48,617 nucleotides of DNA from contig CAMYJA010000018.1 in the NCBI GenBank assembly GCA_947258705.1, positions 8,291 through 56,907 of the forward strand, read 5' to 3'. Positions 1-48,617 of the stretch are shown piece after piece. This DNA is from an uncultured Hyphomicrobiaceae bacterium (GTDB lineage Bacteria; Pseudomonadota; Alphaproteobacteria; Rhizobiales; CAMYJA01). The translations under genes and the position numbers were made by a program. The notes beneath the pieces are model-generated. The model ran no database searches and was not told where the DNA came from. It saw nothing but the letters and a program-made list of their open reading frames with translations. Position 1 is the first letter of the stretch. Each line of letters starts with the position of its first letter.

Positions 1-239
1 CGGCCAACAGCCTCCACCCGGCCCGCAATATCGGACCCGAGTATCTTGTACTTTGGTTTGGTCAATCCCCAAAAGCGCACATATGACGGCGTAGCCGTCA
101 GAAACTCCCAGTCGGATGCATTCAATGAGGTCGCATGTATTTTCACGAGAACGTCGCCATCCCCGGGTATCGGCTTTGCCACCTCTTTCAGCTCGAGAAC
201 ATCGGGAAGTCCATATTCCTCGAATATGACTGCTTTCAT
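1..239 (-). CDS. MDR-family NAD(P)-dependent alcohol dehydrogenase / quinone oxidoreductase, N-terminal part
   Basis: Only the first 79 codons lie in the window; the gene runs off the left edge. The protein starts MKAVIFEEYGLPDVLELKEV and continues with a GDVLVKIHATSLNASDWE stretch and a GSDIAGRVEAVG stretch. These match the N-terminal GroES-like catalytic domain of medium-chain dehydrogenase/reductases of the quinone oxidoreductase type. The Asn-Ala-Ser-Asp-Trp segment replaces the zinc-ligand Cys of classical alcohol dehydrogenases, which suggests the zinc-free NADPH:quinone oxidoreductase branch (family knowledge). The start is the ATG at 239-237. The substrate cannot be judged, because the Rossmann half is missing. 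Confidence 0.85.
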   Translation of the reverse strand, partial: MKAVIFEEYGLPDVLELKEVAKPIPGDGDVLVKIHATSLNASDWEFLTATPSYVRFWGLTKPKYKILGSDIAGRVEAVG

Positions 240-677
240 ACCGCCCCCCTGAGCCTGTCTGGTTTAGTCGCTGGGATTTGTCGCTGGGTTTAGGTGCTGT
301 GTTTAGGTTCTGTGTTTAGGTTCTGTATGTAGGTACAAAGTGTAGCCGCTATGCTCAATCGCTCCAATCAGGCGGACCGGTCGGCAGAAAAATAATCCTC
401 ACCGCGTTGAACGCCCGGATCCGACCTCTCCTTGCCCACGGGGGACAGGCTCCAGACGATGAATGGCAGAGAAGACCTTCATTGTCTCATGCCATGGTCG
501 ATCTGGCATTATAATGAAGCGGGAACTTGGTGTCATGCCGGGACATCTGGCTCCCAAGAGCCCGATAGAATTTCACTTCGGATAAGCGGAATGACAATCT
601 TTTTTTCTGACGCGTTGGGTTTGCTCAAGCACTCTGCATGTCCTCATTTTTCAGCCACGCAGCCATCGCAATCCGCG
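240..677. other. Intergenic region without a convincing gene
   Basis: This stretch of about 440 bases lies between the dehydrogenase start and the stop of the TylF-like methyltransferase. It holds the 13-base repeats described separately (288-326). The open frame that begins at 432 on the plus strand runs 230 bases antisense into the methyltransferase gene and has no recognisable protein features, so I do not call it. No clear terminator was seen for the methyltransferase gene. Confidence 0.5.
288..326. repeat. Three tandem copies of a 13-bp unit GTTTAGGTNCTGT
   Basis: Copies lie at 288-300 (GTTTAGGTGCTGT), 301-313 and 314-326 (both GTTTAGGTTCTGT). They are flanked by degenerate relatives, an earlier GTTTAGTCGCTGG and a later ATGTAGGTAC. 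The array sits about 50-90 bases upstream of the start of the dehydrogenase gene on the minus strand, so it would fall in its promoter or 5' leader. It could be an operator array or simple slippage repeats. Only the repeat itself is seen. Confidence 0.7.
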
Positions 678-1430
678 TCACTTTGCGTCATGCCTGATAA
701 CCAGCCCTTGGCCGGTCGTCATCATAACGACCGGTTCTCTGTCAGCGAAATATTCATCCATGGCCTTGCGCGCACCGGGGCAGGTCAGGAATCCGTAGTC
801 ATCGCAGAGTATGATCCCGCCGGGAGAAAGCCGTTCATAGAAAAACTTAGCGCTGTCATAGGTCGGTTGATAGAGGTCCACATCGATGTGGACGAAGGAG
901 AATTTTAAGTCGCTTACTTCGTCAAACCGCTCAGGGATCCAGCCCTTGTAATATGAGACCTGCTCAAATTCTTTGAGTGTGTTTCGGCAAATCTGTTCGG
1001 GCATAGCGAGGTCGTTTTTTTCCCAATGACGGCCGTCCATTTCGCCCGGTTCGCTCACGCCTTCAAATGAATCAAAAACATGGTGGCGCTTGTTCTCGGG
1101 CTCGTTGCTTTTGCAAATAAGATAGGAGGTTGCGCCCCGGTAGGCACCGCATTCAACGGTATCGCCCGGAATGCCTTTGGTCAGTTTGAGGAGTTCCCGC
1201 ACCATGTATTTACGATCGAGAGAACGGTGGTTCTCAGGCACATGTTTCTCATACCAGTCTACAAACTGCCGGTCCTCACGCCATGACAAGTTTACATCGG
1301 TCAGTTTGTATTCAGGCGCAAGCAAGCGCGCACATTTCTCGAGTAGAACATGCCGGACCAATTGACGCTCCAGCTTGTCGCCCTTCACAACAGCGTGGTA
1401 GGTGCCGCTCAGTGCTCTCAAGATGTTCAT
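678..1430 (-). CDS. TylF/MycF-type O-methyltransferase (macrocin O-methyltransferase family)
   Basis: The 250-residue protein is predicted to be a SAM-dependent, metal-assisted sugar or small-molecule O-methyltransferase. The glycine-rich SAM loop VECGAYRGATSYL spans residues 92-104. An acidic residue follows in VFDSFEGV (118-125). The metal-site signature HIDVDLYQPTYDS is at 181-193, and LCDDYGF at 208-214. These features and the length match the TylF family. Such enzymes are common in polysaccharide and secondary-metabolite loci. The flippase gene next door on the same strand, about 120 bases upstream, points to a surface-glycan role by inference. The acceptor is unknown. The start is the ATG at 1430, giving MNILRALSGTYHAVVKG. 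Confidence 0.85.
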   Translation of the reverse strand: MNILRALSGTYHAVVKGDKLERQLVRHVLLEKCARLLAPEYKLTDVNLSWREDRQFVDWYEKHVPENHRSLDRKYMVRELLKLTKGIPGDTVECGAYRGATSYLICKSNEPENKRHHVFDSFEGVSEPGEMDGRHWEKNDLAMPEQICRNTLKEFEQVSYYKGWIPERFDEVSDLKFSFVHIDVDLYQPTYDSAKFFYERLSPGGIILCDDYGFLTCPGARKAMDEYFADREPVVMMTTGQGLVIRHDAK

Positions 1431-1548
1431 GGGTTAATTTTATCCGTATGGGCGCGTGGGTTGGCGCGCGATTGACCGTTCGACGACAGTAATGAGTCCG
1501 AAATTTGGCTTCCGTCGTTAAATATAATTGACGAGGTGCTGTCAATTG

Positions 1549-2904
1549 CTATCGGGCGCGCGCTTTCGGTAAAATGGGTGAAGGTAGAAGGTTGGTTTGA
1601 CGGTATAGCTGACGAACCAGATAAATATTCCAAAAGGCAAGGCTCAGGGCGGTTCCGGTCGCAGCACCATTTATTCCCATGAAAGGAATGAGGGCTGAAT
1701 TCAGTCCGACATTCAGCAGGGCGGCAATGATCGAGCCCCTGACGGTATAACGTTCCAATCCGATCATGTTCAGAACAAGGCTCACCGATCCTAATGCCGC
1801 ATTGATAATTTGGCCGGCTGTCAGGATCAGCAGGGCGCCAGCGCTTTCGGTAAAGACCTCGCCAAAGATGAACCCCAGAAGTTCACGACTGAAAAATATG
1901 AATAAGAATGCCACCGGCAACGACGTGAAAAGAACGATACGGGCGCTATTCGTCAACAGGCTCTGTAATTGTACCAGATCTCCATCATTATACAGGCGCA
2001 CGACGCTGGGACTGATGGCGACATTTGCAGCTGTGAGGGTGAAGCTGACAAGCAATGCCGATTGTGCCGCAATTCGATAAAGCCCCACCTGTTCGGGGGT
2101 CGCGAGAAGTCCTAGCATTAAAATGTCGGTATATCCGTTGATGACCATTACGCCTGAAAGCAGGCTCAAATGTCCAAGTGAAACGAGCCATGATCTGGTC
2201 TGATAGGATGCCGAACCCTTGATCGTGGTGGGGAGATTTTTTTTGATCAATATCAATACGACCAAAACGGATATGACGGCTGCCACAATATGCAGGGTCA
2301 TCGCCCAGCTCGGCGTCACTGAAGAAGGACCATAGAACTGCAGTGTTGCCAGAATGAAGATGCACAATAGCATCGGGCGAAATATCATATCGGAAAACTG
2401 GCCGGCGATAACATGGCCCAATCCCCTGAGCGATGCACTGAAGACCTCCGATATGGACCAGAATATTTGCACCAGCAGTGCGAGCATTATTGTCGTCCGC
2501 AAAGCAGGCGAGACAACATCGTCGAATAGCGTCAGTCCCAGCCCGGCGACTATAAGTATGGTGCCTGAATAAGTTGCCACGGCCTGCAAGGCTTTTCTTA
2601 AAAGCCCCCTGAGCCGGGGCCAGTCCTGGTCCTGTTTGGCAGACGAAGTTTCGCGCAGTACAAGTGACGCCAAGCCAAAATTTGCCGGGACGGCCAATAT
2701 TGCGATGATGGTAAAGGCGAGGATGTAAATCCCCAGGCCCTCGGGACCCAGCGTTCTGCTCAACACCGCGGTCAGTGCGAGGGCGATTACCGCTCCAGCT
2801 AATTTCAGCGCGGCACTCAATAGGGATTTTATCAGAATTTCCCGATCGCCGAAATCGATAGGAATGGAAATCAGGTTTCGAATAAAGTCAACAATCGAAT
2901 TCAT
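1549..2904 (-). CDS. Wzx-like polysaccharide flippase (MATE/MVF superfamily)
   Basis: The 451-residue protein is hydrophobic, with about 12-14 predicted membrane segments. It has the typical N-terminal architecture of polysaccharide biosynthesis flippases: a first helix after ILIKSLLSAALKLAGAVIAL, then TAVLSRTLGPEGLGIYILAF, where RxLGPxxxG is the usual motif. A second LLSGVMVINGYTDILMLGLL repeat appears midway, followed by the EQVGLYRIAAQSALLVSF motif. Family members move lipid-linked oligosaccharide units across the inner membrane. Its partner glycosyltransferases are not in the window. The neighbouring TylF-like methyltransferase and the divergent methyltransferase support a glycan context. 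The gene appears intact from the ATG at 2904. Confidence 0.88.
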   Translation of the reverse strand: MNSIVDFIRNLISIPIDFGDREILIKSLLSAALKLAGAVIALALTAVLSRTLGPEGLGIYILAFTIIAILAVPANFGLASLVLRETSSAKQDQDWPRLRGLLRKALQAVATYSGTILIVAGLGLTLFDDVVSPALRTTIMLALLVQIFWSISEVFSASLRGLGHVIAGQFSDMIFRPMLLCIFILATLQFYGPSSVTPSWAMTLHIVAAVISVLVVLILIKKNLPTTIKGSASYQTRSWLVSLGHLSLLSGVMVINGYTDILMLGLLATPEQVGLYRIAAQSALLVSFTLTAANVAISPSVVRLYNDGDLVQLQSLLTNSARIVLFTSLPVAFLFIFFSRELLGFIFGEVFTESAGALLILTAGQIINAALGSVSLVLNMIGLERYTVRGSIIAALLNVGLNSALIPFMGINGAATGTALSLAFWNIYLVRQLYRQTNLLPSPILPKARAR

Positions 2905-3345
2905 CCAGTGCTCTAACCTTGAATTTGTGACTCAATCCGTTTTTTGATTTGCAGATCCGGCAGGACGGTCGGGTGGGCAAATATCGTATCTTGAATATTT
3001 ACGGATTTGGAAATTCCTGTCTTATCTCATTTTCTATTTGTTCATATATGTACAAGACCACCAAGTGTAATAATTCTGAGGGATTCATTTATTGGCGCCG
3101 CCCAATATGATTCCGCGCCTGATGAAATCAGGACGGGGATTGTTCTATTGCATTTTAAAGTACGCGACATTTGTGCAGATGCATTGTGGTGCAATCTTTT
3201 GAGCGCTATAAGGAGCCGCTCAAGAGATATCAGCTGATTGTCGTATGTATCGGAACGGTCGTTCCCATAGCTGCCTGAACGGCACATGTTATTTCAATGC
3301 AATTACCGTCGAGAATTGCAGATTAATTTTTGGTTTGTCGTAAAT
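2905..3345. other. Divergent intergenic region between flippase and methyltransferase genes
   Basis: About 440 AT-rich bases separate the two divergent genes and should contain both promoters. Short open frames on both strands (3007-3237 plus, 3042-3287 minus) overlap each other and resemble no known protein. A small dyad, GGAAC-GGTC-GTTCC, lies at 3252-3265, just ahead of the first possible start of the downstream gene. Nothing else is recognisable. Confidence 0.5.
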
Positions 3346-4074
3346 ATGAAACAGCCCCAGCTTCCCCCCGGTTATGAATTCGTCAAATGGGATGAGGCCA
3401 ATGTAAAGCGGTTTTGGGATTTTGTATCCCAGGCTCAACCCGATGCCTATTTTACAAAGGGTGCGGGGAGCTATCTTGTCAGTCACTTTAACCCGCAGAT
3501 CAGTCAGGCTGATAATATCGTTGATTTTGGTTGCGGAGCCGGTTTCTTTCTCGATCATTTATGCAATACCGACAAAAAAATTGCAGGATTTGATCTTTCC
3601 GATGCTTCAATTCGCACGGTTCAGGAGAAATTCAGTGATCGTCCAAATTTTATGGGGGGGCTTACGCGTGAAGCGCTCGGAAATTTTGAAGGCCATTTTG
3701 ATTTGGCCTTCATGTTGGAGGTCGTTGAGCATCTTGATGACGAGCCTTTAAAGAATGCACTGGCTGATGTGCGGTCCCTGCTCAAGCCGGGTGCACGGCT
3801 CATTATTACAACACCCAATGAAGAGAATTTAAGCGACAATTGGATTTGTTGCCCTGACACGGGGCGTATCTTTCATCGCTGGCAACATGTGCGCAGTTGG
3901 TCGACGCATTCACTTTCGCAGACCCTTGAAGGTGCCGGCTTTGAGGTTGAGAAGGCATATGCCTGTAATGTATTGGCGCTTGGTCTCACGCCGAGAGCAT
4001 TGGTTTACCGCTTCGCATATTGGTTGCTCAATCATGGCAATCGGAACCTTTTCGTAATCGCTCGACGGCGATGA
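3346..4074 (+). CDS. Class I SAM-dependent methyltransferase (UbiG/Methyltransf_11-12 type)
   Basis: The protein has 242 residues from the ATG at 3346. Motif I, VDFGCGAGFFLDHL, is at residues 59-72. The acidic residue that binds the SAM ribose is in GFDLSD (81-86). Motif post-II, EVVEHLDD, is at 125-132, and RLIITTPNEEN is at 151-161. This is a complete class I methyltransferase fold. The PGYEFVKWDEANVKRFWDF start and the later FHRWQHVRSWS segment resemble methyltransferases of sugar or lipid pathways, but the acceptor is unknown. An upstream ATG at 3286 would add 20 residues (MLFQCNYRR...). Neither start has a good ribosome-binding site, and I prefer 3346 because homologues usually begin close to the conserved part. 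Confidence 0.82.
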   Translation: MKQPQLPPGYEFVKWDEANVKRFWDFVSQAQPDAYFTKGAGSYLVSHFNPQISQADNIVDFGCGAGFFLDHLCNTDKKIAGFDLSDASIRTVQEKFSDRPNFMGGLTREALGNFEGHFDLAFMLEVVEHLDDEPLKNALADVRSLLKPGARLIITTPNEENLSDNWICCPDTGRIFHRWQHVRSWSTHSLSQTLEGAGFEVEKAYACNVLALGLTPRALVYRFAYWLLNHGNRNLFVIARRR

Positions 4075-4416
4075 CGTGAAGGGGCGTGAGCGGCAACGTC
4101 CCCACGCCGGACACCGTAGCAGACCTGTTGGCAAATTCTCCAACAGTAGCAGGGGGCATTCATCATCTTGTTGCAGCCCCGATTGCCCGTCCTGCCAAAC
4201 CGCACCGCATCCGACTTACAGAAGTGGCTTCTACCGAAAGTGCTGCGCCGGATGAGTGTCTGAAAGATCAGTCGGCAACGAGGAAAAAAAAGGACTAATC
4301 TCGATAGCCTGCTCGGGACAGGTGAAATATAGCAGCCAGCGCATTCCCCGTCCTCAATCCGACGCACCGCATCTGGTAGTCTCACGGGCTCGAGGTCGAC
4401 GAGCTGCTCTCACTCA

Positions 4417-4459
4417 CTAGTCTAGTCTAGTCTAGTCTAGTCTAGTCTAGTCTAGTCTA
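4417..4459. repeat. TCTAG pentanucleotide tandem array
   Basis: From 4417 the sequence is CTAG followed by seven perfect TCTAG units (4421-4455) and a final TCTA. That is about 8.6 copies, with eight CTAG tetramers in 43 bases. The unit length is not a multiple of three, and every reading frame of the array meets a TAG stop within 15 bases on either strand, so it cannot be coding. It directly abuts the HINT-domain remnant. It may mark a slippage-prone junction or the footprint of a deletion or insertion. Confidence 0.95.
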
Positions 4460-4624
4460 AATGCAAACAATCGTGTCGCCCCGGAACACCCGTTCCTGCG
4501 TGAAGACGGCACATGGGTAAAAGCCCATGAACTCAACGCCGGCGACCGGCTCAAGTCTGCCAAAGGCGGGGTCGTCACGGTCAGGGCCAAGCCTTCACGA
4601 GCCTTCAGATGTAAAGCCCCATGA
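4460..4624 (+). pseudogene. Fragment of a HINT (Hedgehog/intein-type) domain protein
   Basis: There is no start codon with a ribosome-binding site. The frame is open from directly after the TCTAG array to a TGA at 4622. It reads NNRVAPEHPFLREDGTWVKA, then HELNAGDRLKSAKGGVVTVR. The pattern EHPF-x5-G-x-W-V-x-A-x2-L-x2-GD-x-L is the hallmark of the HINT autoprocessing fold. Such domains are found in polymorphic toxins, Hint_2 secreted proteins and inteins. Only about 45 residues of the middle block are present. The N-terminal nucleophile block and the C-terminal His-Asn block are absent, so the fragment must be inactive. It is a relic of a larger gene, probably a secreted or polymorphic-toxin-like protein. 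Confidence 0.7.
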
Positions 4625-4673
4625 TGTGGTGCCACCTGTATTGGACCGGTGATGCGCCCAATATGAATTCTCC

Positions 4674-7600
4674 CTATGCCTTACCGGCCACTGGCAGATC
4701 AGGCGACCTTGCAACACCGCTTTCGGCCCGCTTGATGGATGCGCGTTTCCAAAGGAGGAAAACGGCGGGAATAACCAGTAGTGTGAGCACGGTTGCACTG
4801 ATCATTCCGCCGACCATGGGCGCTGCGATACGGCGCATTACTTCTGACCCGGTACCGGAGCCGAACATGATGGGCAGCAGGCCGGCGATAATAACCGAGA
4901 CGGTCATCATGATAGGACGCACACGCATGAGCGCACCCTGGATAATCGCCGCCTGCAAATCCTCATCCGTCAGGTCCCGTGCGGCATTTCGGGCTTCCTC
5001 GGTCTTTATACCATGAGCTTGATTGAGATAGACAATCATGAGGACGCCAATCTCAACCGCAACGCCGGCGAGGGCGATAAACCCGACGCCGACCGCAACC
5101 GACAGATTATAGTCCATAAGATAAAGCAGCCAAACGCTTCCCACCAGAGAAAGTGGCAGGGTGCCCATTATGATGAGAACGGCGGTGACATTGCGAAAAT
5201 TCAGGTAAAGCAGGAGAAGAATAATCAATAGCGCGACCGGCACAACGAGGCTCAGCTTTTCCTTGGCACGCTCCATATATTCGAACTGGCCGGACCAGCC
5301 GAGAGAATATCCGGCGGGAAGCTTTACTTCCTGATCGACTGCTTTCATGGCATCGGCGACATAAGACCCGATGTCGCGTCCTGCGATATCGACATAAATC
5401 CAGCCGTTGAGCCGAGCGTTTTCGCTTCGCAACAGACCTGGACCGTCGGATATGGAAATTTTCGCGATCGAGCCCAGAGAAATTTGTGCCCCCGATGCAG
5501 TGACGACTGGCAATAGGCGCAATTGCGCGACCGAGTTTCGGAATTCCCGCGGGTAACGCAGATTGACGGGATAGCGTTCCAACCCTTCAACGCTTTCTGT
5601 AACCTTCATACCGCCAACTGCCGTGCGGACAATGTCGTGAACGTCGGCTATATTGAGCCCAAAGCGGGCCGCGGCAATGCGGTCAATATCCATGTCGATA
5701 AAACGACCGCCTGTGACCCGCTCCGCATAAACCGAAGACGTCCCGGCCACTTTTCCCAGAGCCTTTTCAATGTCTGTTCCTATCTTAGCGATGACGTTTA
5801 GATCGGGGCCGGCGACCTTGATCCCGACCGGAGTTTTAATGCCGGTGGCCAACATATCGATGCGGTTCTTAATCGGCATGATCCAGACATTTGTGAGGCT
5901 TGGAAGTTTCACGGTCTGATTAAGTTCGTCTCTGATTTTCTCCATGGTCATGCCGGGGCGCCACTCGCTTTCAGGTTTAAGCTGAATAGTGGTTTCAACC
6001 ATGGTCAATGGCGCCGGATCAGTAGCAGTTTCAGCCCGCCCGGCTTTGCCATAAACGCTTTTGACCTCGGGGATCATTTTGATGAGCTTGTTACTCTGCT
6101 GCAGGACTTGCTGCATTTTGCCAACCGAGATTGCGGGATAGGTGCTCGGCATATAGAGAAGATCGCCTTCATCGAGATCAGGCATAAATTCGCTGCCGAT
6201 CTTTTGCAATGGCCAAGCCATTGTCGCCATTGCCAAGATGGCACCGATCAGCACATATTTGGGATGATTGAGCACTAGAGTAATGAAAGGCCGGTAGGCC
6301 GCGATCAACCACCGGTTTACCGGGTTTTTGTGCTCGGACACAATTTTTCCACGGATGAAATACCCCATTAACACGGGCACAATTGTTATGGATAGGCCTG
6401 ACGCTGCCGCCATTGCATAGGTTTTCGTGAAGGCAAGGGGATGAAAAAGGCGCCCTTCTTGTGCTTCAAGCGCAAATATCGGCACAAAGCTGAATGTAAT
6501 GATCAATAGGGAAAAGAATAATGGCGGTCCGACCTCAACCGACGCGTCGGCGACAATACGCCATCTATTTTTATCGTTAATCCCGTTATGCCGCTCAATA
6601 TGTTTATGAAAATTCTCGATCATGACAATCGTGGCGTCAACCATGGCTCCGATGGCAATGGCGATCCCCCCAAGCGACATGATATTGGCGTTTATCCCCT
6701 GAGCATTCATGACGATGAAAGCTGTCAAAATCCCCACGGGGAGACTAATGATGACAACAAGTGCCGAGCGCATATGAAAAAGAAAAACAATGCACACAAG
6801 AGCGACAACCAGAAATTCCTCGATCAATTTTTCGCTGAGTGTGTAAACGGCGCGGTGAATGAGTGATGATCGATCATAGGTCTCGACGATTTCGACACCT
6901 TCTGGCAGACCCTTTTTGAGTGCTTCGAGTTTCTCTTTGACCTTTGAGATGACAGATAGCGCATTTTCGCCAAAGCGCATGATGATGACGCCGCCAACCG
7001 CTTCCCCCTCTCCATTTAATTCACCGATGCCGCGGCGCAATTCTGGTCCCAGTCGTATGTCCGCTATATCCTTGAGTAGAATAGGCGTACCCGTTGAGCT
7101 GCGCCCAATCGGTATCTGGCGCAAATCCTCCTGGTTCTTAATGTAACCATAGGCGCGGATCATATACTCCGCCTCCGCCATCTCGATCACACGACCACCG
7201 GTTTCGCGGTTGCCGCGGCGGATCGCATCGCGAACTTTTGTGAGTGGAATATTATACGCCCTTAGCCTGTTCGGGTTGACCACCACCTGATACTGCTTGG
7301 TCATGCCACCCATGGTGGCAACCTCCGAAACACCCTTTACCGTCTGGAGCTCAAACTTAAGAAACCAGTCCTGGATGCTCCGCAACTTTGCAAGGTCATG
7401 CCTGCCGGATCGGTCGATCAATGCGTATTGATAGACCCAGCCAACGCCCGTCGCATCAGGTCCGAGGGCTGAACGTGCGGCACTTGGAAGGGTTGGGGCT
7501 ACCTGGCTCAGATATTCGAGAACCCGTGACCGCGCCCAGTAAAGGTCCGTTCCGTCTTCAAAAATAACGTAGACATAGCTGTCATTGAAAAAGGAATAAC

Positions 7601-7850
7601 CCCGAACAGTGACGGCCCCCGGAACGGAAAGCATCGCGGTCGTCAACGGATAGGTAACCTGATCCTCGACAACCTGCGGAGCCTGTCCGGGATAGGTTGT
7701 TTTGATTATGACCTGTACGTCTGAAAGATCGGGTATCGCGTCAAGTGGCGTATTCTTAATGGCAACCAGACCGCCACCTGCCAGCAGGAGGGTAAGCAAA
7801 ATGACGAGAAATCTGTTCTTGATCGACCAGCGGATGATGTTGGCGATCAT
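4674..7850 (-). CDS. cusA: CusA/CzcA-family heavy-metal efflux RND permease (HME family)
   Basis: The 1058-residue inner-membrane proton/metal antiporter has the normal CusA length. It carries an N-terminal helix followed by NTPLDAIPDLSDVQVIIKT and TYPGQAPQVVEDQVTYPLT, which are signatures of the HME group. Proton-relay residues appear in the fourth helix (GAMVDATIVMIENFHKH) and the later AGVAVEIGVLMIVYLNQA. Met residues in APLTMVETTI and NRIDMLATGIK fall where CusA places metal-binding methionines, which supports Cu(I)/Ag(I) rather than Zn/Co/Cd (inference from motif position). Its ATG overlaps the stop of cusB by four bases (7847-7850), so the two are translationally coupled. It is the last gene of the operon. 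No cusRS-type regulator is in view. Confidence 0.95.
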   Translation of the reverse strand: MIANIIRWSIKNRFLVILLTLLLAGGGLVAIKNTPLDAIPDLSDVQVIIKTTYPGQAPQVVEDQVTYPLTTAMLSVPGAVTVRGYSFFNDSYVYVIFEDGTDLYWARSRVLEYLSQVAPTLPSAARSALGPDATGVGWVYQYALIDRSGRHDLAKLRSIQDWFLKFELQTVKGVSEVATMGGMTKQYQVVVNPNRLRAYNIPLTKVRDAIRRGNRETGGRVIEMAEAEYMIRAYGYIKNQEDLRQIPIGRSSTGTPILLKDIADIRLGPELRRGIGELNGEGEAVGGVIIMRFGENALSVISKVKEKLEALKKGLPEGVEIVETYDRSSLIHRAVYTLSEKLIEEFLVVALVCIVFLFHMRSALVVIISLPVGILTAFIVMNAQGINANIMSLGGIAIAIGAMVDATIVMIENFHKHIERHNGINDKNRWRIVADASVEVGPPLFFSLLIITFSFVPIFALEAQEGRLFHPLAFTKTYAMAAASGLSITIVPVLMGYFIRGKIVSEHKNPVNRWLIAAYRPFITLVLNHPKYVLIGAILAMATMAWPLQKIGSEFMPDLDEGDLLYMPSTYPAISVGKMQQVLQQSNKLIKMIPEVKSVYGKAGRAETATDPAPLTMVETTIQLKPESEWRPGMTMEKIRDELNQTVKLPSLTNVWIMPIKNRIDMLATGIKTPVGIKVAGPDLNVIAKIGTDIEKALGKVAGTSSVYAERVTGGRFIDMDIDRIAAARFGLNIADVHDIVRTAVGGMKVTESVEGLERYPVNLRYPREFRNSVAQLRLLPVVTASGAQISLGSIAKISISDGPGLLRSENARLNGWIYVDIAGRDIGSYVADAMKAVDQEVKLPAGYSLGWSGQFEYMERAKEKLSLVVPVALLIILLLLYLNFRNVTAVLIIMGTLPLSLVGSVWLLYLMDYNLSVAVGVGFIALAGVAVEIGVLMIVYLNQAHGIKTEEARNAARDLTDEDLQAAIIQGALMRVRPIMMTVSVIIAGLLPIMFGSGTGSEVMRRIAAPMVGGMISATVLTLLVIPAVFLLWKRASIKRAESGVARSPDLPVAGKA

Positions 7851-9421
7851 GAGCCGTCTCCCCCACGATGACTGCCTCGATCCATGGCCATACCCGGCGC
7901 TGTTGGCTTGCCTGACGGGGATGGTTTGACCATCGGTAGTGTTATTTTTGATTTTGAAACATCAGTTATTTCAAAAATATTTTTGTCCTTCTTGACGAGG
8001 GAAAAATAGATTTTATCTCCCGGCCTAAGCGATTTAAGCTTTACATCACCGGTGACCGAGAAATCCATCGTCATGGTTGGCCAGCCGATTTCAGGTATCG
8101 GGCCATGCGTAATGTTGAGCTTTCTATCCTGAAGCATGACTGTATTTATGGTCCCCTTTGCCACAGTCTCGGCAACAGGTGTTTTTTCATTGTCGCGAAC
8201 AGGCTCGGTTGATATCCGAAGAAGGCTGGCATCCAGACTTGCCTCCGAATCGATGAGAAACTGCCCCGATGTGACAACTTTCTCACCCTTTTCGAGACCA
8301 ACAACCACCTCGATACGATTTCCGACCTCCATGCCTGTAATTACCTTGGCAGGACGAAAACGCCCATCACCAAGCGCCAAAATAACCCGTTCCTGCTTAC
8401 CGGTACGAATTACCGCCTCCCTCGGAACGCTCAGGACATCCATTTGCGGCTTACCAGAGAGCGTGATTTCCGCATACATATTGGGCTTGAGCTTTTCGTC
8501 AGGATTCTTGAATTCAATGCGTGTCCGTACAGTCCGGCTCTTGGGATCGACAGTTGGATAAACATAATCGACAACACCCTCCCAAATTCTGCCGGGAAAA
8601 AATGGAAGACGCATGACAGCTTTCTGTCCTTTCTCTACCCAGGCGCCTTGTCCTTCATAAATTTCAACATTTACCCAGATGGACTTCAGATCGGCGATGG
8701 TCATGACATTTGTCCGCGGCTTGACAAACATACCCTCGCGAGCATTGAGCTCGACTATATAGCCATCATGCGGCGCATAGACATCAATGAGGCGGTCGAC
8801 CTTTTTCGTACGCTTTAATTTCTTAATCTGTCGCTCAGACATGCCAAGCGCCACGAGACGCTCATGGGCAGCCCTGGACAGACCGCTCTGTTTTATCTTG
8901 AGCGCTTGCAGGTATTCGGCTTGCGCATTTACCAGGGCAGGTGAATAGATCTGAAATATACGGCCAGATCGCTTTACCCGCTCGCCGGCCGTCTTTACAT
9001 CCAGCCCCTCGATCCACCCTTCAGTCCGCACATGAATGTCATGGGTGAGGTCATCGTTCTGACCGAGATATCCGACTGTCTCGATCTCCCGCTTCAGGGC
9101 GCCAAGCGTAACGGGCGCGGTGCGTACACCGATATTGTTCACGACAGAGGGATTAATTTTTAGGGCTTTTTTTCCGTCCTCACCGGAACTGCCGCCATCT
9201 TCTTCATAGACAGGAATGAGGTCCATTCCCATTGCCGACTTGCCTGGACCAGGTCGACGGAAATTTGGATCCATGGGCGCGACCCAGTAAAGAATTTTCT
9301 TTTCACCGGGGCCGTTACCGTCGGCGTTTTTACCGCCAAATGAAAAACCCGAAATCCCATATCCGATACCAATACCGACAGTGAGGATAAGCAACGTTGA
9401 AACTACTGATTTTACTGACAT
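7847..9421 (-). CDS. cusB: CusB-type periplasmic adaptor with fused C-terminal CusF domain
   Basis: This 524-residue membrane-fusion protein would link CusA to CusC. The N-terminus is a membrane anchor or signal (LLILTVGIGIGYGISGF). A metal-associated motif follows at about residues 44-73 (YWVAPMDPNF and GKSAMGMDLIPVY), as in other CusB proteins. Next come the hairpin and barrel domains, with the adaptor motif VDRLIDVYAPHDGYIVELN. Residues 427-488 are a separate CusF-like OB-fold domain. It carries the Trp-Met-Met copper site as GWPTMTMDF (W447, M450, M452), preceded by a His in ITHGPIPEIG. In E. coli CusF is a separate chaperone. Here it is built in, so the adaptor can present Cu(I)/Ag(I) directly. 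A Met-, His- and Gly-containing tail ends the protein. Confidence 0.95.
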   Translation of the reverse strand: MSVKSVVSTLLILTVGIGIGYGISGFSFGGKNADGNGPGEKKILYWVAPMDPNFRRPGPGKSAMGMDLIPVYEEDGGSSGEDGKKALKINPSVVNNIGVRTAPVTLGALKREIETVGYLGQNDDLTHDIHVRTEGWIEGLDVKTAGERVKRSGRIFQIYSPALVNAQAEYLQALKIKQSGLSRAAHERLVALGMSERQIKKLKRTKKVDRLIDVYAPHDGYIVELNAREGMFVKPRTNVMTIADLKSIWVNVEIYEGQGAWVEKGQKAVMRLPFFPGRIWEGVVDYVYPTVDPKSRTVRTRIEFKNPDEKLKPNMYAEITLSGKPQMDVLSVPREAVIRTGKQERVILALGDGRFRPAKVITGMEVGNRIEVVVGLEKGEKVVTSGQFLIDSEASLDASLLRISTEPVRDNEKTPVAETVAKGTINTVMLQDRKLNITHGPIPEIGWPTMTMDFSVTGDVKLKSLRPGDKIYFSLVKKDKNIFEITDVSKSKITLPMVKPSPSGKPTAPGMAMDRGSHRGGDGS

Positions 9422-9429
9422 GAGGTGAC

Positions 9430-10674
9430 CTATTTTCCAGCAATATACAAAAGATTTGAATGAGCTTTTGCGCGATCGACCCTGAGCCGCAAAAGAGTGA
9501 GTTCCGCATCAAGTTCTGCCAATCGCGATCTGATAAGCTCGGCAAAATCCGAATGCCCCGCGCGATAGGCCGAAAGAGAGGCCTCAGTCGCCGCCTTCGC
9601 TCGCTGTATCACGACACGCTTGTAGAGAGACACCCGCTCCCGCAACCGGTTCCAGTCGGAAAAAAACCGCTCCATATTTTTTCGCAGATCGCGTAGTCGG
9701 GCATCACGTGCAAGTTGCGCACTGAGATGGTTATGTTGGGCGGCTTCGTAGTTACGATCCTGGCGCTGATCGGTGAATATAGGCAGCGTCATGCCAATTC
9801 GTGCAGTTAACAGATCCGAGCGGTCATTGTTGCGAATGCCATACCGTACTTCCGCAGTCCATTCGGGCCGATATTTTGCGTTGGCCAGATCGATTTCGAT
9901 GCTTCTGGCGTCAAGGTGGGCATTGTCAATCTGAACTGACGGGTGTCCTGGCAGGTTTTTCCGTAATTGTTGCAGCGGTGGTGGCGGAACGAAATGGGGA
10001 AGTCTGAATGCAAGCGGCCTTGTTGCCTCGCTGCGGCCGATCAGACGTACCAAATCAGCTTTATATCGCTCTTGCAGCTGATCAATTTTCATCAGCCGGT
10101 CATCCAGAACGCTCAACTCGACCTGGGCGCGCAAAACGTCCTGAGAGCTTTCCCGACCGGTGCCGAAGATCGCCGTCGCGACCTTCACAAGTTCCTGAAC
10201 GGCTTTGCGATTTTCGGAAACTTTACGATAGGCCCCTCTCAAATAGTAAAGCTCAAGCCAGCTTAACCGCGTCGCTAATTTGATGCGACTTTCTTGCAGT
10301 AGAGCGTTTGCATCTTCACGACGAGATTCGGCGAGGCGTTTTTGTCCCTTTAGACGCAACGTATCGCCAGCAGGAAATTTTTGCAGAACGTCAAATCTGA
10401 ATTGTGTCGATCCTTCCTGACCAAAATCAAAACTATCGACAGGTACGTTGAACTGCCCAGCGCGCAATACCGGATCAGGCAACTGACTATCTGCAATCGA
10501 TCGGTTGTCGAGCGCTTCGGCTTTTTCAACAAACCGCTCAACCGAAGGATCACGTGCCCGGAGAGCAATCGACACGGCTTCATCCATGGTAAGCGGCCGG
10601 GCTTGCAGTGGTGTAACGGGTATCAGATTAACCGTCACCCAAACGGTAGTGGCTAATAAAAGTCGGCAAATCAT
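9430..10674 (-). CDS. cusC: TolC-family outer-membrane efflux protein (CusC role)
   Basis: The protein has 414 residues from the ATG at 10674, which is preceded by a GGGAG ribosome-binding site. The frame is open further upstream but without a better start. A signal peptide (MICRLLLATTVWVTVNLIP, cleaved after ..PLQA) leads into LTMDEAVSIALRARDPSVER, the standard first repeat of outer-membrane efflux proteins. Long alpha-helical repeats follow, with the paired motif LSWLELYYLRGAYRKVSENR. There is no lipobox, unlike E. coli CusC. It ends nine bases before cusB and belongs to the same operon. The substrate is inferred only from its partners. Confidence 0.9.
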   Translation of the reverse strand: MICRLLLATTVWVTVNLIPVTPLQARPLTMDEAVSIALRARDPSVERFVEKAEALDNRSIADSQLPDPVLRAGQFNVPVDSFDFGQEGSTQFRFDVLQKFPAGDTLRLKGQKRLAESRREDANALLQESRIKLATRLSWLELYYLRGAYRKVSENRKAVQELVKVATAIFGTGRESSQDVLRAQVELSVLDDRLMKIDQLQERYKADLVRLIGRSEATRPLAFRLPHFVPPPPLQQLRKNLPGHPSVQIDNAHLDARSIEIDLANAKYRPEWTAEVRYGIRNNDRSDLLTARIGMTLPIFTDQRQDRNYEAAQHNHLSAQLARDARLRDLRKNMERFFSDWNRLRERVSLYKRVVIQRAKAATEASLSAYRAGHSDFAELIRSRLAELDAELTLLRLRVDRAKAHSNLLYIAGK

Positions 10675-10823
10675 GAATTTCTCCCGGAGCCGAATCGTTT
10701 GCGATGTAAAAGCCAATCATAAGGAGTGGCAAAGAGTGCAAGAAATCACGCGTTCATGCGATAGTTACAAATAACGAACCGGCTGAGACGGGTCGCATGA
10801 AAACTACAGACGAATACTGGGAA

Positions 10824-11261
10824 TTACGCGCGGGGAGGTGGGCTAATTGCTTCCGGTTTATAGATCAGCATTGAACTATGATTCTCGGAAGTGTGTGCAG
10901 CGCGAAAAGCGAGCAACGGCTTCTTGGCGGGATGCCTGAGAACGGCAAATATCGAATTGCACGGTTTCTGACATGCGTTGTCGCATTGATCGCAACCATT
11001 GGATGCCAGAGGTCCAGTGCCTGGATCATTGCAACAGCCGGGCATTTCGCGGGTTGCCTCCAAGACGAGCACGGCACACTTATACTCTAAACTGGTAGAA
11101 GTCTCGGTGTAACTATTCATGGTTTGGGTCGGATCGGCTTTTTGAGCTAACGCCATCTGAGACAGCGGTGCCATCATGATGGCAATCATGCATGCAAGCA
11201 AAAAGCTCAATTTTCCCAATCGTTTCAAAGCCAATCTCCGAAAAACGAAACTTTCTCGCAT
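10824..11261 (-). CDS. Small secreted cysteine-rich protein preceding the copper efflux operon, function unknown
   Basis: The 145-residue protein has a signal peptide (hydrophobic FLLACMIAIMMAPLSQMALA, cleavage near ALAQ). The mature part of about 105 residues has seven cysteines in a 46-residue stretch, with local patterns GCCNDPG, GCDQCDNACQKPC and an isolated EYKCAV. A proline-rich tail (KPEAISPPPRA) ends it. I do not recognise a named family. It lies 149 bases upstream of cusC on the same strand, so a periplasmic metal-binding or sensing role in copper handling is a reasonable inference but not shown. An alternative TTG start at 11228, with GGAGA six bases before it, would give a more usual signal peptide length. 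Confidence 0.65.
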   Translation of the reverse strand: MRESFVFRRLALKRLGKLSFLLACMIAIMMAPLSQMALAQKADPTQTMNSYTETSTSLEYKCAVLVLEATREMPGCCNDPGTGPLASNGCDQCDNACQKPCNSIFAVLRHPAKKPLLAFRAAHTSENHSSMLIYKPEAISPPPRA

Positions 11262-11881
11262 ATAGTAGTCGAGCTATCGAATGTCCAGTCAAAATTCGGT
11301 GACAATCTCCTCAACTCCGATCAGAGGAGCGCCACATACCTGGCCTTGATAGGTACTCCATTCACCTTCAAAAGGAGCTAGTGCTGTCATAACGTGATCT
11401 CGATCGGCGATCTTCCGTTTATGGCCCATAGGAGACGTTCATCAACGAGCCATAGGACTGATCTTTTCCAGTTCAAGCGCGGCAAAAATCTTCTTCAGCC
11501 GCCCATGCGCCATACCGCTTGCGGCATTTGTAATAAATGGCATCACTGTTGCAGGCCGAGCGGTTGGCCGACTGGACGTCGCTGCCTGTGGCCAGATGCA
11601 CCTCGACTTCACGCAAGAGCCGCAGAAACCCCACATAAGTATGGCGCTTGCGAGCCATAAAACTTGCTTCTCAAAATTGTAGAGTGAAACAAATTTACCG
11701 GCTCAGTTATAGGGGGGCTGGACAGTCCATCGCGTCGATCGTCGAACGACTGCTTTTGACCGCGTTGCTGACATGCTTTAGCATCCGGGCGGGCCGGGCA
11801 GTGTGCGCGGCGCACCCTGTCGAAAACCCGATATTCAAATGCGCCAGAGGAGGCCGGTCAAACGGTGATCAAGGAAAACAC
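11262..11881. other. Degenerate intergenic scar
   Basis: About 620 bases lie between the Cys-rich protein and the KTSC gene. The middle contains the IS3-type transposase remnant listed separately. The first 130 bases should carry the promoter of the copper operon. A short frame there on the minus strand (11289-11390, 33 codons) is open but has no convincing ribosome-binding site or recognised motif. Confidence 0.5.
11445..11658 (-). pseudogene. Remnant of an IS3-family transposase OrfA
   Basis: The frame starting at the ATG at 11658 reads MARKRHTYVGFLRLLREVEV and later YYKCRKRYGAWAAEEDF. IS3-type OrfA proteins typically read RKRHTPEQIIRLLREVE...TYYRWRKEYGG...RLKELE, so the helix-turn-helix scaffold is recognisable while the core has drifted. 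A second frame on the same strand carries the expected continuation (GRLKKIFAALELEK), which implies a frameshift near the YG motif. No OrfB and no terminal inverted repeats were found. It is a decayed, immobile fragment. Confidence 0.65.
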
Positions 11882-12094
11882 ATGAAAAGAAAGACCGTAA
11901 AGTCCGAGAAACTCAGTTCAATCGGTTACGACAAGGCGGAGGAAACGCTTGAGATCGAATTCCCGAACGGGACCATCTACCACTATTATAATGTGCCGCC
12001 ATCAGAGCACAGGAAATTGATGAAAGCGCCCTGTATTGACCGGTACATGAACCTGAATATCAGAAGTGTCTATCCCTACAAAAGCCTTGGCTAG
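11882..12094 (+). CDS. KTSC domain-containing protein
   Basis: The protein has 70 residues, MKRKTVKSEKLSSIGYDKAE, then TLEIEFPNGTIYHYYNVP and MNLNIRSVYPYKSLG. This is the whole KTSC domain: V-x-S-x2-L-x2-IGYD, a L-x-I-x-F-x2-G-x2-Y-x-Y core, and a C-terminal R-x2-YPY. The family is small and its function is not established; members are sometimes linked to lysyl-tRNA synthetase or nucleic-acid proteins. The start at 11882 has a good AAGGA ribosome-binding site. A longer frame reaching back to 11648 is unlikely, because its extra part is unlike any KTSC protein. The gene stands alone between two scars. Confidence 0.85.
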   Translation: MKRKTVKSEKLSSIGYDKAEETLEIEFPNGTIYHYYNVPPSEHRKLMKAPCIDRYMNLNIRSVYPYKSLG

Positions 12095-12364
12095 AGCATC
12101 CCCGCCCCAGGTTCCGGAAGCTGAAAAGCCTTCGCAGCAATCCAAGCGTCATCTTAAAGTGAGCAAATCCCTTTTCAGGGATAGCGGGAGGACATCTGAG
12201 GTGAGTAGCAAATGTTCTGCGCAGATGGTGGCGGGCTCTATGCTCACAAGACGTCACAGATGACCTTTCATTTACTCAGAAAAACCAGCCTAAATGAAAC
12301 TCCAGTGGAACCCCAGGGCCCTGCTGAATAATGCTCAACAGGTCGCCGTCAAATCTTTTTAATT

Positions 12365-14065
12365 CTATCCGTACACAAATATATCCAGCAAAAGATAGGA
12401 AACCAGAATAATTGAAATCCATAGCACCATGCTACCCGTCGGCCAACTTTCAGAAAGGTGATATTTGGCAATGGACGATTGAGAAAATGAGTGTCGAATA
12501 CTGTGCATGGGGGCAATCGCCGCCGTCATCGTAGATTCTCTTGCATTGCGAAAAAATATCAATCCCCGATGAACACCCGCAGGTAGGAATTTTCGATAGA
12601 TCCACTCCGTATCGAGGTTGGTCGAACGCCGCTCCGGTGGATGTAAATCCGTTCTAGTCAGCCAGACAAATGCCAGCGCCGCGAAGATGAGCAATTGCAG
12701 CTGAGCCAGCACATGGGTTGTATCATAGGGCCAGTAGTCGACCTCCCACGGGAGCAGCGCATATAGATATTGCGGTTGCGAACCAATGAAGATGCAGATT
12801 GCTGCGGCCAGGCCCATGGCAATCAACATATTGGTGGGCGCTTCTTTTGGACGGAGACCCGAGTCATGGGCAAAGAACGCAAAGTAAGGGATTTTGATTC
12901 CGGCGTGGTGCAATACACCGGCGGATGCAAACAGCGCTAAGAGCCACGAATAGCTATAACCCTCATGCACCAAAGCGGTCATGACCATGGACTTGCTGAT
13001 AAACCCGCTGAACAGCGGGAACGCGGAAATCGACAGAGCACCGACAATACAGAACGTCGTGGTTTTGGGCATTGTCTTATAAAGTCCGCCCAGATCGGAA
13101 CCCTTACTGTGACCGACGCGATACAACACGGCGCCCATGCTCATAAACAGCAATGCTTTGTAAATCACATGGCTGAATGCGTGTGAAACGGTGCCATTCA
13201 ACGCGAGCGCGGTTCCAATGCCGATACCCGTCACCATGAAGCCCAGCTGATTGATCAGGCTATAGGACAGCACCTTTCTGAGATCATTTTCAATGACGGC
13301 ATAGAAGATCGGAAAGCACGTCATGGTGATCCCTATATAGACCAGTATTTCTTCGCCTGCGAACCCCCGCGCCAATGCGTAGATCGCGAGCTTGGTCGTA
13401 AATGCCGACAGGAATACGGCACCGGTTGCCGTCGCCTCGGGATAGGCGTCGGTAAGCCAGGTGTGCAGAAAAGGAAATGCGCATTTGATGCCGAAAGCAA
13501 TGAATATCAGCCATCCCGATATCCCTGCGAGACCAATGTGGTCAAAGGACAATGAGCCGGTCGCCTGTTGGTGCACCAATGCGCCAGCGAGCAGGAACAG
13601 GCCCGACAATATCTGAAAAATTAAGTACCGCATACCCGCGTCAACGGCCCGCTCCGTACCGCGCGCCCAGATAAACACGACCGAGCTAACAGCCAGCAGC
13701 TCCCAGAAAATGAACAGCGTAATCAGATCCCCGGCAAACACCGCGCCCAGAGTACTCCCTACATAGACCAGTCCGGCAATCTCCTGTTTGGTGTCCTCCA
13801 CCTGCAACGCGAAAAGCGTTGCGAGAAAACCGGCAAGGCAAAACAGGTAGCCAAAGAGCAGGCTGAGCTTGTCCGTTCGCATGAATATCAATTCGACATC
13901 GAGGACCGAGTAGGGCGCGAGGGTCCCCACATCGACATTGAGCGCAATATGCAAGGCTGCGAGCAAGGGGGTCGCCAATAGCACGAGTTTGCGCACCCCA
14001 CCCCTCGTTGCCGGCACCAAGAGTGCGGCCGCAAAAAAGATAATAAATGGAGGGAACTCACTCAT
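12365..14065 (-). CDS. Mrp-type antiporter subunit D paralogue (NuoL/M/N-like), third copy
   Basis: The 566-residue membrane protein of the proton-conducting-transporter family has about 14 helices. The conserved acidic residue is in LFIFWELLAVSS and the conserved Lys is in FGIKCAFPFLHTWLTDAYPEA. The histidine-containing segment is VSHAFSHVIYKALLFMSMGA. The C-terminus is about 75 residues longer than in the two sister proteins, with a charged stretch (LTRTDLHPPERRSTNLDTEW) and a final helix. That tail may be an MrpA/NuoL-like extension (inference). It is the last gene of the Mrp operon. Its start overlaps the preceding small gene by eight bases. No terminator is visible after it. Confidence 0.88.
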   Translation of the reverse strand: MSEFPPFIIFFAAALLVPATRGGVRKLVLLATPLLAALHIALNVDVGTLAPYSVLDVELIFMRTDKLSLLFGYLFCLAGFLATLFALQVEDTKQEIAGLVYVGSTLGAVFAGDLITLFIFWELLAVSSVVFIWARGTERAVDAGMRYLIFQILSGLFLLAGALVHQQATGSLSFDHIGLAGISGWLIFIAFGIKCAFPFLHTWLTDAYPEATATGAVFLSAFTTKLAIYALARGFAGEEILVYIGITMTCFPIFYAVIENDLRKVLSYSLINQLGFMVTGIGIGTALALNGTVSHAFSHVIYKALLFMSMGAVLYRVGHSKGSDLGGLYKTMPKTTTFCIVGALSISAFPLFSGFISKSMVMTALVHEGYSYSWLLALFASAGVLHHAGIKIPYFAFFAHDSGLRPKEAPTNMLIAMGLAAAICIFIGSQPQYLYALLPWEVDYWPYDTTHVLAQLQLLIFAALAFVWLTRTDLHPPERRSTNLDTEWIYRKFLPAGVHRGLIFFRNARESTMTAAIAPMHSIRHSFSQSSIAKYHLSESWPTGSMVLWISIILVSYLLLDIFVYG

Positions 14066-14312
14066 CGTAATAATTTTCCTTACGCATAACCACCTTGCGC
14101 AATATTTCTGAGAGAAGAACCAACAGGACGTAGGCTACAAAGCCATAGATCGCATAGAACGCCGGCATCTTTTCCCACTCCATCGTCGTATGGCGATGGA
14201 TAACAAAGTCTGCGACGACCAGGAGGATGCAGAGCGCATAAAAAACCCATAACAGGCGGTTCACATTTCTGGGGTTGTCGAATATGTACTTGTCTTTAGC
14301 CTTCTCTGACAT
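14058..14312 (-). CDS. Small two-helix membrane protein within the Mrp operon
   Basis: The 84-residue protein has two predicted membrane helices, VFYALCILLVVADFVIH and FYAIYGFVAYVLLVLLSEI, separated by a short loop HRHTTMEWEKMP. The ends are polar (MSEKAKDKYIFDNPRN and RKVVMRKENYYDE). It does not match MrpA-G. Its tight packing (one base after the 488-residue subunit D, and an eight-base overlap with the next) says it is an integral part of the antiporter complex. The spacing of the two helices suggests an accessory membrane subunit. The function is unknown. Confidence 0.8.
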   Translation of the reverse strand: MSEKAKDKYIFDNPRNVNRLLWVFYALCILLVVADFVIHRHTTMEWEKMPAFYAIYGFVAYVLLVLLSEILRKVVMRKENYYDE

Positions 14313-14313
14313 T

Positions 14314-15780
14314 TCAAGGCCCTCCGGCTGCTAAATTTGCCAGTTGATAAAATGGATCGGGATAGAAAAACAATAAAGCGCAGGCGGTTGATGTGACGAT
14401 CATCGCCAATAAAATTGTTTTTGGCGCCTCTTTGATCTCAGTATATTGCTCGCCGCCTGCAGACTTGCTGAAAAATGCGCGTATAGGGATGGGCAGCAAA
14501 TAGGCAACATTCAATAACGAACTAAGCATCAACACGGCGAGTAATATCAATTGACCGGTTTCGACGATTCCCAGACCGAGATACCATTTGCTCCACATCC
14601 CGCCAAAGGGAGGCAGCCCTATAATGCTCAAGGCGCCGATAAGAAATGCACCAAAGGTGATTGGCATGGCTCGCCCCAGGCCATTCAACTCGCTGATCAG
14701 TTTTTTATTCGTCGCAACATAAATTGCACCGGCGGCAAAGAAGAGGGTTATTTTCGCAAAAGCATGCATGGCAATATGCATGGAAGCGCCAATGAGGCCG
14801 GACTTGGTTGCCAACATGGCACCCAGTGCAATGTAACTTAATTGGCTTACCGTGGAATAGGCTAAACGCGCCTTGAGGTTGTCTTTGCCCATGGCGATCA
14901 GGGATGCGAACAAGATGGTCGCCGCCGCTACCCAGATCAAGCCGCCGGTTACATCATTGCTGAGAATGAAATCACCGCCAAATATATAGATTGTCACTTT
15001 GAGCAGGGTAAACACACCAGCCTTAACAACGGCCACAGCATGCAGCAGGGCGCTTACCGGCGTCGGCGCAACCATCGCCGCGGGCAACCAGCGGTGAAAC
15101 GGCATCAGCGCCGCTTTGCCAATGCCGAAGAGAAACAGCGCATAGAGTAGACCCGCCCAGGCAGGATCAAGCTTGCCAGCCAGAACCCCACCGTCCTGAA
15201 AAGTGACGCTACCCGCCACAAACCAGGTAATGAGTATGCCCAGGAGAAATAGGCCAATAGAGGTGCCCAACAATATAGAAAGATATATTCTCCCTCCTCT
15301 TTTGGCTTCAGCGGTGCCGGAATGTGCCACCAGTGGATAGGTTGAAAGTGTTAGCAGCTCATAAAAAAGAAACAGCGTGAATAAGTTATCGGAGAATGCG
15401 ACACCCATGGCACAGGAGATGGCAACCGCAAATGCGGCGAAGAATCGGGTTTGATTATCTTCGTTAAGGCCACGCATATATCCAATCGCGTAGATTGATG
15501 TCACGATCCATAACAGACCGGCAACCAGGGCAAATAACATGCCTAAGGCTTCGATCCTGAACGCGATGGCGATTCCTGGTATGGGTTCGGAAACGAATAG
15601 CGCAAATTCCTCTCCACCGAGAAATCGATAAGCGATGATCACAACCAAAATCGCAACCAGCGAGGCGGTAACCAGCGTCACCCCTTCTCGCACATTGGGA
15701 TAGCGCCCAGCCGCAATAATCCCGACAGCGCCCAGCAGTGGCAAAAGAAGTGTCAGCAAAAGCAGTGTTGCCGTGCTCAT
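14314..15780 (-). CDS. Mrp-type antiporter subunit D paralogue, second copy
   Basis: The 488-residue protein is a proton-conducting-transporter subunit with about 14 helices. The conserved Glu lies in LFLFYELLTLSTYPLVAHSG, and the conserved Lys and His in GIGKAALMPFHRWLPAAMV, followed by APTPVSALLHAVAVVKAGV, a NuoL/M/MrpD hallmark. The IAMHAFAKITLFFAAGAIY helix carries the second His-Lys pair. Its ATG overlaps the stop of the upstream mrpD by four bases. Together with its two paralogues it probably provides a separate antiport channel in one large membrane complex (inference from Mrp and complex I structures). Confidence 0.9.
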   Translation of the reverse strand: MSTATLLLLTLLLPLLGAVGIIAAGRYPNVREGVTLVTASLVAILVVIIAYRFLGGEEFALFVSEPIPGIAIAFRIEALGMLFALVAGLLWIVTSIYAIGYMRGLNEDNQTRFFAAFAVAISCAMGVAFSDNLFTLFLFYELLTLSTYPLVAHSGTAEAKRGGRIYLSILLGTSIGLFLLGILITWFVAGSVTFQDGGVLAGKLDPAWAGLLYALFLFGIGKAALMPFHRWLPAAMVAPTPVSALLHAVAVVKAGVFTLLKVTIYIFGGDFILSNDVTGGLIWVAAATILFASLIAMGKDNLKARLAYSTVSQLSYIALGAMLATKSGLIGASMHIAMHAFAKITLFFAAGAIYVATNKKLISELNGLGRAMPITFGAFLIGALSIIGLPPFGGMWSKWYLGLGIVETGQLILLAVLMLSSLLNVAYLLPIPIRAFFSKSAGGEQYTEIKEAPKTILLAMIVTSTACALLFFYPDPFYQLANLAAGGP

Positions 15781-17252
15781 TTGGCCACTACCCCCAACGC
15801 CCGTGCGGCATGTTCCGCAACCCCCACGGTAAATTCGGCGTCCAGGCCAAAATAGATATTCGCGATAACGAGTATCCAGGTAGGGGTGAGCAACAGCATT
15901 GGCGCTTCTTTCACGACAATGTTCGTTTCCGTTACGGGTTTAAAATAAAGTGCTTCAATTACTTTCCCCATATAGACCATGGCGAGCAATGAGCCCGTTA
16001 GAATGACGACAACCGATATCCATGCCTGCTGTTCCAGCGCCGCCAATACCAGATACCACTTGGAGATAAACCCGGCCGTACCCGGAACTCCGATTAAACT
16101 CAAACCGCCAATGACAATGGCGCCAAAGGTCCACGGCATCTGTCGCCCCAAGCCCTCGATATTTTCCATGCGACAAGCGCCAATACGATAAATGATCGCA
16201 CCGACCGCCATAAACAGCGCGCCTTTCATCAGGGCGTGATTAAAAAGATGAATGATTGCCGCCGTTACGCCCATGGCCGAAGCAAAGCCGATCCCCAGAG
16301 CCATATAGCCGATTTGTGCTACGCTGGAATAGGCCAATAATCGTTTTACATCCACCTGGTAAATGGCATAAACCGATGCGCTGAGAATCCCGGCGATACC
16401 GGATAAAACGAAAAGATCAGCCGCGGGTGTCGCCGTTACAAAACCGTTTGGGAAAACGGTGAATAAGATGCGCACCATCACATAAAGCGCGACCTTGGTC
16501 GCGGTTGAGGCAAGAAATACAGTAATCACGCTTGGCGCGTAGGTGTAGGCGTTGGGCAACCAGAGATGCAGGGGAAACAACGCCAACTTCAGCGCGAAGC
16601 CGATCATGATAAAGGCGAAACCGGTATGTATCGTTTTGAGTCCGGAGACCCCCGGCAGCCGCTCAGCCAGATCCATCATGTTCAAGGTGCCGGTTTGCGC
16701 GTAGATCAGCCCCACACCGATTAAAAAGAAGGTTGCGCCAAGCGTCCCCATAATCAGATATTGATAGGCCGAAGTCAGCGCCTGACGTCTTCGTCCAAGG
16801 CTGATCAGCGCATATGATGAGAGGGACGAAATTTCCAGAAAAACGAATAGATTAAAAATATCGCCGGTTTGCGTGATGCCTAGCAAACCCGCAAAGCAGA
16901 GCAAAAAGGCGCTGTAGAAAAGCGGGATCTGATGATCAGGGATCTCTTTTTCCACGCTCAACAAAGCATAAGGCAGGGTAATGGCTGCAATGCCGGACAC
17001 GATCAGAGCCACAAATGCGTTTACAACGTCGATACGATACTCAATTCCCCACGGCGGCGCCCATCCACCCAGTTCGTAACTGATTACGCCATCATGAACA
17101 ACCGCCCACAATTGCATGCCGGCGAGTGTGGCGCAGGCGGAAGTAACCATGAGAGCGACGAACCAGGGCAGTCGACCCTGCGGCAATACGGCAGCAACAG
17201 GTGCAGCGACAAGAGGAATGACGACCAGCAGAAGACTTAAATGATCCTGCAT
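15777..17252 (-). CDS. mrpD: Monovalent cation/H+ antiporter subunit D
   Basis: The 491-residue protein matches MrpD in length. It carries LFVFLEISSLSSYALISLG with the essential Glu, then FALKLALFPLHLWLPNAYTY with the essential Lys, then APSVITVFLASTATKVALYV. The IHLFNHALMKGALFMAVGAI helix has the usual His-Lys pair. It follows mrpC by a TAATG junction at 17252, and it is the copy in the canonical C-D position, so I call this one MrpD proper. It functions in Na+(K+)/H+ exchange at the inner membrane and is expected to need the other subunits. Confidence 0.92.
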   Translation of the reverse strand: MQDHLSLLLVVIPLVAAPVAAVLPQGRLPWFVALMVTSACATLAGMQLWAVVHDGVISYELGGWAPPWGIEYRIDVVNAFVALIVSGIAAITLPYALLSVEKEIPDHQIPLFYSAFLLCFAGLLGITQTGDIFNLFVFLEISSLSSYALISLGRRRQALTSAYQYLIMGTLGATFFLIGVGLIYAQTGTLNMMDLAERLPGVSGLKTIHTGFAFIMIGFALKLALFPLHLWLPNAYTYAPSVITVFLASTATKVALYVMVRILFTVFPNGFVTATPAADLFVLSGIAGILSASVYAIYQVDVKRLLAYSSVAQIGYMALGIGFASAMGVTAAIIHLFNHALMKGALFMAVGAIIYRIGACRMENIEGLGRQMPWTFGAIVIGGLSLIGVPGTAGFISKWYLVLAALEQQAWISVVVILTGSLLAMVYMGKVIEALYFKPVTETNIVVKEAPMLLLTPTWILVIANIYFGLDAEFTVGVAEHAARALGVVAK

Positions 17253-17608
17253 TACAATGAGTGATCCTGCCGGTGAATTTCGTCTTCTTCAATGGTGCCG
17301 TAAGCCTCTTTAATCCGTACGACAAGCGCCAGTCCAAGCGCGGTTGTGGCAACGCCGACAACAATCGCCGTAAGGATCAATACATGGGGCAAAGGGTTGG
17401 AGTAGATCTCAATCCCCTTAGTGATAATGGGGGGCGCTCCACCCTTCACCGTGCTCATGCTGATATAGAGCAAAAAGACCGAAACTTGAAAAATATTCAG
17501 GCCAATAATCTTTTTGACAAGATTGCCGCGGCTAATAACCGTGTAGAAGCCCGCCATCATTAAAAAAATGGCTATCCAATAATTATAATGGCCGATAATA
17601 AAATCCAC
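17252..17608 (-). CDS. mrpC: Monovalent cation/H+ antiporter subunit C (NuoK-like)
   Basis: The 118-residue protein has three helices. The NuoK/MrpC motif appears as GFYTVISRGNLVKKIIGLNI, followed by FQVSVFLLYISMSTVKGG. PLPHVLILTAIVVGVATTAL is the near-invariant third helix of MrpC (normally NPLPQALVLTAIVIGxA). The GTG start overlaps the mrpB stop in a TAGTG junction. The C-terminal tail is charged (IEEDEIHRQDHSL). Confidence 0.93.
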   Translation of the reverse strand: MDFIIGHYNYWIAIFLMMAGFYTVISRGNLVKKIIGLNIFQVSVFLLYISMSTVKGGAPPIITKGIEIYSNPLPHVLILTAIVVGVATTALGLALVVRIKEAYGTIEEDEIHRQDHSL

Positions 17609-18027
17609 TAGGGTCTCCCCCTGCCAGCAAATGCAAAAAAGATGATCAGCATAACGGCAAAAACTGCAATCCCCACACCGAGTTCAACCAACAGGATTCC
17701 GAGGTGTTGCCCGGCGATTTGGGTGTCGGCCAGCACCGTGTATTCGAGATAATTTCCATCCAGATAGAGTGTAACCACCCCGACACCCGCATAAAGGAGT
17801 ACCCCGAGGCTGGCGAGAAGTCGCAAGATAGTTGACGGGAATACTTTTTCGGCTGCATCAAGCCCAAACACCAGGGCATAGAGTATGATGGAGGAACCCA
17901 GAATGACACCTGCCTGAAAACCGCCTCCAGGACCAAAATCACCATGGAACTGCACATAAAGTGCAAATACAATAATCAGTGGGATCACGGTTTTTGAGAC
18001 AAGCCGAAGGATAAGATTATGCGTCAT
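17608..18027 (-). CDS. mrpB: Monovalent cation/H+ antiporter subunit B (MnhB domain)
   Basis: The protein has 139 residues from the ATG at 18027, which has a very good AGGAGGGG ribosome-binding site. A longer in-frame start at 18078 is less likely. The MnhB domain is complete: LRLVSKTVIPLIIVFALYV, then QFHGDFGPGGGFQAGVILGS (the family hallmark H-G-x4-GGGFQxG), and LGILLVELGVGIAVFAVM at the end. Four helices are predicted. The gene overlaps the preceding DUF4040 gene by 11 bases. Confidence 0.93.
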   Translation of the reverse strand: MTHNLILRLVSKTVIPLIIVFALYVQFHGDFGPGGGFQAGVILGSSIILYALVFGLDAAEKVFPSTILRLLASLGVLLYAGVGVVTLYLDGNYLEYTVLADTQIAGQHLGILLVELGVGIAVFAVMLIIFFAFAGRGRP

Positions 18028-18592
18028 TTTCCCCTCCTTCGTTCCTCCCGGGCGTTGATTTCCGGCGTTTATCTCCAATCAACAGCAATACCGCAATTCC
18101 GGCAGTAAAAATAACGAAGACCTCCCCGAGGGTATCGAATCCACGATAACTCGCCAAAACCGCTGTAACTATATTTGGGACCCCGGTTTCGGGGACCGAC
18201 CTTTCAATGTAGTAGGGTGCCACATGCTTTTGGGCCGGCGCCTCAGGATCACCGAATGCTGGTATATCCAGGGTGCCATAAACCAATGCGGTGCCCGTCA
18301 GAGTGACTACCGCCAATGGCAACCATGAAATACGACCTACAGATTGTTTTTCATTTTGATCTTTGGTCAACGCAATCGTTGCCAGCATCAGCACGGTCGA
18401 GATTCCCGCGCCGACAGCCGCCTCGGTAAAGGCCACATCAACGGCATCCATAACAACAAACATGGTGGCGGACAGAAAGCTGAATATTCCAAACAGCATG
18501 ATAATGGCAAACAGGTTTGTTATGCGGACAATCGCCACCGCGGTGATCGCGAGAAACGTCAACAGGGTTATGTCGATAACAATATCAATCAA
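18017..18592 (-). CDS. MbhD/MbhE-like subunit equivalent to the MrpA C-terminal part (DUF4040)
   Basis: The protein has 191 residues in two halves. Residues 1-85 are the MbhD/DUF4040 part, with AVDVAFTEAAVGAGISTVLM, whose Glu-Ala-Ala-Val-Gly-Ala-Gly motif is diagnostic. Residues about 90-180 are the MbhE-like part, with YYIERSVPETGVPNIVTAVL and YRGFDTLGEVFVIFTAGIAV. In standard Mrp systems both halves form the C-terminus of the large MrpA protein. Here they are a separate gene and the NuoL-like part of MrpA is not attached. Its ATG overlaps the mrpG stop by four bases. Confidence 0.88.
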   Translation of the reverse strand: MIDIVIDITLLTFLAITAVAIVRITNLFAIIMLFGIFSFLSATMFVVMDAVDVAFTEAAVGAGISTVLMLATIALTKDQNEKQSVGRISWLPLAVVTLTGTALVYGTLDIPAFGDPEAPAQKHVAPYYIERSVPETGVPNIVTAVLASYRGFDTLGEVFVIFTAGIAVLLLIGDKRRKSTPGRNEGGENDA

Positions 18593-18909
18593 GACTTGCC
18601 CTCGCCTGGAGTGCTATCCGTTTTGGGCTTAAGGCCGCCGTGCATCGCGGCGTTGGCCAATGCATGTGTAGCGGTTGGGCTGGTTAGAATGAGAAACAGA
18701 AAAATCAGCGCGATCTTGAAAGCGGCAAGACTAATCCCGGCTTGCAAGCCTAGACCGAGCAGAATTAATATGGCGCATAAGGTGTCGGTTGTCCCCGTCG
18801 CGTGCTGGCGGCTGTAAAAATCGGGAAATCGATGAATACCGACAGCGCCGACGACACCCACCAGCCCACCAGCGACAAGACAGATCCAGCTCAAAGCATC
18901 GACAATCAT
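18589..18909 (-). CDS. mrpG: Monovalent cation/H+ antiporter subunit G
   Basis: The 106-residue protein has three helices. The family motif is LVAGGLVGVVGAVGIHRFPD then FYSRQHATGTTDTLCAILIL (the usual G-x3-RxPDxxxRxHAxxxxDT). The FLILTSPTATHALANAAMHG segment is the conserved third helix end. It is complete and of normal length. It lies 17 bases after mrpF. Confidence 0.93.
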   Translation of the reverse strand: MIVDALSWICLVAGGLVGVVGAVGIHRFPDFYSRQHATGTTDTLCAILILLGLGLQAGISLAAFKIALIFLFLILTSPTATHALANAAMHGGLKPKTDSTPGEGKS

Positions 18910-18926
18910 CCCGGGCCTACCTTTAC

Positions 18927-19205
18927 TTATTTTTTATTCTCTTCACCGGATGAGTGAAAATCTCCATAAGCAACCAATCGCAAAACCGCTACCACACCGA
19001 TAAAATTTATCAACGCATAGACCAGTGCGATGTCCAATAAATCCTGTTGCCCGGACAAAAAAGAAAAAACGGCGATGAGCAATACGATTTTGGTGCCGAA
19101 CATATTTATCGCGGCAATGCGATCGTAAACTGTGGGGCCCATGAGTGCCCGAGCAAGCACCAGCCCCAGGGTGACGAGAATTGCTATGGATGCAGTGATG
19201 TACAT
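18927..19205 (-). CDS. mrpF: Monovalent cation/H+ antiporter subunit F
   Basis: The 92-residue protein has three helices. The MrpF motif LARALMGPTVYDRIAAINMF (consensus RxxxGPxxxDRVxAxN) is present, followed by the Gly/Asp-containing helix SGQQDLLDIALVYALINFIG. The start meets the mrpE stop at 19205. The gene appears complete. Confidence 0.93.
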   Translation of the reverse strand: MYITASIAILVTLGLVLARALMGPTVYDRIAAINMFGTKIVLLIAVFSFLSGQQDLLDIALVYALINFIGVVAVLRLVAYGDFHSSGEENKK

Positions 19206-19684
19206 TATTTATCGATAACCCGATCGGGGACGGCTTGGGCCATATTGCCGGTGGACAAATCGTCAGCCGCTTCCTTTGCCAGCGCATGGACAATCACTTT
19301 GTCATGTGTCAGCTCCACACTCACCGTACCCGGGGTCAGAGTAATGGAATTCGCATAAATAACACGCCCCAGGTCCGTTTTTTGAGGTAGTTGAATTTCT
19401 ACAAGTTGCGGGCTGATTGATTTGCCGGTCCATGTCAATATTCGTTTGATCACATCGATGTTCGCCTTCACAATTTCTCGAAAAATGTATGCGAAAAAGG
19501 CCGGTAATCGTGTGGCAAGATGGATAGGAAAACTTTCATGATCGAGAATATTCATACGTTTCATCAGAAAAATAGTTAACGCGACGGACGCCAGCCCCAA
19601 CCCAAGCAACAGGGGTTCAAAATGCCCTGACAATAAAAGCCAGAACATGGAGAGAAATACGCCATATCCAAATGTCAGCAACAA
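19205..19684 (-). CDS. mrpE: Monovalent cation/H+ antiporter subunit E
   Basis: The 159-residue protein has two N-terminal helices (GVFLSMFWLLLSGHFEPLLL, LGLASVALTIFLMK) and a conserved AYIFREIVKANIDVIKRIL helix. A cytoplasmic domain follows with YANSITLTPGTVSVELTHDK, the MrpE hallmark. It is the first gene of the operon. The start is TTG at 19684, with AAGGA about ten bases before it; no ATG is available upstream because of a stop codon. Promoter elements should lie in 19685-19760. Confidence 0.92.
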   Translation of the reverse strand: MLLTFGYGVFLSMFWLLLSGHFEPLLLGLGLASVALTIFLMKRMNILDHESFPIHLATRLPAFFAYIFREIVKANIDVIKRILTWTGKSISPQLVEIQLPQKTDLGRVIYANSITLTPGTVSVELTHDKVIVHALAKEAADDLSTGNMAQAVPDRVIDK

Positions 19685-19911
19685 GATTGGGGGTTCCTTA
19701 TTCCACGAGAGCCCGCAGGAAAAAATAAGCTACGGGTTATCCTTGAGGCCGTCAACAGAATGGATTGCCGCTATTGCCCATCCGTGGGCTACAATGCTCC
19801 GGTGTGCGTCGTCAGAATATTTGATACATTTGGGCTATGTTATTAAGAGAGACATTGTCCTTCCCCCATATAACTGGGCCACATAATTGATGATATTCTA
19901 AAAGGATATGT
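19685..19911. other. Intergenic region upstream of the Mrp operon
   Basis: This stretch must contain the promoter for the leftward Mrp operon. I see no gene and no clear operator in it. At its right end it runs into the truncated protease remnant, and the upstream four-fifths of that protease gene are missing. Confidence 0.45.
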
Positions 19912-20313
19912 GGAGGTATCACAGAAGGTAAGAAAATTATCGTTCTCATCAATGGCGGCACCGCTTCAGGGGCTGAAATTGTTGTCGGTGCCTTGAAGGA
20001 TCATAAGCGGGCAACTATTATTGGGACGCTCTCATTTGGTAGGGGTTCGATCCAAACGATTATACCACTGGGGCCGAATGGAGCATTGCGGCTGACGACA
20101 GCTAAATATTATACGCCATCGCTGCGCTCAATTCAGGGGAAGGGCATTGAACCAAATATAGTCGTCGAGCGGGAACTGCCTAAAAAGCTTCGCAAGAAGA
20201 AAACAAGGCGTCGGGATCATCTTAAAAAAGAGTCGGGCGCTTCGGCTTATGTTCCCAAAAGTCCCAAGGCCGATACACAGCTGCAATATGCGCTGCGCTA
20301 TTTACGCGGATAG
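19912..20313 (+). pseudogene. C-terminal remnant of a CtpA-like carboxyl-terminal processing protease (peptidase S41)
   Basis: The open frame reads [20 protein letters not shown], then [38 protein letters not shown] and [20 protein letters not shown]. This is the C-terminal half of the S41 catalytic domain. About 134 codons remain of a family usually 400-450 long. The signal peptide, PDZ domain and first half are gone, and the frame meets a TGA at 19891. The catalytic Ser of the TASG motif is kept, but the general-base Lys expected 25 residues later (consensus FGKGS) is Arg (FGRGS). It cannot be an active protease. A Lys-rich tail and [12 protein letters not shown] end it. Confidence 0.8.
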
Positions 20314-20428
20314 GTTAAATGAGCTGATCAAACAATAAGAATGGGACCCCAGTGGAAACCTAAGAAAGTTTTCCAGAAACTGTAAATTTCGGAAACCTCC
20401 ATAAGTAATTGATATTATTTCTATATTT

Positions 20429-20504
<76 letters not shown>

Positions 20505-20569
20505 TCAAAACATATATCGATAGTGGGATCGATCGCCTGTGCATTCAAGGGATAATTGCGCGTGCCATA

Positions 20570-21709
20570 TCATGAGCGGAAAGTTTCGTCGCGATTGACA
20601 TAAGCCGACATAGCAAGACCAAGCAAGAACATGGTGGTGAGCATGGCTGTGCCGCCATAGGAAAAAAGCGGCAGCGGTGCGCCAACCACAGGCAATACCC
20701 CGATCACCATCGCAATGTTGACGGTGGTATAAACCGCCAGCGCAATAGCCGCCCCCGCGGCCAGCAGCCTGGCAAACTGGCTTTTACATCGCAATCCCAT
20801 GCTCATGAGCACCAACACGGTAATGAGATAGAGCCCCAAAAGCGAAATGGAACCAACAAACCCTGCCTCCTCGGCATAAACGGCAAATAGGAAGTCGGTA
20901 TGTTTTTCCGGCAGAAAATTGAGTTGGCTCTGGGTTCCCTGCATCAGGCCGCGTCCTGAAAGCCCACCCGATCCCAGCGCAATTTTTGATTGCATGATGT
21001 GATATCCCGCCCCCAAAGGATCGCGCTCAGGATCGAAAAATATCAGTACACGTTCTTTCTGATAATCCCTCAAACCGTCCCATGCATAGGGCGCCGCGAC
21101 AATTCCCCCGACCGCCATCACGATCCAGTAAATCCAGCTCACCCCGGCAAGAAACATCATGGTCAAACCGACGGTGGCAAACAGGATCGCCGTCCCGAGA
21201 TCGGGCTGTTTCATGACAAAGACTACCGGTGCCACGATCAGCCCGAGCGGCAGAATGATCCATAGGGGATGGGAGACCAGCTTATGGGGAAGCATTTGAT
21301 AATACCGGGCGAGCGCCAGAACAATTGCCACTTTCATCAGTTCCGATGATTGCACGCTGAATCCACCCACATTGATCCAGCGCTTTGCCCCACCCACTTC
21401 ATATCCGACCAGCGGAACGGCGACGAGCGCAAGGATTGCGAGCACATAGGCCGGATAGGCCATGGTCAACCAGAAACGGATAGGCATGGCGCTAACAGCA
21501 AAAAGAAGTCCCATGCCGAACAGGAACCGAATGGTCTGGCGTTCGGCATAAGGCGCAAATGAACCACCGGCAACCGACCACAAGGCGACAATGCCAATCA
21601 CGGTGATACAGGTGATGAGCACGATAAGCGGCCAATAGACGCTCCAGATTCGCTCCGATACCGGTCGCCGTCGATCTGCGAGTGACTGATGCCCAAGCAG
21701 GTTCGTCAT
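20570..21709 (-). CDS. rodA: Rod-shape peptidoglycan glycosyltransferase RodA (SEDS family)
   Basis: The 379-residue SEDS protein has ten predicted helices and polymerises lipid II together with its cognate PBP2. Motifs seen are ARYYQMLPHKLVSHPLWI, VFVMKQPDLGTAILFATVGL (the conserved QPDxGT) and YHIMQSKIALGSGGLSGRGL followed by QSQLNFLPEKHTDFLFAV (the GxGxxG-xQ-xxxxPxxHTDF signature). The late GAPLPLFSYGGTAMLTTMFL motif is also present. The ATG overlaps the mrdA stop by four bases. It is the last gene of the mre operon. Confidence 0.97.
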   Translation of the reverse strand: MTNLLGHQSLADRRRPVSERIWSVYWPLIVLITCITVIGIVALWSVAGGSFAPYAERQTIRFLFGMGLLFAVSAMPIRFWLTMAYPAYVLAILALVAVPLVGYEVGGAKRWINVGGFSVQSSELMKVAIVLALARYYQMLPHKLVSHPLWIILPLGLIVAPVVFVMKQPDLGTAILFATVGLTMMFLAGVSWIYWIVMAVGGIVAAPYAWDGLRDYQKERVLIFFDPERDPLGAGYHIMQSKIALGSGGLSGRGLMQGTQSQLNFLPEKHTDFLFAVYAEEAGFVGSISLLGLYLITVLVLMSMGLRCKSQFARLLAAGAAIALAVYTTVNIAMVIGVLPVVGAPLPLFSYGGTAMLTTMFLLGLAMSAYVNRDETFRS

Positions 21710-23580
21710 GCCGGCTCCCCTTCACCCAATTGATCGCCAGTTAAATTGCCGGGCCCGTTTGACGGCGTTTTCAGGGGATCGAGCTGAACAAGGTCGGTCA
21801 TGACATCCCGTGCAAGAGGAGCTGCTGACCGTCCTCCGCTGCCGCCATGGTCGACTATTACGGCCACAGCATAACGAGGCGCGTCATGGGGAAAATAGCT
21901 GACGAAAAGTGCATGATTGCGCTCTTCCCATTTTAGACGTCGGTCATGTCCATTGGATGCCGAGCGCGCGACCTGCGACGTACCGGTCTTCCCCGCGATC
22001 ATAATATCGGAAAACGCCAACTGGGCGTTCGATCCCGTGCCGCCCGCTTCATTCACCGAGGCGAACATCCCGTTTCGCACAAGCCTGAGATGGTTTTCAT
22101 TGAGGCCCAGGGGCTCGGAAAGATCGCGCTCGGCGGTGTAATCCGCTTTCACCATCATCGGTACAATTTTACGTCCCGTGGCAATGCGCGCGGTCATCAC
22201 CGCCAGTTGCAATGGCGTGGTCAGTACATATCCTTGCCCGATTCCGGCCAATACGGTTTCACCGTCAAGCCAACCGCGATTGAATCTCGCGATTTTCCAA
22301 TCCTGATCAGGGATGAGGCCCGGCTTTTGATCCGGCAGCCCGCAATCGAAAGTCTGTCCGAACCCCAGTCGGCGCGCCATTGCGCTCAATGCGGTAATGC
22401 CCGTTTTTCTTGCAGCATCATAGAAAAACACATCGCAGGATTCACGCAATGCCTTGTGAAGATCCACATCGCGATGACCGGAACTTTTCCAGCAGCGATA
22501 GGTGTGATCGGCAAAGCGATAACTACCGCCACAATAGGACTTCTTCTTTTCATCAATAACTCCGGCCTCGAGAGCGGCAAGAGCGGTTACCATTTTGAAT
22601 GTGGAGCCCGGCGGATATTGACCCCGAATAGCGCGATTGGTCAGAGGGTTCCCCGGCTCGGTCAGCAATTGGTTCCAGTCAGCCAGGCTAATACCCGAAG
22701 CTATTCTCTGCGGATCGAAAGAAGGGTTCGACGCCATGACGAGTATCTGTCCCGACTTCACATCCATTGCCACAACCGAAGCGCGTTTCTCGCGCTTTAA
22801 ACGGTGCATGGCCCGGCGCTGAAGGCGGCTGTCAATCGATAGCGCAATGTCGGATCCCGCAATTTGTTCGGTCTTGTCGATCGTTCTTAAAATATGTCCT
22901 TTTGAATCGATCTCGACCTTTACATTCCCGCCCCGGCCACGCAGCCTCTTCTCGAAGCCACGTTCGACACCCGCCTTGCCAACCAGCATGCCCGGCAGGT
23001 GCAGTACCGGATCACCATCGATTTCAAACCGCTCGACCGCGCCCACATATCCGGTCAAATGTCCGAAGTCGGCTCCATGCGGATAGAGGCGCGTAAATCC
23101 GTATTGGGTTTCAACGCCGGAAAGTTGCGGCATCATGACGTTTATGCGTGCCATCTCCTCCCAACTCAGGCCGGACTTCACGTGAATTGGAATGCGGTTA
23201 TTCTGGCTTTTCGCCAGTCGGAGGACGGCATCTAAGCGTTCCGGTGAGATGGAAACGATCCGGCTCAGAAGGTCGAGCATCTCATCGAGATTTCCCGCGA
23301 GATCGGGAATGATCACGAGGCGCCGGATTTCTCTATTTGCAGCCAGCGCGACCCCGTTCCTGTCGAGGATACGCCCCCTTGTTGGGGCAAACATTTGAAT
23401 GCCGATGCGGTTTTTCTCAGCCAGCCTCCTGTAACGCGAGGCTTCCGATACCTGCAACTGGTAAAGCCGCGCGCCCAAAACGCCCATCAAGGCCGTCTGC
23501 CCCAGGCCGACCATAAACATGCGCCGCGTAAACCTGCCGCGCAAATGTCCGGAACCCGGTATTTTTACGGCCATGGTCAC
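21706..23580 (-). CDS. mrdA: Penicillin-binding protein 2 (peptidoglycan transpeptidase)
   Basis: The 624-residue bitopic inner-membrane protein has one N-terminal helix (MFMVGLGQTALMGVLGARLY) and a dimerisation domain with APTRGRILDRNG. The class B transpeptidase domain has all active-site motifs: GSTFK with the catalytic Ser at about residue 326, SCD in RESCDVFFYDA, and KTGTSQVA in the C-terminal part. It crosslinks the glycan made by RodA during elongation. A GTG at 23580 overlaps the mreD stop. The ATG at 23574 has better spacing from AGGAG and may be the real start. Confidence 0.96.
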   Translation of the reverse strand: MTMAVKIPGSGHLRGRFTRRMFMVGLGQTALMGVLGARLYQLQVSEASRYRRLAEKNRIGIQMFAPTRGRILDRNGVALAANREIRRLVIIPDLAGNLDEMLDLLSRIVSISPERLDAVLRLAKSQNNRIPIHVKSGLSWEEMARINVMMPQLSGVETQYGFTRLYPHGADFGHLTGYVGAVERFEIDGDPVLHLPGMLVGKAGVERGFEKRLRGRGGNVKVEIDSKGHILRTIDKTEQIAGSDIALSIDSRLQRRAMHRLKREKRASVVAMDVKSGQILVMASNPSFDPQRIASGISLADWNQLLTEPGNPLTNRAIRGQYPPGSTFKMVTALAALEAGVIDEKKKSYCGGSYRFADHTYRCWKSSGHRDVDLHKALRESCDVFFYDAARKTGITALSAMARRLGFGQTFDCGLPDQKPGLIPDQDWKIARFNRGWLDGETVLAGIGQGYVLTTPLQLAVMTARIATGRKIVPMMVKADYTAERDLSEPLGLNENHLRLVRNGMFASVNEAGGTGSNAQLAFSDIMIAGKTGTSQVARSASNGHDRRLKWEERNHALFVSYFPHDAPRYAVAVIVDHGGSGGRSAAPLARDVMTDLVQLDPLKTPSNGPGNLTGDQLGEGEPA

Positions 23581-24104
23581 AACTCCTGAACGGTATTTTT
23601 AACCAGAGCCGATGAAGAGCTTTCCTGGCTTGAGCCGCTAAGCCAAAAGATGACCGGATAAACAGCGCAAACGATAGCGGCGCCGATCACCATGGGCTGC
23701 CAGTCAATACTGTGCAGATAATAAAGCGTCGCGGTGGACCAGCTGAGCAATGTCGTCAGGCTTGCTGTCATCAGAAAGCCGCCCCAGGAGCGAAATAGTC
23801 CGAATGCGACCGGATTGTTCGCCAGCCAGAAAGCGACCGCCTGGCATGCGAGGTAAAAAAGCGGCCAGTACCCGATGGGTCCACTGGATAAAACATCCGC
23901 CAGAAGGCCAAGCGTGAAAACAAACCAGCTGGGTAAGCTTTCCGGCTGCTTCAGCGACCAGGTATAAATCAATCCGCCGATTACCATCGGGAGGATGAAA
24001 AATGCCCATTCGGGCAAACCCAACGGCAAATGTCCGATTGCAAGGAGCCCGATAAGACTTAAGCCGGGTGAAATAGATTTGCGCTTTACGTCCATATCTA
24101 TCAC
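23577..24104 (-). CDS. mreD: Rod shape-determining protein MreD
   Basis: The 175-residue protein is hydrophobic with five to six helices. Recognisable pieces are PLGLPEWAFFILPMVIGGLI and GLLADVLSSGPIGYWPLFYL, the conserved D-x-LSG-PxG-x-P-L segment of MreD. The position between mreC and mrdA confirms the call. The start is GTG at 24104 overlapping the mreC stop, or ATG at 24095. Its function within the elongasome is not biochemically defined. Confidence 0.9.
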   Translation of the reverse strand: MIDMDVKRKSISPGLSLIGLLAIGHLPLGLPEWAFFILPMVIGGLIYTWSLKQPESLPSWFVFTLGLLADVLSSGPIGYWPLFYLACQAVAFWLANNPVAFGLFRSWGGFLMTASLTTLLSWSTATLYYLHSIDWQPMVIGAAIVCAVYPVIFWLSGSSQESSSSALVKNTVQEL

Positions 24105-25168
24105 CTCACGCCAGTGCTTGCAGGAGATGATGTGTGAGAGCTTCGCTTGGCGTGTGTAAGACTGTCCGCGGGATTGGGCGTTTTGCGTCCCGATGCGACG
24201 GGTTGTTCCAGTCTTCGCGGCCGCGATGACGCACCTGTCGGGTCAGCTATATCAATCCCCGGCGTGTTGAAGAACAAGACGCTTAAATACTCAAGTCGGC
24301 CGGGATCCGAGAAAAGCGCCACACGATAGAATTTATGACCGATATTCACTTTACCGATCCTGAGCCCGCGCGGCAGCAGCCCCCCCTGGCCCGAGGTGAA
24401 CACGTCTTCGCCATCGATAATTTTTGCCCCTTTTGAAATATATGTCAGGCGCGGCGCGGGACCATTGTCGCCGCGTAAGATGGCGCGCGTCCGGTTACTG
24501 CCGATTTCAACGGGTATGCGGCTGTTAAGGTCCGTCAAAAGAAGAACATGAGAGGCGGTCAGCCCGCTGTTGACCACCCGGCCGACCAGACCTTCGGCAC
24601 TGACAACCGGATAACCATTGCGCACACCGTCATTGCGGCCGGCATTCAAAAGAACACTCCGTATGAACGGACCGCGCCCCTCCGATACCACCCGTCCCGT
24701 GACAAATCCAAGAGGCGGACGCTCAACGGCCTGAATGATTTTGGCATAGGAATTCAACCGAATTTCAAGCTGCTTAGCCCTCCATTTCCATTGCTGTAAT
24801 TTTTGGTTCTCCAGCTTCAGACGGTCCAGCTCATTGACATTCGTGAGAAGCGTTCGGCCATTTCGTAAACCGCGGCGGAGCTGCAGGATCGGCTTCGAAA
24901 TGACCTCGAAGGCCGGCGTCGCCAGCTTTGCGATACCCCCCCGGAATTCCTCGACCACATCATGATTTATGCGGCTCAATGTCAAAAGTACGATGGAAAG
25001 GAACATGAAAGCGAAAAGACCGGTGCGCTTCGAACGCCTGCGCCCCGAGCGCGTGTTACCCGACAGCGGCGCTTTCCGTTTTCTGTAGAGCGATTTACCC
25101 AAAACCTGTGCCCCTTTATCCTTTGTGGTGACATTTGCGTCTGGGGCGGCCTGAATTCCCCCGATCAA
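24101..25168 (-). CDS. mreC: Rod shape-determining protein MreC
   Basis: The 355-residue protein has a basic cytoplasmic N-terminus (LYRKRKAPLSGNTRSGRRRS) and one helix (FAFMFLSIVLLTLS). A coiled coil follows (LRNGRTLLTNVNELDRLKLE), then the beta-barrel MreC core with VTGRVVSEGRGPFIRSVLLN, NAGRNDGVRNGYPVVSAEGL and GRVVNSGLTASHVLLLTDLN. It connects cytoplasmic MreB filaments to PBP2 in the periplasm. The longest start is TTG at 25168. A TTG at 25102, preceded by AAAGGGG, is an alternative and would trim 22 unconserved residues. A low-complexity Ser/Arg-rich tail ends the protein. Confidence 0.94.
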   Translation of the reverse strand: MIGGIQAAPDANVTTKDKGAQVLGKSLYRKRKAPLSGNTRSGRRRSKRTGLFAFMFLSIVLLTLSRINHDVVEEFRGGIAKLATPAFEVISKPILQLRRGLRNGRTLLTNVNELDRLKLENQKLQQWKWRAKQLEIRLNSYAKIIQAVERPPLGFVTGRVVSEGRGPFIRSVLLNAGRNDGVRNGYPVVSAEGLVGRVVNSGLTASHVLLLTDLNSRIPVEIGSNRTRAILRGDNGPAPRLTYISKGAKIIDGEDVFTSGQGGLLPRGLRIGKVNIGHKFYRVALFSDPGRLEYLSVLFFNTPGIDIADPTGASSRPRRLEQPVASGRKTPNPADSLTHAKRSSHTSSPASTGVR

Positions 25169-25178
25169 AGTTCCGGCA

Positions 25179-26228
25179 TCAATGAGGTTCGATCAGAAGA
25201 TCGCGATAGTCATTGAGGTCTTCGAGCACTGTGCTCGTGCCCTTGATCACACTTCGCAATGGATCTTCGGCTACTCTGAAATCAAATCCGCTGAGGCGCG
25301 TCAGTTCTTTGTCGATATCGCGAAGAATTGCTCCGCCGCCCGTAAGAACGATGCCCGCATCGCAAATATCGCTGGCGAGATCGGGGGGCAGGTCCTCGAT
25401 GGTAAACTGTATTGTTTCAGACATGAATTGCAGCGGCTCCGTCAAAGCCTCGGCAATATCGTCGGCTCCGAGAACAATCTCCTTGAGGTGCCCCCCATAC
25501 ATTTCCCGGCCCCTGATATGAAGCTCGACTGGATGCCCGTTGACCGCCTGCCCCATTTTATGGGCCGTACCCACTTCCCGCTTCATGCGTTCGGCGTTGG
25601 CCTCACCGATCAGCAGCGAGTGCTTTTTTCGAATATATTTGATGATAGCTTCATCCATGGCGTTTCCGCCGCATCGGATTGCGCGCGTATCGAGAACGCC
25701 GCCAAGAGAAAGCACCGCGATATCGGTCGTACCGCCACCGATATCGACAACCATGGATCCCCGCGGCTCATCAATAGGCAGTCCTGCGCCAATTGCAGCC
25801 ACGACCGGCTCTTCAATCAAATAGGCCTGACCCGCGCCGGCCGAAATAATCGTCTCATATACCGCCCTGCGCTCAACGCCTGTGGCACTGGCGGGCACGG
25901 AAATAAGCACGCGGGGCCGCCGAAATCCCATGCGCTTTTTGGCCAGCACCACATAATGATGGATCATTTCCTCGGCGGCTAGAAAATCTGCAATGACGCC
26001 GTCTTTAAGTGGACGGATTGTTTCTATGCTGTCGGGCGTGCGCCCCAGCATGTCCCTGGCTTTTTTTCCGAATGCGATGACTTCGCGCGATCCGTTTTTT
26101 TCCTGCACCGCAACGACCGAAGGTTCGTCGATGACAATGCCCTGCCCGGGGACATAAACCAGCGTGTTCGCAGTACCCAGATCGATGGCGATATCCTCGG
26201 CAAACACACCAAACAGGTCTGAAAACAT
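25179..26228 (-). CDS. mreB: Rod shape-determining actin homologue MreB
   Basis: The protein has 349 residues from the ATG at 26228, with AAGGGG upstream, and this is the usual MreB length. An in-frame extension to 26270 is not conserved. The actin-fold nucleotide motifs are present: DIAIDLGTANTLVYVPGQGI (phosphate 1), VVDIGGGTTDIAVLSLGGV (phosphate 2) and IVLTGGGAILRDIDKELTRL (adenosine motif). The amphipathic N-terminal stretch MFSDLFGVFAEDIAID fits membrane attachment. It heads the mreBCD-mrdA-rodA operon, with mreC starting ten bases after its stop. Confidence 0.98.
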   Translation of the reverse strand: MFSDLFGVFAEDIAIDLGTANTLVYVPGQGIVIDEPSVVAVQEKNGSREVIAFGKKARDMLGRTPDSIETIRPLKDGVIADFLAAEEMIHHYVVLAKKRMGFRRPRVLISVPASATGVERRAVYETIISAGAGQAYLIEEPVVAAIGAGLPIDEPRGSMVVDIGGGTTDIAVLSLGGVLDTRAIRCGGNAMDEAIIKYIRKKHSLLIGEANAERMKREVGTAHKMGQAVNGHPVELHIRGREMYGGHLKEIVLGADDIAEALTEPLQFMSETIQFTIEDLPPDLASDICDAGIVLTGGGAILRDIDKELTRLSGFDFRVAEDPLRSVIKGTSTVLEDLNDYRDLLIEPH

Positions 26229-26316
26229 AAACCCATTACCCCTTGATACTATTGAGCGAGGCAGAACCACACGTTACCGCCCTCGCAAAACCCGAAAAAT
26301 GCGTGGCCCGCAGATA

Positions 26317-26375
26317 TTAAGTACTTAAAAAAAGTACGAAATTCAGGATATTAACGCAAGAAACATCAGCGTTAA
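26317..26375. promoter_or_regulatory. Palindromes in the mreB promoter region
   Basis: A perfect 12-base palindrome TTAAGTACTTAA lies at 26317-26328. An inverted repeat TTAACGC-N11-GCGTTAA lies at 26351-26375. Read on the minus strand, a TTGCGT element inside the second repeat and a TACTTT 17 bases later could serve as a sigma70-like promoter for mreB, about 130-150 bases before its start codon. No regulator can be named. Confidence 0.35.
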
Positions 26376-26433
26376 GGTTACCCGGACAAGGCGCGTAATG
26401 ACGCTAGGCAAAACACCGCTGCCGTCTCGAACG

Positions 26434-26447
26434 AAAAGCCGGCGGCT
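26434..26447 (-). terminator. Possible weak terminator after leuA
   Basis: On the minus strand, 46 bases after the leuA stop, AGCC-GCC-GGCT is followed directly by TTTTCGTT. The stem is only four base pairs with a three-base loop, so it may not be a functional terminator. It is the only candidate between leuA and mreB. Confidence 0.25.
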
Positions 26448-26493
26448 CAATCGTCGATCAGCTGTTCGGTTACGAAACGCGCAAACCTCTATC

Positions 26494-28080
26494 TTAGGAG
26501 GCCAGCATAGAGCCGGGAGCCGTTTTCTCGCGCTTGACCAAGAGCTTGTTGAGAGCACCGATATAGGCCCGGGCGGACGCCACAAGCGTGTCTGTATCGG
26601 CACTCTTGCCAGTGACCATCTTGCCGTTTTCTTCCAGCCGGACCATAACCTCGGCTTGGGCATCCGTGCCTTCGGTAACGGCGCTCACCTGATAGAGCGG
26701 CAGACGCGCATCATGCGGAACAATGGCGCGGATCGCATTGAAAGTTGCGTCAACAGGTCCATCGCCTGATGCTTCCTTGCAATGCGCGGCGCCATCGACT
26801 TCCATTGTGACCGTCGCCTTTTGCGGACCTTCGGTCCCGGCGATAACGGTCAATGCGACCAGTTTGATACGGTCCGAACCCGATGCGATCTCGTCATCGA
26901 CGAGCGCTTCGATATCCTCATCGAAAACATGTTTTTTCTTGTCCGCCAGATCCTTGAAACGCTGGAAGGCGTCTTGGAATGCATTATCGCCCAGCTCATA
27001 ACCGAGATCCTTCAGCTTTTCGCGGAAGGCATGACGGCCGGAATGCTTGCCCATGACGAGCGAGCTTTCCTTCAGACCCACACTTTCAGGCGTCATGATT
27101 TCGTAGGTCTGGTTATGCTTCAGCATGCCGTCCTGGTGAATGCCCGACTCGTGTGCAAAAGCATTGGCGCCGACGATGGCCTTATTGTACTGGACGGGAA
27201 AAGCGGTGACTGCCGAGACGAGCTTCGAAGCCGGCATCAACCGCGTTGTATCGATTCCAGTTGTAAAAGGCAGGGCATCGCTTCTTGTGTCCAGCGCCAT
27301 GACGATCTCTTCAAGGGCTGCGTTGCCTGCCCGTTCGCCCATGCCGTTGATGGTGCATTCGACCTGGCGCGCGCCGGCCCGAACGCCGGCCAGGGAGTTT
27401 GCCACCGCCATGCCAAGGTCATTGTGGCAATGGGTGGAGAAAACCACCTCATCGGCATCGGGAACGCGTTCCCGCAGCATGGATATGAGCGCGTAATATT
27501 CCTCCGGAACGGTATATCCCACAGTGTCGGGAATATTAATCGTTGTAGCCCCGGCCTTGATGGCGGCCTCGACGCATCTGCAGAGAAAATCATTTTCAGT
27601 CCGCGTTGCATCTTCTGCAGACCATTCGACATCTTCAGTAAAGCCGCGCGCGCGCGTCACGCTGGACGTCACCGCCTCCAGCACCTCTTCGGGCTCCATC
27701 TGGAGCTTAAACTTCATATGCACCGGACTGGTTGAGATGAAGGTGTGAATGCGGAAGCGTTTGGCCTCCGCCAACGCTTCGCCGGCGCGATCGATATCCA
27801 TGGGGCCCGAACGCGCAAGCCCGCAAACAACGGCATTTTCGGTAATCTTGGCAATTTCGCTGACCGCCTCGAAATCGCCATTTGATGCAATCGGAAAACC
27901 GGCCTCGATAACGTCGACACCCATGCCATCGAGAATTTCCGCGATCTGCAGTTTTTCGCTCAGCGTCATGGAGGCGCCGGGCGATTGTTCGCCGTCGCGC
28001 AATGTCGTGTCAAAAATAACGACGCGGTTATCGGCGTCATTGTCATTTGTCTTGTTGATGTGACTTGTATCGCGTGCCAT
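26494..28080 (-). CDS. leuA: 2-isopropylmalate synthase
   Basis: The protein has 528 residues from the ATG at 28080, with AAGGA upstream. It condenses acetyl-CoA with 2-oxoisovalerate in leucine synthesis. It carries the DRE-TIM signature VVIFDTTLRDGEQSPGASMT, the metal-binding FSTHCHNDLGMAVANSLAGV, the signature GARQVECTINGMGERAGNA, and NAFAHESGIHQDGMLKHNQT. The C-terminal LeuA dimer domain (about residues 400-510) includes the allosteric leucine-binding region, so feedback inhibition is expected. The type is the long bacterial LeuA-1 form. It stands alone, with no other leu genes beside it. Confidence 0.97.
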   Translation of the reverse strand: MARDTSHINKTNDNDADNRVVIFDTTLRDGEQSPGASMTLSEKLQIAEILDGMGVDVIEAGFPIASNGDFEAVSEIAKITENAVVCGLARSGPMDIDRAGEALAEAKRFRIHTFISTSPVHMKFKLQMEPEEVLEAVTSSVTRARGFTEDVEWSAEDATRTENDFLCRCVEAAIKAGATTINIPDTVGYTVPEEYYALISMLRERVPDADEVVFSTHCHNDLGMAVANSLAGVRAGARQVECTINGMGERAGNAALEEIVMALDTRSDALPFTTGIDTTRLMPASKLVSAVTAFPVQYNKAIVGANAFAHESGIHQDGMLKHNQTYEIMTPESVGLKESSLVMGKHSGRHAFREKLKDLGYELGDNAFQDAFQRFKDLADKKKHVFDEDIEALVDDEIASGSDRIKLVALTVIAGTEGPQKATVTMEVDGAAHCKEASGDGPVDATFNAIRAIVPHDARLPLYQVSAVTEGTDAQAEVMVRLEENGKMVTGKSADTDTLVASARAYIGALNKLLVKREKTAPGSMLAS

Positions 28081-28133
28081 CGGACTAATCCTTGAAATTA
28101 CCGGCCATCTATACGACCTCGAATCCTGCATTC

Positions 28134-28182
28134 TCCGGCCGAAATAAGAGCCTTCTTACTTCATGCTTTTGTTTGACTGCCT
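28134..28182 (-). promoter_or_regulatory. Possible RNA structure between the leucine leader peptide and leuA
   Basis: On the minus strand an AAGTAAGA-AGGC-TCTTATTT hairpin (eight pairs, one of them G-U) can form here. Just upstream a CCCCTGA stretch at the end of the leader frame can pair with a TTTAGGGG stretch, enclosing CGGCTTTAAGCCG. Such mutually positioned hairpins are expected in an attenuator, but I see no clear run of T after a GC-rich stem, so the terminator form is not proven. Confidence 0.3.
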
Positions 28183-28223
28183 CCCCTAAACACCCGTTCG
28201 GCTTAAAGCCGGACCGTCAATGC

Positions 28224-28316
28224 TCAGGGGCTTGTAAGGAGAAGAAGAAGGGAGTTCTTGGCCGCGTGCGCGGTTATTTGAGGCGCAGCTGCAGTGTATC
28301 CGGAACGATTCATCAT
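28224..28316 (-). CDS. Leucine-rich leader peptide of leuA (probable attenuator)
   Basis: The 30-residue frame reads MMNRSGYTAAAPQITAHAAK then NSLLLLLTSP and stops. Five consecutive Leu codons (CTT CTT CTT CTC CTT) stand eight codons before the stop, 144 bases ahead of leuA. In ribosome-mediated attenuation a ribosome that stalls on Leu codons lets leuA be transcribed. Alphaproteobacterial leuA leaders of this kind are established. Weak points are the poor ribosome-binding site before the ATG and the missing obvious terminator. The upstream frame is open as far as 28445, so the start is uncertain. Confidence 0.65.
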   Translation of the reverse strand: MMNRSGYTAAAPQITAHAAKNSLLLLLTSP

Positions 28317-28548
28317 AGCAGGTCCAGGCGCGCGACGAGCGCCATCGCGGTGATCCGCGGTCGTCCGGCCAGTGCTGTAAATCGCGTTTTTCATCTCGAA
28401 TCCCGAAATTCCGGCCTTCTTGCCGCGGCCGGATTCATTACACAATATAATATGTAATTATCAGCTTATAAGACAGAAGAATGAATAAATTGCAAGGATT
28501 TGAACCTGCGATGGGGGCGATTCAACAAAATTGCAGCGTTCCGGCGCA

Positions 28549-30969
28549 TTAGCGCAACACAATGGGGACCGAAAGCTGACTAGGTTCTAAACAGACGGTG
28601 TCAGTACAGGCCTGCACTTCGAGATTGACCGGGGATGATCGCACCTTGTCCAACCCGCCTTTGCCGAGCTCCATCTTGATGGATACCGATCCTTCATAGA
28701 CAAGAATGCCCTCGCTGCTGAATTTCGGTTTGAACAGCTTGCCGGCTGGATAGCTGATCCGCGCATCCTCCGCACCTGCAATTTGTACAGTCGTCGGAAC
28801 CAGAAATTCCAGCGAAGCAGGATTTGCATTGATATGATATCCGGGCTTGATCGCGAGGTTGACGGTAACATCGTCACGATCGTTGCCGCGTGTCCCAAGA
28901 GCCGTGGCCTTGACATGCGACGCACTGCCGATCGAGCGCGCTAGCGACACATTCTGCTCGTCGTCATTAAGTCCAGTGACGCCGCGTTCTGCCCGTACAC
29001 GGGCAGCATGCGCTATAAAACTGGCCCAGCTATCAGGCGCACCGGCAAGATTTGGTGCCGACCGGGCCAGGAGACGCGACGCAATCTTCTTGAAGCTTTC
29101 GTCAGTTTTTCCGAGACGGCTGAAAAGAGCATATGCCGTCGATGTCCCGGACGGGGTATCCGATTCCTGCAGGTCGATCGCCGGTACAATGGACATTGAA
29201 TCGGCCACCCGTATCAAAATCCGGCCATCAGGTTTGACAAAACGCGTTTCGATGGCACGGGCGAGTTTTCGCGCACGTTCCAGCCAGACCGGTTCACCTG
29301 TCGCCTCGCTCAGAGCCACCAGGCCAAGACCGAAATGGGCGTAGTCCTCAAGAAACCCCTCGCCCCACGCCTTGCCCTCAAAAACGTAGCGCCTCAACCG
29401 GCCGGTCTTCTCTTCCATGGCGTGTTGCCACAGATAGGCCGCCGCCCGCCCTGCCGATTCGATCCATTTCGGTTTATCGAACAATTTACCGGCGCGCACC
29501 AGCGCGGCAATGGTAAGACCGTTCAGCATAACAACGATTTTGTCGTCGCGCAGGGGCTGTTGCCGCTTGTCCCGAAGGGCGAGCAATCTCAGCCTTTGCT
29601 GCTTAAGGTCTTCGAGGCCGCTCAGCAGTATCGTACGATCTTTATTGTCACCTATCTCCGACAGATCCTTCCGGACGCGCAACACCCCCGGCCCGTCAGG
29701 ATCTTCAGGCAAAGGGATCAATTCGTAGATTTCAAAAAAGCGTTTTGCGTCCGCGCTCCCCAGAGCCTTGACGATGTCATCCTTTTCCCAAAGATATGTT
29801 TCGCCCTCCTTGCCCTCGATATCAGCATCCTCGGCCGTATAAAAACCACCCCCGGGCGCCGTCAATCGCCGATGAATATAATCCGCTATATCCAAGGCCA
29901 TCACCTGAGCAAGCTGGCTGCGTGAAATATCGTATAGATCGCTATAAAGACCGAGAAGCTGGGCATTGTCGTAGAGCATTTTCTCGAAATGCGGAACGGA
30001 CCAGCTCGGCTCGGTGCTATAACGGTGCATTCCGCCACCAAGGTGGTCGTGAATGCCGCCGAATGTCATCGCCAGAAGCGAGTCGCGTGCCGCATTCAAA
30101 GAATCTTTTCTACCGTTGAGGCGATAGTCCGTGAGCAGCAGGTTCAACAATGGCGATTCCGGAAATTTGTTGCCCCCGCCCTCAAAACCGCCTTCCAAAA
30201 CATCCCGGCGCGATAATATTTCACCACGCGCCTTGGTAAGCCATGCGCCGGGATTGATCCTGACAGCTTTTTCGGACTGCTCTCCACTCTGGCCCAGCTT
30301 GATGATGGCCTTGTGCAAGCGCTCGCCAATCTCCCTGAGACTGCCCGGGTCTGTCTGCCATGCTTCATGAAGAACTTTCAGCACAGTCGGAAAACCGGAA
30401 ACCCCTGGCTGATCGGCTGGCGGAAAATAGCTTCCGGCAAAAAAAGGTTTTAGATCGGGTGTCATAAAAACATTGTTCGGCCAGCCGCCGCCACCTGTCA
30501 GTATTTCGCGGGCGATCATATAGGTTTCGTCAATGTCGGGCCGCTCCTCGCGGTCGACCTTGACATTGATGAACCATTTGTTCATCAGCTTGGCGATTTC
30601 GGGATTGGCGTAAATTGTCCGCTTGGCCACATGGCACCAATAGCAGGTGCTGTATCCGACGGAGAGAAAAATAGGTTTATTCTCCGCCTTTGCCCTCGCT
30701 TGTGCTTCGGGGCCCCAGGGGTACCAATCAACCGGATTGTAGGCGTGCTGCAGCAGATAGGGGTTGCCTGAATTAATCAAACGGTTGGCGCGTTGGGCCT
30801 TGGCCGATTCTGCCAGCGCCGGCGTGGTGGTAAAATTCAAGCCCAGTGCGAAGACACAAAACGCGATGGCGATGAAAAACAGACCGCTCGAACTGCCTGT
30901 ATGTGGTTTTCGCTTGAAAACCGCCAGCCCGATACGGTCAGAAGCGAATAATTTCATACTCATCGTCAT
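28549..30969 (-). CDS. Secreted or membrane-anchored YyaL/DUF255-type thioredoxin-fold protein with C-terminal DsbD-alpha-like domain
   Basis: The 806-residue protein has four parts. An N-terminal membrane segment or signal peptide occupies about residues 29-54 ([16 protein letters not shown], then TTTPALAES). The DUF255 thioredoxin domain has the family-defining [18 protein letters not shown] and the redox motif C109-Y-W-C112-H. An alpha/alpha-barrel of the glycosidase-like superfamily follows ([38 protein letters not shown]). The final 105 residues resemble the DsbD periplasmic alpha domain, with a Cys pair in [18 protein letters not shown] (C788, C793). Standard YyaL proteins are about 650-700 residues and cytosolic. 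This form is expected to act in the periplasm on thiol/disulfide chemistry (inference). It is divergent from nnrS. Confidence 0.85.
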
Positions 30970-31058
30970 GTTCTACCCCAAACCTTCAGATCTTTGCAAT
31001 CAAACCTGTGGCGCGCAGCAGGACAGATAACACGCGGAGAATGAATTGAGCGCTGCAC

Positions 31059-31072
31059 TTGAGAAATATCAA
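31059..31072 (+). promoter_or_regulatory. FNR/NnrR-type binding site upstream of nnrS
   Basis: TTGAGAAATATCAA matches the FNR/Dnr/NnrR consensus TTGAT-N4-ATCAA at nine of ten defined positions. It is 65 bases upstream of the nnrS start. A TTTAAG sequence at 31093-31098 would serve as a -10 element with the box centred near -41.5, the class II activator position. This predicts induction by low oxygen or nitric oxide. The regulator itself is not in the window. Confidence 0.65.
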
Positions 31073-31136
31073 TGTATACAACCCGTCTTCGGTTTAAGAG
31101 GTCACGATCGATAAACATTTCGAGAGCGAGAGCAAT

Positions 31137-32321
31137 ATGGCGACGACGGCGGAGCAAATCCGGAAATATGATGGCCCGGCATTATTCGAACGAGGCTTCA
31201 GGCCGTTCTTTTTGGGCGCCGCGCTCCTGGCCGGATTGACGCTGCCCCTCTGGCTTTCTCAATATGCCCTGGGTTGGGACATCCCTTCGCATCTGACGGC
31301 GCGCGACTTTCATATTCACGAAATGATTTTTGGCTATTTGGGCGCCGCATTGGCGGGTTTCCTGCTGACCGCGGTCCCGAACTGGACGGGTAGGCTTCCC
31401 GTTGCGGGCACAAGGCTGATGTTTTTATCGGGATTGTGGCTTGCCGGTCGCCTGGCAATGTTTTTCGGCATGTTGTCGCCCGTCTCCGCGGCAATTCTCG
31501 ATTCCCTGTTTCTCCTCTCCTTGGCGGCACTTGTATGGCGCGAGGTGATCTCAGGTGGAAATACGCGCAACATACCTATCTGTGTACTGATAAGCCTGAT
31601 GAGCGTCGCCAACATCGCCTATCACATACTCTACCTGTCCGGAGGAGAAACAGGCTGGGCCGAACGTTCGGCCCTCGCCATATCTGTAATGCTCATTTCT
31701 CTGATCGGCGGTCGGGTCGTTCCCAGTTTTACCCGAAACTGGATGGCGCAACGGCAAATGGCGCCGCTCCCCGTCCCGTTTTCGAATTACGATAAAATAA
31801 TTCTTGTCGTGAGCTTGATAGGCCTCTCGGTCTGGATCGTGCTTCCCTATGACATCGCGACCGCCGTGTTGTTCTCCCTTCTGGCCGCACTTCATTTTTT
31901 CCGCCTGTTACGATGGCGCGGATGGATGACAGCCGGGGAAGCCATCGTCTTCATCCTGCACGTCGGCTATCTCTGGCTCCCGATTTGGTTTGCACTCACG
32001 GCATTGGCTTTTTTTGCACCAGATATCGTCAACGCGGCAGACACCGTTCACGCCCTGACCGCAGGCGCCATTGGAACCATGACCCTGGCCATCATGACGC
32101 GCGCCTCACTCGGCCACAGCGGACGTAACATCGAGGCCACTTCGGCAACCAAGGCAATCTATCTTCTCGTCGTCGCAGGGGCGGTTTTGCGCGTCATCGG
32201 CCCCTATCTGCCCATCGACCAGATCGGAACCTTCATTCTCTCGGGAATATTGTGGAGCGGGGCCTTTTGGCTCTTTGTAGCCGTCTACGGCACCATTTTC
32301 TTCACGCCACGCAAGAATTGA
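31137..32321 (+). CDS. nnrS: NnrS family membrane protein (nitrosative-stress/denitrification associated)
   Basis: The 394-residue protein has about 12 helices. Characteristic family pieces are ALFERGFRPFFLGAALLAGL at the start, then DFHIHEMIFGYLGAALAGFL with the conserved HxHEMxFG, then LTAVPNWTGRLPVAGTRLMF and GRVVPSFTRNWMAQRQ. HALTAGAIGTMTLAIMTRAS followed by LGHSGR is the conserved C-terminal block. NnrS is a haem- and copper-containing membrane protein in Rhodobacter that protects against NO; the conserved histidines here fit that. It appears complete and monocistronic, transcribed away from the thioredoxin-fold gene. Confidence 0.93.
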   Translation: MATTAEQIRKYDGPALFERGFRPFFLGAALLAGLTLPLWLSQYALGWDIPSHLTARDFHIHEMIFGYLGAALAGFLLTAVPNWTGRLPVAGTRLMFLSGLWLAGRLAMFFGMLSPVSAAILDSLFLLSLAALVWREVISGGNTRNIPICVLISLMSVANIAYHILYLSGGETGWAERSALAISVMLISLIGGRVVPSFTRNWMAQRQMAPLPVPFSNYDKIILVVSLIGLSVWIVLPYDIATAVLFSLLAALHFFRLLRWRGWMTAGEAIVFILHVGYLWLPIWFALTALAFFAPDIVNAADTVHALTAGAIGTMTLAIMTRASLGHSGRNIEATSATKAIYLLVVAGAVLRVIGPYLPIDQIGTFILSGILWSGAFWLFVAVYGTIFFTPRKN

Positions 32322-32588
32322 ATGCGGGCCCTAGCCGGTTCAGTCTGGCTCGGTTTGACATCTGGCCCGTTAAAACCTGCTATACACATCACCTTCATTA
32401 ATAACAAATCCGTCAAATTGTGGATGAACTGTTCCGTTAGGTCATGAGAGTGATATGATGCCGATCCTGGGACAACAGGGCAGAACTTGTCCAGAATCTT
32501 CAAATCACAACATCCAGACCGGTAAAACACCCGGTACGGTTCTGCGAGCGTGAAAATAGTTCCTGCATGCGTTGAGGGAGACGCCAAT

Positions 32589-33974
32589 ATGACAGATATC
32601 GACAGCCGGATCGAAGATGGAGCGACGCCATTGCGGAATGCTCCGGCAACGGCCGATGAACCCACCGCGCCCGACGCATCGGAAACCGTCTCCAGTGAAG
32701 CGGCACCCGCCAACGGCAAGACTGAACCGACGGCGGACGGCAATGCTATGGACGATGGTGCGATTGATGGCGTCGAAACATCCTCCGGCGGGGTCGCCCA
32801 GGGCGAAAAATTTATACCCCTGACCCGTTTTGCCGTCATGGACAGGCTTACACAGCCTCAGTACTGGTCTTCCGGAGAGGCAGACGACGCCCGGAAGTTT
32901 TTCAAATACCTCGGCGCATGGCGTCATCAGACCTACAATGGCCGTATATTAAAGCTCAAGGAAGCCTATATGCCCTTCAGCCCGGATCGCGATACCGTCC
33001 GGGTGCTCGAATATTCGAATGACCAGCTGGCGGATTTTCAGAGCGGCTTTGTCGAAAGCATGACGGAACTCCTTGAGCAGGCCAATTACACGCGCGTTTC
33101 GATGGAAGGTCTGCAAAAGATTTTTTCGCAAAAATCAATCTACAATCTCGACCTCGAAGTCGATCTGTCGGAGTTTGAAGAACTCGTCATCTACTGCCGC
33201 GGTGAAATGACAGAAACCAAGGAACGGCGAAGCTGGAAAAAACTGTTCATCGGCAAGGAATCTTATGAAATCCCGCGCTATCAACGTCTCTTTCTACTTC
33301 TCAAATTAAAATCCCCGGCACAGCGGATCGATGAGATCATGGAGGAAGAACGCCGTAAAAGGGACGGGCAGCCGATCGAACGCAAAAAGGCTGAAAAAAT
33401 TCTCGCGAAAAACCGCCGCATGCTGCCGCCGGGCATTTGCTGCGATCATATTTACCTGAAACTTTTCAAAAACATCCCGACAACCGACCTGGAGATGATG
33501 TTTCCAAACACCAAGGTTCGGTTCCGGCCATTCGACAAATTGAAACTGGGAATCACGGCTGGCGGCGGCACGATTGCCAGTATTGCCAGCACTGCCGGTA
33601 AAGTACTCCTCATAACTACCAATCCCATAAAGGCGATGGGCGCCCTGATCGGCATTTTTGCCGTTGTCGGACGCCAGATCATGAAGTTTTTCCATCAGCG
33701 CAATGAATATATGATGGTTCTGGCGCAAAATCTTTACTTCCATAACCTGGCCGACAATCGCGCAACACTGACCCTGCTCTCCGACCGCGCAGAGGAAGAA
33801 GACATGAAGGAGGAGATGCTCCTCTACACTTTCATGACCAGGGAAGAGGTGTCGCGCTCCGACCTGCCCACGCTCCAGACCGTCATCCAGAAACATCTGT
33901 CGATTTTGACATTATGGACGCTTTGCATCGCCTCATGCATGACGGCATTGTCACTGAAAACAACGGTCGTCTGA
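32589..33974 (+). CDS. DUF3754 membrane-associated protein, reading frame broken near the C-terminus
   Basis: The frame gives 461 residues from the ATG at 32589, with GGGAG upstream. A disordered acidic Ala/Thr-rich N-terminus (about 70 residues) leads into FIPLTRFAVMDRLTQPQYWS and the DUF3754 core: YNLDLEVDLSEFEELVIYCR, IYLKLFKNIPTTDLEMMFPN and TKVRFRPFDKLKLGITAGGG. Two membrane segments follow (TIASIASTAGKVLL; IKAMGALIGIFAVVG), then YFHNLADNRATLTLLSDRAE. Family members include mitochondrial TMEM143; the function is unknown. After residue about 437 the frame turns to unrelated sequence and stops at 33974. The expected C-terminus continues in another frame (see the next entry). Confidence 0.85.
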   Translation: MTDIDSRIEDGATPLRNAPATADEPTAPDASETVSSEAAPANGKTEPTADGNAMDDGAIDGVETSSGGVAQGEKFIPLTRFAVMDRLTQPQYWSSGEADDARKFFKYLGAWRHQTYNGRILKLKEAYMPFSPDRDTVRVLEYSNDQLADFQSGFVESMTELLEQANYTRVSMEGLQKIFSQKSIYNLDLEVDLSEFEELVIYCRGEMTETKERRSWKKLFIGKESYEIPRYQRLFLLLKLKSPAQRIDEIMEEERRKRDGQPIERKKAEKILAKNRRMLPPGICCDHIYLKLFKNIPTTDLEMMFPNTKVRFRPFDKLKLGITAGGGTIASIASTAGKVLLITTNPIKAMGALIGIFAVVGRQIMKFFHQRNEYMMVLAQNLYFHNLADNRATLTLLSDRAEEEDMKEEMLLYTFMTREEVSRSDLPTLQTVIQKHLSILTLWTLCIASCMTALSLKTTVV

Positions 33975-34078
33975 TCGCCATGAGACCGATAGAAGGTTGT
34001 GCCCATATCGGTGCAAAATGGAATGCCCATCTCGACATGGCCGATGCCATACATGACACCCAGGCGGAAAATGTGTGA
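33899..34078 (+). pseudogene. Out-of-frame C-terminal tail of the DUF3754 gene (-1 frameshift)
   Basis: From 33899 the -1 frame reads VDFDIMDALHRLMHDGIVTE, then NNGRLIAMRPIEGCAHIGAK and WNAHLDMADAIHDTQAENV, ending at TGA 34076-34078. DUF3754 proteins normally end with a helix-turn segment of this kind (DVEDAL-x-KL-x2-LGLV-x2-DG-x-L). The stop of this frame overlaps the GTG start of prmA as GTGA, a typical coupled junction. This supports it as the original end. The shift lies around 33890-33900 (AAACATCTG). It may be a sequencing error, a mutation or, less likely, programmed slippage. Confidence 0.75.
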
Positions 34079-35007
34079 GTAAGGATCACATCGAGTGCTT
34101 ACAAACCGAAAACGAACCCATGATCGACGGCTGGCGCTGGTCGCTCCAATGCACGTTGGAACAGGCATTACTATTAAGCGATGCACTCTCCGAGCTTGAA
34201 AAGCCGAAGTCCACAGCAGTCTCCATTTATGAGCAATCCCCCGGCATCCACATCGTAGATGCCTATTACCCAGCCAGACCCGTCAGACATGAAATCGCTG
34301 CTGTATTTGCAGCTATTGGTTTGGAAACGCCTTCTCTCGATAGCGCTGAAATAGCACCTATTGAAAAAACGAACTGGGTTGCCCGTTCCCAAACCAATCT
34401 CCCGCCCGTGAAGGCCGGGCGTTTTATCGTACACGGGCGGCATGACAGGGAGAAGGCGGATTGCCGGTCCCGCACCTCGATTGAGATCGACGCCGCAGAA
34501 GCGTTCGGCACCGCCCACCACGGCACGACAAGATCCTGTCTGCGGGCGCTCGACATTCTGCTCCGCAAGACGAAACCGCGCAATGTGCTAGATCTCGGCA
34601 CGGGAACGGGCATTCTCGCCATCGCCGTGGCCAAAGCCTTGCGAGACGCAAATATACTCGCCACGGACAATGATCCGGTTGCCTGCCGCACCGCCCTGTC
34701 CAATTGCAATCTAAATCTGGTCCTCAGACGGATTAAAATTATCCAGGCCGAAGGATTTAACCACCCCCTCCTGCGCACCGCGCAAACCTTCGATACCGTC
34801 ATTGCAAATATCCTGGCCGGGACACTGAAAAATCTCGCGGCGAATTTCCGCATCGCTTTAAAGGCGAACGGGCACGCCATTCTTTCCGGTATCATGACTG
34901 AGCAGGCCGCCTCTGTGCGCGCCACGTTCAGGTCGCACGGATTTATAGATTGTCGACAACTTGATGACGGTGAATGGACGACGCTTGTCATGCAAAAAAA
35001 CCCGTGA
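34075..35007 (+). CDS. prmA: Ribosomal protein L11 methyltransferase
   Basis: The 310-residue protein trimethylates ribosomal protein L11. An N-terminal substrate-binding ferredoxin-like domain (about 1-110) precedes the pre-SAM segment AFGTAHHGTTRSCLRALDIL (143-162). SAM motif I is VLDLGTGTGILAIAVAKAL (171-189), followed by ATDNDPVACRTALSN (196-210) and the VIANILAGTLKNLA catalytic region (motif IV). The GTG start overlaps the restored stop of the DUF3754 frame. ATG codon 16 (MIDGWRWSLQ) is an alternative. Confidence 0.94.
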   Translation: MSKDHIECLQTENEPMIDGWRWSLQCTLEQALLLSDALSELEKPKSTAVSIYEQSPGIHIVDAYYPARPVRHEIAAVFAAIGLETPSLDSAEIAPIEKTNWVARSQTNLPPVKAGRFIVHGRHDREKADCRSRTSIEIDAAEAFGTAHHGTTRSCLRALDILLRKTKPRNVLDLGTGTGILAIAVAKALRDANILATDNDPVACRTALSNCNLNLVLRRIKIIQAEGFNHPLLRTAQTFDTVIANILAGTLKNLAANFRIALKANGHAILSGIMTEQAASVRATFRSHGFIDCRQLDDGEWTTLVMQKNP

Positions 35008-35119
35008 CCTTTCCGCCCATTTAGCGCATTTAATGACCGAACCGAAACCGTCCCAATCCAAATAAAGGGTGGGGTTGTGCCGCCTCCCATGCGCGAATTG
35101 AAGGCGAGAAAAGAATCGA

Positions 35120-36937
35120 ATGTTTCAGAACTTTGACGATGTGGCCGATCCAGACCTCGGTGCCGCCCGCGTGGCCGACCTGAGAGCCGAGCTGAAATCA
35201 CGCGGACTAAACGGATTCATCGTTCCCAGAACCGACGAGTATCAGGGCGAATATGTTGCTGCCTATGCCGAGCGGCTCGCCTGGCTTACCGGTTTCACGG
35301 GATCCTCTGGATACGCTGTAATTTTCCCCCGCCGCGCCGTGCTCTTTGTCGACGGCCGTTACACCATCCAGGCCGGGCAACAGGTTGACACGGGCACATT
35401 TGAAATTCTTGTCACACCGGAGCGAACCCCAATCAGTTGGGTTGGAGAAAATATCAAGAAGGGAAATGTGTTGGGTTACGACCCTCGTCTGACGACGATC
35501 AGGGAAGTGCGGAACCTGAAAAAAGCAACCGAAACCGCAGGTGGCAAACTCGCGCCGGTAAAAAGCAATCCGATTGATGCCATATGGCGCGATCAGCCGC
35601 CCCCGCCCCGGACCATCGTTCAGCCCCAGCCCCTGAAATATGCAGGCGTCAAATCGCAAGAAAAACTTCGAAAAATTGCCTCTGATCTCAAGAGTGCCGG
35701 TGAGGACGCCACGGTTTTGTCGGACCCCTTATCGATCGCCTGGGCATTCAACATCAGGGGACAGGACGTCCCACACACGCCGGTCAGTCTCGCCACCGCA
35801 ATTCTCTATAAAAAAGGCAGGGCCGACCTTTTTATTGCAGGTGAAAAGCTCGAACGCGCCGCAAAAAAACATCTCAAGCCGCTGGCTAATATCCATGAAC
35901 CGGAAGAACTTTCACGATGCCTTACTAATCTTGGCAAGGCGAAGGCAACGGTTCGAGTTGATCCCGACAAATGCCCCGCATGGATCGCGGATGTTCTCTC
36001 GAAAAGAGGGGCTGCCATCTCTGAAAAACGGGACCTGTGCCTTTTGCCCCGTGCCCTGAAAAACGCCTCGGAGATCTCCGGAGCGCGCGCAGCCCATCTT
36101 CGCGACGGTGCCGCGGTCGTTCGATTCCTGTCCTGGCTCGGCCGTCAGAAACCAGACGCTAGACTGACCGAAATAGCCGCCGCCCAAAAGCTTGAGAATT
36201 TCCGGGCCGAGACCGGCGCGCTGAAGGAAATCAGCTTCGACACCATATCCGGCGCCGGCCCCAATGGCGCGATTGTCCATTATCGCGTCACCCGCGCTAC
36301 CGACCGTCGCCTGAAATCCGGTGAACTCTATCTTGTCGATTCCGGCGGGCAATATCTTGACGGCACCACAGACATCACCCGTACCATTGCCATTGGCCGG
36401 CCCTCATCCGAAATGGTTGAGCGGTTCACTCTCGTCCTCAAGGGTCACATCGCCCTGGCCAGCGCCCGCTTTCCCTATGGCACGCGCGGGGTGGATCTTG
36501 ACATCCTGGCGCGCCGCCACCTCTGGCAGGCCGGTCTCGATTATGATCACGGCACCGGTCACGGCGTCGGCAGCTACCTTGCGGTTCACGAGGGGCCGCA
36601 GAATATTTCCAAACGGGGAATGACACGGCTTGAGCCCGGCATGATTATTTCCAATGAGCCGGGCTATTACAAGGAAGGAGCTTACGGCATCCGCATTGAA
36701 AACCTTGTGCTTGTACACGCCGCCGAACCGGTGAGGGGCGGAGAGCGACCGATGATGCGGTTCGAAACCCTGACACTGGCGCCTATCGACAGAACGCTCA
36801 TCAATGTGGGCCTTCTCGAACCGGCCGAGTTGAAATGGCTCAATGACTATCACAAGACCGTGCGCAAATTGCTGGTCCCCGGCCTTCGGGGAGACGACCT
36901 TAAATGGCTGCGTGAAGCAACCGCGCCATGCGTTTGA
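35120..36937 (+). CDS. Xaa-Pro aminopeptidase (aminopeptidase P, M24B family, long form)
   Basis: The 605-residue protein is the long three-domain aminopeptidase P, like eukaryotic cytosolic APP1, rather than the 440-residue PepP. Two creatinase-like N-terminal domains start with LRAELKSRGLNGFIVPRTDE and contain YVAAYAERLAWLTGFTGSSG. The metallopeptidase domain has the five metal ligands in motifs LYLVDSGGQYLDGTTDITRT (two Asp), HGTGHGVGSYLAVHEGP (His), IISNEPGYYKEGAYGIRIEN (Glu) and the final Glu in MMRFETLTLAPID. It removes N-terminal residues ahead of proline in the cytoplasm. It converges with ligA, with only 12 bases between the stops. Confidence 0.95.
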   Translation: MFQNFDDVADPDLGAARVADLRAELKSRGLNGFIVPRTDEYQGEYVAAYAERLAWLTGFTGSSGYAVIFPRRAVLFVDGRYTIQAGQQVDTGTFEILVTPERTPISWVGENIKKGNVLGYDPRLTTIREVRNLKKATETAGGKLAPVKSNPIDAIWRDQPPPPRTIVQPQPLKYAGVKSQEKLRKIASDLKSAGEDATVLSDPLSIAWAFNIRGQDVPHTPVSLATAILYKKGRADLFIAGEKLERAAKKHLKPLANIHEPEELSRCLTNLGKAKATVRVDPDKCPAWIADVLSKRGAAISEKRDLCLLPRALKNASEISGARAAHLRDGAAVVRFLSWLGRQKPDARLTEIAAAQKLENFRAETGALKEISFDTISGAGPNGAIVHYRVTRATDRRLKSGELYLVDSGGQYLDGTTDITRTIAIGRPSSEMVERFTLVLKGHIALASARFPYGTRGVDLDILARRHLWQAGLDYDHGTGHGVGSYLAVHEGPQNISKRGMTRLEPGMIISNEPGYYKEGAYGIRIENLVLVHAAEPVRGGERPMMRFETLTLAPIDRTLINVGLLEPAELKWLNDYHKTVRKLLVPGLRGDDLKWLREATAPCV

Positions 36938-36949
36938 GTTTATAACCGC

Positions 36950-39121
<2,172 letters not shown>

Positions 39122-39154
39122 TCAGGTCGAAGGGGGCTTTGGTAGAACGGCCGC

Positions 39155-39186
39155 GCAAAAAAACACCCCGTTCAGGACGGGGTGTT
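39155..39186 (-). terminator. Strong Rho-independent terminator downstream of bamD
   Basis: A perfect ten-pair stem AACACCCCGT/ACGGGGTGTT (39162-39171 with 39177-39186) closes a five-base loop. On the minus strand it is followed by seven T. It lies about 42 bases after the bamD stop and before ligA, so it should end the lpxC/bamD transcript and separate it from ligA. Confidence 0.92.
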
Positions 39187-39227
39187 GAAAGCACATAATA
39201 GAGAATTCCCTAGCGAAAAATTGACGC

Positions 39228-40166
39228 TCAAAACGGATTGATACTGCTCACATTATTGACGGTATTCTTCCAGGCCTGGCTGATCCATGATCCGGTGCTT
39301 TCACGCGGCGCCAGGCCATCTGAGGCCAGCAAGGTATAAGCGTCTTTATACCATTTGGAATTGGGGAAGTTGTGACCGAGTACGGCCGCCGCGCTTTGCG
39401 CCTCATTGTTCACGCCGAGCGCCATATATGCTTCGACGAGACGCATCAGCGCCTCCTCGACATGTGCAGTGGTCTGATAATCCGTGACGACCTTTTTAAA
39501 CCGGTTCACCGCCGCCAGATAATTTTGCTTTCTGAGATAATATCGGCCGACATTCATTTCCGAAGCTGCCAGAACGTCCCGTGCGATTCGCAATCTGTTT
39601 ACGGCCTTTTTCGCATAGCTGCTCTCCGGGAAACGCCGAACCAGAATATTCAGTTCCTTGACCGCCAGTTTGGTAATACCCTGATCGCGCGTGGGGTCCT
39701 TGATCTGGTCAAAATAAGAACTCGCGATAATATGATATGCGAGAGCAGCTTCCTTGGTGCCGGGATGCAAGGTTGTATAGCGCCGGCCGGCCTGAATGGC
39801 ATCGCTATAATTGCCGTTTTTATAATGAGCGAATGCCGACATCACGATGGCGCGCCGTGCAAATGGCGAATAGGGATGCTCCTTGTCCACTTCCTCGAAT
39901 TTCCTGGCAGCCGCGGCGTACTTGCCGGCACTAAGGGCCGCATCAGCCTGGCCGAACAAATATCCCGGCGGATCGGCAGCCTCGGAAGTGGCCACGTCGC
40001 CCGAGGAAAAATACGAGCATCCGGCAAGCGGAAATGTCAGAGGAACAAGCACCAGGGCGAGAACCCGGAAAACGGTGCGTGAGGCCTCTGCAATTGATCC
40101 GCGCGGCTCCATAAGAGACCGGTCGCTGATCCTTCGCAACTCAGTCTTGTTAAATCCAGATTTCAT
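39228..40166 (-). CDS. bamD: Outer membrane protein assembly factor BamD
   Basis: This lipoprotein component of the BAM complex has 312 residues from the ATG at 40166. The lipobox FPLAGCS follows a hydrophobic VFRVLALVLVPLT. The mature part is made of TPR-like repeats: YLFGQADAALSAGKYAAAAR, KFEEVDKEHPYSPFARRAIV, FPESSYAKKAVNRLRIARDV and VGRYYLRKQNYLAAVNRFKK, followed by VEEALMRLVEAYMALGVNNE. The signal peptide is unusually long with this start. A shorter one from ATG 40112 (MEPRGSIAEASRTVFR) is plausible, and a TTG at 40181 is also possible. Confidence 0.93.
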   Translation of the reverse strand: MKSGFNKTELRRISDRSLMEPRGSIAEASRTVFRVLALVLVPLTFPLAGCSYFSSGDVATSEAADPPGYLFGQADAALSAGKYAAAARKFEEVDKEHPYSPFARRAIVMSAFAHYKNGNYSDAIQAGRRYTTLHPGTKEAALAYHIIASSYFDQIKDPTRDQGITKLAVKELNILVRRFPESSYAKKAVNRLRIARDVLAASEMNVGRYYLRKQNYLAAVNRFKKVVTDYQTTAHVEEALMRLVEAYMALGVNNEAQSAAAVLGHNFPNSKWYKDAYTLLASDGLAPRESTGSWISQAWKNTVNNVSSINPF

Positions 40167-40372
40167 GATGACGCCGACCAAATTCCTCTGTCTCTCGACA
40201 TTTAAATCAGTGGGACGTTGATACCATAGCCACCCGATATATACAATCGAACGGCATTTCCCCTTGGTCTGTCCCAGCCCGAATTCTCAATGAATTGAAT
40301 AATCTACATTCAGCACTCCAGCTTGAACAATCAATTATGGTGATTCTATGCAAATTGGACCAGAGAACGGTT

Positions 40373-40425
40373 TTGTTGATCAACAATCATCCACAATTGA
40401 GAATGTGGTGTTACCTGCAGGTAAC
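40373..40425. repeat. Cluster of perfect palindromes between lpxC and bamD
   Basis: Three dyads lie within 53 bases. TTGTTGATCAACAA (40373-40386) is a perfect 14-base palindrome. CCACA-N8-TGTGG spans 40391-40408. GTTACCTGCAGGTAAC (40410-40425) is a perfect 16-base palindrome. They are about 150 bases after the lpxC stop and 240 bases before bamD, in a gap of about 400 bases that otherwise holds no recognisable gene. They may be operators for a bamD promoter or structured RNA in an lpxC-bamD transcript. Confidence 0.75.
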
Positions 40426-40575
40426 GCCCGGGACGCAGCTGTCTTATGTGGATTACTCCATGCATGAGCTAGATCACCGCCGCTATTACTTTGATTACAG
40501 GAAATCACGCACAGATACGGGATGCGGACGGCGCAGCCCATCATATGGTCATTCGGTCATCTGGTAAAAATGGAA

Positions 40576-41541
40576 TTATCCGCGATCGGCAGCAAAATTT
40601 GCGGCGGCTGCAACTCCGAATGACAGATCCGATTCGGCATGGACGATGGTATCGCGTGTCGACGGCGCGTGTACGACAGACCAGGCTTCTTTGTCTGCGA
40701 GTAGAGCCTTTACAACGAGCGAATTGAGACGATGACCACCGCGTACGGATTTAAACGAGGCAAGAAGCGGAGCGCCGGCAAGCGCCAGGTCACCAACAGC
40801 ATCCAGGGTTTTATGACGAACAAACTCGTCCTTGAACCTCAGGCCTTCAGGATTAATGATCCGTTCATCGCCAAGTGCAATCGAATTCTCGAGTGAAGCG
40901 CCAAGTGCCAGTCCGGCTGCCCAGAGCTGCTCGACATCACGCATAAAGCCGAATGTGCGCGCTCTGGAAATCTCGGAACGGAAGATGCCCGGCGACATCT
41001 CGACAGCCATTCTCTGGCGTCCGATCAAGGGAGTGTCGAAATCGATTTCTACATCCAGATGAAAACCGGAATGCGGTGCCAATTCGCCCCAGCAATCGCC
41101 TTCGTCAATCCGGATGGGTTTCAGAACCTTGATATATTTGCGCGGGCGACTGAGTTCCCGAATCCCGACCTCGTCGATCGCTTCGACGAATGCGGCCGAG
41201 CTTCCGTCCATGATCGGCACTTCGCCGCTATCGATTTCAATATGGACATTATCAACGCAAAGGCCGCGAAGCGCAGCCAAAAGATGCTCTACTGTTGCGA
41301 CCGAAGCGCCGTTTGCGTCGCTTAATACGGTGCAGAGAGTGACATTTGATACGGCGTGAACATCGGCCGCGATATCGGCCTTGATTTCATCGCCCTTCGT
41401 GATGAGAAAACGTATGCCTGTATCGGCATCGGCAGGATGGAGTACGATTGAGACGGGCGATCCGCTGTGAACCCCTGTCCCGGTTAGGATAATTTCGCGC
41501 CTGATCGTAGTTTGCCTGGCGCCGATAAATCCTTTGCTCAT
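40576..41541 (-). CDS. lpxC: UDP-3-O-acyl-N-acetylglucosamine deacetylase
   Basis: The protein has 321 residues from the ATG at 41541, with GAGGGA upstream. It performs the committed step of lipid A synthesis. It carries TTIRREIILTGTGVHSGSPV, the zinc ligand in TVEHLLAALRGLCVDNVHIE (HxxSAL-like HLLAAL), IDSGEVPIMDGSSAAFVEAI, ARTFGFMRDVEQLWAAGLAL, the second zinc region FVRHKTLDAVGDLALAG (HKxxDxxGD), and the catalytic His in SVRGGHRLNSLVV. The reading frame is open for 93 more codons upstream (to 41820), but without a family match. It follows ftsZ as in many alphaproteobacteria. Confidence 0.96.
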   Translation of the reverse strand: MSKGFIGARQTTIRREIILTGTGVHSGSPVSIVLHPADADTGIRFLITKGDEIKADIAADVHAVSNVTLCTVLSDANGASVATVEHLLAALRGLCVDNVHIEIDSGEVPIMDGSSAAFVEAIDEVGIRELSRPRKYIKVLKPIRIDEGDCWGELAPHSGFHLDVEIDFDTPLIGRQRMAVEMSPGIFRSEISRARTFGFMRDVEQLWAAGLALGASLENSIALGDERIINPEGLRFKDEFVRHKTLDAVGDLALAGAPLLASFKSVRGGHRLNSLVVKALLADKEAWSVVHAPSTRDTIVHAESDLSFGVAAAANFAADRG

Positions 41542-41954
41542 ATCAAGCTGTCCCTCTATCCCCAGTCCCGAATTCATGCCTGAGCCAATTCCCCGGCTCA
41601 AACACCCCATAACGCTTTTGCTGCCGATTTCTGAAAGCATCCCCAATTTTGTATCGGGTAATGCCCCCCGTAAAATTCGGCCACCAAATCCGCTTTGATC
41701 CCGGTCGTTTGAGCCTCTGTTGAACTCATTTATGATACGACCGATTTCGATCAATCTGCGCGGTCTGCGCCATCTCATGAAAAACAACATACTCTGGGTC
41801 GCATCAATCATACAAATCACGCTTGTTTACAGTCTGTAACAATCATTCCAGGCGCAGTTTTTAACGCGCAGATATCCCGGCCGGCAGCAACCACACCGCC
41901 CAGGCCAACCTGCCGGGACCTCTAAATCCCATGCCATCGTTTTGTAAAAACAAG
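41542..41954. other. ftsZ-lpxC intergenic region with an inverted repeat
   Basis: This stretch of 413 bases should contain the lpxC promoter. An inverted repeat CCGGCAG (41881-41887) / CTGCCGG (41910-41916) with a 22-base loop lies about 40 bases after the ftsZ stop on the minus strand. It is not followed by a clear T run and could be a weak terminator or an RNA-stabilising hairpin. The rest is an open frame in phase with lpxC (to 41820) that I regard as non-coding. Confidence 0.5.
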
Positions 41955-43709
41955 CTAGCCATTTTTTACTCTATCCTGAAAAATCATAGGAAAATCAATA
42001 TCTTCTCCACCCTCAATCGGGCTCGTTATCTTTTCGGGACGGGCGCGCTTCTCGTATTGCCCCTGATCGGCAGCAGTGATTGGCACGGCGCCATCACCTG
42101 TACTATGTGCTGAATTCTGCCCTTTCTGAGATCCTGACATGGGCTCGGAAACATTCGCAGCCACCGGTTCAACCGAATCATCACCATCCTTGCGGCCCGT
42201 CGCTGCGGATTTCAGCCGTTTGAAAAAGCCTTCCCTTTTAGGTGCTTTTGATTCGCCGCCTGCATCGTTTTCGTGAAATTTTCCCTTGGCCTGAAGTTCG
42301 CGCTGCCCAACCACCGGAAAATCATCCGGAACCGGCATACGCCGTGGCTCCCTGCGCGCTGTCGCAGGCGCTGCCGGCCGGAATCCGCTCTGGCTCGAAG
42401 ATGGATTCTGAGACGTCTCGCTGGCAGATGCCGGGCCGGAGGTGAGATCCGGCGGTCCTGTCTCGATCGTGACATTCCCGGGCGCCTTCCAGACTTCGCC
42501 GCCATCCTTGCTGCCGATACCCTGCACTGCCTGGGACGGCTTGAGTTGCATAGGCTCGGCTCTGCCGGTCCTGATGGCATCAGACAGCTTTTTCTTCAGC
42601 CCCTCGGCTTTCGGTGACTGCCCTTTGGCCGGCGCTTCCGGACTTGCCTGGGCCTGCTGCAATTGCATGTGTTGCTGTGATTGACCCTGCGATGAAGCCG
42701 CATGATCCACGGCATAAGACGGGCCCGGGACATTCTGGTCGCTTCTCACGACCAGACCCGATGCAAGAATAGATACTCTGATCCTGTCCTTCAGCGAATC
42801 ATCAAAAGTTGCGCCGACAATAATATGTGCTTCCGGATCCACCACCTCGCGGATAGAACTGGCAGCCTCATCGACCTCATAAAGCGTGAGGTCCTCGCCA
42901 CCGGCGATGCTGATCACAAGACCGCGCGCCCCTCGCACGCTCACACCGTCGAGAAGCGGATTGGCCATGGCATCCTCGGCGGCCTTGACCGCTCTGTTGT
43001 CGCCGCCGGCTTCACCCATCCCCATCATGGCCGCCCCCATATTGGCCATCACCACCTTGACATCGGCGAAGTCGAGATTGATCAGCCCTTCCCTGACAAT
43101 CAGATCGGTGATGCAGGCGATGCCCGAATGCAGAACCTGATCAGCCATCACGAATGCTTCCGAGAATGTCGTGTTCTTGGTCGCGACCCTGAAAAGATTT
43201 TGATTGGGAATGACGATCAGCGTATCGACCTGGTCCTTGAGTTCATTGACCCCGGCCTCAGCCACCCGCATCCGGCGAGAACCTTCAAATAGAAACGGCT
43301 TTGTAACCACACCGACGGTCAATGCATTTTCTTCTTGGGCTATCCTCGCGATGACCGACGCCGCACCGGTTCCGGTGCCGCCCCCCATGCCTGCCGCGAT
43401 AAAGACCATATGCGCACCCGCAAAATGCGATCTCAACTCGTCAATCGCCTCTTCTGCCGCCGCGTTGCCGATTTCAGGGCGGGAACCGGCACCCAGACCT
43501 TCCGTCAGATTGACGCCAAGCTGAATACGTCGCTCGGCGCTGGATAGGCTGAGCGCCTGCGCATCGGTATTGGCGGCAATGAACTCGACACCGTCAAGCC
43601 CGCTCTCAATCATGTTGTTGATCGCATTGCCACCCGCCCCGCCAACGCCGACAACCAGGATCCGCGGCTTCAGATCCGTTATTTCAGGAAGTTCCAGTTT
43701 GATGCTCAT
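41955..43709 (-). CDS. ftsZ: Cell division protein FtsZ
   Basis: The 584-residue tubulin-like GTPase forms the division ring. The nucleotide-binding start is [20 protein letters not shown]. The tubulin signature [12 protein letters not shown] is at about 107-119, and the T7 synergy loop [12 protein letters not shown] is at 211-222. The conserved core ends near residue 325. A long, Gln/Pro/Ser-rich disordered linker of about 240 residues follows, as in other alphaproteobacteria. The final peptide, [16 protein letters not shown], only loosely resembles the usual C-terminal consensus DIPAFLRRQ, which binds FtsA and other partners. The ATG at 43709 is 106 bases after ftsA. Confidence 0.97.
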
Positions 43710-43815
43710 AATGGCCTCATATTTGATCTTTCGATCTCACCCAATCCAATCTGAAACATCCCCTAGTGAATGACATCAGACATATTTCATTTCCCACCGC
43801 GATAGTTTCCGCCCT

Positions 43816-45108
43816 TTAGAAACTCTCGCGCAACCAATTTCCCACATTCGCCAGGTAGCCCTTGGAGCGTTGCTCTGCACCCGGCTGATGGAACCCGTTG
43901 AATTCATTCGAACCCCTGGCTACCAACTGGATCTGACCGACAGGATTTGAGAATGCGGGGCCGGCCATGCTTTCCGGCAAATGATCAAACGCCCTCGGCA
44001 TGCCGATCCGTACCGCCCGGCCTAAAAAATGGGCCGCAAACTCCCCGACTCCCCGCAACTGACTCGCACCGCCCGTCAACACAACCCGCTCACCCGCATA
44101 GCCGACCAGATTACTGGCCTCCAACCGGTCGCGAACAAGCGACAGGATCTCCTCGATACGCGGGCGTATAATACGGCTTAGATCAGCCTTGCTTATTTTC
44201 TGCATATTCCGTTGGGCGTCGTTCAACGACGGATATCCCACCAGTTCGCATTCATCCGACGAGGCGGTAATTACACTTCCATACAGTGTCTTGATTCGCT
44301 CGGCCTCGTGAAGAGGCGTTGAGAGCGCACGACCGATATCATAGGTTATGTGACTGCCGCCGAGGGTCACGGAGTCGAGGTGAATGAAATGACCTTCGGC
44401 AAAGACCGAAAAACTGGTTGTCCCGCCCCCAAGGTCGATACAGATCACGCCAAGCTTCTGTTCTTCATCCGTGACGGCCGCTGTAGCGCTCGCGAGTGCC
44501 GAGGCCACCACCCCCTCCACATTGAGATAGCTTCGCTCGGCACAAAGCAAAAGATGTTTGAGAGGAGCCTCGTCGACAGTCACCATATGCAGTTCCTGGG
44601 ACAGTTTCCGCCCGGCCATGCCGACAGGGTCCTCAATACCCTTCACCTCGTCGAGGCGAAAGCCGATTCTGTTCGTGTGAATAAGGACCTGACCGTCGCG
44701 CTCGGCAAAACTGCGGCCGGCCGTTGTCAATCGCTCGATGTCGCGTTTGCTGACGACCTTCTCCTCAAGCGGCGTCGTTGCGCTGAAATTCAAGGATTTC
44801 ACCCGCCCGCACGATACGCTGAGCGTAACATCCTTGATATCGATACCCGCCATGCGCTCCACCTGGCCGACTACGGCCCGAAGACTGGCTTCGGCCGCGT
44901 CCAGATCAACCACCACACCGGCCTTGATCCCCTGCGACTTGATATGCGCTGCACCGAGAATCTCGATCTCCGACGCGTTTCCGCCATGATCCGCTGCGCC
45001 ATCATACGGCATGATCTCGGCCGTCAGACAGCTCGTTTTGGTCGTTCCCAGGTCGATGACGGTACGGATATCGCTTTTTGAACGATGACGTCTGGAGGAA
45101 TAAATCAT
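43816..45108 (-). CDS. ftsA: Cell division protein FtsA
   Basis: The protein has 430 residues from the ATG at 45108, which follows GGAGG at the end of ftsQ. It is the actin-like membrane anchor for FtsZ. Motifs are IRTVIDLGTTKTSCLTAEIM (phosphate 1), the SHS2 1C domain with VVDLDAAEASLRAVVGQVER, VICIDLGGGTTSFSVFAEG (phosphate 2) and VVLTGGASQLRGVGEFAAHF. The C-terminal YLANVGNWLRESF is the usual amphipathic membrane-targeting helix. The order ftsQ-ftsA-ftsZ is conserved. Confidence 0.97.
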   Translation of the reverse strand: MIYSSRRHRSKSDIRTVIDLGTTKTSCLTAEIMPYDGAADHGGNASEIEILGAAHIKSQGIKAGVVVDLDAAEASLRAVVGQVERMAGIDIKDVTLSVSCGRVKSLNFSATTPLEEKVVSKRDIERLTTAGRSFAERDGQVLIHTNRIGFRLDEVKGIEDPVGMAGRKLSQELHMVTVDEAPLKHLLLCAERSYLNVEGVVASALASATAAVTDEEQKLGVICIDLGGGTTSFSVFAEGHFIHLDSVTLGGSHITYDIGRALSTPLHEAERIKTLYGSVITASSDECELVGYPSLNDAQRNMQKISKADLSRIIRPRIEEILSLVRDRLEASNLVGYAGERVVLTGGASQLRGVGEFAAHFLGRAVRIGMPRAFDHLPESMAGPAFSNPVGQIQLVARGSNEFNGFHQPGAEQRSKGYLANVGNWLRESF

Positions 45109-45116
45109 GTCCCGCC

Positions 45117-46157
45117 TCAACCTCCCTGAACTGGGTGCTGAGAGGAAGCGCCTATCGGCCGTGCCCGCTCTTGAAAAGGAGCCAACACCGCGCTCTCGCT
45201 TGGCGTGAGTATGGTCGCGCCCATGACTGTACGGTCCGCGCCGACGCCGGTATCGCGCCCACTTCCCAGATTTGAATTTGTCTGAAGCGGAACCTTTTGA
45301 ATGATAATCCGGTCAGGCAGTCTTAAGTCGACAATCCTGCGGCCGTTCATGATTGTCTGGTTCTCAAGCATCAGCCTGTTCAGCCTGCTCAGCGCCGGCT
45401 TCGGTTGCTCAGCGGGGAGGTGAACCACCAGCCCGGTCTTGAGCGTCAATGTCCACCGGCGGCCGCCAATGCGCGAAATCGAATACAGTCGGGTATCGAG
45501 ATTGGAAAAGTTCTTGAGCAAATCCCTGAAAGCTGCAATTTCAGTATTGGCCCCGGCGCCCGTCACATATGGCAGATCCGCAAACGTCTTGTTCTCGACC
45601 GGCGCTAGCTTCCGGCCATTCCTGTCGATAAGCCAGAACCGGCCCTCCGACTCCCATACGGCATATGGCGCCCGCTCCTCGACCCTCACAACGAGTTGGT
45701 CGGGAAAGCGGCGCGTAATATCGGCCTCTTTAATCCAGGCCAGCCTGGCAAGGTCCTCCCGCGCCTTTGGCAGGTCGAATCCTATGATCGATTTCCGGGT
45801 CGTATTGCCCAGCGCTTCGAAGATATCCATATCGCTCGCGAAGCGATGACCTTTCAGGGAAACCTGAACGACACCGAACCCCGCCCATTGGGCGGCTTCA
45901 TCAGCCATTTTCATTCCATGATGAACGAGTGGTGACAAAATCGCTGGCTTGGCCCATGCGGCCATTCCGCCGCCGGCCAGTCCGAGCGCGAGGCAGATTG
46001 GCAGAACGCTGCGAACCAAAGCCCTGCCGGTCCGCCGGGAACGGCGGCGGCGTTGCCGGACCTGCGGGGCCATGCGCCCATCCGCAGGACCAAGCACGCG
46101 CCAGTCAGCGCCTGAAGGCGCTGACTGATCGGCTTGAAAATTATGATCCTCAACCAT
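45117..46157 (-). CDS. ftsQ: Cell division protein FtsQ
   Basis: The protein has 346 residues from the ATG at 46157, which overlaps the ddl stop as TAATG; a TTG four codons upstream is less likely. A basic cytoplasmic N-terminus (QVRQRRRRSRRTGRALVRSV) is followed by one helix (LPICLALGLAGGGMAAWA). The POTRA domain is GFGVVQVSLKGHRFASDMDI, and the FtsQ domain has KEADITRRFPDQLVVRVEER and APYAVWESEGRFWLIDRNGR. It belongs to the FtsQBL periplasmic complex. The C-terminal 60 residues are low complexity. Confidence 0.95.
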   Translation of the reverse strand: MVEDHNFQADQSAPSGADWRVLGPADGRMAPQVRQRRRRSRRTGRALVRSVLPICLALGLAGGGMAAWAKPAILSPLVHHGMKMADEAAQWAGFGVVQVSLKGHRFASDMDIFEALGNTTRKSIIGFDLPKAREDLARLAWIKEADITRRFPDQLVVRVEERAPYAVWESEGRFWLIDRNGRKLAPVENKTFADLPYVTGAGANTEIAAFRDLLKNFSNLDTRLYSISRIGGRRWTLTLKTGLVVHLPAEQPKPALSRLNRLMLENQTIMNGRRIVDLRLPDRIIIQKVPLQTNSNLGSGRDTGVGADRTVMGATILTPSESAVLAPFQERARPIGASSQHPVQGG

Positions 46158-47092
46158 TATCGGTTGCAAGAAGCGTCCTCCACGATCCGACGAACAAGGT
46201 CACCAAATGACCAGCCTTTAAACGCAGCAAGTTCCGGTACGAGCGACGTTGCCGTCATGCCGGGCTGCGTATTAACCTCGAGGCAGATAAGCTCGCCTGT
46301 GCCATCGCTTTCTTCGTTGAAACGAAAGTCGGTGCGGCTAACGCCGCGGCACCCAAGCGCCTTATGGGCCTCTAAGGTTAATTTCCGTATAGTCTGGTAA
46401 ATATTCGGTAAAATTTTCGCAGGAAGGACGTGTTTTGAGCCTCCTGGAGCGTATTTTGCCTCATAATCGTAGAATTCGAGGCCCTCGGCAGGCAAAATCT
46501 CAATAATATCAAAAACCTCGTCACCAAAAACGCTGCATGTCAATTCGCGTCCCGGTATAAATCTTTCCACCATCATGGCGGCATTTGCGATGGCTTCATT
46601 TGCCAGAAGCGCCTCGCGCGGCACCTCCATTCCCTCTTTGACAATATAGATCCCGACACTCGATCCCTCTTCGACGGGCTTGAGAACATAGGGCGGCTCC
46701 ATGACATGGGAGCGGGCTGCTTCTTCAATGCTGACCACCACGCTTTCCGCCACCGGAACGCCCGCCGCCTTGAGCACCGTTTTCGCCCGCTCCTTGTGCA
46801 TTGCAAGCGCTGATGCAAGCACGCCCGAATGCGTATAGGGAATGGATAACGTCTCGAGAATGCCCTGGACGCAACCATCCTCGCCCCAGCGCCCGTGCAG
46901 GGCATTGAAACATACGTCGGGTTTGAGCTCACCGAGAACCTCGGAAATCTGCGGAGTGACATCGACCTGGCTGACCCGGTAACCTTCGCCTTCGAGCGCC
47001 TTGGCGCAGGCCTCCCCAGAGGCCAGTGAGACTTCTCGTTCAGACGACCACCCCCCCATCAGCACCGCAACATGCTCGAACTTCCGGCTCAT
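46157..47092 (-). CDS. ddl: D-alanine--D-alanine ligase
   Basis: The 311-residue ATP-grasp enzyme makes the D-Ala-D-Ala dipeptide for the peptidoglycan precursor. It carries VAVLMGGWSSEREVSLASGE at the N-terminus, NALHGRWGEDGCVQGILETL (the first family signature), PYTHSGVLASALAMHKERAK, and YVLKPVEEGSSVGIYIVKEG for ATP binding. The C-terminal signature is CRGVSRTDFRFNEESDGTGE and LEVNTQPGMTATSLVPELAA. The ATG overlaps the murB stop by four bases. The length is normal for the short DdlB type. Confidence 0.96.
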   Translation of the reverse strand: MSRKFEHVAVLMGGWSSEREVSLASGEACAKALEGEGYRVSQVDVTPQISEVLGELKPDVCFNALHGRWGEDGCVQGILETLSIPYTHSGVLASALAMHKERAKTVLKAAGVPVAESVVVSIEEAARSHVMEPPYVLKPVEEGSSVGIYIVKEGMEVPREALLANEAIANAAMMVERFIPGRELTCSVFGDEVFDIIEILPAEGLEFYDYEAKYAPGGSKHVLPAKILPNIYQTIRKLTLEAHKALGCRGVSRTDFRFNEESDGTGELICLEVNTQPGMTATSLVPELAAFKGWSFGDLVRRIVEDASCNR

Positions 47093-48075
47093 GCCCCTGC
47101 CTCATCGTCAATTAAAGCCAGCGCTTCGCCGACCGGCCGTCCCGCCAGCGGCCGGCCGATGCGCTTGATCTCCCATTCGAGCTTCACGCCGGATTTCTCG
47201 AGCACGCGCGCGCGAACCACCTCTCCGAGACGCTCGATATCTTCAGCCGTAGCATCACCCGTATTGATCAGAAAATTACAGTGTTTCTCAGAAACCATCG
47301 CCCCGCCGATGCTAAATCCGCGGCATCCCGCATCATCGATCAGCTTCCATGCGCTTTCCCCCGGCGGATTTTTAAAAGTCGATCCGCCGGTGCGTGCTTT
47401 GACCGGCTGATGGGTCTCGCGATAATCAGCGACTTCCTCCATCTGGGACTTGATATCCGCAACATCCGCCTGAGCGCCCTGATAGAGGGCCTCCGTAAAG
47501 ATCCAGTCGTCGGGGACCGAACAATGACGATATGTGTAGCCCATATCCTCAACAGTCAGTTCATGCACGTCGCCGCGCCTGTCGACGGCGCGGACCGAAA
47601 CCAGGACATCGCGGGTTTCCGTCCCATGCGCGCCGCCATTCATGCGCAAGGCGCCGCCAATACCGCCGGGTATTCCACGGTAAAACGTCAGGCCGCCAAT
47701 TCCGGCATCCGCGGCGGCGCGCGCTGCCTTGACGTCCGGTACCGCGGCGCCGACCCGCAGCCGGTAACCGTCTTCGACGTTGATCTGCCCGAACCCGCGG
47801 CCGAGCCGTATCACCACGCCTCCGACGCCGCCGTCACGGACAAGCGTATTCGAACCGAGACCTAATACGGTTAGCGGCAAATCATCGGGAATGGATTTCA
47901 GAAAATATACGAGATCGTTTTCATCGAGCGGGCGAAAGAAATAGTCGGCAGGTCCGCCAACGCGGAACCAGGTAATTTCCGCAAGAGAAAAATCCGTGGT
48001 GAGCTTGCCTTTGAGGTTCGGCAACCGGGCGGTCAGTTCGTCCAGGCCATCGCCCCCATGAGGTTCCACCGTCAC
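47089..48075 (-). CDS. murB: UDP-N-acetylenolpyruvoylglucosamine reductase
   Basis: The 328-residue FAD enzyme reduces enolpyruvyl-UDP-GlcNAc to UDP-MurNAc. The FAD-binding start has LAEITWFRVGGPADYFFRPL, then LTVLGLGSNTLVRDGGVGGV. The family-defining LTFYRGIPGGIGGALRMNGG and MGYTYRHCSVPDDWIFTEAL are present. GGSTFKNPPGESAWKLIDDA carries the catalytic Ser, and the C-terminal Glu is in KLEWEIKRIGRPL. It is type I by length. The GTG start overlaps the murC stop by four bases (GTGA). Confidence 0.96.
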   Translation of the reverse strand: MTVEPHGGDGLDELTARLPNLKGKLTTDFSLAEITWFRVGGPADYFFRPLDENDLVYFLKSIPDDLPLTVLGLGSNTLVRDGGVGGVVIRLGRGFGQINVEDGYRLRVGAAVPDVKAARAAADAGIGGLTFYRGIPGGIGGALRMNGGAHGTETRDVLVSVRAVDRRGDVHELTVEDMGYTYRHCSVPDDWIFTEALYQGAQADVADIKSQMEEVADYRETHQPVKARTGGSTFKNPPGESAWKLIDDAGCRGFSIGGAMVSEKHCNFLINTGDATAEDIERLGEVVRARVLEKSGVKLEWEIKRIGRPLAGRPVGEALALIDDEAGA

Positions 48076-48617
48076 ACGGCGCTCCCGGCTTCTTTGACAT
48101 GCATTTCAGCCAGCCAGCTCGGCAAATCCCGCGACCATTGCGAAATCGACCCGGCCCCGAGACCGATCACCAGATCGCCTGGGCGTAAAATCTCCGCAAG
48201 AAGGGGCGGCAACTCGTTCTTGCCGCCTATGTTGACCACATTGCGCTGCCCGGATTTCGCGATCCCTTCAGCCAGTGCCACATGATCGATCCCCTCGATC
48301 GGTATCTCGCCCGCGGCAAAGACCGGCGCAACAATGACCATGTCGGCACGTCCGAAACAGCGGCAAAATTCGGCAAAAAGGCTCTTCAGCCGTGAATAGC
48401 GGTGCGGCTGCATGATGGCGACCACCCGTCCTGCGGTATTATCGCGCGCGGCGTTCAAGACTGCGGCAATCTCAACCGGATGATGCGCATAATCGTCATA
48501 GAACATTACGCCGTTCCATTGACCGGTTGGGGTGAAGCGCCGGCTTATACCGCCGAATTTCATCAAACCTTCGGCGATTTTTTCATCCGGAATTCCGGCT
48601 TCGGCCGCGACCAGGAG
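48072..48617 (-). CDS. murC: UDP-N-acetylmuramate--L-alanine ligase, C-terminal part
   Basis: The last 181 codons are in the window; the gene enters from the right edge. The visible part begins LLVAAEAGIPDEKIAEGLMK and FGGISRRFTPTG, then GVMFYDDYAHHPVEIAAVLN, the conserved YDDYAHHPxE of the C-terminal Mur-ligase domain. VVAIMQPHRYSRLKSLFAEF and MVIVAPVFAAGEIPIEGID follow. GDLVIGLGAGSISQWSRDLP is the usual MurC end. It adds L-Ala to UDP-MurNAc in the cytoplasm. Confidence 0.96.
   Translation of the reverse strand, partial: LLVAAEAGIPDEKIAEGLMKFGGISRRFTPTGQWNGVMFYDDYAHHPVEIAAVLNAARDNTAGRVVAIMQPHRYSRLKSLFAEFCRCFGRADMVIVAPVFAAGEIPIEGIDHVALAEGIAKSGQRNVVNIGGKNELPPLLAEILRPGDLVIGLGAGSISQWSRDLPSWLAEMHVKEAGSAV

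Follow-up and report, generated by a model that had tools for sequence, protein, structure and literature searches.

A probable 22-bp deletion near the 3' end of a DUF3754 gene located upstream of prmA in an uncultured Hyphomicrobiaceae bacterium

In the window analyzed here (a stretch of 48,617 nucleotides forming part of contig 18 of a 2.77-Mb draft genome in 66 contigs), a gene of the DUF3754 family precedes prmA, and its reading frame appears to be lost shortly before its expected end. The initial annotation left three origins open for this shift, namely, a sequencing error, a recent mutation, and programmed slippage. We therefore asked where exactly the frame is lost, how much sequence is missing relative to homologous genes, and which of these origins, if any, accounts for the loss.

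Reading frame and detached C-terminal segment

As now read from the ORF list and its translation, the gene (positions 32589 to 33974, plus strand) runs from an ATG start to a TGA stop at 33972 to 33974 and encodes 461 amino acids, the final 24 of which are out of frame. The product, which is of unknown function, matches Pfam DUF3754 (PF12576) over residues 207 to 391 with an E value of 6.4e-29 and 101.1 bits, above the gathering cut-off of 27, and is thus a member of this family, for which we assume a connection to human TMEM143. The domain itself is unbroken (33207 to 33761, plus strand, as computed from the residue numbers) and ends well upstream of the frame break. The out-of-frame extension (33900 to 33971, plus strand) is fairly hydrophobic, with a best 19-residue Kyte-Doolittle mean of 1.74 in the last 40 residues.

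The derailment had been placed near 33890 to 33900, and comparison with homologous proteins confirmed this: homology leaves the main frame at a junction spanning 33897 to 33901 (plus strand). The last codon in the conserved frame encodes Leu (33897 to 33899), and the conserved sequence resumes at a Val codon (33899 to 33901) in the -1 frame, so that the junction covers 5 nt, compared with 27 nt (a Leu-type residue, seven further residues, and a Val-type residue) in all 64 distinct relatives. From there, a detached C-terminal segment (33899 to 34078, plus strand), homologous to the C terminus of the relatives, continues for 59 codons up to a TGA at 34076 to 34078. When the 1411 six-frame segments of the window were searched with a profile of 22 relatives, this tail was recovered with an E value of 1.9e-11; the main DUF3754 ORF alone ranked above it, and the next segment below it had an E value of 3.2. 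Its coding score exceeded that of each of 888 out-of-frame 60-codon segments from the same genome (888/888) and corresponded to the 54th percentile of 444 in-frame segments, with test segments that overlap the training set. The tail had been described as the C-terminal DUF3754 segment, open for 59 codons up to a GTGA; length, coordinates, and homology all held up, but the tail lies outside the Pfam domain, which is itself intact. The affected part is a separate conserved C-terminal domain beyond it.

No second copy of the gene was found in the genome, which contains a single DUF3754 match, and an intact paralogue elsewhere was rejected as a candidate; the two rows for this genome in the profile search represent both halves of the window gene. 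Between 31000 and 36000, no known RNA element was detected at Rfam gathering scores.

Size of the loss and nature of the affected domain

When 397 genomes of the order were searched with a profile, 60 gave a match, the window's own genome among them. Six named Hyphomicrobiales contigs were added as further sources of relatives, and removal of duplicates left 64 distinct relatives; not part of this set are L001, L002, and L019 (the window gene's own copies and a fragment without a C terminus), duplicate proteins, and the match on contig 324 of genome G127 (a fragment without a C terminus). Some of the relatives from the order have a C terminus identical to that of proteins from named Hyphomicrobiales and Methyloligella contigs.

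Over the break site, a block of 20 residues (60 nt) is ungapped in every one of these relatives and consists of five residues, the last of which is Leu or similar to it, seven more residues, and a Val-x-Phe-Asp-like motif. This block lies outside the Pfam model and is a feature of the relatives from the order, not a defining one of the Pfam family; the window gene retains 38 of its 60 nt, measured between the same Ile and the same Ala, and 22 nt are thus missing. As this number equals seven codons plus one base, the frame seems to move by -1. The seven lost residues include a Phe that is invariant in a 21-row alignment (A1); across all relatives, this position holds Phe, Tyr, or Cys. While the window gene shares with its family both the Pfam domain and the position ahead of prmA (46 of 64 relatives), it differs in that its conserved C-terminal block is shorter by seven residues and is followed by a loss of the frame.

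None of the 64 relatives changes frame at the window's site, and 63 of them keep an unbroken frame through the C-terminal region. The remaining one (L057, from genome G310; 303 to 1565 and on) is broken approximately 15 residues beyond the window's break and in a different manner, with the seven residues still present; prmA was not found downstream of it. The alignment with DUF3754 relatives that had been proposed as a check thus supports the earlier suggestion that the long form is the original one, as all relatives carry the block over the break and the single broken gene is broken elsewhere. Of the origins proposed for the shift, a recent mutation remains viable, but programmed slippage and a sequencing error of the homopolymer type explain the data poorly, because 22 nt are gone and not one base; on the same ground, a one-base slip or homopolymer error was rejected.

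To what structure the lost residues belong was addressed with a model of one relative (L024), built from a shallow alignment (7 rows). The model is poor overall (mean pLDDT of 46.7), with residues 391 to 480 in blocks of 68 to 88. At the C terminus, this model contains a helix (416 to 431), a second helix (440 to 448), two short strands, and a third helix (465 to 480). With modest confidence, the lost residues can be placed in the last part of the first helix and the turn after it, within a winged-helix-like domain. A structure search with the model returned 366 PDB matches at an E value of 10 or better, the best having an E value of 0.15 and none reaching 0.001, and many of the 50 listed among these 366 are proteins that we take to contain winged-helix domains (DtxR/IdeR, MarR type, and cullin WHB). 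Since no structural match was significant, the winged-helix reading is weakly supported; a search by sequence found no solved structure. The comparison shows that, beyond the part described by the Pfam model, members of the DUF3754 family in this order possess a further C-terminal domain that is conserved and probably winged-helix-like.

Origin and age of the break

We consider it probable that the DUF3754 gene was broken by a real and recent deletion of 22 bp near its 3' end, an ordinary event that requires no special decoding. As expected of a gene broken by an indel, the homology is interrupted by a length difference to the relatives and then picks up in a different reading frame. Compared with every relative examined, 22 bp are missing, and the loss is out of frame; according to this reading, ribosomes would depart from the conserved frame at 33899 and append 24 unrelated residues before terminating at 33974. 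The resulting product would retain the DUF3754 domain and lose most of the winged-helix-like C-terminal domain. The deletion would then have occurred in the organism itself, and recently, and the truncated protein would presumably be inactive or altered. The deletion is known from one draft assembly, as sequence letters only.

Programmed -1 ribosomal frameshifting is used by, among others, dnaX and IS3-family transposases. The DUF3754 gene resembles these systems in the -1 direction of the shift and in its overlapping open frames, and it could be imagined that programmed frameshifting, or else transcriptional slippage, yields a longer product that ends at the GTGA and couples its translation to that of prmA. 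The tail is indeed still coding-like and ends within the prmA start, and one in-frame U_UUG tetramer (33905 to 33908, plus strand) is found just beyond the junction. However, the region from 33746 to 33971, which is open in both frames, does not contain a heptamer of the type X_XXY_YYZ, and its in-frame Z_ZZN tetramers are limited to UUUC at 33830, 67 nt before the junction, and the aforementioned UUUG at 33905. In the E. coli measurements that we draw on from PMC4066793, U_UUG raised frameshifting 1.8- to 3.6-fold over background even in combination with a strong stimulator, and U_UUC was, with a stimulator, more shift-prone than U_UUG; we weighed the U_UUG tetramer but did not credit it as a frameshift signal. 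The one downstream stretch that was folded (33912 to 33992; 81 nt) is not unusually stable, with a z score of -0.10 and 79 of 200 shuffled sequences at least as stable. A slip product would still miss seven residues of the ungapped block, and neither slippage nor a one-base error returns these residues, so both fail as full explanations. Unlike the known systems, the window gene has no heptamer, a stimulating fold was not detected, the frame change is not conserved in any relative, and 22 nt are missing. With no heptamer, a weak tetramer, and no unusual fold, we rejected programmed frameshifting, and to this reading, transcriptional slippage included, we attach almost no probability; the short form of the gene does not represent a programmed product.

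A weightier rival, though one that we still regard as unlikely, is that the gene is really intact and that 22 bases were dropped by the assembler, which would have collapsed the sequence locally or joined it falsely and perhaps caused similar losses elsewhere. The draft state of the assembly (66 contigs; of the first 20 stretches sampled, 3 contain N letters) fits such an artefact, as does the lack of decay in the tail and the remainder of the gene, and two other sampled genes show similar apparent losses of ~56 and ~59 nt. Against it, a loss of 22 nt is not of the homopolymer type, no run exceeds 4 within 33700 to 34080, the window is free of N letters, and the junction, as it now reads, is not spanned by any direct repeat of at least 6 nt. 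The literature that we consulted points both ways: in Antonov et al. (2013; PMC3711429), lone frameshifts with homologous (BLASTp) support are expected to be sequencing errors and not genuine indels, whereas those located close to the 3' end, as here, are regarded as more likely to be indel mutations, which favors a tolerated indel over an error. With the "singleton" frameshift genes treated there (indel-broken genes and pseudogenes), the window gene shares its restriction to a single lineage, homology that continues in the other frame, a position near the 3' end, and the lack of a recoding motif; it differs in that 22 nt were lost instead of one base and in that it is known from the assembly alone.

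Whether similar losses occur elsewhere in the assembly was examined by scanning for changes of coding frame. A first scan, covering 448,617 bases, did not flag the DUF3754 locus; a second scan with a larger training set, covering 848,617 bases including the window, did flag it, as one of 68 suspects among 206 same-strand jumps. A control genome in one contig (G302; 400,000 bases) gave 41 suspects among 115 jumps, a rate which indicates that such an ab initio list is noisy and gives no sign of an excess over the control. For 28 of the 68 suspects, the sequences on either side of the jump were searched against Pfam (48 protein entries); the other 40, including the separately tested DUF3754 locus, and the suspects of the control genome fell outside this check. 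In 6 of the 28, the two sides matched different Pfam families, and these are therefore ordinary neighbors; in one, an NHL gene, the same repeat family was present on both sides; and the remaining 21 either had no Pfam match on at least one side or belonged to the tandem protease genes of locus L104. Homology was examined for two of the 28 suspects, and both look broken. The NHL-repeat gene (L099; contig 13 of the window's genome, G000, 17927 to 18884) changes frame near 18331, and its four closest relatives (L109 to L112) are unbroken and, by simple arithmetic on the alignments, approximately 56 nt longer. The other, an unnamed gene (L091; contig 5, 8175 to 8811), changes frame near 8575, and two distant relatives with weak homology (L122 and L125) agree on approximately 59 nt more, a figure obtained in the same way. 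These losses could be real deletions or could reflect a common assembly fault.

Three further loci were noted. On the minus strand of the window (17611 to 18613), genes for MbhD/MbhE-type and MnhB-type cation antiporter subunits have overlapping ends and are ordinary neighbors, and in L104 (10361 to 11783, minus strand), two adjacent genes with aspartyl-protease domains apparently form a tandem pair. Four successive suspect jumps were located between a DUF4403 and a DUF1489 gene on contig 7 (L093; 1431 to 4066, minus strand); the stretch between these two genes had no Pfam match, and the locus contains 97 N.

If the deletion is real, the state of the remaining sequence bears on its age. In a comparison with 59 relatives (leaving out the distant L085 and L086, the partial L015 and L082, and the split L057), the window gene deviated at none of 36 near-invariant columns outside the lost residues, as did 40 of these 59. 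The ratio of its tail identity to its core identity was 0.78, at the 51st percentile of the same relatives. By these two measures, neither the core of the gene nor its tail is visibly decayed. Three residues before the break, the window encodes Gln at a position (E424) that is occupied by Glu in each of the 21 rows of A1; the same substitution is present in L057, and this might be one small sign of an older relaxation. As the rest of the gene is undecayed and the tail scores like coding sequence, the break should be either recent or an assembly error; on balance, we consider it to be recent in relation to the age of these families, if it exists in the organism at all.

The deletion could also be real and the short protein functional, the winged-helix-like domain having become dispensable in this lineage by adaptive or neutral truncation, a reading that overlaps with the one we prefer. 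The intact Pfam domain is compatible with this, as is the fact that this C-terminal region was broken a second time, independently, in L057. However, the frame is unbroken in all other relatives, the added hydrophobic tail of 24 residues looks unselected, and the detached tail is undecayed, from which it follows that any selection in favor of the short protein would have to be recent; such a truncation seems improbable to us. Returning to the ordinary deletion that we favor, its consequence for annotation would be that the gene be marked as disrupted by a deletion and not as a candidate for recoding.

Coupling to prmA

The gene for ribosomal protein L11 methyltransferase, prmA (34075 to 35007, plus strand; Pfam PrmA E value of 1.2e-51), starts with a GTG at 34075 to 34077, which overlaps the TGA of the detached tail (34076 to 34078) as GTGA. 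A Shine-Dalgarno-like sequence (AGGCGGA; 34062 to 34068) is located 6 nt before this GTG; an alternative candidate start, ATG at 34120, is, unlike the GTG, not preceded by such a sequence. Counting from the GTG, the first 15 codons have a coding score below zero and the next 60 a score of about zero, and because both stretches score low, coding score does not decide between the two starts.

Within the sequence fetched, prmA follows the DUF3754 gene on the same strand in 46 of the 64 relatives, which provides a small lead on an uncharacterized family. Among these 46, a script found an exact NTGA overlap in 10, four of them GTGA, with three of these four from one family; a further GTGA overlap, in relative L010, was counted by the script as no overlap, since the best prmA match there starts late. 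The initial annotation had taken the GTGA coupling as an argument for the long form. It does lend plausible support, but such an overlap is not the rule, being exact in just 10 of the 46 relatives. With the frame lost upstream, any start coupled to termination at the GTGA would disappear as well, but prmA could still initiate from its own Shine-Dalgarno-like site; in annotation, its start should not be assessed on the assumption that coupling to the upstream gene is intact.

The main-frame stop (33972 to 33974) is located 5 nt before an ATG in the tail frame (33980), a possible reinitiation site that has no Shine-Dalgarno-like sequence in front of it. One could speculate that the C-terminal domain is being shed in some lineages, as the independent breaks in G310 and in the genome of the window might reflect, and that the broken frame is in part rescued here, termination at this stop being followed by reinitiation at the ATG at 33980. 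As the tail frame ends in the prmA GTGA, coupling to prmA would then be retained without the lost domain being made, a scenario to which we assign a very slight chance. Finally, in genome G011, the prmA gene behind the DUF3754 gene of relative L010 (at about 2799 to 3700) is seemingly split over two overlapping frames.
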